64,000 bases of DNA from Galerina marginata (taxonomy: Eukaryota > Basidiomycota > Agaricomycetes > Agaricales > Galerinaceae). Shown in pieces: positions 1 through 64,000 of the stretch; the stretch's first letter is position 1; each line of letters begins with the position of its first letter. The translations under genes and the position numbers were made by a program. The notes under the pieces are model-generated. The model was not told the origin of the DNA. It searched no databases and worked only from the letters and a program-made list of their open reading frames with translations. The stretch is from NCBI GenBank assembly GCA_023014335.1, contig JAECYW010000008.1, forward strand, positions 620,001 through 684,000. The letters run 5' to 3'.

Positions 1-2232
1 ACGATCCGCGGGACGAGGATTTGCGGTGAGGTTTCAGATAGGGTTGTGGTAGAGGACAACGTAGGAGAAGGAAACGGCGATGTACGCCAGACGAATGCCA
101 TGACAGTGGTTATATAGAGTATCATGGACCTATCAACACAATTACTTGGTCGAGATTCAGCTTCACAGATGAGAACACGCACCACGCAAGCCACGTCGCC
201 GGCATAGCTAAAAGAACCCAGATATTCCACCAGATGCCCGTTCTCGACTTTTGTGCTTCCTGTTAATCAGGAGGCGTGAATACCGTTTCTCTGAAGCTAA
301 AAATAGATTGAGCTTACTTCTGCCCACTCAGCACCTTTATACGTCTTTCTCATCGTTCCGAATCGAATAATAAAGATACACCCATAAAGGAGACTCATAA
401 GCGCGCATATCATAGAGAGCAAGGCTGAGTATCGTGTGACTGGGTCCGCGGCGGCGCCATCAAGTTGTAAAATGGTCAAAATAGCGCTATTTGGAAAGGC
501 AGCAGTTGAGCTTCGCCTCAAAAAACGGACTCAGAAGTGGAGAGGAAACTCACGATAGCAATAAGACAGAAATGATATTCAGAGTTTTCCACTCTTTAAG
601 CAACGAATCGATAAACGCTTGCCAGGTCTTCTGTAAATTCGCATATGCAGCACTGTCAGCAGGAGGTTCGAATTCAAAGGCCCAGGGAAGATTAGGATGG
701 CTCATAGCCCTCCCGTTCCTGCCATTACCGGCCCAGTTATTCATTCCCATACCAGTTTCATACCCGACCTCAGCCTTCGCCCTCGCCGCATCCAATATCC
801 CTTGCCGGATCATAGGCATACTCATCTCCGCCTCCTCGAATATTCGCGTCACTCTGGAGAAGTAGAGGTACGGTAAGCAGAGGAGCATGTATAAATATAT
901 CTGGCGCGGGATGGTGTCGAGAAGGAAGGCGAGGATATACGCTTGAGTAGAGGGTACGGGTGTGGAGTTGTCCTGCGCAGTCGGAGGCTCGGTAGATTGT
1001 CGCCCAGATTGCGGTAGCATGGAAATATCAAGGTGGGAAGCCAATATGGGACCGCTATCGGACTGAGCAGGACGCTCGGCATGTTTGCTCAAGGTGGAAA
1101 TGGAACCGGGAGATCGAGATGACGAGGCAGTCGAGTGGGAGCCATTCTCAAGGGATGTTCGGTTACTTCGACGATTTCGACTTCGACCACGGCTACGACT
1201 ACGACAGCGACGAGAATTAATGGAAGGAGATCGAGAGGGGCTCCGCTGGATTGGGTGTTGGGAAGAGCTACCTTGTGGAGCCATTCGATAATCACGACGA
1301 GAGCTAGTACGGCGCACATGTTGTGGCTGAGACTGAGACCGAGCGTTAAGCAAAGAGGTGAAAAAATTCTGGAGAACCTCATGTTGGGTAGTCATCCCAT
1401 TCTGGTGTGAGGAGGGTGCTGGGGGCGGGATAACGGCTGGGGGTGGGATAACGACGGGTGGCGAAGCAAACGCGAACCGTGGATTTCGAAATGGGCCGTT
1501 CGAGGATGTAGTTCTCGAGAGCTGGGGTAGTGCCTGGGACGTATCTTGAATGGCATTATCTGGTATCTGTTGCGAAAGTTCTTGAATGATTGTCGGCTGC
1601 GGCACAGCGTAAGAGGCGGTGTCAAGTGGTCGAGTTAGAGGGGGTTCTGTAGGTGGTTGTTCGTTTGGACCTGGATTACTGTCCGCTGGGACGGCTGACA
1701 TCGGTACACCATGGATAATGGATGAGCTCCGGGTCGCTTGTTCCACCATGGATGGTCGGCGTTGGGGTGGAACCACGCCGGGTTGGCCACGAGGCGTCGG
1801 CAAAGCAGGTGATGCGTAATTACCATCTACTCTGCCTGTGGTTGGACGGTAATATGACGTGGGTACGTAGTCGTTATAATCGTGTAATTCTTGCGGATAC
1901 CGGATTGCTGTGGGTCGTGGCGCATATCGACTTGGGTCTTGTCGTCGAGAAGGAGGATGCGGATGCCCTTGACCTAGTGGACGGGCGTTTCCCAGGGAGT
2001 AAAAAGGCGCTCCAGCCCAGTCCAGTGTTCCCCCTTCAACCGAGCCGACAGCCTGAGTCCGTCCGTCATGACGATGGCCCCGACCAGGTCGTGTAGGTAG
2101 GATGTTGTTCAAACTAAAGGCCAGAGAGGGTTTGAATGGGTCTATGGGTACGTATGCATAAGGCGGAGGTGGCCCGCTTGGATAGGTTTCGTTGGGTTGA
2201 CGGTTGTTGGTGGGATAAAATTGGGACGCCAT
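1..2232 (-). CDS. RS-TM membrane protein, copy A (partial, 3' end beyond window)
   Basis: I do not recognise this family. Exons read 2232-554, 486-318, 259-183 and 129-1, with GT-AG introns, and the gene continues off the left edge. The start is the ATG before ASQFYPTNN. The first ~380 residues are disordered, rich in Pro, Ser, Arg and Gln with SRSRGRSR-type stretches. After that comes a conserved block (TQAYILAFLLDTIPRQ onward) with hydrophobic segments: a first near YLYMLLCLPYLYFSR, a second across the exon 1/2 junction (ISVLLLSAILTIL), a third in exon 2 (LSMICALMSLLYGCIFII), and more in exons 3-4. It is a paralogue of the genes at 28460-33201 and 59496-64000, but its N-terminal part is much shorter (560 versus 849 and ~816 exon-1 residues). 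Unlike those copies it has no F-box gene directly head to head; a hairpin-rich tract sits upstream. Likely an integral membrane protein of unknown role. Confidence 0.75.
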
Positions 2233-5200
2233 GAAATTTCAAGTCAAATTGGGAAATGGGATCTGATGAGCGCTGACTTGATGGCTGAAATGATCAAAGT
2301 TAGTGGTCAAAAGGCAAGGAATGGAGAAATTCTGCGAGTACCTGAACTATCAAGCTTATCAAGGACGAAGATGGTCGAGCCTAGGAGAGCAGTAATTGTC
2401 CTGGATGCATGCATGAGGTTAACCGGTGCTTGAGAAAACAATAATAGAAAACAAACCAAATAGCGCCGATTGCTGATCCGGTCGTTGAAAGCGGTGCCTG
2501 CCTCGAGAACTTGTCATGTCAACATATCCGAGTCACGTTCGTGTCGTTTTGTGAGTCATATGCCCCGTGCCATCAAAGACATTGGTGGACATCAGTGGTC
2601 ACCAATGGATACTGGTGACCACCGTTGGACATTGGTGGAGGGTGAAGGAGATTGGTGGATATCATATAACAAGATTAGATAATGTACGTCAGCGATGTGC
2701 GGCGGAGGTTAAAAAAGATATCAGGCGCCCACCAACGGTATCCATCGTACACCAGGAAGAAATACCTTCGGCGTATTTTCCTGGCGTTCGACGCGTTATT
2801 CGCAGGCAGGAGGTTTCATTTCTTTCTTTGAGCGTATATTTTCTGAACTCCTCTCTTCTCATCATACTTTTTACTCACTTCCCGACGTTCTCCATGCTAT
2901 TTACGCCCTCCTGTACCGTCGTTTACACTTAGTGAATAGCACTCCGTTGCTTGCAACGTCCGCCTCACTATCAAACTTTATTTACCACCGTCTCCGTGTC
3001 CGTGGTCTACGGCTTCAATTTCGCTCCAGACATTGTATCTCGACCCTCGCACCATTGTTAATTATTTTGTTGGGCGCTACGAGCCCCGAATAGTACCTCA
3101 AACCCGCTCTCTAAGGCGCTTACTTGTAATGCTCTGTATAGCACAAGCGCGCTGTAGGCACACCTCGCTCTAGCATTCAGTAGATTATTTACATTAAAAT
3201 AATGCCGATAATTAACAGAACTCTGAGCCAACCGGCTCAAAATCCAATGTTATTCATTGGATATGGCGTAACCCACACTGTTATAGATCGTATCTCAGAA
3301 GGAAAATGACCGAAATCCATTGTATGACAATGGATATTTAGTGGAGTTCCACTGAGATACGGTGGTGCTCCAAGCAACACCAACGGAATTCAGTAGACAC
3401 GATATTTGGAGCACCAGTGGACAACAACGGACTTCGATGGATGTGATAATTAATCTACAATGTCCTACAGTGGCTATTACCCATATCGGATGGGCGACAC
3501 TGATATCCAATGGTCGTGTCAATGTGGCTACATGGATTCCATTGCTCACCAATGGATCTCAATGGGTATTCGTTTGATCACCGTCAGAAATCGATGATTT
3601 CCACTGATGTCCGATGGTGTTGCCACCTCAGCGCATATTACTGCGTTTTGTCAACGTTTTGTTTCTTGCCACTGACCAGAATTCCATCGCCAATTCTCAA
3701 ACGCCTTCCACTGAAATCCGCACATATGTAGCCTTTCGTGAACCTTATGGAACACTCACAAAAAGGCCTCCGCTGAGTTTGATCCTGAACACGTGTCACG
3801 CAGTTCCTGATAAACGCTTCCTCGACGGGCTGGCTTTCCACTGGTAGACGCTTCCAGGCAGGTTCCCACTATATTCCGCAGCGTCGCTTTTCAATCATTC
3901 CTCGTTGGTGCAGCATCCCGAAAACCGTGGCGAAGGCATGGACGGACGATGCCCCCCTCCAACAGATTTGACCACAAGAGGCAACACTTCAGCAAGTCGC
4001 CGCGGGCTATCGTCGTATACCCGCCCTTGATGCGAAAAGGCAGATTCTCTTCAGGTTCTTCATAGTGACTCCCCTTCAATACTCCGCAAATTTTACAAGA
4101 CTTTCCCCTGTTCAAAGACACTCAAAGTTTGAACTTCATCGACAACAATTTCTCATTCCAGCAGGTTGAAGTCGATCGTTCTCAGCTGCTGCAAGCTTCT
4201 TCCACCAGTAAGCACTGCAACACTCTGCGTCCTTGGTTTCCGTTTCCGACATTAGCTGAGCCTGACGAGATGCTTGGTCTACAGGCGTCATTGATCTAAA
4301 CATCTCTTATCGTTATTCTAACTGAACATGGGTTCCGTCGGTCTATCCTGATGCCACAAGATATCTATCTCGCCAGCAGGCCTTTAAGACTGCGAGCCAA
4401 TAACTGAATCCTTCAAATCACCAGGTCAAGTAGATCATATTGTCAATGATTTAATTAGTGGCTTATAAAACGCATTACGCCTCGCAGAATTCCTGAGACG
4501 ACGTGATCGCAATTCCGTAGAGCTTTGCTTTAGTGTGGCAACGAAGCACGTCTAGATAAGAGACGTCGACCATATGCGACCGTGCCCAGTTCAAGCACGA
4601 GATAGTCACCGACCCTGTTCATCGCGGAGCCGTGAGTACTGAAATGCCTTTGACGCTCTAGCCGCAGTGGAATGTTTTTTTTTTCCTTCTGCTATTGATT
4701 ATTTCATTCAGCCCGATGAATGAGTTTTTAAAAAAGTAAAAAGCAGTTCGAATCGTGTAGTTGGCTAGAATATTTTCATACTTATCGTCAGGCTTTTGGT
4801 ATCTGGATTATTCGGGTTCGTACATACATGTATATTTTACTCGGCTGATAAGATGACAAGGAGTTAGCGCGACAGAACAAACCCCCAAAGCTAACGGTAG
4901 TCCGTAATAAGACGTACGCTGCTACTTTAACTTCTCCAGGAAGACTAGTCTAGTCCAAATACTGTTCCTCGGCTCTACGCGTGCAGTAGAGGGAGAGGGC
5001 TTTCTTTAAGCGAGCTAAGTACCGCCTACTCCATTCTCCCTAGTTCACTATCAATTCTAGGAGATGGAAAGTAGACTTGAAGGATGGGTTAAATAGCCTG
5101 GAGGTGGCGTTGTCGTTTTGATGTCCTCAGCTCACCGATTTCAGGCTCAGATCGAGAAAACGACCATGCTTTCCTCTTATCCTTCACTCTTTGTGCGCGC

Positions 5201-5847
5201 TCATTAGGCCTAAGTAGGTAAGCTTCTCTTTCGAACCTTGAGGGGCATACCGAAAATGAGGCGCACTTCTCAATTAGGAAATATTTGGTCGCAAAAGGGA
5301 AAGCGATCATTCGGGTCCGAATTATCTGGAATAAAGACTGAGGTTCGCATAAAAATATTTATCCGAGTATCTTGGGCGATTATTTGAGAATTCAAGATGG
5401 TAATTGCCCGTTGGAACGCTATGTGTAGATCTACTAACCAGCGAGACATGTCCACCCTGGTCCCTGATCGGTCAATTTGACATGGACGACAGCGCTACAT
5501 ATACTAACTTGAAGAAAGGAAGGCCAGAATCAACTCTCTTCATTGCGGTTAGCAGAAATGTTTTGATTGATTTATGTATCTGAGCTGCCTCGGCGGATAG
5601 TACGGGGAGGAGATAAAGCGAGCGAATAAAACCAATAGCCCGATGGAGTCTGTTGAGGAAAAAAAACTAAATGTTTCAAGGTGTCTGGCCAGACTAGTTA
5701 ACATAGTGAGGTTTTAGTATCTTAAACCTCCTTCTTCATCTGTATAAGTTTGCCTACACTTCCAGAAACGGAAAGTCGATGAGTGATAAATAGTTTTGAA
5801 TGTGTCCCCAACTCACCAGCTTCATCTCCAACTCAAGCACAGCTAAT
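2233..5847. other. gene-poor intergenic region
   Basis: No convincing gene. The first ~300 bases are the promoter side of RS-TM copy A. From about 2575 to 3620 there is a tract full of short hairpins, listed separately. 4120-5800 holds only short random ORFs, with A/T-rich stretches near 4670-4740. Confidence 0.6.
2575..3620. repeat. hairpin-rich tract built on ATCCAATGG/CCATTGGAT words
   Basis: Many short inverted repeats of related words occur. Examples are TGGTCACCA...TGGTGACCA near 2597-2622, ATCCAATG-TTATT-CATTGGAT near 3242-3262, ATCCATTG-TATGA-CAATGGAT near 3316-3336, and GGTGCTCC...GGAGCACC spanning about 3362-3414. CCAATGG and CCATTG recur to ~3620. ORFs here on both strands look like chance. 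It may be a degenerate repeat or the relic of a mobile element. Confidence 0.5.
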
Positions 5848-6165
5848 ATGCCTTCTTTTTACAAAATCTCCGTCTTCGTCAGCTTTGCTTTGGCGTTGTC
5901 AGCCATTAGCGCGTTCGCTGCACCAGGCTCCGTGCAGGAAAGCGCCGCCGAAGCTCACGCTCTCTTGGAGCGTGAAGACGAGTTTAATCCCTTCAGAGGT
6001 ATATCAAAGCAGATTGCCAATGCGTTGCAAAAAATCGCACCTAAAGTGCAAAACGTGTATGTCGAGTTCCGGCTTCATATACGCCGTCCAAATTCTGAGA
6101 TCGATTTGCACAGCGCACAGGTAGTCCAACCTCTCATAGGCAAGATTGCCTCAGGCTCCAGGTAG
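5848..6165 (+). CDS. small secreted protein
   Basis: The ATG at 5848 opens a 105-residue frame. It begins with a clear signal peptide: MPSFYK, then a hydrophobic core (ISVFVSFALALSAISAFA) and an Ala-rich cleavage region near residue 25. The mature part is short, with an acidic, Leu-rich segment followed by an amphipathic Lys/Ile/Gln stretch (ISKQIANALQKIAPKVQN), and has no cysteines. A 66-nt in-frame GTGTAT...CACAG segment (6055-6120) could be an intron; splicing would keep the frame and end in VVQPLIGKIASGSR. I do not recognise a family. It is isolated, with the nearest gene more than 2 kb away. Candidate effector-like or cell-surface peptide, by inference only. Confidence 0.45.
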   Translation: MPSFYKISVFVSFALALSAISAFAAPGSVQESAAEAHALLEREDEFNPFRGISKQIANALQKIAPKVQNVYVEFRLHIRRPNSEIDLHSAQVVQPLIGKIASGSR

Positions 6166-7120
6166 AAAGGTTCAGAACTTTGTCAACTTAGTTTTACTGA
6201 CGGATGAACTTTGGATACGCAGTCCGGCATTGTCGACGGCGGATAAAGCGATTGAGTAGGCATCATTTCCTACTCAGCGGCTTAACGCTGACTTTTTTTT
6301 GTAAATCAAAAGCGCTGCAGCTGAGGTTGTTTGACCTGACATTCAACCAGAGGAAAACTCCAGTGTGTTTTCCCGTTCTTACCACTGATATATAGAAGTA
6401 ATGCATTCTGCAGGTTACCAAGGGAAGGTTCATCTGAAATAAGGGAGAAGAATCCATCTGTGCGAAAATAAGTTAACAGGAAGAAAGGAGGATACACTGG
6501 CTGGTTTATTACAGAGTAGCATTTGTAAATCACGACTATCTATGTAACTGCAAAAGCGCAAGAAAGTTTTAGAGCCAACAACGGTTGAACTAACTGGTTT
6601 TCCAGTTGGCGGGACGTCCAAGTTTTGTACATGGGCCTCACGGTCAACTCACGGTTGTTCATCAGGAAAAAATTCAGACTCGAAAATGTTGGCTCTAGCG
6701 AGGCTGCGCTTGGTGCTTCTACGACGTCTCTAGCCCTCCGATAGGACCAACCTGGACCTCCATCCCAGGGAGTCAAGTAACATAATCCACTGAGTATTTT
6801 CACATTACATGTGAGCCAGACTGAGACTGACGGTCGAATGCAGCCCTACCCGTGTCGCTGTTTAGATCGTGATGGATCTCATCTGCTTAAGTTACCGCAG
6901 CTTAACCGCTGTTAGATTGGTGTCTTATACTAAATTAGAAATGCGGACGTCGGTGCTATTTATAAGTTGCGCGCATGTATTTATAGCCCGAGGCAAATAT
7001 TGATGTTGATCGTCACCTCGATACGCTTTGGACCTTGGCGGTTACGCACGCCGACTGTACATACCAGCGGTTACAGCGGTTAGGCGGTTGTGTCGTCAAG
7101 GACATAGGGTCAGCTCTGGT

Positions 7121-7664
7121 CAGTAGGGCTGGGTTAGATTGCTCGCCGGCGATGTTACCAACGTTAGATTGGTTTGGGCTCCCGTGTGATGTTAGATACT
7201 TGTGTTACTAACTGTGAGATTGGTCACGTGGGCGCCTAGAATAATCAAAATTTTCTCCGTTAAAAACGTCGTTTATAACATTGGAATGGGGTTTCTAACA
7301 TGTTAGATTGGTGTTAGAAACCAGCCTTGCACAATAGAGGTCGAAAGAATGTTCCGGTCGGCGATTATCTCCGGACCGGCTCGGCATCAATCGTTGCCGG
7401 CCAAAATCAAAGAGGAAAGTACCTGTAAAATAAGGCAGTGAAGGTGCTCAGAGGCAGCCATTAGTTCTGTGAGTCTTTGGACTGCAATTTTTCGTCGACA
7501 GAATACCAGAAAATGCGTACAATTGCTCTCTGTCACCTATAGGTATATCACAGTATATCACAAGTTAATTTGACCCCTCCGTGTTAGATACGTTACTAAC
7601 ATGTTACTAACGTGTGATATACTGGTATGTTACTAACATTGAACTAACAAACCCAGCCCTACTG
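7121..7664. mobile_element. 544-bp MITE, possibly hAT-like
   Basis: The ends are a 15-bp inverted repeat (CAGTAGGGCTGGGTT at 7121, its complement ending at 7664). There is no coding capacity. The interior repeats TGTTAGAT and GTTACTAAC words in both orientations. GTCAGCTC lies directly after the right end (7665-7672) and again at 7109-7116, 4 bp short of the left end, so it may be an 8-bp target duplication with 4 extra bases. 8-bp duplications and CAG-type ends fit hAT elements; the assignment is tentative. Confidence 0.6.
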
Positions 7665-8270
7665 GTCAGCTCAGGCACATCTACAGCCCATTACTGTAAC
7701 TCATACTCTGGCACCGCTGAGGTTCACGTTCCACTGACGACAACTTCGCACTCCGGGCAGGGCTTGTCCTCAGAGAAGGATATTAAACAAGCCTCTCCGT
7801 AATTAGACGTAGAAGCTCCAGACGGTGCACGGTACTCATCCTTACGACAAGCTTTCCTCAAGCACGGGACCTACAACCTCGGTTCGTTGTACAGTAATTT
7901 AAATCTAATTCTCTACGGTAACTGATGATCGACGATAATTGATATGCGTCGACACTTCACGTCAAAGCATCCTTGTTCCAAAGTGGGCTAACGGGAGCAG
8001 AGAGGAACAGAAGCATCAATGGATCACCGTTCCGCGTGGCGACACTTCTGTAGGTTCCGATATTTAGTTGACCTATAAAATGTGGCACAATGACGGACTA
8101 AATCCTCACTTCTCTCCACCTTCTTCGCTCCTAGAGAGTAGTTCTCCCCTTCTCCTCTTTCGTTCTTTCGATCTTTTCGATCCCTTTTAACCCTTTTTTC
8201 ATCGAAGGCGCGAGCGTCGACGATCTTCCTTCACGAGCCAATCCCTTTTAAAATTTACACTCTTTTCAAC

Positions 8271-9953
8271 ATGCTTGTTTCAATCTCTTACCTCCTAGCT
8301 GCAATTGGGTTTGCCTCCTCCGTTTCCGCTCTTCCCGCCCAACAATCGAAAGGGAATGCAAATTCAGGTGTTGCCGGTGCCGCGTACTGTAAGTACTATG
8401 GTTCGTAATCATTTCGAAAACTTACAGGCATGCAGTCATTACGAACGACCCAACGGGAAACAGGATTGTGTCGATGAACATCGCGTCCAACGGGAAACTG
8501 GTCAGTGGTTAATTAACTTTGGTTCCAACTTGCTCAGCTTACCTCTGAAACTCACCAGAGCTCCGTGGTGTCGACAAATGCCGGTGGACGTGGCGCCCAC
8601 GGTATTACCTCTCCTAATGGACCTGACCCCTTGTTCGCTCAAGGCGCTGTCAAGACCAGCGCTGCGGCCAAGATGCTCGTTACCATCAACGTAAGTAGGC
8701 TCTCCAGTTGGCGCTGTTTCCGGCTCTTTTACTGAATTTCGGTTTTAGCCTGGATCAAACACGGTGTCTATGTTCTCCATCAATCCCAACAATCCCGCGA
8801 AGTTGAAGATGGTCGGTGGTCCAGTCTCATCCGAGGGTGAATTCCCAATGTCAGTGGCCATCAACGCGAAAGGGACGATGGTTTGTGTTCTTAACGGTGG
8901 CGCGGTCAATGGCGTTAAGTGCGTATTTAAAACCTCTCACTAAGCCTGGAAAAACTGACCTCCTAGCAGCTGCTATACCCCAGATGCAAAGCTAGGATTA
9001 GTCGCTAAGCCTAACACCCTTCGCTCGCTTGGACTCAACCAGACAACTCCCGCCACTGGTCCCGCTGGAACGACAAGTCATATCGTCTTCAGCGAAGATG
9101 GCTCAAAACTCATCGCTTCGGTCAAGGGTGTTCCTCCTACCCCAGGTGAGATTACCGTCGATTTATTTACCTATTATTAACCCAACAATTTAGGATTCCT
9201 CGCGACATGGGATATCGCCGCTGACGGTTCATTGTCTGCCGAACCCGTCAAGTCTACCCCCGCTTCCGGTGGACTCCTGCCCTTCTCGATGACCGTGATT
9301 CCAGGCATGAACGCCATCCTCGCTACGGATGCTGGCGTTGGTTTCGACATCTTCAACTTCGGTGGAAAAGCTGGAAAAGGTGCCAAGGCCTCTAGCAGCG
9401 CCACGTCGACTATTGTCCCTATTTCTGGCCAAAAGGCTACATGCTGGTCCAGTTTCAGCCCAAAGTCGAAAAACTTCTACCTCACTGATATCGGTACTTC
9501 GACTATCACTGAAGTTAACGTTGACGCCAATTTGAAGGGCACCATTGTCAAGGTTGGTCTCCTCCATTCTTTCGTAGGATTAATCTGATTCCCGTTCTTT
9601 CTTAGCAATACCCTCAGGCACCTGGCTCTGCGACGATTGACAACGACATCGCCACCATCGGCGCCAACAGGTCAGGCCTTTTCAGTACTGTCCCTGATCC
9701 GTGACTTACTCTTACTCTGCCATTAGCTTCCTTTACGTTCTATCTCCCAACGCGACCACCGTTAATGTTCTGTCAGTGAACACACCTGGAAAAGCGACTT
9801 CAGTTCAGAACTTCAACTTTGCTTCTGCGGCCAAGGCTGCCGGCGTCACAATCGGTGAGTCATATTTTTATAAATAATGTTTATGTTTTTTCTAATGCCT
9901 CGCGTGCAGACAAAAATAATCTGCAAGGAATGACGACTTTCATCAGAGCTTAG
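8271..9953 (+). CDS. secreted beta-propeller protein, 3-carboxymuconate cyclase / lactonase-like
   Basis: Nine exons are readable: 8271-8388, 8436-8500, 8559-8690, 8749-8918, 8967-9145, 9194-9552, 9606-9670, 9727-9854 and 9910-9953, all joined in frame by GT-AG introns. The protein (about 390 residues) starts with a signal peptide (MLVSISYLLAAIGFASSVSA). Repeated blade-like segments follow: FITNDPTGNRIVSMNI, PGSNTVSMFSINPNNPAKL, HIVFSEDGSKLIASVKG, FLATWDIAADGSLS, FYLTDIGTSTITEVN and FLYVLSPNATTVNVL. This pattern matches the secreted basidiomycete proteins annotated as 3-carboxy-cis,cis-muconate cyclase-like, within the seven-bladed lactonase fold. The propeller call is good, but enzymatic activity is uncertain. 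A C/T-rich leader (8100-8260) upstream looks like a fungal promoter/5'UTR. The gene is not part of the repeated module around it. Confidence 0.8.
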
Positions 9954-10448
9954 AAGCTTAACGCCACGCCCATGTTTCTGTGATTCATCATTCATTTCTT
10001 TTGTAGCATTATTTATTTATTGTGTAACACGGTTATACCCTTGTAGCGATAGTAATAGAGAGGATTCGAGATTCTCGTACAGCCTACCTGAGCTACAGAG
10101 CAATGAGCCAATCTGTGGTGTAGAGTTGAATATGGCGCCTTATCAAAGTTGTGAGAGCCAGAAACGCAAAAAAATAGTTGAAACGTCCCAGTCAGAACTG
10201 GGTTTAGAAGACGGTGGAACATAGTACATATTCATTACACACTCAAGACTGCCTGGTCAGTGATATATTCTGTTCGTCTGACTTTGAAAGAATGAAGCAG
10301 AGTCTGAGCAACATCGGCGACGATCGGGCCGTGCGACGACAGCAACTTGAACATGAGTCAGACTCAGAATTTCCATCCTTATCCTTAAACACGCAGTCGA
10401 ATAGCGCGGGTTCAACTTCACTCCACCCTCCAGGTCTCTAATTCCGAA

Positions 10449-12178
10449 ATGTCGAAGGACCTCATGAACCCTGTAAATATTGGGCTCGATCTACTTCCCA
10501 CCGACATCTGGTTGAAGATAATGGACGAAATCATCCACTCTGACTCCGAATCTGAGGATGAAAGTGAGGCATTGATGAACATTTCTTCCACATGCCGAGC
10601 CTTTCGCTGGCTCACTCTTCCTCTCATCTGCAGTACCTTGACCTTCCACACATATATCCTCGATGACAGCCTCATTGAAACTTGGGAAAAGTCGGAACGG
10701 ACACTGCCATCGTCTGCCCAACTGGATCGTGAAATCCAACGACTGAAGTTCTTCAGTTCCAGTCCAATTGCGAGCTACGTCCGCCATCTTATTCTATGTC
10801 CCTGGCGTCAGTCGCCTTCCGAGTCCAGTAGGCCCCTCCCCGCTACTGGCACCGACTTTACCGACTTGTTGGTCCACAAATTCTACCAGGCCATCCCTCG
10901 GTTTCAAAACGCTCGAACTTTGGAGTGCACCGACACCGACTTTGACTCCTTTGCTCTGCAGCAAATATCTCAGTTACCCGAGTTGAATTTCATGGATCTT
11001 ACCAACTGCAACATACTCCCATCCGCGAATGCACTGGTGCAATTGCAAATAAATACTCTCCACTTTATGCATCAAGCCAAGTCAGAGACACTACTAACTC
11101 TAGGAGTTGACCGCTGGTTAAGGATATTAGGTCTTAACCGACTCCAAGAACTTCGCGTCTACCCTGATCGTCTGGTATCATTTTTCTTCCACGGGATATG
11201 GCCTACATACCCCTCGGACCTCAACTCGCTGTCGAAGTTGTCTATATCAGTGTCGGCTCGGGTGTTAACACAACTCCCTCTTCTCCTCTCGAAAACTCCC
11301 GGACTTAGGCACCTCTCCATATCATCTTGGCCCTCAGACTTTGAAAACAGAAAACGGATAATCGAAGCATATCAACCACCACTGATATCACCGACCCCAA
11401 GCCTTGAGGTTTATCGTGGCCCATATGAGCTGCTCCGCATCATTCTTCCTGTGCCCAGAACGGAGTCCGGTACATCGCAATCACACCTACCAACCTTACC
11501 GCTGAGACGGTTGTATCTGAACTCTCTTTTACTTCCCTCAGGAGAACACTTTAAGCTTCTGCACCAGTCCTTATCCTCACCGCATTATTCTCTTCAATTG
11601 TCGGGCTTGACTCATTTCTACGCCAAAGTTTGGTCCATCGAATATGATGACGTCTTCAAGTTCTGTGCGCTTCTACCAGTTTTGCAAGAGCTGTCATTGG
11701 AAGCAATGGTTAACATACAGAATGTTACTCGAGAGGTCAGTCAGCCAGGAACATTTCTAGAAAATTGGACATTAAGTAGTCAACTCCGTTGAATTTCTAG
11801 ACCTTCTTGGACGATCTGCTCACAATCCCCTTGTCTTCATCGCATATGAGATCTCTCGCAATAAACTGGACGGCAAACAATTCCGTTGACTATGTTGTTT
11901 CAAAACATAAGCAAGTTCAAACCCAGCTCGTTATGCGATTCCCATTGCTCGAGAAACTGTGGCTCTGCGACTGGAGGCGGGCGGCTTTTTTGTGGCACAG
12001 GAGTGTTCCAGGAAGGGAGATATCCATGGTATATGAAAGTACGTCATTTTTCTATAATTTGAGTTTACACGGACATGAGCCAATTTTACTGACTTACTCG
12101 TTCCTAGCTGGAACTCACGCTTCGAAAATAAACGAGGCTATTGACGCCCGCCTTTCTTTCTTTTCCACCGCTATGTAG
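10449..12178 (+). CDS. F-box protein (F-box 0, module 1)
   Basis: An F-box-like domain lies at the N-terminus: LLPTDIWLKIMDEI, then an acidic SDSESEDES insert, then ISSTCRAFRWLTLPLICSTLTFHTYIL. A ~400-residue Leu-rich solenoid-like body follows (ALQQISQLPELNFMDLTNCNIL and similar). Exons: 10449-11735, 11801-12038 and 12108-12178. The second intron is 69 nt and in frame, so retention is possible. By family knowledge F-box proteins present substrates to SCF (Skp1-Cul1) ubiquitin ligases; the target is unknown. It is a diverged paralogue of the genes at 33538, 50747, 53854 and 57501: same layout, shared TFLDDL exon-2 start and SAFLWH/AAFLWH motif. Its tail-to-tail BTB partner (26837) is now separated from it by the KDZ transposon. 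Confidence 0.8.
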
Positions 12179-12800
12179 TTCCCGTATGCGCTTTCCGCTC
12201 TGGTGACAGATTGTAGCACTGCGCCTGGTGAATAATGCATGATGGACAAGTCTGGCCTCCCTTATCAAGCCCTTCTGCATCTATCTGCGCGCGATTAATC
12301 CACAGCAATTTTCTCGTTATTGTAGTCTCGAGCGCAGATTCCCGCCTTGGTGTTAGACGCTGATATTTTGAGCTGGGATTCAATGCGCTCCGTCTTCACT
12401 AGATTTGCATCAACAAAAGACGCCATTGAGAGTCCAAAGATTGCGTCTGGTTCATGAGATTAGAATATTCGTGAGGAAAGAGAATGCCAAATTGCGCCAC
12501 TACTTAACTTTGCGCAAAGTTCATTGTCCACGTGAGCTTAATTTGCGCCCAGTCGTGACGTCGATGACCTCCTTCATTCACCTCCTTCATTCATGTCCTA
12601 TGTGCCGGTAATTGTGTTAATTAGGTATAGAACGTATTCTACTTCGGCATTCGCATCTGACACCCTCCTCATTTCACCCCTATCACTGTCCAGTTTGTTA
12701 CAAACCCTTAGCACTATCATTTTTGAACTCTGTGAAACCTATCATTATTACATCCCGTTATGACACCACTTTTATGTAGTACTACATCGAGAATAATACT

Positions 12801-12832
12801 TTTGCACCGTGCGGAGCACGGGTACCATCTAG
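12801..12832 (+). mobile_element. Helitron 3' terminus
   Basis: A GC hairpin (CCGTGC-GGA-GCACGG, 12807-12821) is followed 7 nt later by CTAG (12829-12832) and then a T. This is the hairpin-plus-CTRR signature of Helitron 3' ends. Sequence after the end (TTGTTA...) resumes homology with the paralogous F-box downstream region near 35700, which supports the boundary. The 5' (TC) end could not be located; the element probably starts somewhere between 12180 and 12650 and is non-autonomous. Confidence 0.6.
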
Positions 12833-12891
12833 TTGTTATTAAAAATAGCATGTGCTAGGCGGAAACCAAACACCTTAAATCGCTACCCAGA

Positions 12892-13471
12892 CACATGGGA
12901 CAGTAGTATATTTACATACTATACTGTAAAATGCCAATCAACGAAGTAGTCATAATATACGGGCTCAGTCTGACAAATCTATTTTGCTACGAAGTTGACG
13001 TGTTCCATGGTCCGATCGGAATGGCTACGATGTAGCCATAGGATATGGTCCGATCGGATTGTGCTGCCACGGTAGCGGTGGCCGTCGTATGAGTGGGATA
13101 AATTTTGCGGACCCCGATATATGAGCACTGCGGTCAACGGGCTGCCAAATTTGCTGGACGCGGTATTTTCTGGTTTTTTTTTTTGGGGGGGGGGGGATTG
13201 GTCCTGGGTCCTGGGGAAATGTGCGGGCACCGTTGTTGGGACAATTTCTGGCCTGGGCTCCGGCAGAATATGCGGGATCCCGCACCCACTGGCTTGGGGT
13301 TGGGCCGGATTCCGATCAAAATGTCTGCCGGCCAAAAGAATAGCATGCGGGCTCCAATAATTTTCTTTTGGCGGTGCGGTTTATTTTAATTTTTGGGGGA
13401 TACTTTGGCCTGGGTTCCGGGAAAATGTGCGGGCACCGCGGTTGGGCAAATTCTGGCCTGGGCTCCGGGAG
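12892..13471 (+). repeat. left terminal inverted repeat of KDZ element
   Basis: About 580 bp, matching the complement of 26178-26756; the only difference I saw is a G12 versus C11 run near 13185-13196. It contains the palindrome TCCGATCGGA twice (about 13012 and 13048), four CGG-N3-CCG sites (13108, 13224, 13306, 13430) and the 14-bp palindrome TGCGGGATCCCGCA near 13271. The second half begins a ~205-bp subterminal repeat unit (about 13207-13410) that recurs, diverged, at 13410-13555. ORFs predicted in it are by-products. Confidence 0.9.
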
Positions 13472-13764
13472 CATATATATGTAGGATCCCGCACCCAGAG
13501 GGTTGGAGTGGGCACACATCCTGATCAAACTGTGCGGCAGCCAGTAATTCAATTTTGTACAAGCCCAAGATCAACTTTCCATGATTACAACTGCAAGTGT
13601 GACAAGTTTTCGGAAATCTGATGTTTGCCTAAGGATTTGCGGTGCCCGGTACTGGTCAGCAGCATTGACCATATATCCGAATTTAGGTTGAGGTTAGCGA
13701 GAGGCAGCAAATGGTTATGTATATTGGCGACATTTTAAAAAACAGTGTATGGTACCCTCGTTTG

Positions 13765-15186
13765 TCAATCATCTCCTAACAGTTGATCTTCTTCCGCATC
13801 GTCCGCAGCATACTCATAATAATCGCCCATCTCGTCTTCCTGATATTCGTCCTCATCAAAGTCGGCGGGGTCCGAGAAATAATCGTCGTCGTTCAGTGCG
13901 TCGTTTGCGAAAGCTGATGGGATGGATGTTGTGGCACTTCCATCCGAGGTTGTAGACGACACATCCTCTATTTCGACGTTTCTGACTTCCTCAAGATTGA
14001 GCATAGACGCAGTTGGAGGATGTGTAAGAGCTGTGGTATTCACAGGGGCTGGTAAAACATTTGTTGATTTGGGCGGAGAGTCTACACCGGCAGCCGTGGT
14101 CCTGTGAGTCGAAGCATCATCAGTTGGTGGGGCTAACTGGGTTGAAGAATTGCTTTGCTTCGTTTTAGGGCGGTTATCAGGCCCTGGCGATACCGACGGG
14201 TAATACTTCGCGAATTCTCTTGGGAGGTTATATCCTCTTGTCTTGAAAGGTACGCCATATTTGCTGTTAATATTGTGAAGTATACTATACGCGCCAACGC
14301 GTAGAGTTGACCTTTCAACGGCCTCCCGACCTTCTACTATCTGCCCCTCGACAACCGTCTGTGCCATGCGGAGCTTTTCAAGGGCGAGCTTGAGTGTTTC
14401 TCGAAGGGGGACACAATTTTCACAGAGAGCCTCCGCAGGGTTTGGTGAAGGAGGCAGGGGTGGTTCAGGTCGTGGGGCAAGCCCGGGCACCTCACCTTTG
14501 CCAAAGCACATGCGGTGGCCGAGCGTAGTCAGCTCTTCACTAATCATCGGGTCGCCGCGACTGTCTCGTGGTATCGCCTAATCAAAAATATTGAAAAGGG
14601 AAGTGATGATGCATAATGATTACTTACCGCGTAATAAAATGCCATAAAGTGGTCTTGTCCCACTTGATAATTCACAACACGATCCACTGAGCCGCCTGTC
14701 TTCCACCAGTATGCAAATGGTTTTGTCGATTCAAGGATTAGAGTGTCGTCATAATCGGTGAAGTCCATATTGATGGACTCCGGAATCGTAATGTGTAGTT
14801 GTGCTCCAACATAGGGTGTATAGACGGTGGCCGCAACATCTGTCAAAAGGTACGGGGCCCGAATATGGAACCCTTGAAGCGAGCAATAGCCAATGTGAGC
14901 GAGGATCATCTCCTGCAAGAATGATGAATGATAAAATTTAATAGTCAGTTGAAGCACTTACAATTTCTTCGCGAATATGGTCATCGCCGTTGACAGGACG
15001 GTCTTTTGGCTCCACAACCATAAGAACCCGGAGGGCGGCTCTCAGCCTGGCCATAAGGACGTGTAATTTCAGTCGGGCCATAGCCTCACGATCTTCGAAA
15101 GGGAAAAAAAAACGGCGACTGGGAGACGGAGCGACGAGCTTCGGAAGATCCTTCTCCACAACGGAGGCAGAGGTCTTCTTGTCCAT
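13765..15186 (-). CDS. KDZ-element accessory gene 1, unknown function
   Basis: Three exons, 15186-14962, 14912-14628 and 14577-13765, join in frame to about 440 residues; the introns (49 and 50 nt) have GTAAGT donors. The start is the ATG before DKKTSASVVEK; an upstream in-frame start at 15237 is possible. The first third is basic/helical (AMARLKLHVLMARLRAALRVL). The middle looks globular (IGYCSLQGFHIRAPYLLTD, TDYDDTLILESTKPFAYWW, NYQVGQDHFMAFYY). A CENC pair and helical region are followed by a Ser/Thr/Pro linker and a very acidic tail (DEDEYQEDEMGDYYEYAADDAEED). I do not recognise the family. It lies just downstream of the transposase on the same strand, under 100 bp away. It contains CGG-N3-CCG sites at 13866, 14088, 14825 and 14853. 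Probably an element-encoded helper. Confidence 0.65.
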
Positions 15187-15284
15187 GATGGAGGTAGAGA
15201 AACAGGATTGTTGTCCAATTTTGATATCAATCTCCAATCTTTAAGATCGATTTAATCATGTGACCAGACTAAAAATTATAAATT

Positions 15285-18200
15285 TCAGTGTACCTCTTCT
15301 CTCACTGATTTGTATGTACTGTCTACATTGGAAAAAATTGACTCGGCTACCCGGGAAAGCTCGTTCCACATGGCAATCTTTTCTTCAGCATAGGCGCGGT
15401 GTCCGATGTGACCGTCTGGTATTTTGTCCCGTCTGTCCCGCCACTTTCGGGCCATGTGCATGTAGAATCTCACCGTCCAGCCCATCTCGTGTTGTGTCAG
15501 ATTCAGCTCTTCGGCCCACCGGTTTTTTTGGGCTCGGGCGCTCAACCAGTTGATTCGATAGACTAGATAAATTTCAAAAAAATTACCAACTTGCTTCTGA
15601 AGTGATGTAAAATTGACTGACATTCGTTGTGATGTTCATTGGCCAACGCCGAATTAGCAGCCTGAGAGTTGGGGTTGGGCAGTTGATTGGAACTGTAGAA
15701 CCACGGAAGCCGCCGGTTGCTCTGACCAGACGAATTCGGGTCGACGACCTGTGTGCTAATACTGCAGTCTTTCAGTTCCAAATACGGATATCTAGCTTCC
15801 AGAGATTCTCGCGAGTCTGGCGCTACCAATTTTCGCATGATCGCCCGATTGTGATTGTAGACTGTACGCTGCAACGTCCAAGCCCGCTTGAGTATGTGAA
15901 CGGCATCCCATGCTTTGGTCCTTGTAGCTACTCCGGTGGCCGGTCGAACTCCATTTTTCATCTGCCAGGACAACTGAATGACCGCAGTTCGGACAAGCTC
16001 CAATGCATCATCTGCCTGGCCATGCCTAATTTCCAACTCGGACGTCCTGAGGTCTTCAACAAGGGTGCGGTCTTCAATCGACAAGGCATTTATCTGATTG
16101 TCCGTCAATGCAGAAGGGAAGGGCAGCAGCTGGCGCTCCGGGTCGCCGTCAGTCAACGTGGGTTCTTCGGTCTCCGCATCTTCAGTATCAGATACTTCAT
16201 CCAAGACAACGACAGTTCTCTCGCAAATTAAATCGACAAGATCTTGGCCCAGGTGTTCAACGGCGCCTTTGGTGAATGTATTGATTTCCCTTTGTAACTG
16301 GCGCCTTTTATTCACCAAGTCGAGCTTTTGAACTGTAGTCGGCTCCCGCTTACACTTACGGGCTTCTGAGCGCACGGCGGCCCTACATGCTTTTCAGATG
16401 CATTAAGCAAAATGGATGGAACTAACTTACTGGCGCTCTTCAGTTTTTAAACCGGCTGATAGCCATGCAGCCCGTCCAAGGCGGCCTCCGTGGCGCGCAC
16501 TGTCTGCAAGCTCAGCCAGCGCCATCTTCAGCTCAATCTCCCGACGAGTCAAGGCTGAGTATAGATTTGACGGTTAGAATAATCAGGCTGCATATAATCT
16601 GTTACTTGCCTTTAGGAACTTTCTTTTTCATAATGTCCATCCTGGTCACATCGGACGGCCGATTCAACTCAGCAGCCTCGATTTCCTTTTTCCATTTTGG
16701 CAGCAGGCTCTGTGGGGATGATTGCGTCATTCCATCATAATAAATTGCGCTAGTCCGTTCCTCAATGACCGCCCGAGAATAACGTTTGGCAATTGTTTCC
16801 GCTAGACAAAAAAGTGAAAATCCATTGAAATTGGATCAAAGGGAATACTGACCCATGTTGATGTTTTTTTTCCAATTGGAATCACCCATGTGATCATCGA
16901 GGATTTCGGTGCGGTGGGCCGTTGTTGCTCCTACGGTGCTCCGGGAGATTCCATTGAGAATCGACCATAGTGTTTCCAGCACTTTGCCATCAACAATACC
17001 AGCTCCAGGAACGTAGGTTGTCGCCCAGCGATATAGACATTCCTCTTTGTGCCCATGTACGTGGAACAAACCAATTGCACCTATTAGAGTTACGGCGTCC
17101 GGGATGCTAAGCGTCGTACTTTTGGTGATGCGCTCAACAAGTCTGACATGGAACTGGCACATTATGTCATAAATGCAATGCACGCACGTAACGCCCTCCA
17201 TGGCAATGTGCTTGAGACATTCGCAGAGTGAATAGTCCATGGACATCTGTTTCTCCCCTTTGACAAAGTCGACCAGACTACCAATGGCGAAACACCCATG
17301 GCGACCGCAAGCCCAACAACCAACCCCGCGAACGCGTTTTCCGGGGCCCGCTTGGTCTTTATTTGCGGCGGCATTGTGGTGATTGCAGGTGCGAGTCTAA
17401 AAAAGAATTAGCTGCGTCGCTCTGAATTCAGCTAAATATGCATCTACTCGCCTGCTTGTAGATTTCGGGATGTTTTTCAGCTTCCTCCAAGTGGGCTTTG
17501 TACGGGCCCCGGGCAGTCATGAATGCATCACCATCTGTTAAATGAACATCATCGGCTTCGTTCTTCTGTTTCAAATGATATGCTTTGAAATTTCCATCCC
17601 CAGCAACGGTTAATGTGTTTAGTTCTCTACAATATTATTTTGAGTTGGACAATTTAAAGTTTTGAGATGCGTACTTACTTTGCTGTCTCCTTTTGCCAAT
17701 CATCAGGCAAATTGACTCCTGGTTGCGGGCAGGCGGCGCAAAATAGTGCTAATTTGACCAGGGCAGCCATTGGTATTTCAGAACAACAAGGTAACTTGCG
17801 GGCTTCCGCTGTTGGCAAGCTAGAATTTGTGCGGGCTTCCGGTGTAGGCACGCTGGAATTTGTGCTGGCCTCCGGAGTATTGCTGCCAGGTATTCCCGTG
17901 TCCAGCGGTTGTGATTCTGCAAACGCAGGTGGGGCGCTGAAGAGGTGATTCCGTTCAGGGTGCGCATCTTGAGTCTGTGTTGACGCAGGGGCTTCTTTTG
18001 ATGACATAGGTAGGGCGGGGCCCAAAGGCTGTGGTAAATGATCTGCGGGGCCCGCACGGTTCATTTCGTCATTGGCGGCGACCGCAGCAGCTGCCGCTTG
18101 AGGTGCGGGTGCCGGAATAATCACTATTTGAGTAGCGGTGCCCGGACGGTCCAGTGTATTCATTGCGGGGGCCGCAGCATTTGTTGCTGAACCTGCGGGG

Positions 18201-19522
18201 CCCGCTACGTTGAGCTCGCTGATTACGGGAGCCGCAGTATCCGTTGGAGTAGAGGCGGCGCCCGCACCGTCTGGCGAAGAGTGTGCGGAGGCCGCATGAA
18301 CAATATCCGTTATAGCGGGGCCCGCCCTCTCGTCGGCCACCACTGGTTCGCTTATGGATGCAGGTCCAATAGTGTCATGCCCTCTTCCATGCATCTTCCA
18401 AAGTTTTAAGTTACGATACTGCCGGCTCACCCTGCGAAGCTCGCGATATCGATTTATTACAGTTTTCGGGAACGCCGGGCAGGTAAGTCTCCTCAACTTC
18501 TGGTAGTATTGGTAACCTGAAGTTTTGCATTCGAGGCTAGAAAGCCGGAAGTCGTTTAGAACATGCAAAGTAAACGCAGTCTTGGGTGTTTGGAAGCTCG
18601 CAGGAAAAAGCCCCATTTTAAGGTACTGAACATCGAGGGGATCCGTAGAACATTGGCAGCTGCACTCGACCACTGGTAGCTGATGAATTCCGGAAGTGTC
18701 AATGATGTGTATGAACCGGTTGCCGCATGAATCGTAGTTCGGCGCCCGGAGGAATTGTTCTGATTGGGACGTCCTCTCCTCCACAATATCGTCTTCGTCT
18801 TCTGGTTCGTCGTCGTATGTATTTTCCCTGTCCCAGATAATGGTGGCCTCCACAGTGTCATCGATGTCGCGGGAGTGCGGAGTGCCGGGAAGGTACTGCT
18901 CAGTCGGGCGCCGCTGTTCCTCATTTTCTCGGGCACAAGGGAGTCCATGATGCCCAAGATGCAGCTTGACCCCCGTCTCCCAAAGGGCGGCAGACCGAAA
19001 ATATCTGCCATTCCAGTATTTAATCCGGTGAAATGGTAGAAATTGGTGAATATCACAACAACAAGTTGTGCAAAGCATACGACCACCCAAGCACATGTCA
19101 CATCTCCAGGTTGCCGGTGTTGTCTTGCATATACCACAGACAGGATTCAGATCGGCGGGGGCCTCGAGAGAGAGTAATGTGTGTAGATGAGCGGCTCGCC
19201 GTGGAACCCACTCTCGGAGGTAATCATTCTGGGACTTCCCACCGGTTTTGGGAAGGGGTAACGCTTCAAGATTGTCGAGAACCTGCTGTTCAGTAATGTC
19301 TCCCTCAAAATGAAATACTTCGCCAGCCGATAGTCCAGTCTCGCGGGCGCCGACTGTGGGTTGAGATAGCACAGGAGCTGGTGGGACAACAGGTTCTGGT
19401 GGGCGGGGCTCCGCTTGCTTCGCTTTATTAGACGTTTTTCTCTTCTTCTTGCCCCATGTCTCTTCTTCTGGTTCGTCGTTCTTTGGACCTTCAGTGCTGA
19501 TAACCTGGACGCGTCGCTTCAT
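15285..19522 (-). CDS. KDZ transposase (CxC2-type cysteine cluster plus RNase H-like core)
   Basis: Multi-exon gene. Exon 1 is 19522-17679, then 17626-17452, 17396 to about 16854, about 16803-16612, and further exons to the stop at 15285. Exon 1 holds a basic N-terminus, then a treble-clef-like cysteine cluster (CGICKTTPATWRCDMCLGG, CTTCCCDIHQFLPFHRI, GVKLHLGHHGLPC, VVECSCQC) matching the CxC2 cluster of KDZ transposases, then a long Ala/Pro linker. The catalytic core follows with the expected motifs: GDGNFKAY (first acid), CGRHGCF, YDIMCQFH (second acid), GLFHVHGHKEEC and GAGIVDGKVLETLWS (third acid). The C-terminus has the family helices (RHGQADDALELVRTA; RINWLSARAQKNRWAEEL). The ATG at 19522 is preferred because the frame extends upstream only through TTG. 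One intron (after 17452) uses a GC donor. It moves the element by cutting at the TIRs, from family knowledge. The divergent partner at 20128 shares its promoter region. Confidence 0.9.
17799..17874. repeat. 33-bp spaced CGG-N4-CCG-type repeats
   Basis: CGG-GCTT-CCG at 17799-17808 and 17832-17841 and the degenerate CTG-GCCT-CCG at 17865-17874 lie 33 bp apart. Here the intervening sequence is also similar, giving 11-residue protein repeats (EARTNSSLPTA type). This is an ordinary young tandem repeat carrying a variant of the same palindrome. Confidence 0.6.
18046..18324. repeat. ten CGG-N3-CCG palindromes at exact 30-bp spacing inside the transposase exon
   Basis: Exact sites start at 18046, 18076, 18106, 18136, 18166, 18196, 18226, 18256, 18286 and 18316. 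Most extend to TG-CGG-N3-CCG-CA or close to it. The intervening sequences are unrelated. On the coding strand each site encodes a small Ala/Gly/Pro tetrapeptide (AGPA, AASA, AGAA, AAPA, AVAA) and the six residues between differ completely. DNA sequence and spacing, rather than protein, seem to be what is kept. Confidence 0.85.
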
Positions 19523-20127
19523 TGTCAAGGCAGAAAGAATCTCGAGGAAACGGTTTCAATGACCAACATCTGTCCGATCTAAATAATATAGGTAGCTGAC
19601 ATGAGGAAGACACATGTTTGTTCGTGAATGCCTTTTGTTCGCGAATGCCTTGCGGGCGATGAGGAAGCTGTGTTCTTTTTACATTCAATGATTTGTTCCT
19701 AATTTGTTCGTGCTGCTCGCAATGCAATTGGGCGGTTAATATGTGATCGAGAGCTCTAATTGTGTCCTATTCCACGACTTACAAACGCAAAATAGTTTCA
19801 GGTTATGAATTCAACGCATTTGCATCCGTTGCTGCCTGTGTGCATGCAGACCACGCTCCTACCATGTGTCAGGTCTTCTTGCCCTGCATGTGCAGCGTTC
19901 ATTGTGCGTTCACGTCAGAGCCTGAAATGAGGAAGGGAAGAATAATTACGTCTGAATGCTCTGATAATTCCTTTGACCAGTGAATGAATGCACCTGGTGG
20001 ACAGTTCCATTTAAATGAGAACAAGCAGGGTTCCTATCCCTGCAGATTGCAGATTCAACCTAGGGATACGACGGAAGGACAATTATCGTTATAAATACTG
20101 TCGTCCCGACCAGAATATGCTATTGCA
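19523..20127. promoter_or_regulatory. divergent intergenic region between transposase and accessory gene 2
   Basis: 605 bp separate the two divergent starts. It has a local direct repeat of TTGTTCGTGAATGCC / TTGTTCGCGAATGCC near 19617-19650 and no gene. It is presumably a bidirectional promoter. It lacks exact CGG-N3-CCG sites, unlike the genes on either side. Confidence 0.5.
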
Positions 20128-22031
20128 ATGGCAGACACAAACCCCCCAAATGCTGGCGACGACAGCCTACCATCTTCCGTACATGCTGCAGAACCACTCG
20201 AAGACCCAGCTATGCCCTGCGGCCGGCCGGAACGTTCGATATGGACCCCTCAAGAACTCACGGTGCTCCGGTCGCACATCGAGGCCTACCAAAACACACC
20301 ACGAAAGGAGAAGTCTCATTACATCGCATCTAAGGTGACCACAGAGATAAAAGGATGCTGGGGAGATCGATACACCAAGGCGAACAGGGCCAAAGACAAG
20401 GTTGCCAGAGATCAGTGGACCAAAAAAAAACACGTCAGTGGCTTGTTATTCACGTTGGAAAAAAGCATTCACATATTCATCAGCAAATTTGGGTTTGGTT
20501 TGGCAATCATGCGAGAAGGAGACGACGCCTGCGGATCCCGGGATTCAATATCGGTGTTAAATTCGACTCTGTATTGATTGCTGAGAAGAAAAAAGAAATC
20601 GACGATCTCACAACAGAGTTGTCGAATGAAAAACCCGGTGAGCCACGCTGGATCGGATGCTATCAACGAGCAAAGAAGCAGATCAAGGAGCAATTGACTG
20701 AAGAAGAAATCAAATGCTATGAGGACAAGGTACAAGAATGGATTCGAGACGGTGTCCCGGCCGATGTACAAGCTGCGTAAGTGCTTTCGGCCCCCCGCAC
20801 AATTGCATTTTCTAATTCATTTATACCTAGCAATGTTTTGAAGCACGGTCAGCATATTATTCGAGAAATTGTAGCGGCATTATTTAAAAGCATGGGTATG
20901 CGCATGATGGCCTTTGAATGCCATACCGACAAGGAGGGCCGGATGAGATGGTCGTCGTGAGTAGAACTTCCGGCTCCCGCGAACACGTCGTTGACAAGCC
21001 ACACAGATTTGACACCCAACGACTTCAACTCGACGCAGCCAGTATCCCATCGTTTTCCGTTTACAATAAGAAGCTATTCAAAGATCTTACGGATGGTTGG
21101 AAGGACTACACCAGACACATTGCACAGATTCAACGGGGAGCCGCCGTGGATCCGGTTGCCGCACCTTCTACGTTTGTTTTGAGGGACCTGAAATTCCATC
21201 CACAAGGTTTACCAAGTCGTGAACTCCAGGGGGGTAGAGACTGCACTTGTGCAACAATCAATTTTGCGTCACTTCTACTTTATTCATTATGGTGTGTACG
21301 CTACTAATACTTTGAACAACGTCTTCTCACATTAACAAAATTCAGGGTTAGCTACCAAGGGTGCAAAGCGGGTGCCGTACTCACGAATGACGACTGCGGG
21401 GGCCGATTGGACTCAATTTGTACGGAAGACTGATTTTCCAGTGGGTACCTCCTTTAAAGATCCAGCTTCGTATCACGCGCAGGAGCTCCAAGAGATTTTA
21501 AGCCTCTGGCGTCAACGTGAGGAGCGAGGTGAACTTGTCTTCCGTTTCATTGGCATTCCGGAGAAGGAAGAGGTGTTAGAGCCAATGTACCCGCCCGAAG
21601 CATTCAATGATTTCATCATCCCAATGGCCCCCGCTCCGACGACCTCGATTGAAATTCCTGACCCCGGTAGTGATTCAGATGATTCTGACTTCCACATGAA
21701 AATGTTCAGTGAGATGCCAGATGATGACCCCGTTATTGCTGCAATAGGTGGCTCTCTGCAGAATGCGGAGACCGCGAGCGAGATATTGAATTCACCGGAC
21801 GCCGCAGAGGAATCAGACGAGTCGGCGGCTCCCGCTGTTGTTCGCGGACGCCGTTGTCCCCCTAAAAGAGCGAGAGGCGGTGTCCAGCCTCTGGATGATC
21901 AACTGCCTACCCCAGGACCCAGCAACAGGCCAACTCCATCATCACCACCGCCAACTGGGCGACAGTTGCGTCCCAGGATTGCGGGAGACCGCGCACAACC
22001 ACCCAAACGAGCACCAAAAAAGAAAAAATAG
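20128..22031 (+). CDS. KDZ-element accessory gene 2, possible DNA-binding protein
   Basis: Spliced gene starting MADTNPPNAGDD. A Myb/SANT-like opening (SIWTPQELTVLRSHIEAYQ) lies in exon 1, which ends at about 20433. Exon 2 opens with QIWVWFGNHARRRRRL, resembling a homeodomain-type recognition helix, though I could not confirm a full domain. A helical region follows (EQLTEEEIKCYEDKVQEWI) and a conserved-looking middle (HIIREIVAALFKSMGMRMMAFECHTDKEG; DFTRYIAQIQ-like SVYNKKLFKDLTDGWKDYTRHI). The last exon starts about 21370 (ADWTQFVRKTDFPVG...) and ends in an acidic then Pro/Arg/Lys-rich tail with a terminal PKKKK. Introns near 20434-20483, 20777-20830 and 20957-20998 are approximate. CGG-N3-CCG sites are dense, including three at 30-bp spacing (21766, 21796, 21826). 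Function inferred only from basic motifs. Confidence 0.65.
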
Positions 22032-22303
22032 AAATCAAAGCAGTTTGTTGCGTTGGGATGCTACTTTAGGAGTCAATGGGAATTCATTACATTTACCTAC
22101 GAACCCTTACCTACAGAAATGCGATGCTTACTTCATTGACACAAAGGCAAGGACAAAATTATTGATTGGGGGCCAACCCTATATACAACTACGGGCCCCG
22201 GCGTAGCACGACACTATGCGACATATATGATACATTAAAAAAAAAAAACCGGCTCCCCGTTGCGTGACAAAATCGAGAGGGGGAGGCGGCGGCAACTATT
22301 CGA

Positions 22304-24199
22304 CTACCTCTTTGACCCACCACCACGACCGCGAACTGGAGCTTTCCTCTTCTTTTGCAGAGGTTGAGCAGGCGCGTCCTCTGTCTCCTCGGTGTCCGAA
22401 ACCTGTGGGGCAGCCTTGCGTTTATTCGATTGCCCATCATCGTGTTCAGATTGGGCAGGCGGCGACAAAGAACCGGAGGACCCACCCGCGTTAGCCTCAG
22501 GGTCTAAAGCAGGAGGCTCGCTGGGTTTGGTAGGAGGGGCTGACTGCTTGAGGGCGAGAGGAGAGGCGAGGACCGGGTTTTGGACAGCGGAAGCCGCAGA
22601 GGCGTCAGGAGCGGAGTCCGCACCAGGAACAGATGGGGCGGGGCCCGCAGGTGCGAGGACTTCGTGACCAGCATTCGGTGGCGCGGTGGTCAGAGGCAAG
22701 GCAGGCCCCGCATTGTTGTTTGAGGCGGGGCGTGACACCTGGGTGTCTTGACGAGCGGGGGCTGATGCACGATCTGAGGGGCGGCGATTGGCGGTAGGGA
22801 TGGCAGCGGAGGGGAGGCGAGCAGGGAGAGCGTTGGTGTTGGACGTGGCGGCCTCCCCTGGGCCTGGGGGTCTGCGAACGACGGGTCGTGACATCTTCGC
22901 AATCAACGCCAGGAGCGCGGCTTGGTTGTTTGCGATTTTCTCGTCCTGCTCGGCGAGCTTGCCATCGAGACGCTCAATGTGTTCCAGGAGCTCCGCGTTC
23001 TGGTTGTGCAAGGAGCGGATGGTCATGAACGTCTTGACGAGAAGTTCACCCACTGTCTGGGGGAAAACCTCCTCGCTGTCGTTGTCGGGTGCCTGCGAGT
23101 AGTCGACAAGGAAAAGCGCTCCGGGGACCGGCGTCTCCAAATCGATCCCATGCATTTGAGCGAACGGGCAGCCGCGTTTCTTCGTCTTGCATGCAAGACA
23201 TGCGGCGGCCCGCCGGTCAGTCGATTCGAGCACCGGGATCCTGCATACCTCGGTGCCCTTCTTACATGGGAGGCAGGGTTCGTCGGCGTCCTTCCATTCG
23301 ATTGGGGCCTTTGGTGCTGCCTTCTTCGCCATTTTCGCCATGCTCGCAGCGGCGCCCCGGCTGCGAGCCTTCCTCAGCGGAGCCAGATCCTCGTCTCTGT
23401 CGTCGTCCTCGTCCTGGACGTAGGAGCCGTCTTCTGAAGCGTCGGGCTCCTCCCTGTCATCCTGAACGGGTTCCGACTTCGCCTTTGCTTTAGGCTTGGG
23501 GGTGAGAGCCGGCTTTTGGGTCGTGGTTTTGACCTTTGGGGGAGCGGTTCTAGTTGGTTCCTCGTCCTCGTCAGCATCCGAATTCACGGTGGGGCGACTT
23601 TTGGGCGGCGGCTTGGACACCTTTTTGGCCTTGTTGTCGGTGGTCACGGTGGTGGCCTTGTTTGAAGTGCCTTTCGGGGGATTGGGGTGGGAAGGGGGAG
23701 TGGTGGAGGCCGCTGCTGAATTTACGATGCGGGGCGCCGAAGCACCAGTGCGGACCACCGCCGCTGTTGCCTTCGCAGGTGGGGCTGACAATTCCTCTGG
23801 TTCCGTTGCAAGTTCCCCCGCATCCCAACGTCGAATGATTTTGCGCAGCTTGTTCAAGCTGGGTTGCAGCGCCACTACCTCGCCAGTCGTTTTATCGACT
23901 TTCCGCCCGCCTTCGAAGAGCGTCCAGCAGTAGTCGAGGAGTGTCCAATTTTTGAGCCCTAGTTTCTGCCACTGGGTGTGTACGCGCTCCTAGCGAATCG
24001 AAAACGTCATTGATAAAAAAAAAACGTAGACAAGTGCTAAAAAAAAACTCACCAATACTTGGTAGTGCGCTGGCAGACTCTCGTTGAACAGCTCCGCGTT
24101 CTCCACCAACGCGCGAACATTCTTCTCCCACTTTGCAACATCTGCAAGGAGAGCATTTGAAGGAGTTTTGGCGGTGGCGGCGGCGGCGGCGGCGGGCAT
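22304..24199 (-). CDS. KDZ-element accessory gene 3: Zn2Cys6-like cluster plus coiled-coil protein
   Basis: Two exons, 24199-24053 and 23989-22304, joined in frame (intron 23990-24052), give about 610 residues; the start is the ATG before PAAAAAATAK. The N-terminal part contains a helical region (WEKNVRALVENAELFNESL, then WTLLDYCWTLFEGGRKVDK). A charged Pro/Ser/Lys-rich linker follows. At about residues 285-320 there is a six-cysteine cluster CX2CX6CX14CX2CX6C (CLPCKKGTEVC ... CLACKTKKRGC), basic in its second half. A coiled coil lies at about residues 365-415 (LHNQNAELLEHIERL, KLAEQDEKIANNQAALL). The C-terminus is disordered and ends KRKAPVRGRGGGSKR. Zn cluster plus coiled coil is the layout of Gal4-class dimers that bind inverted CGG half-sites, though the cluster is internal and its spacing slightly long. 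It may recognise the element's own CGG-N3-CCG sites (inference). Confidence 0.7.
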
Positions 24200-24440
24200 A
24201 CTGAACGAGCTGTGTGGTGAGAAGCGAGCGGACTGTCGTGGGTGGACGCGCGGTGTGAGATTGTGGTTGAGAAGCAAGTTGAAAGCTTCCGTTTGTGGAA
24301 ATTGAACTTGATGCAAACTCAACCAAATTGTGTCATGTGCTCACTTTGTCGGCCCCGCCCGCACGACATCAATTTAGGACATTCAGGCGGAACTTAAATA
24401 TCTAATCTGATTCTGCGATAGATAAAGTCGTATTTCCTTC

Positions 24441-25933
24441 ATGAACTTATGCGCATCTCTCCCTCCTCCCACAAACAACAATCCTACAACGTCCTTGCAA
24501 GTATTAAGTGCTGCCCTGCAACAACTCCAGTCTCAAAAAATCGAATTTGAAGAACTCTTATCTCGGAGGCCGAAAAGAGAAATGAATCCAGAGTCTGGTA
24601 AGTTGTCAAGATGGCCACCGTTAATTGGTCTGACACATTTACAGGGAAACCTGCCCATTCGCGAAAGAAGCGAGCACCCACCAAGGGCTTAGGTCCGGCA
24701 CCCGAAGTCTCCAGCAACGATGAAGTAGAATCGTCGGCGCCCGCCAAAGTCCCACAAAAGTCCAAAGGGAGGAAAATGGCTTTACCCGCGGCACCCGCAG
24801 TGTCAAGCGATGACGAGCCGGCTCCGCCCAAGAGCTCCAACAAGTCCAAAGGGAAGGCGAAATTGTTACCACCGGCGCCCGATGTCTCAACTGACGATGA
24901 GGAACAAGAGTCAGGCCCTGAAAATATCCCGCAGAAGAAAAGGACGGCCGCACCAGCACCCGAGGTCTCAAGTGACGACGAGGAAGAAGAGCCGGCTCCC
25001 GCCAATGTCCCGCTGAAACAAAAGGGGACGATATCAATGGCACCCGAGGTCTCAAGTGATGAAGAGGAACAGGAGTTGCCACCTGCCAATGTCCTGCAGA
25101 AAGGCAAAGGCAAACTGCAGCCGGCGCCCACCGTCTCAAGTGATGAAGATATTCTCTCCAGTTAGTAATAGTTTCTCGATGTACAATAAATAGTCTACCT
25201 AAATGCTGTTATCTAGGTAACGACGGGAAGAACTCATCGGGTCGCCGCACTTTTGCTAGTATGGACGGTGTTCCTGGTGGGTTGAACAATTGTATATTGT
25301 AGGACTTACTTGACATTCTTTGAAGATATTTCTGTCGACATTTCAAGGGTTCAAAAAATTCTTGGTACATTTCACGCCTGCTCTTATTTCTTTCCGCCCT
25401 AATTGTTTGTTGTCAGACACTACCGAATCCAGGCCGCAATCCGGATCACCGCTCCCGTCATTCGTCGATGAAGTCATTGCTGGTGACGCCTTCCCCCCTC
25501 ATGCTAAAGGATTTATTCCCCCTCCTGAAGCTGTTTGTCGTTACAATCGGAATGTGGCAAGCAGGATGACCGGTCCCATGGATGAAGTTTCCGTGGGCGA
25601 ACAGCCCCTCAAACCCTCAGACATCAATTTGGACAAAACACAAGGCCCTGGAAATTTTAGTCCACCGGTCACCTTCGTATGTTCCGCAATTTCAATGATT
25701 TTCTGATGCTTATTTATTATTACCCAAAGCACTACACAAAGGAACACCTGTACAATATCCACCTTGGCGTGGAAGAAGCTAGTTTGAATGTGAGCTCCTA
25801 TGAAGACAGAGTGCACGTTCTTTCGTCGGCGCGCCGAACCCAGCTACAGTCAGAGATGATGCAGGTGAGGCGATTGGAACTCGTGCAGGCCGAGTTGGAA
25901 GGGGTGCGAAAACTCTTAACGACCTGGCTCTAG
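24441..25933 (+). CDS. KDZ-element accessory gene 4: acidic repeat protein, unknown function
   Basis: Exons are approximately 24441-24597, 24645-25159, 25217-25275, 25420-25677 and 25731-25933, with some longer introns. The N-terminus is a short helix (VLSAALQQLQSQKIEFEELL). Exon 2 encodes about six repeats of the form APEVSSDDE(EEE)...P(A/P)NVPQKxKGK, alternating acidic Ser-Asp-Glu blocks with Lys/Gly stretches. These are likely disordered, with casein-kinase-2-like sites. The central part (DTTESRPQSGSPLPSFVDEVIAG...) has no recognised domain. The C-terminus is a helix or coiled coil (VHVLSSARRTQLQSEMMQVRRLELVQAELEGVRKLL). The repeats carry CGG-N3-CCG sites at 24696, 24735, 24789, 24873 and 24993. 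It is divergent from accessory gene 3 (about 240 bp apart). Confidence 0.6.
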
Positions 25934-26177
25934 AAATAAATGTACTCACTGATGTAAAATTCGCGAAATTCATACTTCTTGGACAGCTAATATAGTAGGT
26001 AACAAGTAAAAATATCAGAATGTCAGGAGTTCGTCATCAGTGGGTGCAAGGATTCAACACCAGGAGCGCGGTGTCCGCATAGGTATTCTAGGTACGGTAT
26101 AAATTTGATTTCACGGTGGAACCTGAAGGCTATTCTTTTGGCCGCCGCTCAGCTCGATTGGCGGGATCCCGCACATT

Positions 26178-26756
26178 CTCCCGGAGCCCAGGCCAGAATT
26201 TGCCCAACCGCGGTGCCCGCACATTTTCCCGGAACCCAGGCCAAAGTATCCCCCAAAAATTAAAATAAACCGCACCGCCAAAAGAAAATTATTGGAGCCC
26301 GCATGCTATTCTTTTGGCCGGCAGACATTTTGATCGGAATCCGGCCCAACCCCAAGCCAGTGGGTGCGGGATCCCGCATATTCTGCCGGAGCCCAGGCCA
26401 GAAATTGTCCCAACAACGGTGCCCGCACATTTCCCCAGGACCCAGGACCAATCCCCCCCCCCCAAAAAAAAAAACCAGAAAATACCGCGTCCAGCAAATT
26501 TGGCAGCCCGTTGACCGCAGTGCTCATATATCGGGGTCCGCAAAATTTATCCCACTCATACGACGGCCACCGCTACCGTGGCAGCACAATCCGATCGGAC
26601 CATATCCTATGGCTACATCGTAGCCATTCCGATCGGACCATGGAACACGTCAACTTCGTAGCAAAATAGATTTGTCAGACTGAGCCCGTATATTATGACT
26701 ACTTCGTTGATTGGCATTTTACAGTATAGTATGTAAATATACTACTGTCCCATGTG
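26178..26756 (-). repeat. right terminal inverted repeat of KDZ element
   Basis: Complement of 12892-13471 with a one-base homopolymer difference. CGG-N3-CCG sites at 26211, 26335, 26417 and 26532 mirror those of the left TIR. Just inside (26155-26177) the similarity continues weakly with another CGGGATCCCG palindrome. Confidence 0.9.
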
Positions 26757-26836
26757 ACCCAGATGCAACTCAAAGTCAGAAGACAAGATGAAATCGGCCT
26801 CCATGAAAGTTATCTCATTACTGGACAGTAGAAGTT

Positions 26837-27982
26837 CTACTTAAGATCTGCCCATGCAGGAAGCCCAAAGTAAGTCGGTAGGTCATCCCATATCTTCTCG
26901 ACGCCGGCTCTATAGAGAGGCATGATTTTCTCGATGCAGTTAGCACAAAGCTGGCCGCTAATTGAAGTTGACAAAGGCCGGAAAATGTTACCAAGATAGT
27001 TCCCATTGATTCCACCAGACAATATCATCAGAAACTCCAGGCGCAACTCCTTACACTCGCGTTGATTTAGACAATCTGGGTTGTTGGCTGGGTCATAGGT
27101 TCTTAACCATCCATATTTATGTTGTGCAATTGCGTGGCAAATTCTTTCTCGACCGACAACAATTTTCTCAATCGAGTCCAGAGAGAGACGCAAGACTGGT
27201 CCATCTGCGCTGGTCAAAAGTTTGAAGATATTTTCCTGGACAAGAAAAGCGACTTCAGCACGTATAGACTGGTATAGACTAGAACGTACCAAGTTGATAT
27301 TTGTTGTACATAGAAAGTACGCCGCAGGAAGAAGGGGCTGGATTCCGGCATCGCAGATAATGCTAAGCAGTTCTACATGCGTCCCGCACAAAGGACTTGG
27401 CTTTGGGGCATTTATGCCGAATTTTGCTTCCCAGTGTTTAAGCGATTGCGGTACTTCCAATTTGAGACGCTCTAGGGCTGCATCGTATAACTTTTCGAAG
27501 TCGTATTTTCGCCCGAGACGGAGCACTGACGACAGCGCAAGCAAGTCGAACGCGTCAGACGGTTTGTATCCTCTGAATGGGTTTGAAACAGTCATGAACC
27601 AAAAAAAATTAGATGAGCAAAACATAGGAGGATGATCGTGCGCTTACACTTCGGGGTGGTACAAGATGGAGAAGAGGTTCATCCAATCTTGTGGCGCGTC
27701 GTCGAGATAGACAAAAGGGCAACCATCTACCAAAGTCTCTCCTTCTGGCTGTGGCAATCCAAACATGTCATAGAAAACCGCGGATTGACGCGCGATTGAG
27801 CCACGATACACACGAAACTGGGTATTTTGAGCTTGGATGATTACGTTGCCATCTTCGAACCAGAAATCGGGGCTTCTGACAATGACTGGCTGTTGCTGAT
27901 CATCGTCTTCCGCGTCGGCGACAGACAAGGCACGTTTTCGCTTCGCGCTAGAAGGAGCGGAGGTTGGGTTTGGAAGAGACAT
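26837..27982 (-). CDS. BTB/POZ-domain protein (module 1)
   Basis: Two exons, 27982-27648 and 27572-26837, with a 75-nt intron (GTAAGC donor). Splicing reads through HPEV|GYKPSDAF in frame to about 356 residues. The BTB domain spans about residues 35-150: SPDFWFEDGNVIIQAQNTQFRVYRGSIARQSAVFYDMF, then VYLDDAPQDWMNLFSILYHPE, then DLLALSSVLRLGRKYDFEKLY. The C-terminal ~200 residues are the domain typical of Agaricomycete BTB proteins, with paired cysteines and a conserved end (VEKIWDDLPTYFGLPAWADLK). BTB proteins commonly act as dimeric adaptors for Cul3 ubiquitin ligases or in transcription complexes; the target is unknown. It was the tail-to-tail neighbour of F-box 0 before the KDZ element inserted 80 bp beyond its stop. 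Confidence 0.85.
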
Positions 27983-28459
27983 GTTGGCAACATGAGTGAA
28001 TACGGGAACGGTGCCAGGACGCGATCATCAGACGGCAAGAACCGGACGGAAAGTCCGAGTCGGAAAAGTCGACTCCGTCAATCAAGTCCTGAGAGGGGCT
28101 TATAACAAGGCCCGACTCTCATCAAGGCGGTATAAAGTTAGACTAGATGCCAGTCTCCCTGGGTGGGGAAAAGAATTTTGTGTGTGGGTTATGAATTAGC
28201 ACCGATGAAAATTCCGTCCACATACGACTTTTTTTTTCCGCCGCCAGAACAGCTGGTCTCGAGCCTTGCTCGAGCCTAGTGCAAAGTTTCGGTCAAATAA
28301 ATTTATAGTGCTGGAACAAGTAACTTCTGAAGCTAGCCTTACAGGAATAATATGTTTACCGATGCTTTAGGTATCCAAATGTCAATTTTCTGTTTTTTTA
28401 AGCTCATACAGGTAAGACAATTCGTTGCGCAAAAAGTCGCCAGGCAATACAAATCTATG

Positions 28460-31400
28460 TTACACCGAAAAAACCGAGCCCTTGTCACCGTTTTGCGTCA
28501 ATTCAAGCGCAGTCTCGTCCTTGTTTTTAATGTCAGATGGTATTCCGAGACAGCTGGAGAACAATGAGATCTTTCGCATTTTCAGGTCTGCTACAGCTTG
28601 CATGGACCCTCGACCAACATCATCCTCATCACCACTCTGCTTGCCCAGCGTCGGCGTGCGTACCTTACGACTGAAAACTATAACATCGAGTCTCTGCAAA
28701 CCGCTGGGTATCGCCTTGTATTGTTGGATTTTCTGCTTTTTCCTTGGACTAGCTTCTCCACGTTCTTTGTCACCAAGAGCTTCTGTTTCTTCGTAGGGGT
28801 CTGGCCAGTTGCCAGAGTTCGCGAAATAATAAACAGCCAGTTTAGGAGAGGGCATGCCAAATTCTTCACAAAGCGCTACTTGGCCTTTGATTCCGCGCAT
28901 CCCGAGATGCGTATTGAACTTATCCAAAATCGAACCAATTGCCTGTTGACTATACTCGAGTGCCGAGTCAGGTAAAGAGTCTGGTGGAGAGTGTGACAGT
29001 GCTGCCTGGAGTTCCTATTAATAAGGATTGCGAGGTTAACATCGACCGATCGAAAGAAACAGAAGGGAAGAAAACTGACTTGTTTAAGCATTTCCCACCG
29101 TAAACGTCCTTCCTCGCCCCCTAACGTGTCCGGATTTATTCCATATTCCATCAAATCCTGCTCCAGTGATCCATCCTCAGAAGCGTTGGCTGACGAAAGA
29201 CTAAGCAATTTGACCATTTTTATCTTGCTGTTCGTGTCCGGGATCTCGCCATAGTCGAGAGAATCCCATTCCGATAATTCACGGTCACTCGATATTCTCA
29301 TATCCGTGTTGTCATCCCCGCTGGTTCCCGTTGATTGGCCGACAATCCTTCGTTTCCTCGTCGACTTCTTCCGACCACTTCTAACCCCAGCACTGTGAAT
29401 AACCTGCGGTGGGGGAAGGTGGTGACGGTCAACTTCACGTTTGTCTCCTTCGGGTGGCCAGATTGAATCTCTCAAGGAAGCCGTTGGAGGTACTGCGAGA
29501 TCTGGAGAAGCTGCCGCCGCTCTCGAGCTTGGCTGTCGCCCAGTTTCCAATTGGTGAAGGGGTCCTTGGGGTGCAATAAATGAAACAGAACGAGATCGAG
29601 CGGGTGAAGGTGCTACTGCCCGCAGTTGAAGCAATGTGGTAGAATTACTAGACTGTTTTGGATTCGGCAGAGCAGATAAAGATAGTAAGGGCACTGGCGT
29701 AGGTATGTTTGGGCCTGGTGGGGGTGTCGGATTAAAGGCAGTTGATTCGAACATGCCGTCACCAAATCGGCGATGGCTACTTCCTAGCCCACGTTCTTGA
29801 ATTTTCTCGCCACGGTTTTCTGTACGTTCACGATCGGGGTTCTTGGGCCAAGAGAAAGTTGGACTACATCCTTTGTCCTCATTGCTTAACCCCTTTTCTT
29901 GTTGTCGAGGAATAGCCTTCTCCGCATACGATTGCGAACTTGATCCAACAATTGGTTCTCCAGCACCCGCCTCTCCAGCGTCAACAACGCCATCCCTCAT
30001 CCAGCCCCAGATTCGTCTTTGCCATGCCCGGTCCATGAGCTCCCCATATTTCCTTAGCGTCGCCGCTATAAGGGCGAAGTAGATTAAACCGAGGGTCAAG
30101 ACAAGAGAGATGACGATACGTGGAACAAGAATTTGAGCTGATGTTTCGGATGGGACAGGCTGCGATGACGAAGGAAATGGCGATGTACGCCAAATGAAGG
30201 ACATGACTGAAGTTATGTAGAATATCATGGACCTAACGGTGTTGAGAAAAGGTCAGTAACGTTAAAGACAAAATAACCAATGAGACATCGTACCAGGCAA
30301 GCCACGTCGCCGGCAAAGCGAGAAGGACCCATATATTCCACCATATCCCTGTTCTTGATTTTTGTGCTTCCTAATGTCGGCAAAGTCAGCTTGAAAAGAC
30401 TGAGGGCAAAATAAACAGACCTCAGCCCACTCTGCACCCTTGTAGGTCTTCCTCATCGTTCCAAAACGAATAATGTAGATGCATCCGTAAAGCAGACTCA
30501 TCAGTGCGCAGATCATGGACAGCAAAGCCGAATATCGAGTAAGAGGGTCCGAAGCCGCCCCTTCTATCTGCAAAATTGTTAAAATAGCACTGTCGAAATA
30601 ACAAATACAGAAAGTCAATGGCCTAACTTCGGAAGGATAGGTAAGTATAACTTACGAGAGCAACAACACCGAGATAATATTCAGCGTCTTCCACTCTTTC
30701 AGCAATGAATCGATAAACGCGTGCCAGGTGTTCTGCAAATTTGTATACGCGACGCTCTCCGGAGGCGGCTCCAAGTCGAACGCCCAGGGGTGGTGTGGTT
30801 TCACGGCCCCTCTGCACTTTTCGTCGCCTGTCCAATCGCGTATACCCATAGACACGCCAGCATCATACCCAACCTCAGCCTTCGCCCTCGCCGCATCTAA
30901 AATGCCCTGCCGAATCATTGGCATACTCATCTCTGCCTCCTCGAATATCCGTGTCACCCTCGAGAAGTACATGTAGGGCAAGCAGAGCAACATATACAGA
31001 TATACCTGCCGCGGAACAGTGTCCAAGAGGAAGGCGAGAATATAGGCTTGAGTGGAGGGCGTCGTATCTTTTGTTTGAGGAGCGAGCTCAGATGTGTGAA
31101 TAGATTTGCATTCCAGGTTCTCAAGCATGCTGCCATTGTAATGATGAGATAAGGCATGGTCGGAACGACCAGCAGGAACTGCGATCGACTGAGGAGAAAA
31201 CTGAAGAGAAACCTGAGGAGGAGACACACGAATGTAACGAGGCGAGGAGTTACGACTGCTATGAGGACTTTGTGCTCGACTTCGACTTCGACTTTGACTC
31301 CGGCTTCGACTTCGACTTAAACAACCACTGGTGCGCGTAGGAGGTGGCGAGGCCTGGCGATGGCGACGAACTGGCGAATGAGTATGCGAAACATCGCGGC

Positions 31401-33201
31401 GATCAGTGCTATGAATGCGATACCGGGCAACAGAACGGGGAGGAGAGCGGGAACGACTTCTCCCCTCAAGAGAATGCGGAGGGGAATGAGAAGGACGGCG
31501 CGATGTAGGCCCAAAAAGGGGTCCAGAACTCTCAGCCATAGGCGACGAAGAGGCGGAAGCAGCAGGCTCAGGAGCGAGCGCAGCTGAAGAATATTGGTGC
31601 CCCTCATTGTCCTCGTCCTCGTCCTCATAGTCGTACAATTCCTCTTCCTCTTCAAAACTAGCCCCAAAATCGGGCTTTCGCAACGTTTCGCGGAAAGCCT
31701 GGGACAAGATCGCAGAGTCTGCGCCGCTAAATGGACCATCAGCACTGGCACTGCTATTGGATGCGACGTCGAGCTCGCTGGGTGGACCAGGCGGAAGGAT
31801 GATCGGAGGTGATTGCAGCTGAGAATGCGATGGGAGGATTACTGTTGGTTGCGTAACCGATGGAATTGTAGGGCGTACTTCAGGCAGCTTAGGTCCAACT
31901 GCGTCGTCGTCCCGCTTTCGCGAATCGGGTATTTGTTGGGGTTGATGCGAGGTCCGTCGGATACCGACTGGCTGCGAGGGTTGAGGATGGACAATTGGAA
32001 CATGATATTGGACTGGTGGCTGAATAATAAGAGGCTGTGCGGGTTGCTGGATAATTACCGGCGGCAGCCTCGAATACGAGGCTTCTGCTCTTGGTTCGTG
32101 GTCCGTGTTAGAGCTTGTCGCCCTCCAGGCCGGAGGCGGGGACGGCAATGGCTGAGTCGGTGGCTGGACGATGATAGTTTGTGGAGACTGCGGGATCACG
32201 GTCGGATGATGGTGATTGGGATAAGTTGGTTGAACGACCGTCGTCGGCGATCGACTCCGGCTGTGTCGTCGGGACCTGGAACGGGAGGATTCCACAGCAG
32301 CGAAATCGACCACTCGGCTCCTTCTGCTTCTCTGTCTGCTCTTTTGCCAACTTGGACGAGAATTGCTTGCGTCAGGATACCTATCTTCCTCAGCTGGGCT
32401 TGGTTGTTGGATAATGTCGGGTTGGGGGGGCTGCCAGGTTGTCCACGAAGATGTTTCAGGAATAATTACAGGTGGCTCTTGCTGTGGAGGTGGCTGAAGT
32501 ACGATCGATTCGGTATGGTTGAGATAATTAGGTGGTATAACCACCCTGGTTGGTGATCGACTTCGACTGCGGGCCCTCGAAGGAGAGGGCATCACAATGA
32601 CACTGGGCCCCGGTCTGCGCCATGGTGGGGAGGGCAACGGGTAAACGTAATCATCGTCTACCCCATCTGAGGCAGGCACAGCATGATTGAGGTGATGAGA
32701 TCCGCCACTGAGCCCCGGTCTGCGCCATGCCGTCCTTTGTGAGGGGGGCAACGGGTAAACGTAGCCATTGTCTACCCCATCTGAGGCAGGCACAGTATGA
32801 CTGAGGTAATGGGATCCTGGAGCATACCCATTGCCTGTGATGTGTGGTCGTTGTGCGTACGGATAAGCCATAGGTTGTGGTGGTATTGTATCGTGTTCTG
32901 GTTGCCGAGGGCGGCGTAGACGTTGCCGATGCATAGGACGACGTGGGCGGGCACCACCTGGATGAGGAGAGGAAGATGCGTTGGCTGCGCTCGGTTCTCC
33001 AGTCGCTCCAGGTGCCTGTTCATTATGACGACCATCTCGACGAGCCCGTGAAGGTAAGATGTTGTTCAAACTAAATGCAAGGGATGGCTTGAATGGATCC
33101 ACAGGAACATAAGCACAAGTTGGATCGCTAGGACTCGAATACACCTCGTTAGGCCGGTCAGCATTGCCGGGGTACAACTGGGAAGCCAAGATCAACACCA
33201 T
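28460..33201 (-). CDS. RS-TM membrane protein, copy B (complete)
   Basis: Five exons: 33201-30656, 30589-30421, 30370-30294, 30232-29080 and 29014-28460. Exon 1 encodes a ~690-residue disordered region rich in Pro, Gln, Ser and Arg (many PPVIIQQP-like repeats, then SRSRSRSQSRSRSR runs). The conserved block TQAYILAFLLDTVPRQIYLY and WHAFIDSLLKEWKTLNIISVLLLS follows. Hydrophobic segments continue through exon 2 (YSALLSMICALMSLLYGCIYII), exon 3-4 (GIWWNIWVLLALPATWLAWSMIFYITSVMSFIW) and exon 4 (ILVPRIVISLVLTLGLIYFALIAATL), giving about five membrane spans. A ~450-residue soluble tail with a basic KKSTRKRRIVGQ stretch and a conserved end (MRGIKGQVALCEEFGMPSP...) completes it. In copies A and C the start is MASQ/MTSR; here that codon is TTG and an ATG four codons upstream is used. 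Head to head with F-box 1. Function unknown. Confidence 0.8.
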
Positions 33202-33537
33202 TGGAGGTTCTGAGGGGTCCTACGGGCCTACGGATGTGGAAACAGATGAGCACGAGTCGATGCAATGAGAAGGTTTAGATGATGAACCGGAGCTGCAACC
33301 CTACGACCTTGAGATGATGGGTAACTAATTGTCCACTCGTAGTACAGTCGTACTGGAGTGTATGTTCAACTTCAAGACGTTGACAAAAACAAACCAATTG
33401 TGCCAGGCCGCGATCACCGGACGGCAACAACCGGGCCGAATAATCAGCAAGAAAACCCCTGCAATCCTGCTCACCTTCTACCATCTCATTGAATTATACA
33501 AATCTCCAATTTGGTCCTTGGGAGTCTCTATCATCCG
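33202..33537. promoter_or_regulatory. conserved head-to-head promoter RS-TM B / F-box 1
   Basis: 336 bp between divergent starts. Words shared in order with the spacers at 52386-52740, 55503-55840 and 59149-59495 include AACAAACCAAT, GCGATCACCGGACGGCA, GAATAATCAGCAAGAAAACC and a GAATTATACAAATCTCCAA block next to the F-box start. These likely hold shared promoter elements. Confidence 0.65.
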
Positions 33538-35182
33538 ATGGCTTCCTTCAAAAACGAGATTGATGCACTTCCCGTCGACGTTTGGATCAAGATTTTTGAT
33601 AATATTGCCGAACTGGATACCAAAGCCCATCCCCGCGAAACCTTGGTGAAGACTTCATCGACATGCCGAGCATTTCGCTCGCTTGCACTTCCTCTCATGT
33701 GTCGCACCTTTATTTACCATTCTTTCATCCTCGGGCCCACCCTAAGTCAGCAGATAGGATCCCAACAAACCAAGCCTGTACCCCCATCGGACGAAATAGA
33801 TCGTGAGCTGCAGCGTTTAACGTTCTTCAGTTCTGAGCCGATCGCTAGCTACGTGCGCCATCTTGAGCTACTCCCCTGGAAAAAACCAACTACCATCATC
33901 CCCGAAACCCCACTTGACGATGTCGACTCCATGTGGAGGAAGTTTTATCAAGTCCTTCCGCAGTTCAGAAATGCACGAAGCTTCCAGTCAAGCTACACCA
34001 AATTTGATGCCTTCGCACTCCAACAAATTTCTCGATTATCACAGCTGAAGCTCGTTGGCCTCACTTGTTGCAAACTCCTTTCTCCGGTGAACATATCTTT
34101 GCACTTGCATGAGTTTCGCTTCTGGGACCTTCTGACCAGCCTCGAAGGCAAGCGCACCCAAACGGTCCACCTCTGGTTAAGCCTCTTGGATCTGAACCAA
34201 CTCGAATACCTTTACGTCAAACCAGATCATGTTCCTTCACTTCTCGTACAGAAAATTAGCCCCACTGGAAAATTCAACTCGCTCATATCACTGGAGATAT
34301 CGATAACCACTGTCATGCTGCTCGATTTCCCCATCCTTCTCTCCAAAACACCCAGAATCCAGTGTCTAAAATTAGCCTCTGGATCTGGAAAGATTAACAA
34401 ATGGAAGCAGGTAATCGAGGCATACCAATTGCCTCTGATATCCCTTGTTCCCTACCTTCATGATTACTGCGGCCCATATGAACTCCTTCCATTCCTAATA
34501 GGCCAATCCTCGAAATCACAGAAATTTCGGCGCCTGTATTTGGAAAGCCTGCGAGTAACGGCCGAAGAAGATTTCTCAGTTTATTCGCAGCTTTTTTCCT
34601 CCCCCATTTATTCTCAGTACTTGACGGACTTGACTCATTTTCACGTTAAAATCGGATCAGTCAAATGCAGCGATCTCGCAAGCTTTTGCGTTATTCTCAC
34701 AAAATTGCAAAGCCTATCAGTGGAGGCATTATATACAGACAATGATATTACTCCAGAGGTCAGCCCGACATTGCTTTATTGAATTGCATGTTGAACCTTT
34801 CTTGCAGACCTTCTTAGACGATTTAGCCGATATTCCTTTATCGCCGCACATACAATCGCTAAGGTTAAACTGGACAGCAAGTGCTTCCGAGGATGTAGAC
34901 GCTAAACATAGAAAAACACAAGTTAAGCTTGCTAGCCGATTTCCTCTGCTCAAAAAGGTCTGGTTCTGTGACTGGAAGAGGTCCGCTTTTTTGTGGCACC
35001 AGAGTGCATCCGGAAGGCAGACATCGATGGTTTATGAAAGTATGATATTCCCCGATACCAACCCTCCTTTCTGACCTCCTCTATTTCCAGCTAAAACTCA
35101 GTCAAATTTTGTTGCTGCTCTTCATGCATATGAAAAGTCTTTCCCCGATGACTTGCGACTTTCTGAATACTTGTACTCTTAG
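33538..35182 (+). CDS. F-box protein (F-box 1, module 2)
   Basis: Exons 33538-34758, 34808-35039 and 35091-35182 join in frame to about 515 residues. The F-box lies at residues ~8-60: EIDALPVDVWIKIFDNIAEL then KTSSTCRAFRSLALPLMCRTFIYHSFIL. A Leu-rich body (FDAFALQQISRLSQLKLVGL, LLDLNQLEYLYVKPDHVPSLL, RLYLESLRV) follows, then the conserved TFLDDLADIPLSPHIQSLRLNW exon 2. The last exon reads TKTQSNFVAALHAYEKSFPDDLRLSEYLYS. The ATG at 33538 fits all paralogues; an in-frame start nine codons upstream is also open. Expected to bind Skp1 and recruit a substrate, from family knowledge. Part of the RS-TM / F-box / BTB module. Confidence 0.85.
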
Positions 35183-35861
35183 CACCTTCAAGTTCCTCCT
35201 AAGACGGTGGACTTGTAGGCAAGGTGACAGCTTTGAACTAAAGGCATCTTTTCTTATACACCTTCGTTGTTTACATTGGTATGTAAGTCTCTTCAAGAAT
35301 CCTTAAATGACCAGGGTAAACACAAAGTCGGTAGCTTACCCAGGGGTTACTGATGCATATTCATCCGGGTATGGTCGAGAACGTCCGAAAACTAGGACAA
35401 TGAGCATTGAACAATGAGCAATTGATTTTATTTTTCGCTTTGGGTCATTGTCGAGCACAATCCTCGTTGGGATACAAATATCTCTTTCAAGTTACTCATC
35501 TCTTTCAAGTTACTCGCTACCAACAGATGTTTAGGTCAAATACAGTAGTGAGCTCAAAGTCTGAGATTCATCCGCCTCCCCGTCGGGGAGATCAAGCAAG
35601 GCGGGGTTAATGGCCAGTGGTGACACTCCGTCGATCCATGATGAGATGTTCTATAAAATCAAATCCACAAGGCACGCTTATGAAGCCCGATGTTCATATA
35701 TTGTTAGTAGAAACAGCAGTGCTTGTGCTGCGAGGACAAGGACGAAATCATGCATGAAAAAAACACCCTCAAATCGCCACCTGGATGCAATTCGAAGTTA
35801 GAAGATAGGGTTAAATCGGTCTTCATAGAGCGTGAAAAATATCTCACTACTGGACAGCGTT
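35183..35861. other. convergent spacer between F-box 1 and BTB 2; holds the KDZ empty site
   Basis: No gene. 35752-35800 aligns with the two flanks of the KDZ transposon joined together (AAATCGCCACCTGGATGCAATTC versus AAATCGCTACCCAGA | TGCAACTC), so it is the paralogous uninterrupted site. A short direct duplication (CTCTTTCAAGTTACT) occurs near 35481-35515. Confidence 0.7.
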
Positions 35862-37004
35862 CTACTTAAGATTTGCCCATTCAGGAAGCCCAAAGTAAGT
35901 AGGTAGCTCATCCCATATCTTCTCGACGCCGGCTTCATAGAGAGGCATAATTTTGTCGACGCAGTTAGCGCAAAGCTTGTCGCGGATTGAAGGTGACAGA
36001 GACCGGAAAACTTTACCAAGAGCGTTCCAGTTGATTCCGGTGGACAAATTCATTAGACAGTCCAGGCGCGCCTTCAGACACTTGCGTTGGTCTAGACATT
36101 CTGGGTTTTTGGCTGGGTCATATGTTCGGCACCATCCATATTTATGTTGTGCAATTGCCTGGCATATTCTGATTCGACCGACAGCAAGTTTTTCAATTGA
36201 GTCTGGGGAAAGACGCAAGACTGTTCCGTCTGCACTGAGCAATGGTCTAAAGGTGTTTTCCTGGGGAAAAATGACTTTAGCACATAGAAACTTGCATAGA
36301 CTAGAATGTACCAAAGTGATATTCATTATGCATAGAAAGTACGCCGCAGGAAGAAGGGGTTGGATTCCGGCATCGCAGATAATGTTAAGAAGTTCAACAT
36401 GCTTCCCGCACAAAGGGCTTGGCTCGGTGGAATTTCTGCCGAATTTTGCCTGCCATTGTTCGAGCGATTGCGGTACTTCCGACTTGATACGCTTTAGGGC
36501 TGCATCATACAACTTTTCCAAGTCATATTTTCGCCCGAGACGGAGAATTGACGACAGCGCAAGCAAGTCAAACGTGTCAGACGGATCATATCCTCTAAAT
36601 GAGTTTGAAACAGTCATTCCAAACCAAAAATTAGATGAGCACAACATAGGAGGACAATCGTGCGCTTACACCTCGGGATGGTACAAGATGGTGAAGAGGT
36701 TCTTCCAATCCTGCGGCGCGTCGTCGAGATAGACAATAGGGCAACCATCTATCAAAATCTCTCCCTCTGGCTGTGGCAATCCAAACATGTCATAGAAAAC
36801 CGCGGATTGACGCGCGATTGAGCCACGATAAACGCGAAACTGGGTATTTTGAGCTTGGATGATGATGTTGCCATCTTCGAACCAGAAATCGGGGCTTCTG
36901 ACAATGACTGACTGTTGCTGATCATCGTCTTCCGCGTCGGCGCCAGATAAGGTACGTTTTCGCTTCGCGCTGGAAGGAACGGAGGTTGGGTTTGAAAGGG
37001 ACAT
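35862..37004 (-). CDS. BTB/POZ-domain protein (module 2)
   Basis: Exons 37004-36670 and 36594-35862, with a 75-nt intron at the same position as in the paralogue at 26837-27982. The BTB domain is nearly identical to that copy (DFWFEDGNIIIQAQNTQFRVYRGSIARQSAVFYDMF; PIVYLDDAPQDWKNLFTILYHPEV). The C-terminal part (residues ~150-355) is more diverged but keeps CHAIAQHKYGW-like, CANCVDKIMPLYEAGVEKIWDELPTYFGLPEWANLK features. It lies tail to tail with F-box 1, 680 bp away. Likely a Cul3-adaptor-type or scaffolding protein, substrate unknown. N-terminal 35 residues carry a basic KRKR stretch followed by an acidic run. Confidence 0.85.
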
Positions 37005-37189
37005 GTTCGCGACGTTCAGCTATCATTGGTAGAACCAATTAGGTGTACCGTCACACATTGTGACCACTGCACCCGTTGCTCGCTCTCTAATCCGGCAAAA
37101 TGCCGCCGCCCGCGGTACTTAGTAAACAGCCCTCAAAAAAACAATATTAGGTTTTGAGTGAATTTGTGACCATGAACATGATTTAGAAA

Positions 37190-39180
37190 GAGACGGGGCT
37201 AAATGATAAAGCATCCAGCCTGCATGAAGTGTAGAACGAAGCTGGAATCAAGCTGGAATCTACATTGAGAGGCCTAAGGAGGCCTCCAACTTGCTCCAGT
37301 GACGAGCCAAATAAAAGAACCAGGAAGTAACTGTTACCAGCGTGCGATCCCCGACTCTGTCCGAAGGACAGGAGGGTTCTGTAGTCCACAAACGTGCCGC
37401 GTCTCAGCCAAAACGATTGCAAGCTCGTGAGAAATCAGATTATATAACGAAGCTCGTGACTATTTTGTTCCTAAATTACACGATCAAAGTCTTCATATCG
37501 AAACAGTCGATGAGCTCGATATTTCACTTTCTCCTTACACTGTTTCCCTTTCTTTAAATTTTCATTTAAACCCACAACAGGTATTATATTATTTTTCACT
37601 TTACCTGGCGTGAATCCTCGCGAGCTACACTCTCAAGATACCCCTACTACTAGTATGTCCGCGGTTCAATCACATTTCGTGGGTCTCTTTATGTAAATAT
37701 CTGTAATCCTTAAGTCTGTAGCTACACCCACGTGTAAATTGCATCAACTGCTTTCCAAAATATTAACTGAACTTTACAATGATTTTGAGTATCTATGGCG
37801 TGGAAAAAACAGGATAAAAAGAGTCGGGGACTGGCGCCAAGGCGCCGTTAGGCATTAGGAAAGCAAGTTCGAGATTTGATCACCAGAGGATCAAAGCACA
37901 ATCGTGCCTTTCGTAGGCATCAGACTGGCAGACCTGGTTCTTAGTCTCATCGCTGTACTGGGCAACAAATGTGTGAGAAGGAAACGTGTCTGGAGTATAC
38001 CATTTGGAATGGCCGGAGAGAGAGCAGAAAAATGAAAGGGATCCAAGGCCTGATGTCATAAGTGGGAAGACGGAAAAAGCAGGCCCACTGCGACTGGAAA
38101 CCTTTGTATCACCTGTGCCTGACCACTGATAACCAGTAGATGGCTGGCAGGGCGTCTGGCTTGCTCCGATGAGTCGAGAGAGCCAACGCCAACGGGTGAT
38201 AGAGTATTCAAGGCCATCGGGACTCGCTTTGGCAATTTCCTCGTCTGGATCGACAGGCCATATTGGTGGAATGAGAAATCAATTCTTTGTAGAATTGAAT
38301 CGCAAAACGAAGAGAGACACCGCAAGGTGGTCAGACCAACGTCTAATAGAACCCGAGAAGGACCGTAGGGGTTGGCCCCATATGCGAGTTCGCCACTGGG
38401 GTCTTTCCTCTCTTGAAGCTGCCGCGGCATGCAAGGATAACAGACCTCATTCCGGAAAGGCCGGAAGCTGAAAAAATCGCAGATGCTTCCCAGCGTCCTT
38501 CGAGTTCGTTTGACATTCCCGTCCATGGGTTGATCTTGGGCGTGAAAAGGAAAGGAGATGTATAGAGAAGGCAGAGCTGCGCAGGAGAGGAGAGCACGGA
38601 TCGACGAGATCTGGAGGAGCGCCTGTAGTACAAATTAACAATCGGTGCTTATGATGATAGCAAAAGAGGAATGTGTGCGAACAGGGTGAGAAGACGACGC
38701 AGAAGTTGGAACTTGAAGTAGGAATAAAGGTGTTCTACAATGCGAGTCCATTGCCAGTCCCACAAATGCGGAAACCGACAGTGGTATTGGACATCGCATC
38801 GCAGAGTTTTGTCTCCTTCAAGTTCCAGTTCCAGTCTGCTTTGTCCTCCCGAAGGCGATCGTGGGCGCCAAGGGCGGAAGTCTGCACTGGCAAGAGCTGA
38901 CAATTTGTAGATAAATAGTCTACACGGATGGCATGCGATGCTCTGAATCTGAATCGCTGTGGATGACTCGCATGAGGCGGGTGCCAGTCTGAGTACTCGA
39001 GTGAAAACGCGGCGCGGGATGAACTGGTGGTTCAGACGGACTGGACAAAGATTGTGGACGGGTGAAAGAAGTTGGAAAGAATAAATTTAAAGATGTTCGC
39101 GGAGCCTAAAATAGTATCGGTGTAGACCAAGTTGTGGTCGGCAATCCGGCTTAGCTTCAACTGCAATGCTTCACGCGCAC
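37190..39180 (-). repeat. left arm of inverted duplication (segment X), unidentified gene relic
   Basis: On the minus strand this segment matches 49190-50600 on the plus strand over most of its length, with substitutions and indels. Local open stretches shared by both copies include LEGRWEASAIFSASGLSGMRSVILACRGSFKRGKTPVANSHMGP and ERKDPSGELAYG...RVLLDVGLTTLRCL in different frames, so it may be a decayed multi-exon gene. I do not recognise it. A ~500-bp insertion (about 37332-37855) is absent from the right arm. Confidence 0.6.
37348..37830. mobile_element. possible small insertion with 11-bp inverted ends
   Basis: Sequence present only in the left arm of the inverted duplication. TCCCCGACTCT (37348-37358) and its complement (37820-37830) lie near its edges. 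I could not find a target duplication and there is no coding capacity, so the class is unknown. Confidence 0.3.
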
Positions 39181-40624
39181 GCTTAACTTAGTACGACTCA
39201 CCTTGAAGTCCAGATGATTATGAGTTTAATATTTATGAGTAGGAAGGGTTTCGGATCGAGACTTACTCCTACATACGCCATTGTCAATGTCAGTGCCGAC
39301 TTCTTAGGCTGTGGTTTTGAGCTTGGGATGTTGGAACGCCCGAGTCATGCATATGATTATAATAAGAACAATTGATCTACGATTCTCGCAAGCTTTTATA
39401 TACTCAGGCTCGAACCACGGGATAGTTGAGTGAGCGTATTCGCGGCTCGCTTTGGAGATCTACAGTCGAGACGATGGCTTGCGCTATCTAGTATCGATTC
39501 CTGTATGATTGCGTTCGCGTGGCTGGGTCAGCTGGTTAATCTGAATTATTATTTATATACTACGACTACGCGCAGCTGCGACTTGAAGTATGTGAGCGCC
39601 AACGACTCACGAGCCTGAGGAATGGCGTGTGTGGATTTACTTTTTGGTTTTGGGATTTGGGAATTTTTATCTGGGATTTTACTTTACCTTGAAGCGCGAG
39701 TGAAGCGCCTAGGGCCCGGGTTCCGAGGCTGAGCTGGAGGCTGGAGGCTAAAGAGGAGAGGAGAGAAAAAAGGAGGAGAAGAGACGGAGAGTACGAGGAC
39801 TTGTTGTTGGGGTTCAGAGCGATGATCATCGTATTTGGAATACGACTTGATCTGATCTGATGGACATTATGTAGGAAAGGAGAGGAGGGGGGATTAAATT
39901 AGGGTCGATAGTTAGAGGAGGTAGGAATACCGGTACTGACACTGACGACGTGATGGATGGTGCGGCTGCCAGTGTTTGTTAGCGATGATCATCAGATTCA
40001 GACCTACGGAAGAAAGAGGACGGAGAGATGCGCGATGGACGGTTTCGACTTGGAATGGTATTAATATTCTAGAGTTTGGATATTGATCTCGAGCATGTGG
40101 GTTTACGGCCGCTCAGTCGCAGACCTGAGATACTATTACTAATAGATGTCGAGGCTGTTAGTACCATAAGCGGCGGCGGTTAGGAACTCGGTCACTCGGA
40201 TGACGGCGTCGAGTTCGAGTCGATGGCGATGGCGGCGGGAATGTCTGGGGTGTCAATCATATTAATAATGCATATGTCGAGCAAAAGCGTGCAAGTCACG
40301 GCTACTTAGAGCCGCAGCTTGGGTCTTGTCAATGTTCGTGGAAGTGTGCATGCGTGCGGGTGGGGTTAGAGCTAGTCAAACGAAGTAGCGCGGTGCGTCG
40401 CGCGAGAATATGAACATGTGCTGAGGATCTAGGTGGTTTCTGGATCCTGGGAGGGTTCTAATTTCTGAACCATGGGCTAGCACTAGCGTTAGTAGGCGCG
40501 CAGGTAAGAGGGAAAAGCTAAAACCAGGGAAACGTCCTAACAAGCGAATGTCCTGTCATGATCAATAATGCAGGTATGACAGTGGTCAAAATTCGTGTGC
40601 GTTGGTTCCGCTGAGCGAGTTAGT
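39181..40624. other. intergenic region without recognisable genes
   Basis: Unique sequence to the left of the KRE6 locus. Only short ORFs occur; base composition fluctuates, with purine-rich stretches near 39740-39900. I see no RNA gene or repeat array. Confidence 0.5.
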
Positions 40625-42073
40625 AGTCCCCTGTTATAACTCAGATCAGATCTCCGGGAACCGAAAAGGTAAAAGCGCGGCGACATTGATGACTTGGCTC
40701 GCCTTGCGGCATTCTCCAGGCCATACTTGCGAGCTTTGTGAACTGCCAGGTCCGTAGCCCAGTAATTGGCTCTATGTGCAAAGGGAAGTTATCTATTGCC
40801 TAAGATGTCGCCGAGATGTAGATACATAGTAACATGTTGAATATATTACTATCGTCTATTACCAAGGATATGAAGAGTACGACTGATCAGGGAGGTAAAA
40901 CATGTTCTCAAATGAGTCAAACTTATCTGGTTGATTAATGTCGTGGTGAAAATGAGACGACGAGAAGCTTGCATCAAAGCCATAAGCACTAGTTGGATGT
41001 ATTTCTGGGTAAGGTGAAAAATGGTGATGAGTTTGCTTGTTGCGATTCAGAATGACGCTGGAATCGTGGGCGATGGCGCTATTTTGTAGTAGGTACTGAG
41101 CTGTTCGTGCGCGCTCGAGGACTGCCGTGCGCAACTACCCACCGCGCCACCCTACTCACTTCGCTCCACTTACGACGACCGCCGGCGCAACTCGAAGAAA
41201 CGAACCTCACCCTTAACCTTCCCTTCCCCTACCCACCGATACCTCCAATATCCTAGACCACGGACTTGGATTACACCGTATGGGAAATGACAATTCAGGT
41301 GGTGGGTTCGGGCGACCCATGTCCTCGTGAACCTCCGCATCCCTATCCAACCAAGTTTGAGCCATAGTGTCCTCCCCTACCTCGACTCGCGTTCACTGCC
41401 TACAACGCCACATTCAGCCACCTCCGCCTTCTACCAACATGCAGGCGACACCACAGATGCAAACGTGGCCTGAAGAACACGTCTTTGGGGGCTAACAGCG
41501 AGGATTTGACGGCGCTGGGAGACGGTGGAGAAGGCCGGGTGGGAGACAGAAGGCATGAGGGGATGCGCCGCTGATGCCTCCACATCCCAAGTTTTGTTCA
41601 GACCACCTGGTTCGAAGGATGAACAACGCCTGGAGGTTGGCCTTTTCACACCAGAATGCAACTGTGTCAATATCCTGTGTCAGATGGTACTTACTATGGC
41701 TATGCTGGTGGTCATTTTTCTTGAACTCAAGTACTCGTCGTTGTGGGGGACAGAAGGTTTCAATGACATTTTTAGCCAGAGCGAATCTATAACAAGTCTG
41801 TCTGTATCTATAGTTCAGTTATTGTTTGGTCCTTAGAAGTCGTGTCAGCATACCTATAATAGTCTACTGAACAAGAGGTGGTGGATGAAGGAGGAGCCTG
41901 AGCATCTGAGGACATGCGCACCGTGAACGCGCACTGACATGTCGTGGTTAATGGTGAACCCAAGGTGAACCGACTCCCGCACTGATGGCGAGCTGATTCA
42001 TGTTGAGTTTTCCCGATTAGGAAATTAGCGCATCAAGATCTAAATCTGGATGATCGAGTTATAACAGGGGACT
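40625..42073. mobile_element. possible non-autonomous DNA element with 18-bp inverted ends
   Basis: AGTCCCCTGTTATAACTC at 40625-40642 is perfectly inverted at 42056-42073, with GATCA adjacent on both internal sides. The ends lie 1.45 kb apart. No transposase is visible; a 91-residue ORF (40859-41134, minus, His/Ser/Tyr-rich) is the longest inside. No matching target duplication was found, so this could also be a chance inverted repeat or regulatory palindrome halves. Confidence 0.4.
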
Positions 42074-43012
42074 CATCACTGGGATACGTCGGACGATAGA
42101 ACTTAATGAGAGACGTGTGCATCGCGGCATCTGACCAAATCGTGATCTTTAATTATCGATCAAAGCGCCAAGGCGGAGAAATTGTCAATTATTCGTGACG
42201 AATCACGATCCCGTTGTCGTCGTTGGGCAATGGAAATGGAAATGGAAATGGGGAATGGCCTGGAATGGCGGGACGGGCAGTTTTGGCCGTCGCCGACGCG
42301 GCTGTTGTCGATGATATTTTGATTCATTTGAGGGATCGGCGTTAGGTTTTTATTCTTTTTCGCAGGATTCGAAGAGGAGAGTCGGGTGAGGCGACTCGGA
42401 GGTGATACGTATCGTATCGTATCACGATACACACCAGGTGAGCGTGCATTAGTGATCATGCGAACACAAGAAAGGGAAGGAAGAGTGCATAAGCGAGAAC
42501 CCAGGGATGACGACAGTGGTGACGCATGAGCGTAGTGGTGTGACCAGGAATTTGGCAGGAAACGGCTGTAACGAGACGGGTGGGGGCGGCTGAACCTCCG
42601 TTTGGAAGATATTCTACACCGTCGGGCGGCACGGTGCTGAGCAAAGGACAGCTAACGGCACGGCGATCAGGCCGGTTGTGCCTTTTATAATTTGTTATTT
42701 TACCGTTGATGGGAATATCCCGAAAGTTTTGTGTTTCTGATTGTGCTCTGGACCGTGTGGATTGATTTTCCGTCACCACGTACCCACGCCCAGTCCTCCC
42801 TCTCTCAGTACTCTCCTTTTTTCCTTCTCCTCTCCTTCGAGTTTGCTCATCACCGACGACGACGACGACGAGCGCCGCCGTCGAAAGAGAGAGGCAGACG
42901 CCGCCGACGAAGATCTAGTTTCGCGCACGACGACCTCCTGTCTTTCCTTGCTTCGACACCTCATCAAGGACTAAGCATACCGAGCTCGGTGCCAAGTCAG
43001 GATCACCCAATA
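42074..43012. promoter_or_regulatory. upstream region of KRE6 with microsatellites
   Basis: Contains GGAAAT repeats (about 42235-42255), a GTATC-type repeat (about 42406-42430), a C/T-rich stretch near 42790-42840 and a GAC-type trinucleotide run near 42858-42872. Probably promoter and 5'UTR. The frame is open upstream of the chosen ATG, but only from a non-ATG codon. Confidence 0.45.
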
Positions 43013-46000
43013 ATGGCGCACCAGCAGCAGCAGCAGCAAGGACACTACTCACGCTGGTCAACCCGCCAGTCCCCACCGACCCCCTCCCACCTCGCCACCC
43101 CCACCGGCTCCCACTCCAACTCAAGCAGCAGCGGCGGCAGCCACGACGGCGTGCAATACGCAGACTACCACCCCCCCGCCCCCAGCGCACCCGCAACCCC
43201 AGGCGGTGGCGTCCGCTCGAGCCCCTCCACCCCGCACCACCTCGAAGACGCCCGCCTCCTCGCGTCCCAGCCGTCCTCCCCTATCCCCGCAGACTACTCC
43301 GCCGCCCAGCCCTTGCCTCGCAGCGGGCCCCTCCCCACCCGCTCGGGGTCAACCAACTCGTTCACCCCGTCCCCTCTCAACCCCGCCCTGCCCCACGCCG
43401 CGAACAGCGCAGGCATCGGCGCAGGCCCCTTCTCCCCCCCGCCCTCGTCCAACTCGGCGCCGAACCCGTTCAGCCGCGCCTCCTCCTCCCGCCCGAGCTC
43501 AGCAGGCGCTGGGCTCGTGCGCCACGCGACTATGCAGCAGCAGCAGCAACATCAGGGGACGGGGGCGGCAGAGGCGGATGTCATCGCTACCCTCGGGCTC
43601 GGCACCAATTCCTCCGGGTTCCCGCCCAACATGGGGCAGCAGCACGGGTCGATGGTGCTCTACCGCCTCGCCGACGACTCGCGACTCCCCCCCACCTCCT
43701 CCGCATCAGGAGCGAGCTCCCTGTCCCGCGCGGGTAGCTCCAAAGACCCCTTACTCATCCCTCCGAGACTCTTCCCCCAAGGCAGAGGCAACCGCGCGAG
43801 CTTCGCCTCCAGCTCGGGGGACAGCATCGTCTCGCTCGCGGAGTCGAAGTATCCGGCTACGCTGGGTACGATGTCGAGTGTGCGGGGGCTGGTGCCGTAC
43901 GCGTACGATCCTGCGCTGGATGAGAGCGAGCCGTTCGACGAAGAGGATCTCCTGCACGATCCGAACCCGAACGCGCATCTGAGCCAAAAATACCGGGGGC
44001 TCGGGGGTGGTGGGGGCGGAGCAGAGAAGGGTCGCGGCGGCGCAGGCGAAGGAGGCTCTGCAGGGAAGGGGAAGGGAGCTAAAGGGAGACCGATGATGAA
44101 CTGGGAGAAAAAGTCCTTCCCCTGGCGCGGGATCGTGAACATGTCGGTTCTCCTCTTCTTGGTGCTGGGGTTGTTGTGTCTGTTTGTCTTCTATCCGGTG
44201 TTGACGTTTTATCGCGATGCGGCGCGGAATAATGCGATTGAGGGGAATATTAGGATTAATTCTACGGGTGCGTGTCTCTCTGTCTCCTCCTTTCTCATAT
44301 TAATGAACTTTTTTTTGGGTTAGGTCAAGCGCCGGTACTGTAAGCCCCCTCCCCCTCCCCCCTCCCCCCTACCCCTTCTCCTTTCCATCCACCCCATCTA
44401 ACCCGAACCACAACAGATTCCAAATGCCAGACCTGATCGACACCGACACCCCCGACTCGGCCAAGTCCCGCACCGGGTTCGACGGGAAGCAGTACGAGCT
44501 CGTCTTTTCGGACGAGTTTAATATCGCGGGGAGGAGCTTTTATCCTGGTACGTTTTGCTTTTTATTTTTTTTTATTTTGAGTTTTGGGGTTTTGGGGTTT
44601 TGGATGTTCGATTCGATTCGATTCGATTCAGGCTTCTGTCTCTTTCTTTCTACCTTGTCGGAGCGCAGCGGCAGCTTCTACCCTACCCTACCCTACCCTC
44701 TTGGTCGTTGTCGTTTGTGCTTGCCCATTTCCCGACCTGGTCGCTGCGTTTCACACCGCTTACATCTTACGTCACTTTCCGCTTCCCGCTTCCCGCTTCA
44801 CACCAGTTTACTTCGGCCTTCACACCACGGGGAGGGAAGCCCTATGCGTTCGAAGATGCTTGGCGTGGTGCTTTCTTTCTTTCTTTTCGTGTTTCTGTTT
44901 TCTGTTTTCTGTTTTCGTGTATCGGATGTTTTCATCCCTCCCGTTTGGGAGGTTTTGTTTTATTTTATTTTCGTTGTTCGTTCGAACTGGGTTCCTTCCA
45001 TTCGGGTTTTCATTTCTCCTTTCTCCCTTCTCCTTGTTGTGTGTTTTTTGGTTGGTTGGTTTTTGGTTCGGATGGATGGATGGATGGATGGATGGTTGGT
45101 TTATGCGTTCACTCGGCAGGTTACTCTACGCGACGGTGTCTTTTGCTTCGTTTCTGTTTTTCTTTCCTTTCCTTTCCTTTTCTTCTTCTCTGCATCATCA
45201 GAGCTGCATGGCCAGCGTGGCTCTGAGGTGGCATCGAATGGTGTTCTTCTCTCATTCGCACGCTGCGGAACCCTCGTTTTGTGTTTGGCGGTTGAGTTTG
45301 TGCTTTGCTTTTGTGCCCTCTTTTCTATTTATGTTTCTGTTCTTCCTTTCCTTCTTCTTTCGCATAGATGGGTGGATGGTTGGATGGCCGGATGACGTGT
45401 CCTATTCCCCAATTTCCAAGTTGGAGGTGCTGCGCATCGAAGTGTCGGCTAGCAGCTCGTAGCTTGGGATTCGAATGATATAGCCATGGATATACCGAAG
45501 TCGTCGCCGTTGCTGCTACTGGGTTGGGTTGGGTTGGAGTTTGTGCTGCCCAGCCTTTCTCTAATTTGTTCTGTTCTGGGGTTCGTACCCTGGTTTTGAC
45601 ACTTTCTGGCGTGGCATGGTGTGGCGGGTGAAGGATGGCATCGGCTGAGGAGGACAGGAGAAGCGGATAGGACGGAGACAGTTGACACTCGACTGACTGT
45701 CGGGTCTCGACTGTCGGGTCTCGGTGTTCTTGATTTCATTTTCCTTCATTTTTCGATTATTGCTGGTCTATTTTTAGCTCTAGCCTTGGTGTCGTTCATT
45801 TTGCCTCTGCTCGTCATTTCATTTTACCTTTTCATTCTTATCGTTCATTCCTCTCTCTTTTCATCTCCATCTCCATCTTTTCCTTTATTCCGAGTACTAA
45901 CCACATACTCTCCCCTTATTCCAACAGGGGACGACCCGTTCTGGGAAGCTGTCGATCTATGGTACGGCGCTACGGGGGATCTGGAGTGGTATGACCCGTC

Positions 46001-47841
46001 ACAAATCACCACGCGGGATGGCGCGTTGATCATCACGATGGACTCGACGTCGACGACGCAGGCTGGGTTAACGCCAGGTGAGCATCCTCCTCGTCTTCTC
46101 TCCCTCTCCTCTCCTGCCTTTGTCCTTTGTCATCTCAACCAAATGCTGACTATCACTTATTACCGGCAGGCTCGACAGCGCCGTTCACAGAAGCGCAGAA
46201 CCACGGGTTGGACTATCGGTCGGGGATGCTGCAGTCGTGGAATAAGTTTTGCTTCACGACGGGGTATGTTGAGGTTAGCGTGACGTTCCCGGGGCCGGAT
46301 CAGCAGACGCAGGGTTATGTGAGTGTTTCTTTTTGAGTTTTTTGGAGTTTTGGTTTTGGTGTTGGTGTTTTGTTTGTTGTCTGGGTTGGAATTGTCGTGT
46401 TGGAATTTTGGCTGGCGTTGGGATGTGCACTTTGATCTTTGCTCATGGATCGTTATCCGGCACTTTTTGTTCCACTTCCTCTGCAATTCATCGACATCTT
46501 GCTGACGCGCCATCTCTCGTTTTAGTGGCCCGGCGCATGGACGATGGGTAATCTAGCACGGCCTGGATATGCAGCGACGACAGATGGGATGTGGCCTTAC
46601 ACGTGTGTTTCCTCTCTTCGTTCATATCCACAACCTTTTCTGATGGCTGCTTGACCTTTCAGATACGACTCGTGCGACGTCGGCACATTCCCTAACCAGA
46701 CGAACAAAGACGGACAAGGCCCTGCTGCGGCCCTTCACTCCGATGCGTCTCGCGAGAAGTACAACTTTGAGTTGAGCTGGTTGAGCGGGCAGCGATTATC
46801 GTACGTCTCCTTCCACCTATCCACCTCATCCTCCAAGTATTAACACATAACCCGCCAGTGCCTGCTCATGCCCAGGCTCCGACCACCCAGGGCCCACACC
46901 CAGCAAAGGCCGCGGCGCGCCCGAAATCGACGTCTTCGAGACGGAGAAGGACAAGGACTTCGCCACTGGTCAAGTCGTATCGCAGTCTGCGCAGTTCGCG
47001 CCATTCAGCCATGATTATATCTACTACAACGACTCTGGCCAATGGAGCAACTTCAACCCAGGGATGACGCGGGCGAACACGTACAGGGGCAGCGCGGTGC
47101 AGCAGGCTGTGAGTGCGTTGACGCGGACGCCGACGGATATTTTTCAGGGCTCGGGGGCGAATTATCATACGTTTGGTGTGTTTTGGTTATTTTGTTTTTG
47201 GAATTCTAGGCTTTGCTTATGGTGTTTTTGTGTTTAGGCTTTGAGTACTGGTCAGATCCCAATGACCGTAATGCTGGCACCATCACGTGGCAGGCCGACG
47301 GGCAGAAGACACATCAGGTCTTGGCCTCTGCTGTTGCGCCTGATCAGGGCACTGGAGGAAGCGGGGTCGGGCAGAGGCTGATACCGGAGGAGCCGATGAG
47401 CCTCGTGCTGAACTTGGGCATTTCGCGTGCGTGACCCTTTGTCTGTCCTCCTGCTCTGTAGGCACCTCATGCTGACGACGACTGCGTTTATGTTTCTGTA
47501 GCGAATTGGCAGACCATCGACCTGTCGTCAATGCAGTTCCCGGCGGAGATGAAGGTCGACTACATACGTGTGTATCAGCGGAAGGGGCAGACGAATACAG
47601 GGTGTAGTCCGAAGAATTATCCGACGGCGGATTATATTAATAGTCATCTGGAGGCGTATACTAGTGCGTCTGCTATTCTGTTCTCTTCTGTCCTGGGCTT
47701 GCCTGACTGGTTGTTTTCAGATGTGAACATGACGACGTGGAAATGGCAGAAACCGAAGAACTCATTGGTAGGTTTTTTGCTTGTTCGTAATCTTATCCAG
47801 AGTTTGGTGCTGACATTGGTTGATAGTACGATGGTTGTTAG
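43013..47841 (+). CDS. KRE6: KRE6/SKN1 family beta-glucan synthesis protein (GH16-like)
   Basis: Type II membrane protein of the secretory pathway required for cell-wall beta-1,6-glucan in yeast. The start [13 protein letters not shown] opens a ~380-residue Ser/Pro-rich cytosolic tail. A single transmembrane helix follows ([26 protein letters not shown]). The lumenal SKN1/GH16-like domain includes [55 protein letters not shown] and the catalytic-type ExDxxE motif in [11 protein letters not shown]. It continues with [19 protein letters not shown] and ends [18 protein letters not shown]. First exons: 43013-44277, a 16-nt microexon 44324-44339, 44417-44547, then a 1,380-bp intron (44548-45927), then 45928-46077, 46170-46318 and 46526 onward to the TAG at 47839-47841. 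Exon sequence is more GC-rich than the flanks. Single copy in the window, lying between the inverted duplication arms. Confidence 0.92.
44548..45927 (+). other. unusually long (1,380 bp) KRE6 intron rich in simple repeats
   Basis: The donor GTACGT follows ...SFYPG and the acceptor CAACAG precedes DDPFWEA, keeping the frame. The interior is T/C-rich with ATTCG repeats (~44609-44630), CCCTA x4 (~44683-44700), GGAT repeats (~45070-45096) and GGTTGG runs. ORFs of up to 323 residues here are low-complexity Phe/Ser/Leu strings, not genes. Confidence 0.75.
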
Positions 47842-49079
47842 CCTCCATCTACACCGACGTTCCTTTCTTTCCTTCTGTCAACGGACCACAATTTTAAATT
47901 CAAAATGAAAAAGGGGTCTAGATCGGCCTCAGCAACCATTGTTCAAATAGAAATTCCTTCCTATCCACTTGTCTACATCGGAAAAAACATTGTGCTATTG
48001 TATGTTCTCCTCGTCGTCACGCACCCGCATCTCTTCCCCCACCTCCCTTCCCGCCTCCCTTTCCTGGACGTCCGCGATGGCGTTGGCCGCCCGCCCTTGA
48101 ACCCTGACATTCGTCATCCTCCAACCACCAGCCCACACTCCTTCCTCAGAGGTCCATACCATCGCATTTCCTCGTTCTAGGCCGCCTCCCGTACCGTCGT
48201 CATCCCCATCGTCATGTCTGCTCATGCCTAATATACCAAGCACTTCCTTCGTCGCATGCTCCATATATTCCTTACACCACGCTACCTATCTTACACCTGT
48301 ACGATCTGTCGGCCCTCTCTCTTTTTATCCCTTTGGCCCACCTTGCACCTGCCTTAATCGGCCCTTCCTTCCCTCGAGCCTGTTCGACACCTGGCATCAC
48401 GTACATGATACAGCATACTTATGTGCACTCTTTAATACACTACCCTCTTTCACCTTTTCACCCGTGTCTGACGAACGGCGTCCACCCATGGTGGACCGAG
48501 TCAGGCACATGTTGCGACCCAGACATGTTTCCCTACCTTACTTTGGATCCTGCTCTTTTGCTTTACTTGTCCTCTGGTGTTCTGTCACATAGACTTGCAT
48601 CCACGCATACTACATCCATCCACATCGCACTTTTATCCCCGCACTTAAATACCAGTTAGCATTAGGATATCCCGGCCGTCATCCTCATCCACCTCTACCG
48701 TCCATCCCGATTCCTATAGTGTTATCACCACGCTCTTTGTAAGCTCTACGTTCGTTTCTTCTTTAAACCTTCACCTTGACTTTCACCTTCAAAAAGTTTA
48801 GTATCGATAAGGTTTCTATTATTTATTCCTTTTTCTTATTCTTTATTCCCTTTTATTCCGTCTTTTCCGTCTTTCTATCTCAGGCTTTTTCATACCGTCT
48901 GTCTTTATATTTCGCATGGGTTACGTATGGACTTGTTATATCGATATAGCGAACGCTGCGAGCTAAACCAACAACGAATTTCTTTGCCTCCTCCTTTTTT
49001 GTGGGTTGATGAATCTCAGACTTTGAGCTCACAGCTGTGCTACACTGGCTGCGATTTACGCGTACGTGCGTAAATTCAA
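47842..49079. other. intergenic region downstream of KRE6
   Basis: C/T-rich, no gene recognised; ORFs are low complexity. From about 48980 the sequence resembles BTB-gene downstream regions (also near 56940-57010), marking the edge of duplicated DNA. Confidence 0.5.
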
Positions 49080-49195
49080 CTTATACGATGAGAATCGCAC
49101 TAGATCTGAATCCCATGTAGGAAGCCCGAGGTAGGTAAGTAGGTCATCCCATATCTTCTCTTGGCCAGCTTTATATAGAGAAATAAGGTGAAGCG
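49080..49195 (-). pseudogene. relic of BTB gene 3' end
   Basis: The minus strand encodes LISLYKAGQEKIWDDLLTYLGLPTWDSDL, matching the conserved C-terminus of the BTB proteins (IMPLYEAGVEKIWDELPTYFGLPEWANLK). Upstream (towards 49200) homology stops abruptly at segment X'. Only the last exon fragment is left. Confidence 0.65.
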
Positions 49196-50600
49196 TACGG
49201 TAAAGCCGGATTGCCGACCACGACATGGTCGACACCGATTCTATGTACATTTCAGGCTCCGCGAACACCTTTCTTCTTTCACCCGTCCACAATCTTTGTC
49301 CAGTCCGTCTGAACGACCAGTTCATCCCGCGCCGCGTTTTCACTCAGGCTGGCACCCCCCTCATGCGAGTCATCTACAACGATTCAGATTCAGAGCATCG
49401 CATACAATCCGTGTAAACTATTTATCTCTTGCGGACCAGGGCCCTTGGCGCCCACGATCGCCTTCGGGAGGACAAAGCAGACTGGAACTGGGAGGTGACA
49501 AAATCCTGCGATGCGATGTCCAAGGTCCTTGTCAGTTTTTCGCGCTTGTGGAACTGGCGATGAACTCGCATATACAGGTTCATTGTTGTTTTCTCACGTT
49601 CCAACTTTGCGCAGTCCTCTCGCTTAGACTCCCTTCATACACATTCCTACCTTCGCTATCATCACAATATCATCATAAGCACCGATTGTCAATTTATACT
49701 ACAGGCGCTCCTCCAGATCTCGTCTATCAGCGCTCTCCTCCTGCGCGGCTCTGCCTTTTCTATACATCTCCTTTTCATGCCAAAGATCAACTCAAGGACA
49801 GGAATGTCAAACGAACTCGAAGGACGCTGGGAAGCATCTGCGCTTTTTTCACCTTCCGGTCTTTCCGGAATGAGGCCTGTTGTCCTTGCGTGCCGCGGCA
49901 GCTTCAAGAGAGGAAAGACCCCAGTGGCGAACTCGCATATGGGCCCACCACTCCTTTTCGAGCTCTGTTAGACGTTGGTCTGACCACCTTGCGGTGTCTC
50001 TATTCGTTTTGCGATCCAATTCTGCAAGGGGTTAATGACCCATCCCACCAATATGGCCTATCGATCCAGACGAGGAAATTACCAAAGCGAGTCCCGATGG
50101 CCTTGACTACTCTATCACCCGTTGGCGTTGGCTCTCTCGACTCATCGGAGCAAGCCAGACGCCCTGCCATCCATCTACTAGTACTGGTCATCAGTGGTCA
50201 GGCACAGGTGATACGAAGATTTCCAGTCGCAATGGGCCTGCTTTTTCCGTCTTCTCACTTATGACACCAAGCCAAGGATCCCTTTTTTTCTGCTCTCTCT
50301 CCGGCCATTTCAAATCGTATACTCCAAACACGTTTCCTTCTCACACATTTGTTGCCCAGTACAGCGATGAGATTAAGAACCAGGTCTGCCAGTCTGGTGC
50401 CTACGAAAGACACGATTGTGCTTTGATCCTCTGGTGATCAAATCCCGAACGTGCTTTTCTGACTTCGAACTACATGACGGTTACTTCCTGGTTCTTTTCT
50501 TTGGCTGGTCAGTGAAGCAAGTAGGAGGCCTAAGGAGGCTTCTCAATGTAGATTCCTGCTTCGTTCTATACTTCACGCAGGCTCAGTGCTTTATTATGAA
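49190..50600 (+). repeat. right arm of inverted duplication (segment X')
   Basis: Matches the complement of 37190-39180. Shared landmarks in order are the GCCGGATTGCCGACCACGAC end, GGCTCCGCGAACA, CTTGGCGCCCACGATCGCC, the LEGRWEASALF stretch, the ERKDPSGELAYG stretch, and TTCTCACACATTTGTTGCCC. A 358-residue open frame (49188-50264) spans it, but the left copy does not keep that frame throughout, so coding status is doubtful. Confidence 0.65.
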
Positions 50601-50746
50601 GACCGTCTCTTCCTCACCCAAATTCAACTTTCTTGAAGAGACTTACATACCAATGTAAACAAAGAAGGTGTATAGACAAAGATGCCTTTAGTTCAGAGCT
50701 GTCAACTTGCCTACAAGTCCATCGTCTTTGAAGGAACTCGAAAGTG

Positions 50747-52385
50747 CTAAGAGTACAAGTAATCAGAAACACGCAAGTCATCGGGAAAAAACTTTTCATA
50801 TGCATGAAGAGCAGCAATGAAATTTGACTGACTTCTAGCTGGAAATAGAGGAGGTCAGCAAGGAGGGTTGGTATTGGGGAATATCGTACTGTCATAAACC
50901 ATCGATGTCTGCCTTCCGGATGCACTCTGGTGCCACAAAAAAGCGGACTTCTTCCAGTCACAGAGCCAGACCTTTTTGAGCTGGGAAAATCGGCTAGAAA
51001 GCTTGGTTAGTGTTTCTCTATGTTTAACGTCTATATCCTCGGAAGCACTCGCTGTCCAGTTTAACCTTAGCGACTGTATGTGCGGCGACAAAGGAATATT
51101 GGTTAAATCGTCTAAGAAGGTCTGCAAGAAGGATTTAGCCTGCAATTCAATAAAGCAATGTTGGGCTGACCTCTGGAGTAATGTCTCTGCTTGTATATAA
51201 TGTCTCCACTGATAGGCTCTGCAATTTTGTGAGAATGACGCAAAGGCTTGCGAGATCGCTGTATTTGACTGATCGGATATTGACGTGAAAATGAGTCAAG
51301 TCTGTCAAGTACTGAGAATAAATGGGCGAGGAAAAAAGCTCCAAATAGACTGAGAAATCTTCTCCGGCAGCTACTGGCAGGCTATCCAAATACAAGCGCC
51401 GAAATTGCTGTGATTTCGAGGATCGGCCTATCAGGAGTGGAAGGAGTTCATATGGGCCGCAGTAATCATGAAGGTAGGGAACAGGGGATATCAGAGGCAA
51501 TTTGTAAGCCTCGATTACCTGCTTCCATTCGTTCGTTTTTCCAGATCCAGGGGCTAATTTTAGAAATTGGATTCTGGGTGTCTTGGAGAGAAGGAGGGGG
51601 AAATCGCGCAGCATGCCAATGGTCATCGACATCTCCAGCGATATGAGCGAACTGAATTTGCCAGTGGGGCTAATTTTCTGTACGAGAAGTGAAGAAACAT
51701 GATCTGGTTTTATGAAAAGGTGTTCGAGTCGGTTCAGATCCAAGACGCTTAACCAGAGCTTGACTGTTTGGGTGTACATGCCTTCGAGGTTGCTCGGAGG
51801 GTCCCGGAAGCGAAACTCATGCAAGTGCAAAGATATGTTCACCGGAGAAAGGAGTTTGCAACAAGTGAGGCCCACGAACTTCAGCTGTGGTAATCTAGAG
51901 ATTTGTTGGAGTGCGAAGGCATCGAATTTGGTATAGCTTGACTGGAAGCTTCGTGCATTTCTGAACTGCGGAAGGACTTGATAAAACTTCCTCCACATGG
52001 AGTCGAGATCGTCAAGTGGGGTTTCGGGGATGATGGTAGTTGGTTTTTTCCAGGGAAGTAGCTCAATATGGCGCACGTAGCCCGCGATCGGCTCAGAACT
52101 GAAGAACTCTAAGCGATAGAGCTCACGATCTATTTCGTCCGATGGGGGCATGGTTTGCTGGGATCCTTTCTGTTGACTTGGGGTGGGGCCGAGAACAAAA
52201 GAACGGTAAATAAAGGTGCGACACATGAGAGGAAGTGCAAGTGAGCGAAATGCTCGGCATGTCGATGAAGTCTTCACCAAGGTTTCGCGAGGATGGGTTT
52301 CGGTGTCAAGTTCGGCGATGTTATCAAAAATCTTGATCCAAACGTCGACGGGAAGTGCATCAATCTCGTTTTTCAAGGAAGCCAT
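50747..52385 (-). CDS. F-box protein (F-box 2)
   Basis: Close paralogue of F-box 1, inverted. The ATG at 52385 (MASLKNEIDALPVDVWIKIFDNIAEL) starts exon 1. Exon 1 ends in ...SRDITPE before 51165, exon 2 starts TFLDDLTNIPLSPHIQSLRLNW (about 51118), and exon 3 reads TRSQSNFIAALHAYEKFFPDDLRVSDYLYS to the stop at 50747. The F-box lies at residues ~8-60 with a Leu-rich body after it. No frameshift seen. It is head to head with the broken RS-TM/BTB chimera at 52741, so its original RS-TM partner is destroyed. Ubiquitin-ligase adaptor role from family knowledge. Confidence 0.8.
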
Positions 52386-52740
52386 CAAATGGTAGAGACT
52401 CCCAAGGACCAAATTGGAGATTTGTATGATTCAATGAGATGGTAGAAGGTGAGTCTGAGTGAAGGGGTTTTCTTGCTGATTATTCGGTCCGGTTCCTGCC
52501 GTCCGATGATCGCGGCGTAGGCACCATTGGTTTGTTTTTGTCACTGCGATTTTTCTTAACTTGAACATCTAGACAAGTACAACTGTACTAGGAGCAAACA
52601 GATTACCCACCACCTCACGGTCTTTGGGTCCACGGTTGGCCTGGCTTTTGCAGCTTCGATTCCCTCGTTGAACCCTTCTCATTGCGTGCTCATCCGTTTT
52701 GCAACCCTCAGCCTGAGCACCTCCATCTAAGACGTTGATC
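52386..52740. promoter_or_regulatory. conserved head-to-head spacer, copy 2
   Basis: 355 bp homologous to 33202-33537, 55503-55840 and 59149-59495, including GGTTTGTTTTTGTCA, GGTTCCTGCCGTCCGATGATCGCGG-like and CTAGACAAGTACAACTGTACTAGG-like blocks. The RS-TM side now drives only a truncated fragment. Confidence 0.55.
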
Positions 52741-53597
52741 ATGACTTCCCGGTTGTACACTACCGATGCCGATAAACCTAACGAAGTTTATCCTAGTGGT
52801 TCACCGCCGCCTTATGCTTATGTTCCTGTGGACCCGTTAAACCATCCCTTGCGTTTAGTTTGAACAACATCTTAACTTCACGGTTTCGTCGCGACGGTCG
52901 TCGAAATGAACAGGCACCTGGACAGACTGGAGGACCGGGTGCAGCCAGTGCACTTGCCTATGCTCATCCGGGTGGTGGCCGTCCCCGTCATCCAATGTAT
53001 AGGCAACATACTCGCCCTTCTCGACGACCGGAAGATGGTACAATGCCGCCACAACCAACCGTTTATTCGTACGCACGAAGACCACGCGTCCCAGGCAATG
53101 AGTATGTTCCGTGACCTTATTATCTCAGTCATGCTGTGCCTGCCTCAGGCGGTGTAGACGATGACTACGTTTCGTGCTGAAGTAATTTTTTTGTCCAGGA
53201 AAACACCTTCAAACTATTGACCAGTGCAGATGGAACAGTCTGGCGTCTTTCTCCAGAGTCGATTGAAAAGCTTGTTGTCGGTCGAGTAAGAATATGCTAC
53301 GCAATTGCACAGCATAAATATGGATGGTCACGAACCTATGACCCAGCCAAAAACCCAGATTGTCTAGACCAACGCAAGTGTCTGAAGGCGCGCCTGGACT
53401 TTCTAATGAATTTGTCTACTGGAATCAACTGGGACGGTCTTGGTAAAGTTTTCCAGCCTTTGTCACCTTCAATCACCGACAAGTTTTGTGCTAACTGTGT
53501 CGATAAAATTGTGCCTCTCTATGAAGCCGGCGTCGAGAAGGTCTGGGATGAGCTACCTACTTACTTTGGGCCTCCTGCATGGCCAGATCTTAAGTAG
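52741..53597 (+). pseudogene. chimera 1: RS-TM 5' fragment joined to BTB 3' fragment
   Basis: 52741 to about 53172 is the RS-TM N-terminus (MTSRLYTTDADKPNEVYPSG...) with a 1-base deletion in CCCGTTTAAACC (about 52838) that breaks the frame. At about 53172, inside the codons for VDDDYV, the sequence switches to the middle of the BTB gene, starting in what was its intron-like/linker region before ENTFKLLTSADGTVWRL. The BTB part stays open to 53597 (126 codons from the ATG at 53217, ending PAWPDLK) but lacks the BTB domain. A stop follows soon after the junction in the RS-TM frame, so no fusion protein is expected. Confidence 0.75.
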
Positions 53598-53853
53598 AAC
53601 ACTATCCCTAATTTGCCGTTTTCGGACGTTCTCTACCATACCAGGATGAGTATACATTGGTTTAAAGTCTTTGTATTCATTATGGAGCCTGGCCATCTAA
53701 ACATTCTTAAAGAGACATACATGTCTATACTTGAATGTAAAGAAAAAGAGTGTAAAACAAAGCTACATTTAACAAGTGCAATCAGGCTTGGCTTGCAATT
53801 CCTGAACAGATCAAACTGTCTCTCGTCTTGGGAGGAACTAGAAAGTGTTAAGC

Positions 53854-55502
53854 TTACAAGTATCTAGCAAAGGGACCGAAACCATCGGGGAAAATATTGT
53901 CATGTGCACGAAGAGCAGCAATGAAATTTGACTCATTTCTAGCTGAAAATAGAGGAGGTCAGTAAGGAGGGTTTTTTATCAAGGAAAATTGTACTTTACT
54001 TTCTTGAACCATCGATGTCTCCGTTCCGGATGCACTCCGGTGCCACAAAAAAGCGGACCTTTTCCAGTCACAGAGCCAGACCTTTTTGAGCAGAGGAAAT
54101 CGGCTAGCAAGCTTGGCTTGTGTTTCTTTATGTTTAGCGTCCACATCCTCAGAAGCACTCGCTGTCCAATTTAACCTTAGCGATTGTATGTGCGGCGATA
54201 AAGGAATATTGGTTAAATCATCTAAGAAGGTCTGCAAGAAGGATTCAGCACGCAATTCATTAAAGCAAATGTCTAGCTGACCTCTGGAGTAATATCATTA
54301 TTTATATATAATGTCTCCACTGATAGGCTTTGCAATTTTGTGAGAATGACGCAAAGGCTTGCGAGATCACTGTATTTGACCGATCGGATATTGACATAAA
54401 AATGAGTCAAGTCTGTCAAGTACTGGGAATAAATGGACGAGGAAAAAAGCTCCAAATAGACTGAGAAATCTTCTCCGGCCATTACTAGCAGGCTATCCAA
54501 ATACAAGCGCCGAAATTGCTGTGATTTCAAGGATCGGCCTATTAGGAGAGGAAGGAGTTCATACGGGCCGCAGTAATCCTGGAGGTAGGGAACAGGGGAT
54601 ATCAGAGGCAATTCGTATGCCTCGATTACCTCCTTCCATTCGTTAATCCTTCCGGATCCAAGGCCTAATTTTAGAAATTGGATTCTGGGTGTTTTGGAGA
54701 GAAGGATGGGGAAATCGCGCAGCATGCCAGTGGTTATCGAGAGCTCCAGTGATATGAGCGAGTTGAATTTTCCAGTCGAGCTAATTTTCTGTACGAGAAG
54801 TGAAGGAACATGATTTGGTTTGACGTAAAGGTGTTCGAGTTGGTTCAGATCCAATATGCTTAACCAGAGGTTGACCGTTTGGGTGTGCACGCCTTCAAGG
54901 TTGGTCAGAAGGTCCCAGAAGCGAAACTCATGCAAGTGCAAAGATATGTTCACAGGGGAAAGGAGTTCGCAACAAGTGAGGCCAACGAACTTCAGCTGTG
55001 ATAATCGAGAGATTTGTTGGAGTGCGAAGGCATCAAATTTGGTGTAGCTTGACTGGAAGCTTCGGGCATTTCTGAACTGCGGGAGGACTTGATAAAATTT
55101 CCTCCACATGGAGGTGAGATCGTCAAGTGGGGTTTCGGGTATGATGGTAGTTGGTTTTGGCCAGGGGAGTAGCTTAAGATGGCGCACGTAGCTCGCGATT
55201 GGCTCAGAACTGAAGAACGTTAAACGCTGGAGCTCACGATCTATTTCGTCCGATGGGGGTACAGGCTTGGTTTGTTGGGATCCTATCTGCGGAATTGGGG
55301 TGGGCCCGAGAATGAAAGAATGGTAAATAAAGGTGCGACACATGAGAGGAAGTGCAAGTGAGCGAAATGCTCGGCATGTCGATGAAGTCTTCACCAAGGT
55401 TTCGCGGGGATGGGCTTCAGTGTCAAGTTCGGCAATATTATCGAAAATATTTATCCAAACGTCAATGGGAAGTGCATCAATCTCGTTTTCGAAGGAAGCC
55501 AT
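53854..55502 (-). CDS. F-box protein (F-box 3)
   Basis: Tandem copy of F-box 2, offset about 3.1 kb. Starts MASFENEIDALPIDVWINIFDNIAEL at 55502. Exon 1 runs to the ...NNDITPE codons near 54282, exon 2 begins TFLDDLTNIPLSPHIQSLRLNW, and exon 3 reads TRNESNFIAALRAHDNIFPDGFGPFARYL with a TAA at 53854-53856. The last exon is diverged from F-box 1 and 2 (ends ARYL rather than EYLYS/DYLYS) and matches F-box 4. Otherwise intact F-box plus Leu-rich body. Confidence 0.8.
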
Positions 55503-55840
55503 CGAATGGTAGAGACTCCCTAGGGCCAAATTGGAGATTTGTATAATTCAATGAGATGGTAGAAGGTGAGTCGGAATGCTGGGGTTTTCTTGCTGATTAT
55601 TCGGTCCGGTTCCTGCCGTCCGATGATCGCGGCGTACGCACCATTGGTTTGTTTTTGTCACCGCGATTTTTCTGAACTTGAACATCTAGACAAGCACAAC
55701 TGTACTAGGAGCAAACAATTACCCACCACCTCAAGGTCTTTGGGTTCACGGTTGGCCTGGCTTTTGCAGCTTCGATTCCCTCGTTTAACCCTTGCTCATC
55801 CTTTTCGCAACCATCAGCACCTCCATCTAAGACGTTGATC
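55503..55840. promoter_or_regulatory. conserved head-to-head spacer, copy 3
   Basis: 338 bp homologous to the other F-box/RS-TM spacers; the central CCGTCCGATGATCGCGGCGTACGC block and the GGTTTGTTTTTGTCACCGCG block are kept. Confidence 0.55.
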
Positions 55841-56702
55841 ATGACTTCGCGGTTGTACACCACCGATGCCGATAAACCTAACGAAGCTTATCCTAGTGGT
55901 TCACCGCCGCCTTATGCTTACGTTCCTGTGGACCCGTTTAAACCATCCCTTGCGTTTATGTAGTTTGAACAACATCTTACCTTCACGGTTTCGTCGCGAC
56001 GGTCGTCGAAATGAACAGGCACCTGGACAGACTGGAGGACCGGGTGCAGCCAGTGCACCTGCCTATGCTCATCCGGGTGGTGGCCGTCTCCGTCATCCAA
56101 TGTATAGGCAGCATACTCGCCCTTCTCGACGACCGGCAGATTGTACAATGCCGCCACAACCAACTGTTTATTCGTACACACAAGGACCACGCGTCCCAGG
56201 CAATGAGTATGTTCCGCGACCTTATTATCTCAGTCATGCTGTGCCTGCCTCAGGCGGTGTAGACGATGACTACGTTTCGTGCTGAAGTAATTTTTTTGTC
56301 CAGGAAAACACCTTCAAACTATTGACCAGTGCAGATGGAACAGTCTGGCGTCTTTCTCCAGAGTCGGATGAAAAACTTGTTGTCGGTCGAGTAAGAATAT
56401 GCTACGCAATTGCACAGCATAAATATGGATGGTCACGAACCTATGACCCAGCCAAAAACCCAGATTGTCTAGACCAACGCAACTGTCTGAAGGCGCGCCT
56501 GGACTTTCTAATGAATTTGTCTACTGGAATCAACTGGGACGGTCTTGGTAAAGTTTTCCAGCCTTTGTCACCTTCAATCACCAACAAGTTTTGTGCTAAC
56601 TGTGTCGATAAAATTGTGCCTCTCTATGAAGCCGGCATCGAGAAGGTCTTGGATGAGCTACCGACTTACTTTGGGCTTCCTGCATGGGCAGATCTTAAGT
56701 AG
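55841..56702 (+). pseudogene. chimera 2: RS-TM 5' fragment joined to BTB 3' fragment
   Basis: Same structure and same breakpoint as the chimera at 52741, so it arose by tandem duplication after the fusion. The 1-base deletion of copy 1 is absent, but a 4-base insertion (TTTATGTAGTTTG, about 55956-55968) creates a stop and frameshift in the RS-TM part. The BTB part is open from the ATG at 56322 to 56702 (ends PAWADLK). No BTB domain remains. Confidence 0.75.
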
Positions 56703-57500
56703 AACACTATCCAGTAGTGAGATATATATAGTTTTCACCCTCTATGGAGGCTGATTTAACCCTGGCCTCAAACTTCGAATTGGATCCAGGGTGTGAACTG
56801 AGGAGGATTCCTTCATGCTTGATTTCGCCCTTGTCCTCACAGTGCAAGCGTTTCTAATGAACGTCGGGCTTCATAACCGTGCCTTGTTCTACTGAACATC
56901 TAATCATGGATTCGCGAAGTGTCCACTGACCATTAGCCCCACCTTGTTTTTTTTTCTCTCCGACGGCGGTTGATGAATCTCAGCCTTGGAGCTCACTGCT
57001 GTGCCATGTTGGCTGTGATGTATGTGTACATGCGATCTGAACCGGTAAGCCCTGGGACAGATTAAGAAAGATGGACATAAACTTCGTACTTCAATTATGG
57101 CTCAAAGGAAAACCCTGGTGTTTGGCCTAAACATCTGTCGGTAGCGAGTAAACTAGTAACCCGAAAGAAACAGATATTTGTATCCCAACGAGTCTTGTGC
57201 TTGACAATGACTGAAAGTGAGAAATAAATCAATGGCTTATTGCTCAATGCCCTAATTTGACCGTTTTCGGAAGTTCTCTACCATACCAGGATGAGTATCC
57301 ATTCATTTAAAGTCATCATATTCAACATAGAGCTAGGCCATTTAAGCATTCTTGAAGAGACTTACATACATCTATTCTTGAATGTAAACGGAAAGAGTGT
57401 AAAACAAAGCTGCCTTTAACAAGTGCAATCAGGCTTGGGCTGCAATTCCTGGACAAGTAAAACCGTCTCTCGTCTTGGGAGGAACGAGAAAGTGTGAAGA
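56703..57500. other. duplicated non-coding DNA from BTB and F-box downstream regions
   Basis: 56703-56900 resembles the BTB 2 downstream region (complement of about 35650-35860). 57120-57260 resembles the complement of about 35400-35480. No gene. Confidence 0.55.
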
Positions 57501-59148
57501 TTACAAGTATCTAGCAAAGGGGCCGAAATCATCGGGGAAAATATTGTCATGTGCACGAAGAGCAGCAATAAAATTTGACTCATTTCTAGCTGAAAATAGA
57601 GGAGGTCAGTAAGGAGGGTTTTTATCGAGGAAAATTGTACTTTACTTTCTTGAACCTTCGATGTCTCTGTTCCGGATGCACTCCGGTGCCACAAAAAAGC
57701 AGACCTTTTCCAGTCACAGAGCCAGACTTTTTTGAGCAGAGGAAATCGGCTAGCAAGCTTGGCTTGTGTTTCTCTATGTTTAGCGTCTATATCCTCAGAA
57801 GCACTCGCTGTCCAGTTTAACCTTAGCGATTGTATGTGCGGCGATAAAGGAACATTGGTTAAATCATCTAAGAAGGTCTGCAAGAAGGATTTAGCACGCA
57901 ATTCATTAAAGCAAATGTCTGGCTGACCTCTGGAGTAATATCATTATTTATATATAATGTCTCCACTGATAGGCTTTGCAATTTTGTGAGAATGACGCAA
58001 AGGCTTGCGAGATCACTGTATTTGACCGATCGGATATTAACGTAAAAATGAGTCAAGTCTGTCAAGTACTGGGAATAAATGGACGAGGAAAAAAGCTCCA
58101 AATAGACTGAAAAATCTTCTCCGGCCATTACTAGCAGGCTATCCAAATACAAGCGCCGAAATTGCTGTGATTTCGAGGATCGGCCTACTAGGAGCGGAAG
58201 GAGTTCATACGGGCCGCAGTAATCCTGGAGGTAGGGAACAGGGGATATCAGAGGCAATTCGTATGCCTCGATTACCTCCTTCCATTCGTTAATCCTTCCG
58301 GATCCAAGGCCTAATTTTAGAAATTGGATTCTGGGTGTTTTGGAGAGAAGGATGGGGAAATCGCGCAGCATGCCAGTGGTTATCGATATCTCCAGTGATA
58401 TGAGCGAGTTGAATTTGCCAGTCGGGCTAATTTTCTGTACGAGAAGTGAAGGGACATGATTCGGTTTGACGTAAAGGTGTTCGAGTTGGTTCAGATCCAA
58501 GAGGCTTAACCAGAGGTTGACCGTTTGGGTGTGCACGCCTTCAAGGTTGGTCAGAAGGTCCCAGAAGCGAAACTCATGCAAGTGCAAAGATATGTTCACG
58601 GGGGAAAGGAGTTCGCAAGAAGTGACGCCAACGAGCTTCAGCTGTGATAATCGAGAGATTTGTTGGAGTGCGAAGGCATCAAATTTGGTGTAGCTTGACT
58701 GGAAGCTTCGGGCATTTCTGAACTGCGGGAGGACTTGATAAAATTTCCTCCACATGGAGGTGAGATCGTCAAGTGGGGTTTCGGGGATGATGGTAGTTGG
58801 TTTTGGCCAGGGGAGTAGCTTAAGATGGCGCACGTAGCTCGCGATCGGCTCAGAACTGAAGAACTCTAAGCGGTGGAGCTCACGATCTATTTCGTCCCAT
58901 GGAGGTACAGGCTTGGTTTGTTGGGATCCTATCTGCTGAATTGGGGTGGGCCCGAGAATGAAAGAATGGTAAATAAAGGTGCGACACATGAGAGGAAGCG
59001 CAAGTGAGCGAAATGCTCGGCATGTCGATGAAGTCTTTACCAAGGTTTCGCGGGGATGGGCTTCGGTATCCAGTTCGGCAATATTATCGAAAATCTTTAT
59101 CCAAACGTCAATGGGAAGTGCATCAATCTCGTTTTTGAAGGAAGCCAT
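57501..59148 (-). CDS. F-box protein (F-box 4)
   Basis: Starts MASFKNEIDALPIDVWIKIFDNIAEL at 59148. Exon 1 ends ...NNDITPE near 57937, exon 2 begins TFLDDLTNVPLSPHIQSLRLNW, and exon 3 ends DDFGPFARYL with TAA at 57501-57503. Very close to F-box 3, with the same tail type. Head to head with the intact RS-TM copy C, so this is the complete counterpart, in the right arm, of the F-box 1 / RS-TM B pair. F-box at residues ~8-60 and a Leu-rich body; SCF substrate-adaptor role expected, target unknown. Confidence 0.82.
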
Positions 59149-59495
59149 CGGTTGGTAGAGATTCCCTAGGGCCAAATTGGAGATTTGTATAATCCAATGA
59201 GATGGTAGAAGGTGAAAGGTGAGTCGGAGTGCAGGGGTTTTCTTGCTGATGATTCGGTCCGGTTCCTGCCGTCCGATGATCGCGGCGTACGCGCCATGTT
59301 TTTGTCACCGGGATTTTTCTTAACTTGAACATCTAGACAAGTACAACTGTACTAGGAGCAAACAATTACCCACCACCTCAAGGTCTTTGGGTCCGCGGTT
59401 AGCCTGGCTTTTGCAGCTTCGATTCCCTCGTTTAACCCTTCTCATTGCGTGCTCATCCGTTTCGCAATCCTCAGCACCTTCATCTAAGAGTGATC
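59149..59495. promoter_or_regulatory. conserved head-to-head spacer F-box 4 / RS-TM C
   Basis: 347 bp homologous to the other three spacers. It lacks the GGTTTG part of the GGTTTGTTTTTGTCA block but keeps TTTTTGTCAC, the CCGTCCGATGATCGCGG block and CTAGACAAGTACAACTGTAC. Confidence 0.55.
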
Positions 59496-62400
59496 ATGAC
59501 TTCGCGGATGTACACCACCCATGCCGATAAACCAAACGAAGTTTATCCTAGTGGTTCACCGCCGCCTTATGCTTATGTTCCTGTGGACCCGTTTAAACCA
59601 TCCCTTGCGTTTAGTTTGAACAACATCTTACCTTCACGGTCTCGTCGCGGCGGCCGTCGAAATGAACAGACCCCTGGACAGACTGGAGGGCCGGGTGCGG
59701 CCAGTGCACCTTCCTATGCTCGTCCAGGTGGTGCCCGCCCACGTCATCCAATGCATAGGCAACATGCACGCCCTTCTCGGCGACCCGAACATGGTTCAAT
59801 GCCACCACAACCTACCGTTTATTCGTACGCACAAAGGCCACACGTCCAAGGCAATGAGTATGTTCCCGGACCTTATTATCTCAGTCATGCTCTGCCTGCC
59901 TCAGGCGATGTAGACGACGACTACGTTTACCCGTTGCCTTCCTCACATGGGAGGGCAAGGCGCACCCGAGAGCATCCATCGACCAGGCGAGGAGAATCCC
60001 CAATCGCTGATCCACCACGAGCTGCATATTGGCGGGCTGAAGGAGGCGACCACCCCGAATACGGTGATGGGGGTTCACAGCGACGACGAAGCCCACCGAC
60101 AAGGAGTGAAGGACGAAATGAATCTGAATTGCGACCGGGACCCACTGTCATCATGATGCCCTCTCGTTCGAGGTCCCGCAGTCGAAGTCGATCTCCTCCA
60201 ATCAGGGTGGTTATACCACCTAGTCACCTCGACCATAGCCAACCGATCGTAATTCAGCCACCTCCACAGCAAGAGCAAGCTGAAGTTATTCCTGATTCGT
60301 GGTCCAATTGGCAGCCCCACCAACCCATCATAATCCAACAACCTGACCCAGCTGAGGAAGACAAGTATCCTGCTGCGAACTATGCTCGTCCAAGTCGCCC
60401 ACGGAGCAGACGAAGAAGCAGAGGGAGACAAGAAGTGCGGCAGGTCGACTTTGCCGTTGTGGCCTCGTCCCGTTCCAGGTCCCGACGCAGCCGGAGTCGA
60501 TCACCACCGACGACGATCGTTCATCCTGCTTATCCCAATCACCATCAACCGACCGTGGTCCAGCCTCCACAAACTATCGTCATCCAGCCACCGACTCAAC
60601 CATTGCCATCTCTGCCTCCTGCCTGGAGAGCTACAAACTCTACCGCAGCCCACGATCCAAGAGCAGAAGCCTCGTCTTCGCAGCAGCAGCCGATATTCAT
60701 TCAGCAACCTTCACAGCCTATAATTATTCAGCAACCAGCTCAATCCCCTGTTCCGATTGTCTACCCTCTACCCTCGCAGCCAATTGGCACCCAACCAACC
60801 TCATATCAACCACAGCAAGTACCCGATTTGCGAGAGTGGGACGATGACCCATTTGCACATAACGTGCTCCCCGTAAATCCATTGGTTACGCAACCAACAA
60901 TAATCCCGCGACCGCCTTCTCAGCAGCAATCGCCTCCAATAATCGTTCCGTTGGGTCCACCCGACGAGCTCGGCGACGAGGAGAATGACGAATGGGATGA
61001 GGTTGCTCCTGGTCCTGCCGCCTCTGCAGCTTCGTCGCCCATAGTTGTCAGTTTTGGACGCTCTTATACGCCTGCTTCGCACCGTCCTTCTCGTTCCCCT
61101 CCGCATTCTCGTAGGAGTAGGAGGCGCTCCCGCTCTCCTCGCCGTCATGTTCGAAGTCGTAGCCCTAGTCACCGTCGTCGTACTATTTCGCCTACTGATT
61201 GGCCTCGCCAGGCCAGGCGACCGCCTCCTATGCGCACCAGTGGCTGTCTAAGTCCAAGCCCAAGTCCTCACAGCAGAAGTCGAAGTCCCCGTCGCAATCA
61301 TAATCGAAGTCGAAGTCCCCGCCCGAGTAGAAGTCGACGTCCCCGCCACAGTCCTAGCTCCTCGCCTGGTTACTTTACTGTGTCTCCGTTTACTCCTGAG
61401 CCAATCCCAGCTCCTGCTGGTCATGTCGATCATTTCTTATCTTCACATCATTACGGCGATTCCATGCTTGAAAAAACGGAGTGGCAATCTCAATCTATTC
61501 ACACTTCCGACCTCGTTCCTCCAACACAGGACATAACACCGTCCACTCAAGCTTATATTCTTGCCTTCCTCTTGGACACCGTTCCACGGCAGATATACCT
61601 GTATATGTTGCTCTGCTTGCCCTACATGTACTTCTCAAGGGTGACACGGATATTCGAGGAGGCGGAGATGAGTATGCCGATGATTCGGCAGGGCATTTTA
61701 GATTCGGCCAGGACGAAAGCTGAGGTTGGGTACGACGCTGGCGTGTCTATGGGTATGGGCGATTGGACAAACAACGGAGAGTACGGAAGGGCCGTGAATC
61801 CACACCACCCCTGGGCGTTCGACTTGGAGCCGCCTCCGGAGACGGTCGCGTATACAAATTTGCAGAATACCTGGCACACGTTTATCGATTCTTTGTTGAA
61901 AGAATGGAAGACGCTGAATATTATCTCGGTGCTGTTGCTCTCGTGAGTTATATTTATCGATCCTCTTGAAGTGAAGCCGTTGAACTTTTGTATTTGCTTT
62001 CAACAGAGCTATTTTAACCATTCTGCAGATCGATGGCGCTGCTTCTGACCCTCTTACTCGATATTCGGCTTTGCTATCCATGATCTGCGCACTCATGAGT
62101 CTGCTTTACGGATGCATCTACATTATTCGTTTTGGAACGATGAGGAAGACCTATAAGGGTGCTGAGTGGGCTGAGGTCTGTTTATTTTACTTTCAGTCTT
62201 TTCAAGCTGACTTTGCCGACATCAATAGGAAGCGCAAAAATCAAGAACGGGGATTTGGTGGAATATATGGGTTCTTCTCGCTATGCCGGCGACTTGGCTT
62301 GCCTGGTACGAATGCTTATTTTTATTATTATCTTTAACACTGCTGACCTTGTCTTTACACCGGTAGGGCCATGATATTCTACATAACTACGGTCATGTCT

Positions 62401-64000
62401 TTTGTTTGGCGTACATCGCCATTTCCTTCGTCAGCCTCTTCGTCATCCCAGCCTGTCCCATCTGAAACTTCAGCACAAATTCTCGTTCCTCGGATTGTCA
62501 TCTCTCTCGTTTTAACCCTCGGCTTAGTCTACTTCGCCCTAATAGTGGCGACGCTAAGGAGATATGGAGAACTCATGGACCGGGCATGGCAAAGACGGAT
62601 TTGGGGCTGGATGAGAGATGGTGTTGTTGACGCTGAAGAGCCGGACGCTGGAGACCCAATTGTTGGATCAAGTTCGCAATCGTATGCGGAGAAGGCTATT
62701 CCTCGACAACAAGAAAAGGGACTCAGCGATAAAGACAGAGCTGGTAGTCCAACTTTCTCGTGGCCCAAAAACCCCGATCATGAACGCACGCAATACCGTA
62801 GCGAGAAAATTCGAGAACGTGGGCTAGGAAGTGGCCATCGCGGATTTGGTGATGGCATGTTCGATTCAAGCGCCTTCAATCCGCAAGTAGTACCACCACC
62901 AGGCCCAAGCATACCTGCGCCAGTTCCCTTACCATCTTTATCTGCTTTTGCGAATCTAGGGTCTAATAATTCTGGTGAATCTCCCACATCGTCACCTCAA
63001 ATGCGGACGGCAGCACCGGCACCCCTTCAATCTCACTTTGTTTCATCTCATGGACCACCACAACAATTGGAAACCGAGCCTCAACTAAGCTCTAGAGCGG
63101 CGGAAGCTTCTTCGGATATCACAGGACTTCCCTTGGCTTCCTTGAGGGATTCAGTCTGGTCACAAGAAGAGGACAAGCGTGAAGTTAACCATCGCCACCA
63201 CCTATCCTCACCGCAGGTTATTCATAATGCTGGGGCTAGCAATAGTCCAAAGAGGTCAACGAGGAAAAGAAGGATGGTCGGCCAATCAACGCGAACCAGC
63301 GGGGATGACAACTCTGATATGAGAATATCGAGTGACCGCGAATCATCGGAATTGGATTCACTCGACTCTGGCGAGAACCCGGATACGAAAGGCAGGATAA
63401 AAATGGTCAAACTGCTTAATCTGTCGGTAGCCAATGAATCTGAGGATGAATTACTGGAGCAGAATTTGACAGAATATGGACTATGCCAGGACACGTCAGG
63501 TGGCGAGGGGGGACGTTTACGGTGGGAAATGTTTAAACAAGTCAGTTCTCTTCCCTTCTTTTCCTTTGATTGGTCGATGTTAACCTCATAATCCATACTA
63601 ACAGAAAATCCAGGCAGCACTATCACACACTCCATCAGTACCTATCTCGGTACTCGAGTACAGGCAGCCAGCAATTGGCTCGATCTTGGATAAGTTCAAT
63701 ACGTATCTCCAGATGCGCGGAATTAAAGGCGAAGTGGCGCTTTGTGAAGAATTTGGCATGCCCTCTCCTAACCTGGCGGTCTACTATTTCGCAAACTCTG
63801 GCGACTGGCCAGACCCCTATGAAGAAATAGAAGCGTTGGACGAAAAAGCACGCGGAAAAACAAGTCCAAGGAAAAAGAAGAAAATTGAACAATACGAGTC
63901 GATACCCAACGGTTTACAGAGACTCGATGTTATACTTTTCAGTCGCGAGGCACGCACGCCGGGCAAGCTGAGTGGCGCTGAGGATGATGGTGGTCGAGGG
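59496..64000 (+). CDS. RS-TM membrane protein, copy C (partial, 3' end beyond window)
   Basis: Exons 59496-61942, 62007-62175, 62229-62305, 62367-63540 and 63605 to the right edge, with the same intron positions as copy B. The start is the ATG before TSRMYTTHADK; the open frame extends upstream only through non-ATG codons. The N-terminal ~670 residues are disordered, with PPPQQEQ/IIIQQP repeats and RS-rich runs (SRSRSRSPPIRV). The conserved block and ~5 membrane segments follow (TQAYILAFLLDTVPRQIYLY; YSALLSMICALMSLLYGCIYII; GIWWNIWVLLAMPATWLAWAMIFYITTVMSFVW; ILVPRIVISLVLTLGLVYFALIVATL). A soluble tail with RKRRMVGQSTRTSGDDN follows. The last visible part keeps MRGIKGEVALCEEFGMPSP. Unknown function; membrane protein with long disordered flanks. 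Confidence 0.78.

Follow-up and report, generated by a model that had tools for sequence, protein, structure and literature searches.

In CACTA/Spm elements, the sites of the TnpA protein are confined to the element ends, which TnpA brings together on subterminal repeats. KDZ elements, which carry another transposase, are numerous in some basidiomycetes. The nearest analogue of the locus described here is the VANDAL21/VANC system of Arabidopsis, in which a rapidly changing, sequence-specific factor encoded by the element goes with a short motif that is dense in the element family, rare elsewhere, multiplied by tandem repeats and different in related families (PMC5735166, PMC10398659). VANC21 motifs are mainly noncoding and arrayed in one orientation, and VANC21 bound poorly to coding probes without the motif (PMC5735166, PMC10398659). 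Kyakuja KDZ elements are described with a 7-bp target duplication and 5'-CA..TG-3' ends, and two Laccaria families with a TET/JBP gene and without terminal inverted repeats (TIRs); the main text of that paper makes no mention of zinc, subterminal or CGG (PMC12730594). Inverted trinucleotides such as CGG at a fixed spacer are often read by Zn2Cys6 factors, and CGG-N3-CCG is the proposed motif of the Fusarium Zn(II)2Cys6 regulator PglR, with nine sites in five promoters, or 1.9 per kb in its promoters versus a background of 0.10 (PMC4872168). For SirZ, a relaxed CGGNNNCCG was used (PMC8191991), and the AlcR half-site is given as TGCGG (PMC12941744).

We looked at a 64,000-nt stretch of Galerina marginata DNA (GCA_023014335.1, JAECYW010000008.1, 620,001-684,000, forward strand; the window), which contains a KDZ element rich in CGG-N3-CCG sites. 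As in VANDAL21/VANC, a dense family-specific motif with tandem arrays and a rapidly changing candidate reader encoded by the element are present, and related families carry different motifs. Unlike those of VANC21, the sites are palindromic, occupy all exon phases and reach a higher density in coding ORFs than in the rest of the internal DNA, 45 of the 62 lying in stop-free coding ORFs. The candidate reader is a fungal Zn2Cys6-like protein, and the likeness to VANC would be one of mode of action only. Similarities to CACTA/Spm are a candidate element-encoded DNA-binding protein, many short sites that are densest in the TIRs, and non-autonomous relatives retaining the sites, whereas here the transposase is KDZ and the sites run through exons (52 of 62 outside the TIRs). 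The KDZ transposase, the 7-bp duplication and the 5'-CA..TG-3' ends are shared with Kyakuja; unlike the Laccaria families, the window element has TIRs and a zinc-cluster gene, and no TET/JBP match was found in it. With PglR, SirZ and AlcR the locus shares the same palindrome or half-site and a six-Cys cluster pattern, and with AlcR also a weak profile match and a long loop between the cluster halves. However, those are host regulators with few sites per promoter, while the gene here lies in a transposon with dozens of sites, exonic ones included, and the two halves of its cluster align to the Pfam profile in exchanged positions.

The element and its sites

Table 1. Features of the KDZ element and its borders (positions in the window).
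Feature	Position	Strand	Basis or remark
Whole KDZ (Kyakuja-like) element	12892..26756	.	13,865 bp; 62 CGG-N3-CCG and 33 CGG-N4-CCG
Left target-site duplication ACCCAGA, 7 bp	12885..12891	.	Read from flanks
Right target-site duplication ACCCAGA, 7 bp	26757..26763	.	Read from flanks
Left TIR, about 583 bp	12892..13474	+	Repeat comparison
Right TIR	26175..26756	-	Repeat comparison
KDZ transposase gene, several exons	13768..19555	-	Pfam CxC2 and KDZ; homologues in C20 relative
CxC2 domain part of transposase	17678-19555	-	Pfam CxC2
KDZ catalytic part of transposase	16839-17396	-	Pfam KDZ
Transposase C-terminal exons	15566-16393, 14547-14957, 13768-14577	-	Stop-free ORFs
Ten CGG-N3-CCG at exact 30-bp steps	18046..18324	.	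Inside transposase exon
Gene B, several exons, no assigned function	20095..22028	+	Co-occurs with Zn2Cys6-like gene
Zn2Cys6-like protein, 561 aa, proposed site reader	22307..23989	-	ORF and cysteine cluster
C-x2-C-x6-C-x14-C-x2-C-x6-C cluster	23168..23275	-	All six Cys, and Lys 268, 270 and 271, unchanged across four relatives
Long predicted helix directly after zinc cluster	22898..23065	-	Structure model, coiled-coil profile matches
Fourth coding unit	24602..25930	+	Acidic repeat protein 24602-25162 (5 N3 sites) plus 25374-25930

The element is a mobile unit bounded by its TIRs and 7-bp duplication (Table 1). The TIRs match in two blocks (I1, 304 nt, 100%; I2, 300 nt, 99%), the element end reads 5'-CACATGGGACAG..., and identical ends were found paired at other loci of the genome. 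A relative, C20 (172076-186078), is flanked by the duplication CAGCTTT, read from its own flanks. The element, Kyakuja-like in its duplication and ends, is filed as KDZ only. The KDZ domain (PF18758) scored 125.7 bits for a cut-off of 26.6 and the CxC2 cysteine cluster 81.4 for a cut-off of 27. C20 has homologues of all five transposase pieces, which presumably form one gene, its exon limits in Table 1 being those of stop-free ORFs rather than splice sites.

The initial annotation had listed 54 CGG-N3-CCG sites (N3), namely 44 single starts and ten at 30-bp steps from 18046 to 18316. All of them exist, but eight had been missed (13076, 14513, 15397, 17093, 18717, 23467, 24564 and 26564), and the exact count is 62 inside the element versus 8 in the other 50.1 kb of the window. 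CGG-N4-CCG (N4), rightly called common, occurs 33 times inside and 5 times outside. Among 64 trinucleotide dyads at 16 spacers, these two have the highest and second-highest counts in the element; CGG/CCG at spacers 0-2 and 5-15 gave only 0-5 sites each, and the everted CCG-N3-CGG and CCG-N4-CGG are both absent from the element (0 and 0). A claimed extension of many sites to TG..CA survives as a preference, with TG flanking 32 of 124 half-sites, but both sides are extended in just 3 of 62 sites. The density is highest in the TIRs (8.5 N3 per kb; 10 of 62 sites), followed by coding ORFs (5.0 per kb) and other internal DNA (1.9 per kb).

Local dinucleotide shuffles (300) of the element gave a mean of 3.9 and a maximum of 11 N3 sites versus the 62 observed, and for N4 a mean of 3.8 and a maximum of 9 versus 33. 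No N3 excess was detected in the left host flank (2 sites versus a mean of 2.0 in 300 shuffles) or in the right one (6 versus 7.9 in 100 shuffles). When 500-bp windows were matched for GC content (27 from the element and 97 from the host, in four GC classes), the element had 0.75-3.75 sites per window and the host DNA 0-0.15, so that an equal density in host DNA of the same GC content, which the initial annotation had named as a refutation, was not seen. CpG counts of element and host in these windows were alike, save in the most GC-rich class (44.2 versus 37.6).

Selection acts on the sites

The nine coding ORFs contain 43 N3 sites, versus a mean of 6.0 and a maximum of 15 in 2,000 synonymous-codon shuffles, which preserve both the protein and the codon usage; for N4 the figures are 21 versus 3.1, with a maximum of 11. 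This bears out, together with the dinucleotide shuffles, the view of the initial annotation that GC content and codon usage explain the sites poorly, and supports its proposal of recognition sites all along the element; a lack of excess over such shuffles, its other refuting condition, was not seen. The exonic N3 sites occupy all three codon phases (32, 6 and 5 of the 43). They had been reported in TIRs and in exons of all five genes: TIRs and coding ORFs do hold them, but four conserved coding units were counted, and the part 25374-25930 of the fourth has no N3 site. The 30-bp array sits in an Ala/Pro-rich linker, its ten units are all identical only at the six fixed motif bases, and the homologous exon of C20 has 25 such sites, also at 30-bp steps.

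Four-fold third bases within sites were unchanged in 32 of 39, 22 of 25 and 18 of 21 cases in three relatives, while 16.8, 9.7 and 7.7 were expected from the same codons outside sites; all three comparisons use the window element and are thus not independent. Unchanged third bases therefore exceed what the codons explain, and the conservation of synonymous positions inside motifs, suggested as a check in the initial annotation, is clearly positive. Whole sites were retained in 17/31, 11/17 and 11/16 cases, versus 50/186, 32/130 and 31/117 for CGG or CCG outside dyads. Sites also turn over: of the sites that could be aligned from the relatives, only 17/44, 11/24 and 11/23 recur in the window copy. 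N4 sites were retained in 11/21 cases in C20 but in only 5/20 and 6/19 in the two more distant relatives, which also have fewer N4 sites in all (13 and 15). In near-identical copies, changes at motif bases (0/219 and 2/384) are too few for testing, and CpGs outside motifs take 10 of 14 and 8 of 22 differences, mostly C/T and G/A. Altogether, the excess over shuffles and the four-fold third-base conservation show that the sites are maintained as DNA and that selection acts on them.

A candidate reader and the carriers of the sites

The Zn2Cys6-like protein is the likely binder of the sites. Its cluster segment scored 15.1 bits against Pfam Zn_clus (PF00172, cut-off 21), and only one of the four segments compared, that of L034, passed the cut-off (22.2 bits). 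PF00172 was the Pfam family of lowest E-value for all four, barely ahead of Dickkopf_N for the window; the swapped order of the halves was found in all four, and whole-protein scans recovered PF00172 in three of the four members (best E 0.047). The proteins of the relatives are 32-43% identical to that of the window, the six Cys being invariant nonetheless. With 91-92% identity in the KDZ core, the zinc gene is fast-evolving. A four-member profile weakly finds an ethanol-regulon factor, which we take to be AlcR (E 0.23, second of 15, all six Cys aligned), and the AlcR half-site has the TG that the sites of the window element and of C20 favour next to CGG. The single-sequence structure model of the zinc cluster was poor. 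In the model of the helix, the last four ten-residue blocks have pLDDT 88-96 and the remainder is of low confidence; profile comparison gave weak matches to GCN4 and other coiled coils, and the helix is read as a coiled coil that would likely provide a dimer interface. Gene B accompanies the zinc gene at each of the eight loci found in the genome (8/8). Its pieces matched no Pfam family above cut-off, with a weak GTF2I-like match below it, and its single-sequence model was uninformative.

A zinc-cluster ORF was found in 4/4 saturated lineages scanned (window, C20, L034 and L035) and in 0/21 other KDZ loci (L009-L028 and L031), which contain 26 N3 sites in 210 kb (0-4 per 10-kb locus); the loci come from the 27 of 98 KDZ places examined, mostly as 10-kb stretches, which can miss a gene. 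Other KDZ copies had been proposed as a check: near-identical copies and diverged zinc-gene relatives in the same genome carry the same sites, and the 21 others carry nearly none. As the four zinc-gene lineages are one clade, with a KDZ core at least 90% identical, the zinc gene and the sites could be inherited together and count phylogenetically as one association. Sister KDZ copies, with no zinc-cluster ORF in the stretch examined, encode a TET/JBP dioxygenase and contain 19 and 20 CGGCCG per 10 kb, versus a mean of 1.8-2.0 and a maximum of 6 in shuffles. The 18 KDZ loci outside these two groups have 16 N3 sites in 180 kb.

A pair of sites spaced by 24 bp occurs 49 times in the genome, versus 5 for the reversed control: 25 in zinc-gene elements, 22 in units that have the same terminus and no KDZ or zinc-gene match, and 2 elsewhere. 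These KDZ-less relatives, roughly 3.15 kb and 5.2 kb long, carry site arrays towards their ends, and the C5 copy of one was inserted with the 7-bp duplication GGTCGGG. The candidate zinc reader, the sparseness of sites at other KDZ loci and the KDZ-less carriers had all escaped the initial annotation.

What the sites may do

Dense exonic sites and a likely encoded reader suggest that the element marks its own DNA. We think it probable, with reservations, that a Gal4-like dimer encoded by the element coats it and related units, marking them as self for anti-silencing, for transposition or for both. The element's own minus-strand Zn2Cys6-like (Gal4-type) protein (Table 1) would bind as a dimer to two (TG)CGG half-sites facing each other over 3 bp, less often 4 bp. 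It would coat the full element and, via the common sites, the non-autonomous relatives. Such a coat would most likely keep or make the chromatin of the element accessible, like VANC on VANDAL, and help the transposase to locate its DNA. Tandem duplication (24- and 30-bp arrays) would have increased the density, and selection would preserve it, exons included, the protein sequence adapting to the DNA code with Ala/Pro/Gly-rich linkers. The identity of the binder, its dimerisation on the site, the origin of the density and the purpose of the coat are what we infer. Against this reading, gene B co-occurs as strictly as the zinc gene and could be the binder, and KDZ-less relatives, which do not have to express a transposase themselves, fit a role in transposition at least as well as one in anti-silencing.

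If true, sequence-specific anti-silencing encoded by an element would have a counterpart in fungi, on an unrelated transposase, and the locus would clearly exemplify a DNA-binding code that selection maintains in transposon coding exons. A single protein and short motif, with four diverged lineages and natural KDZ-less relatives in the same genome, make a ready test system, and a handle on how KDZ elements distinguish their own DNA from that of the host. A wider version is possible, though on balance doubtful: the exons of this eukaryotic DNA transposon would themselves carry a code for self-recognition, read at N3 and N4 sites over the whole element by its own Zn2Cys6-like coat with possibly swapped halves. 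Transposase linkers and other proteins would be bent to hold the code, the 24-30 bp arrays would give the coat its order on the helix, and the TET/JBP-encoding sister elements would use another CGG spacing, zinc coat and TET/JBP being alternative anti-silencing devices.

The sites might instead serve transposition alone, the protein or the transposase coating the element and joining its ends, as TnpA does in CACTA/Spm, with no anti-silencing role. The TIRs are indeed densest, and relatives without KDZ or zinc gene share the terminus and have arrays towards the ends, one with a 7-bp duplication. We nevertheless hold this unlikely, because the sites are element-long, exceed in coding ORFs the density of other internal DNA, and are conserved deep within exons, where end synapsis alone needs none. 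Selected sites with another reader (gene B, the CxC2 domain of the transposase or a host Gal4-type factor) are distinctly less probable. Since gene B is present at all eight zinc-gene loci, co-occurrence cannot separate the two, and the CGGCCG excess in sister copies means that some CGG reader may be ancestral. On the other side, fixed-spacer CGG dyads are typical of Zn2Cys6 factors (PMC4872168), the element has a six-Cys cluster followed by a long helix, the gene B pieces match no family above cut-off, and the KDZ loci outside both groups are poor in sites.

The zinc protein could also be an ordinary activator of the element's own genes, the role assumed for the reader candidates PglR and SirZ in fungal gene clusters (PMC4872168, PMC8191991). 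This we judge highly improbable, as most sites lie in coding ORFs and few outside ORFs and TIRs, the KDZ-less relatives have arrays, and promoters need no dozens of conserved exonic sites. Even more remote is an action through CpGs, two of which each N3 site holds, bound, shielded or demethylated as units against CpG methylation, with no dimeric protein specialised in reading the sites. The differences of near-identical copies at non-motif CpGs and the TET/JBP dioxygenase of the sister elements fit it, but CpG counts equal those of the host in three of four GC classes, and only the N3 and N4 spacers are enriched, the everted form with the same CpGs being absent from the window element. Next to no credence is left for the idea that the sites arise incidentally from GC-rich codons, from linkers rich in Ala and Pro or from simple repeats, despite the linker position of the 30-bp series and the codon phase that holds 32 of 43 exonic sites: dinucleotide shuffles, synonymous shuffles and four-fold conservation rule it out, the spacer is specific, noncoding and TIR sites exist, and 47 sites are left after dropping the 30-bp array and one TIR.

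Excess and conservation of CGG-N3-CCG sites in the KDZ element

We counted CGG-Nx-CCG dyads (Nx being the spacer) in and around the Kyakuja-like KDZ transposon. The initial annotation had described 54 CGG-N3-CCG sites throughout the element, exons included; all 54 exist and eight more had been overlooked, giving 62 within the element versus 8 in the remaining 50.1 kb of the window, while CGG-N4-CCG was found 33 versus 5 times. These two had the top counts among 64 x 16 trinucleotide dyads in the element, where other CGG-Nx-CCG spacers gave 0-5 sites each and everted CCG-N3-CGG and CCG-N4-CGG gave none. Local dinucleotide shuffles yielded means of 3.9 (maximum 11) for N3 and 3.8 (maximum 9) for N4, and site counts in the host flanks were at shuffle expectation. 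When GC-matched windows were compared, the element far exceeded flanking host DNA in all four GC classes. By region, 45 N3 sites fell in coding ORFs (5.0/kb), 10 in the TIRs (8.5/kb) and 7 in the remainder (1.9/kb). Direct CGG-N4-CGG was also raised in the element (27 versus 8.7), which, as reasoned from the site list, fits overlap with CGGNNNCCGG. The element contains four conserved coding units, each with a tblastn match in its diverged relative on contig C20; the putative exon limits are those of stop-free ORFs.

Coordinates of the element, its coding units and related loci (window positions unless a contig is named)
Feature	Position	Strand	Remarks
Whole element	12892-26756		TIRs ~583 bp; ends CACATGGGACAG..; 7-bp target duplication ACCCAGA
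KDZ transposase	13768-19555	minus	CxC2 81.4 bits, KDZ 125.7 bits
Gene B	20095-22028	plus	
Zn2Cys6-like protein	22307-23989	minus	
Acidic repeat protein and piece after	24602-25930	plus	
L028, KDZ locus	C10:910780-920779		
L031, KDZ locus	C39:259082-269081		
KDZ-less unit	C23:309657-314903		
KDZ-less unit	C39:3662705-3665859		3,155 bp
KDZ-less unit	C39:3668051-3671205		3,155 bp
KDZ-less unit	C5:1497550-1500703		3.15 kb; inside C5 copy of window element; ends in stretches L029, L037

Synonymous-codon shuffling of nine ORFs, repeated 2,000 times, gave a mean of 6.0 N3 sites (maximum 15) versus 43 seen, and 3.1 N4 sites (maximum 11) versus 21 seen. Exonic N3 sites occupied all three codon phases (32/6/5), with 10 of the 32 coming from a 30-bp array. 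Leaving this array out, we aligned the coding exons with those of the relatives on C20 (L032 and L033), C23 (L034, partial element) and C39 (L035, partial element). The synonymous-conservation check that the initial annotation had asked for found four-fold third bases within N3 sites unchanged at 32/39, 22/25 and 18/21 positions in C20, C23 and C39, versus 16.8, 9.7 and 7.7 predicted from the same codons outside sites (stratified permutation P = 0.0002-0.0004), the three comparisons not being independent since all use the window element. An artefact of composition, codons or simple repeats is ruled out by the shuffles, the synonymous conservation and the GC-matched windows; the earlier view that GC content and codon usage explain the sites poorly agrees with dinucleotide and synonymous shuffles and with GC-matched windows alike.

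Whole N3 sites were in place at 17/31 (C20), 11/17 (C23) and 11/16 (C39) positions, the figure for GC-rich six-base windows being 13-16%, and CGG/CCG triplets outside dyads were kept at 50/186, 32/130 and 31/117. N4 sites were kept at 11/21 in C20 and at only 5/20 in C23 and 6/19 in C39, so the case for N4 conservation is weak in these two more distant relatives. In the reverse direction, the window copy shares 17/44, 11/24 and 11/23 of the sites aligned in the relatives, and there is thus site turnover alongside conservation. Within the array, the six fixed bases are the sole positions identical across all ten 30-bp-step units, and the homologous exon of the C20 relative has 25 units with the same step. 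The sites are almost certainly maintained by selection as DNA. We also compared window 12892-22143 with two near-identical copies, L029 and L030, dropping matches under 800 bases. The differences were mostly C/T and G/A, with CpGs outside the motif making up 10/14 and 8/22, as would be expected if the elements are CpG-methylated, and they were too few for a comparison of motif bases.

A zinc-cluster protein as candidate site reader

The Zn2Cys6-like ORF carries the pattern C-x2-C-x6-C-x13/14-C-x2-C-x6-C, followed by a long predicted helix. It was present in all four saturated lineages scanned, which hold 62 N3 sites in 13.9 kb (window), 72 in 14.0 kb (C20 element), 53 in 10 kb and 41 in 9.5 kb. 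None of the 21 other KDZ loci read had the ORF; their N3 sites total 26 over 210 kb, with no locus exceeding 4. These figures come from 27 of 98 KDZ places, read mostly as 10-kb stretches; in L029 and L030 the zinc ORF falls outside the stretch read. Because the four saturated lineages are one clade, they count as a single association, and co-occurrence is as strict for the neighbouring gene B as for the zinc gene. The zinc proteins share 32-43% identity overall with that of the window, the six cysteines being invariant, and the KDZ cores of the same lineages share 91-92%. The window and C20 elements have a strong TG flank at the site and the two more distant elements a weaker one, a pattern expected if reader and site co-change.

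Of the four cluster segments, one (that of L034) reached the PF00172 cut-off. The best stretch of every segment aligned one cluster half with the opposite profile half, as if halves were swapped, and a circular permutation of the cluster (window 23168-23275) is possible. A weak match to the ethanol-regulon factor (AlcR) was collinear. The profile search of solved structures returned weak matches only (E 0.2 and above), including coiled coils and the ethanol-regulon factor, and single-sequence structure models of the zinc-cluster fragment and a gene B piece were of low confidence except for the long helix. The CGG-N3-CCG palindrome is already known ground for the Zn2Cys6 family: it has been proposed as the motif of PglR, a Zn(II)2Cys6 regulator (PMC4872168), and a relaxed CGGNNNCCG has been applied to SirZ (PMC8191991). 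The zinc protein is probably the site reader. Among the matches listed, with subscription literature mostly outside the scope, no title or abstract concerned CGG dyads distributed along whole KDZ elements or a Zn2Cys6 protein reading sites in them, and the motif string appeared, among the matches listed, in two papers only, both on host regulators. A GTF2I-like match in gene B (21336-22028) stays below threshold, at 20.6 bits versus a cut-off of 27. The GTF2I-like family has DNA-binding members.

The next closest KDZ loci read were L028 and L031, two copies of one family (core identity 58%), and L027 (48%), and no zinc-cluster ORF was seen in their 10-kb stretches. Per 10 kb, CGGCCG occurred 19 times in L028 and 20 times in L031 (shuffle mean 1.8-2.0, maximum 6); eight L028 ORFs held 14, in all codon phases, versus a synonymous mean of 4.4 (maximum 11). 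This hints that related elements employ different CGG spacings. The three strongest of 18 genome matches to Tet_JBP (76-78 bits) adjoin L028, L031 and L027, the rest scoring 34 bits or less per single stretch, and none of the 18 lies in a zinc-gene element. Together, the KDZ and TET/JBP families suggest an agaricomycete host. Everted CCG-N1-CGG was raised in L027 (16 versus 3.9), and some other KDZ loci showed AT-rich dyad excesses, where we suspect tandem repeats.

KDZ-less relatives and the role of the sites

We searched the genome (69.3 Mb, 43 contigs; the window is C42:620001-684000) for the 16-base terminus and found 23 copies (control 0), 18 of which form nine facing pairs. Seven of the eight zinc-gene loci lie within such pairs. 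The other pairs, whose ends have one mismatch, bracket units in which neither KDZ nor the zinc gene was matched, the searches for both genes giving lower bounds. Sequence was read for the ends of the C5 unit only. This unit interrupts the window element's copy on C5 and is flanked by a perfect 7-bp duplication, GGTCGGG; it therefore moved after that copy arose. Site pairs spaced by 24 bp numbered 49 genome-wide versus 5 in the reversed control. Zinc-gene elements contain 25 of them and KDZ-less units 22; the other 2 lie at C3:1789994 and C43:956812. Four of the 22 lie in C39:3504-3506 kb, where a single terminus, with one mismatch, was seen. Units without transposase or zinc gene thus also bear sites, which argues that the sites act in cis, for mobility or accessibility.

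We propose that the zinc protein would coat the element and thereby mark it as self. Because of the internal exonic sites, we prefer a coat along the element to explanations by end synapsis or promoter control on their own; a role in mobility is favoured because of the KDZ-less relatives. Anti-silencing and transposition roles need not exclude each other, and we put the chances that anti-silencing is at least part of the purpose at about even. VANC21 binds YAGTATTAY motifs, which occur at high density, lie chiefly in noncoding DNA and have spread through tandem repetition (PMC5735166; PMC10398659). Two Laccaria Kyakuja families have 7-bp duplications and CA..TG ends and lack TIRs (PMC12730594). 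In the TIRs of the window element (12986-13061 and 26587-26662), repeated GGTCCGATCGGA-like palindromes adjoin GCTACGA repeats, and similar palindromes stand at either end of the KDZ-less C5 relative. Finally, a stretch on C17 (L036, C17:245901-248500) has different, inverted ends and inverted subterminal CGG-N3-CCG arrays, mostly in 28-30 bp steps, with 21 sites in 2.6 kb; it is perhaps an unrelated transposon sharing the same reader.
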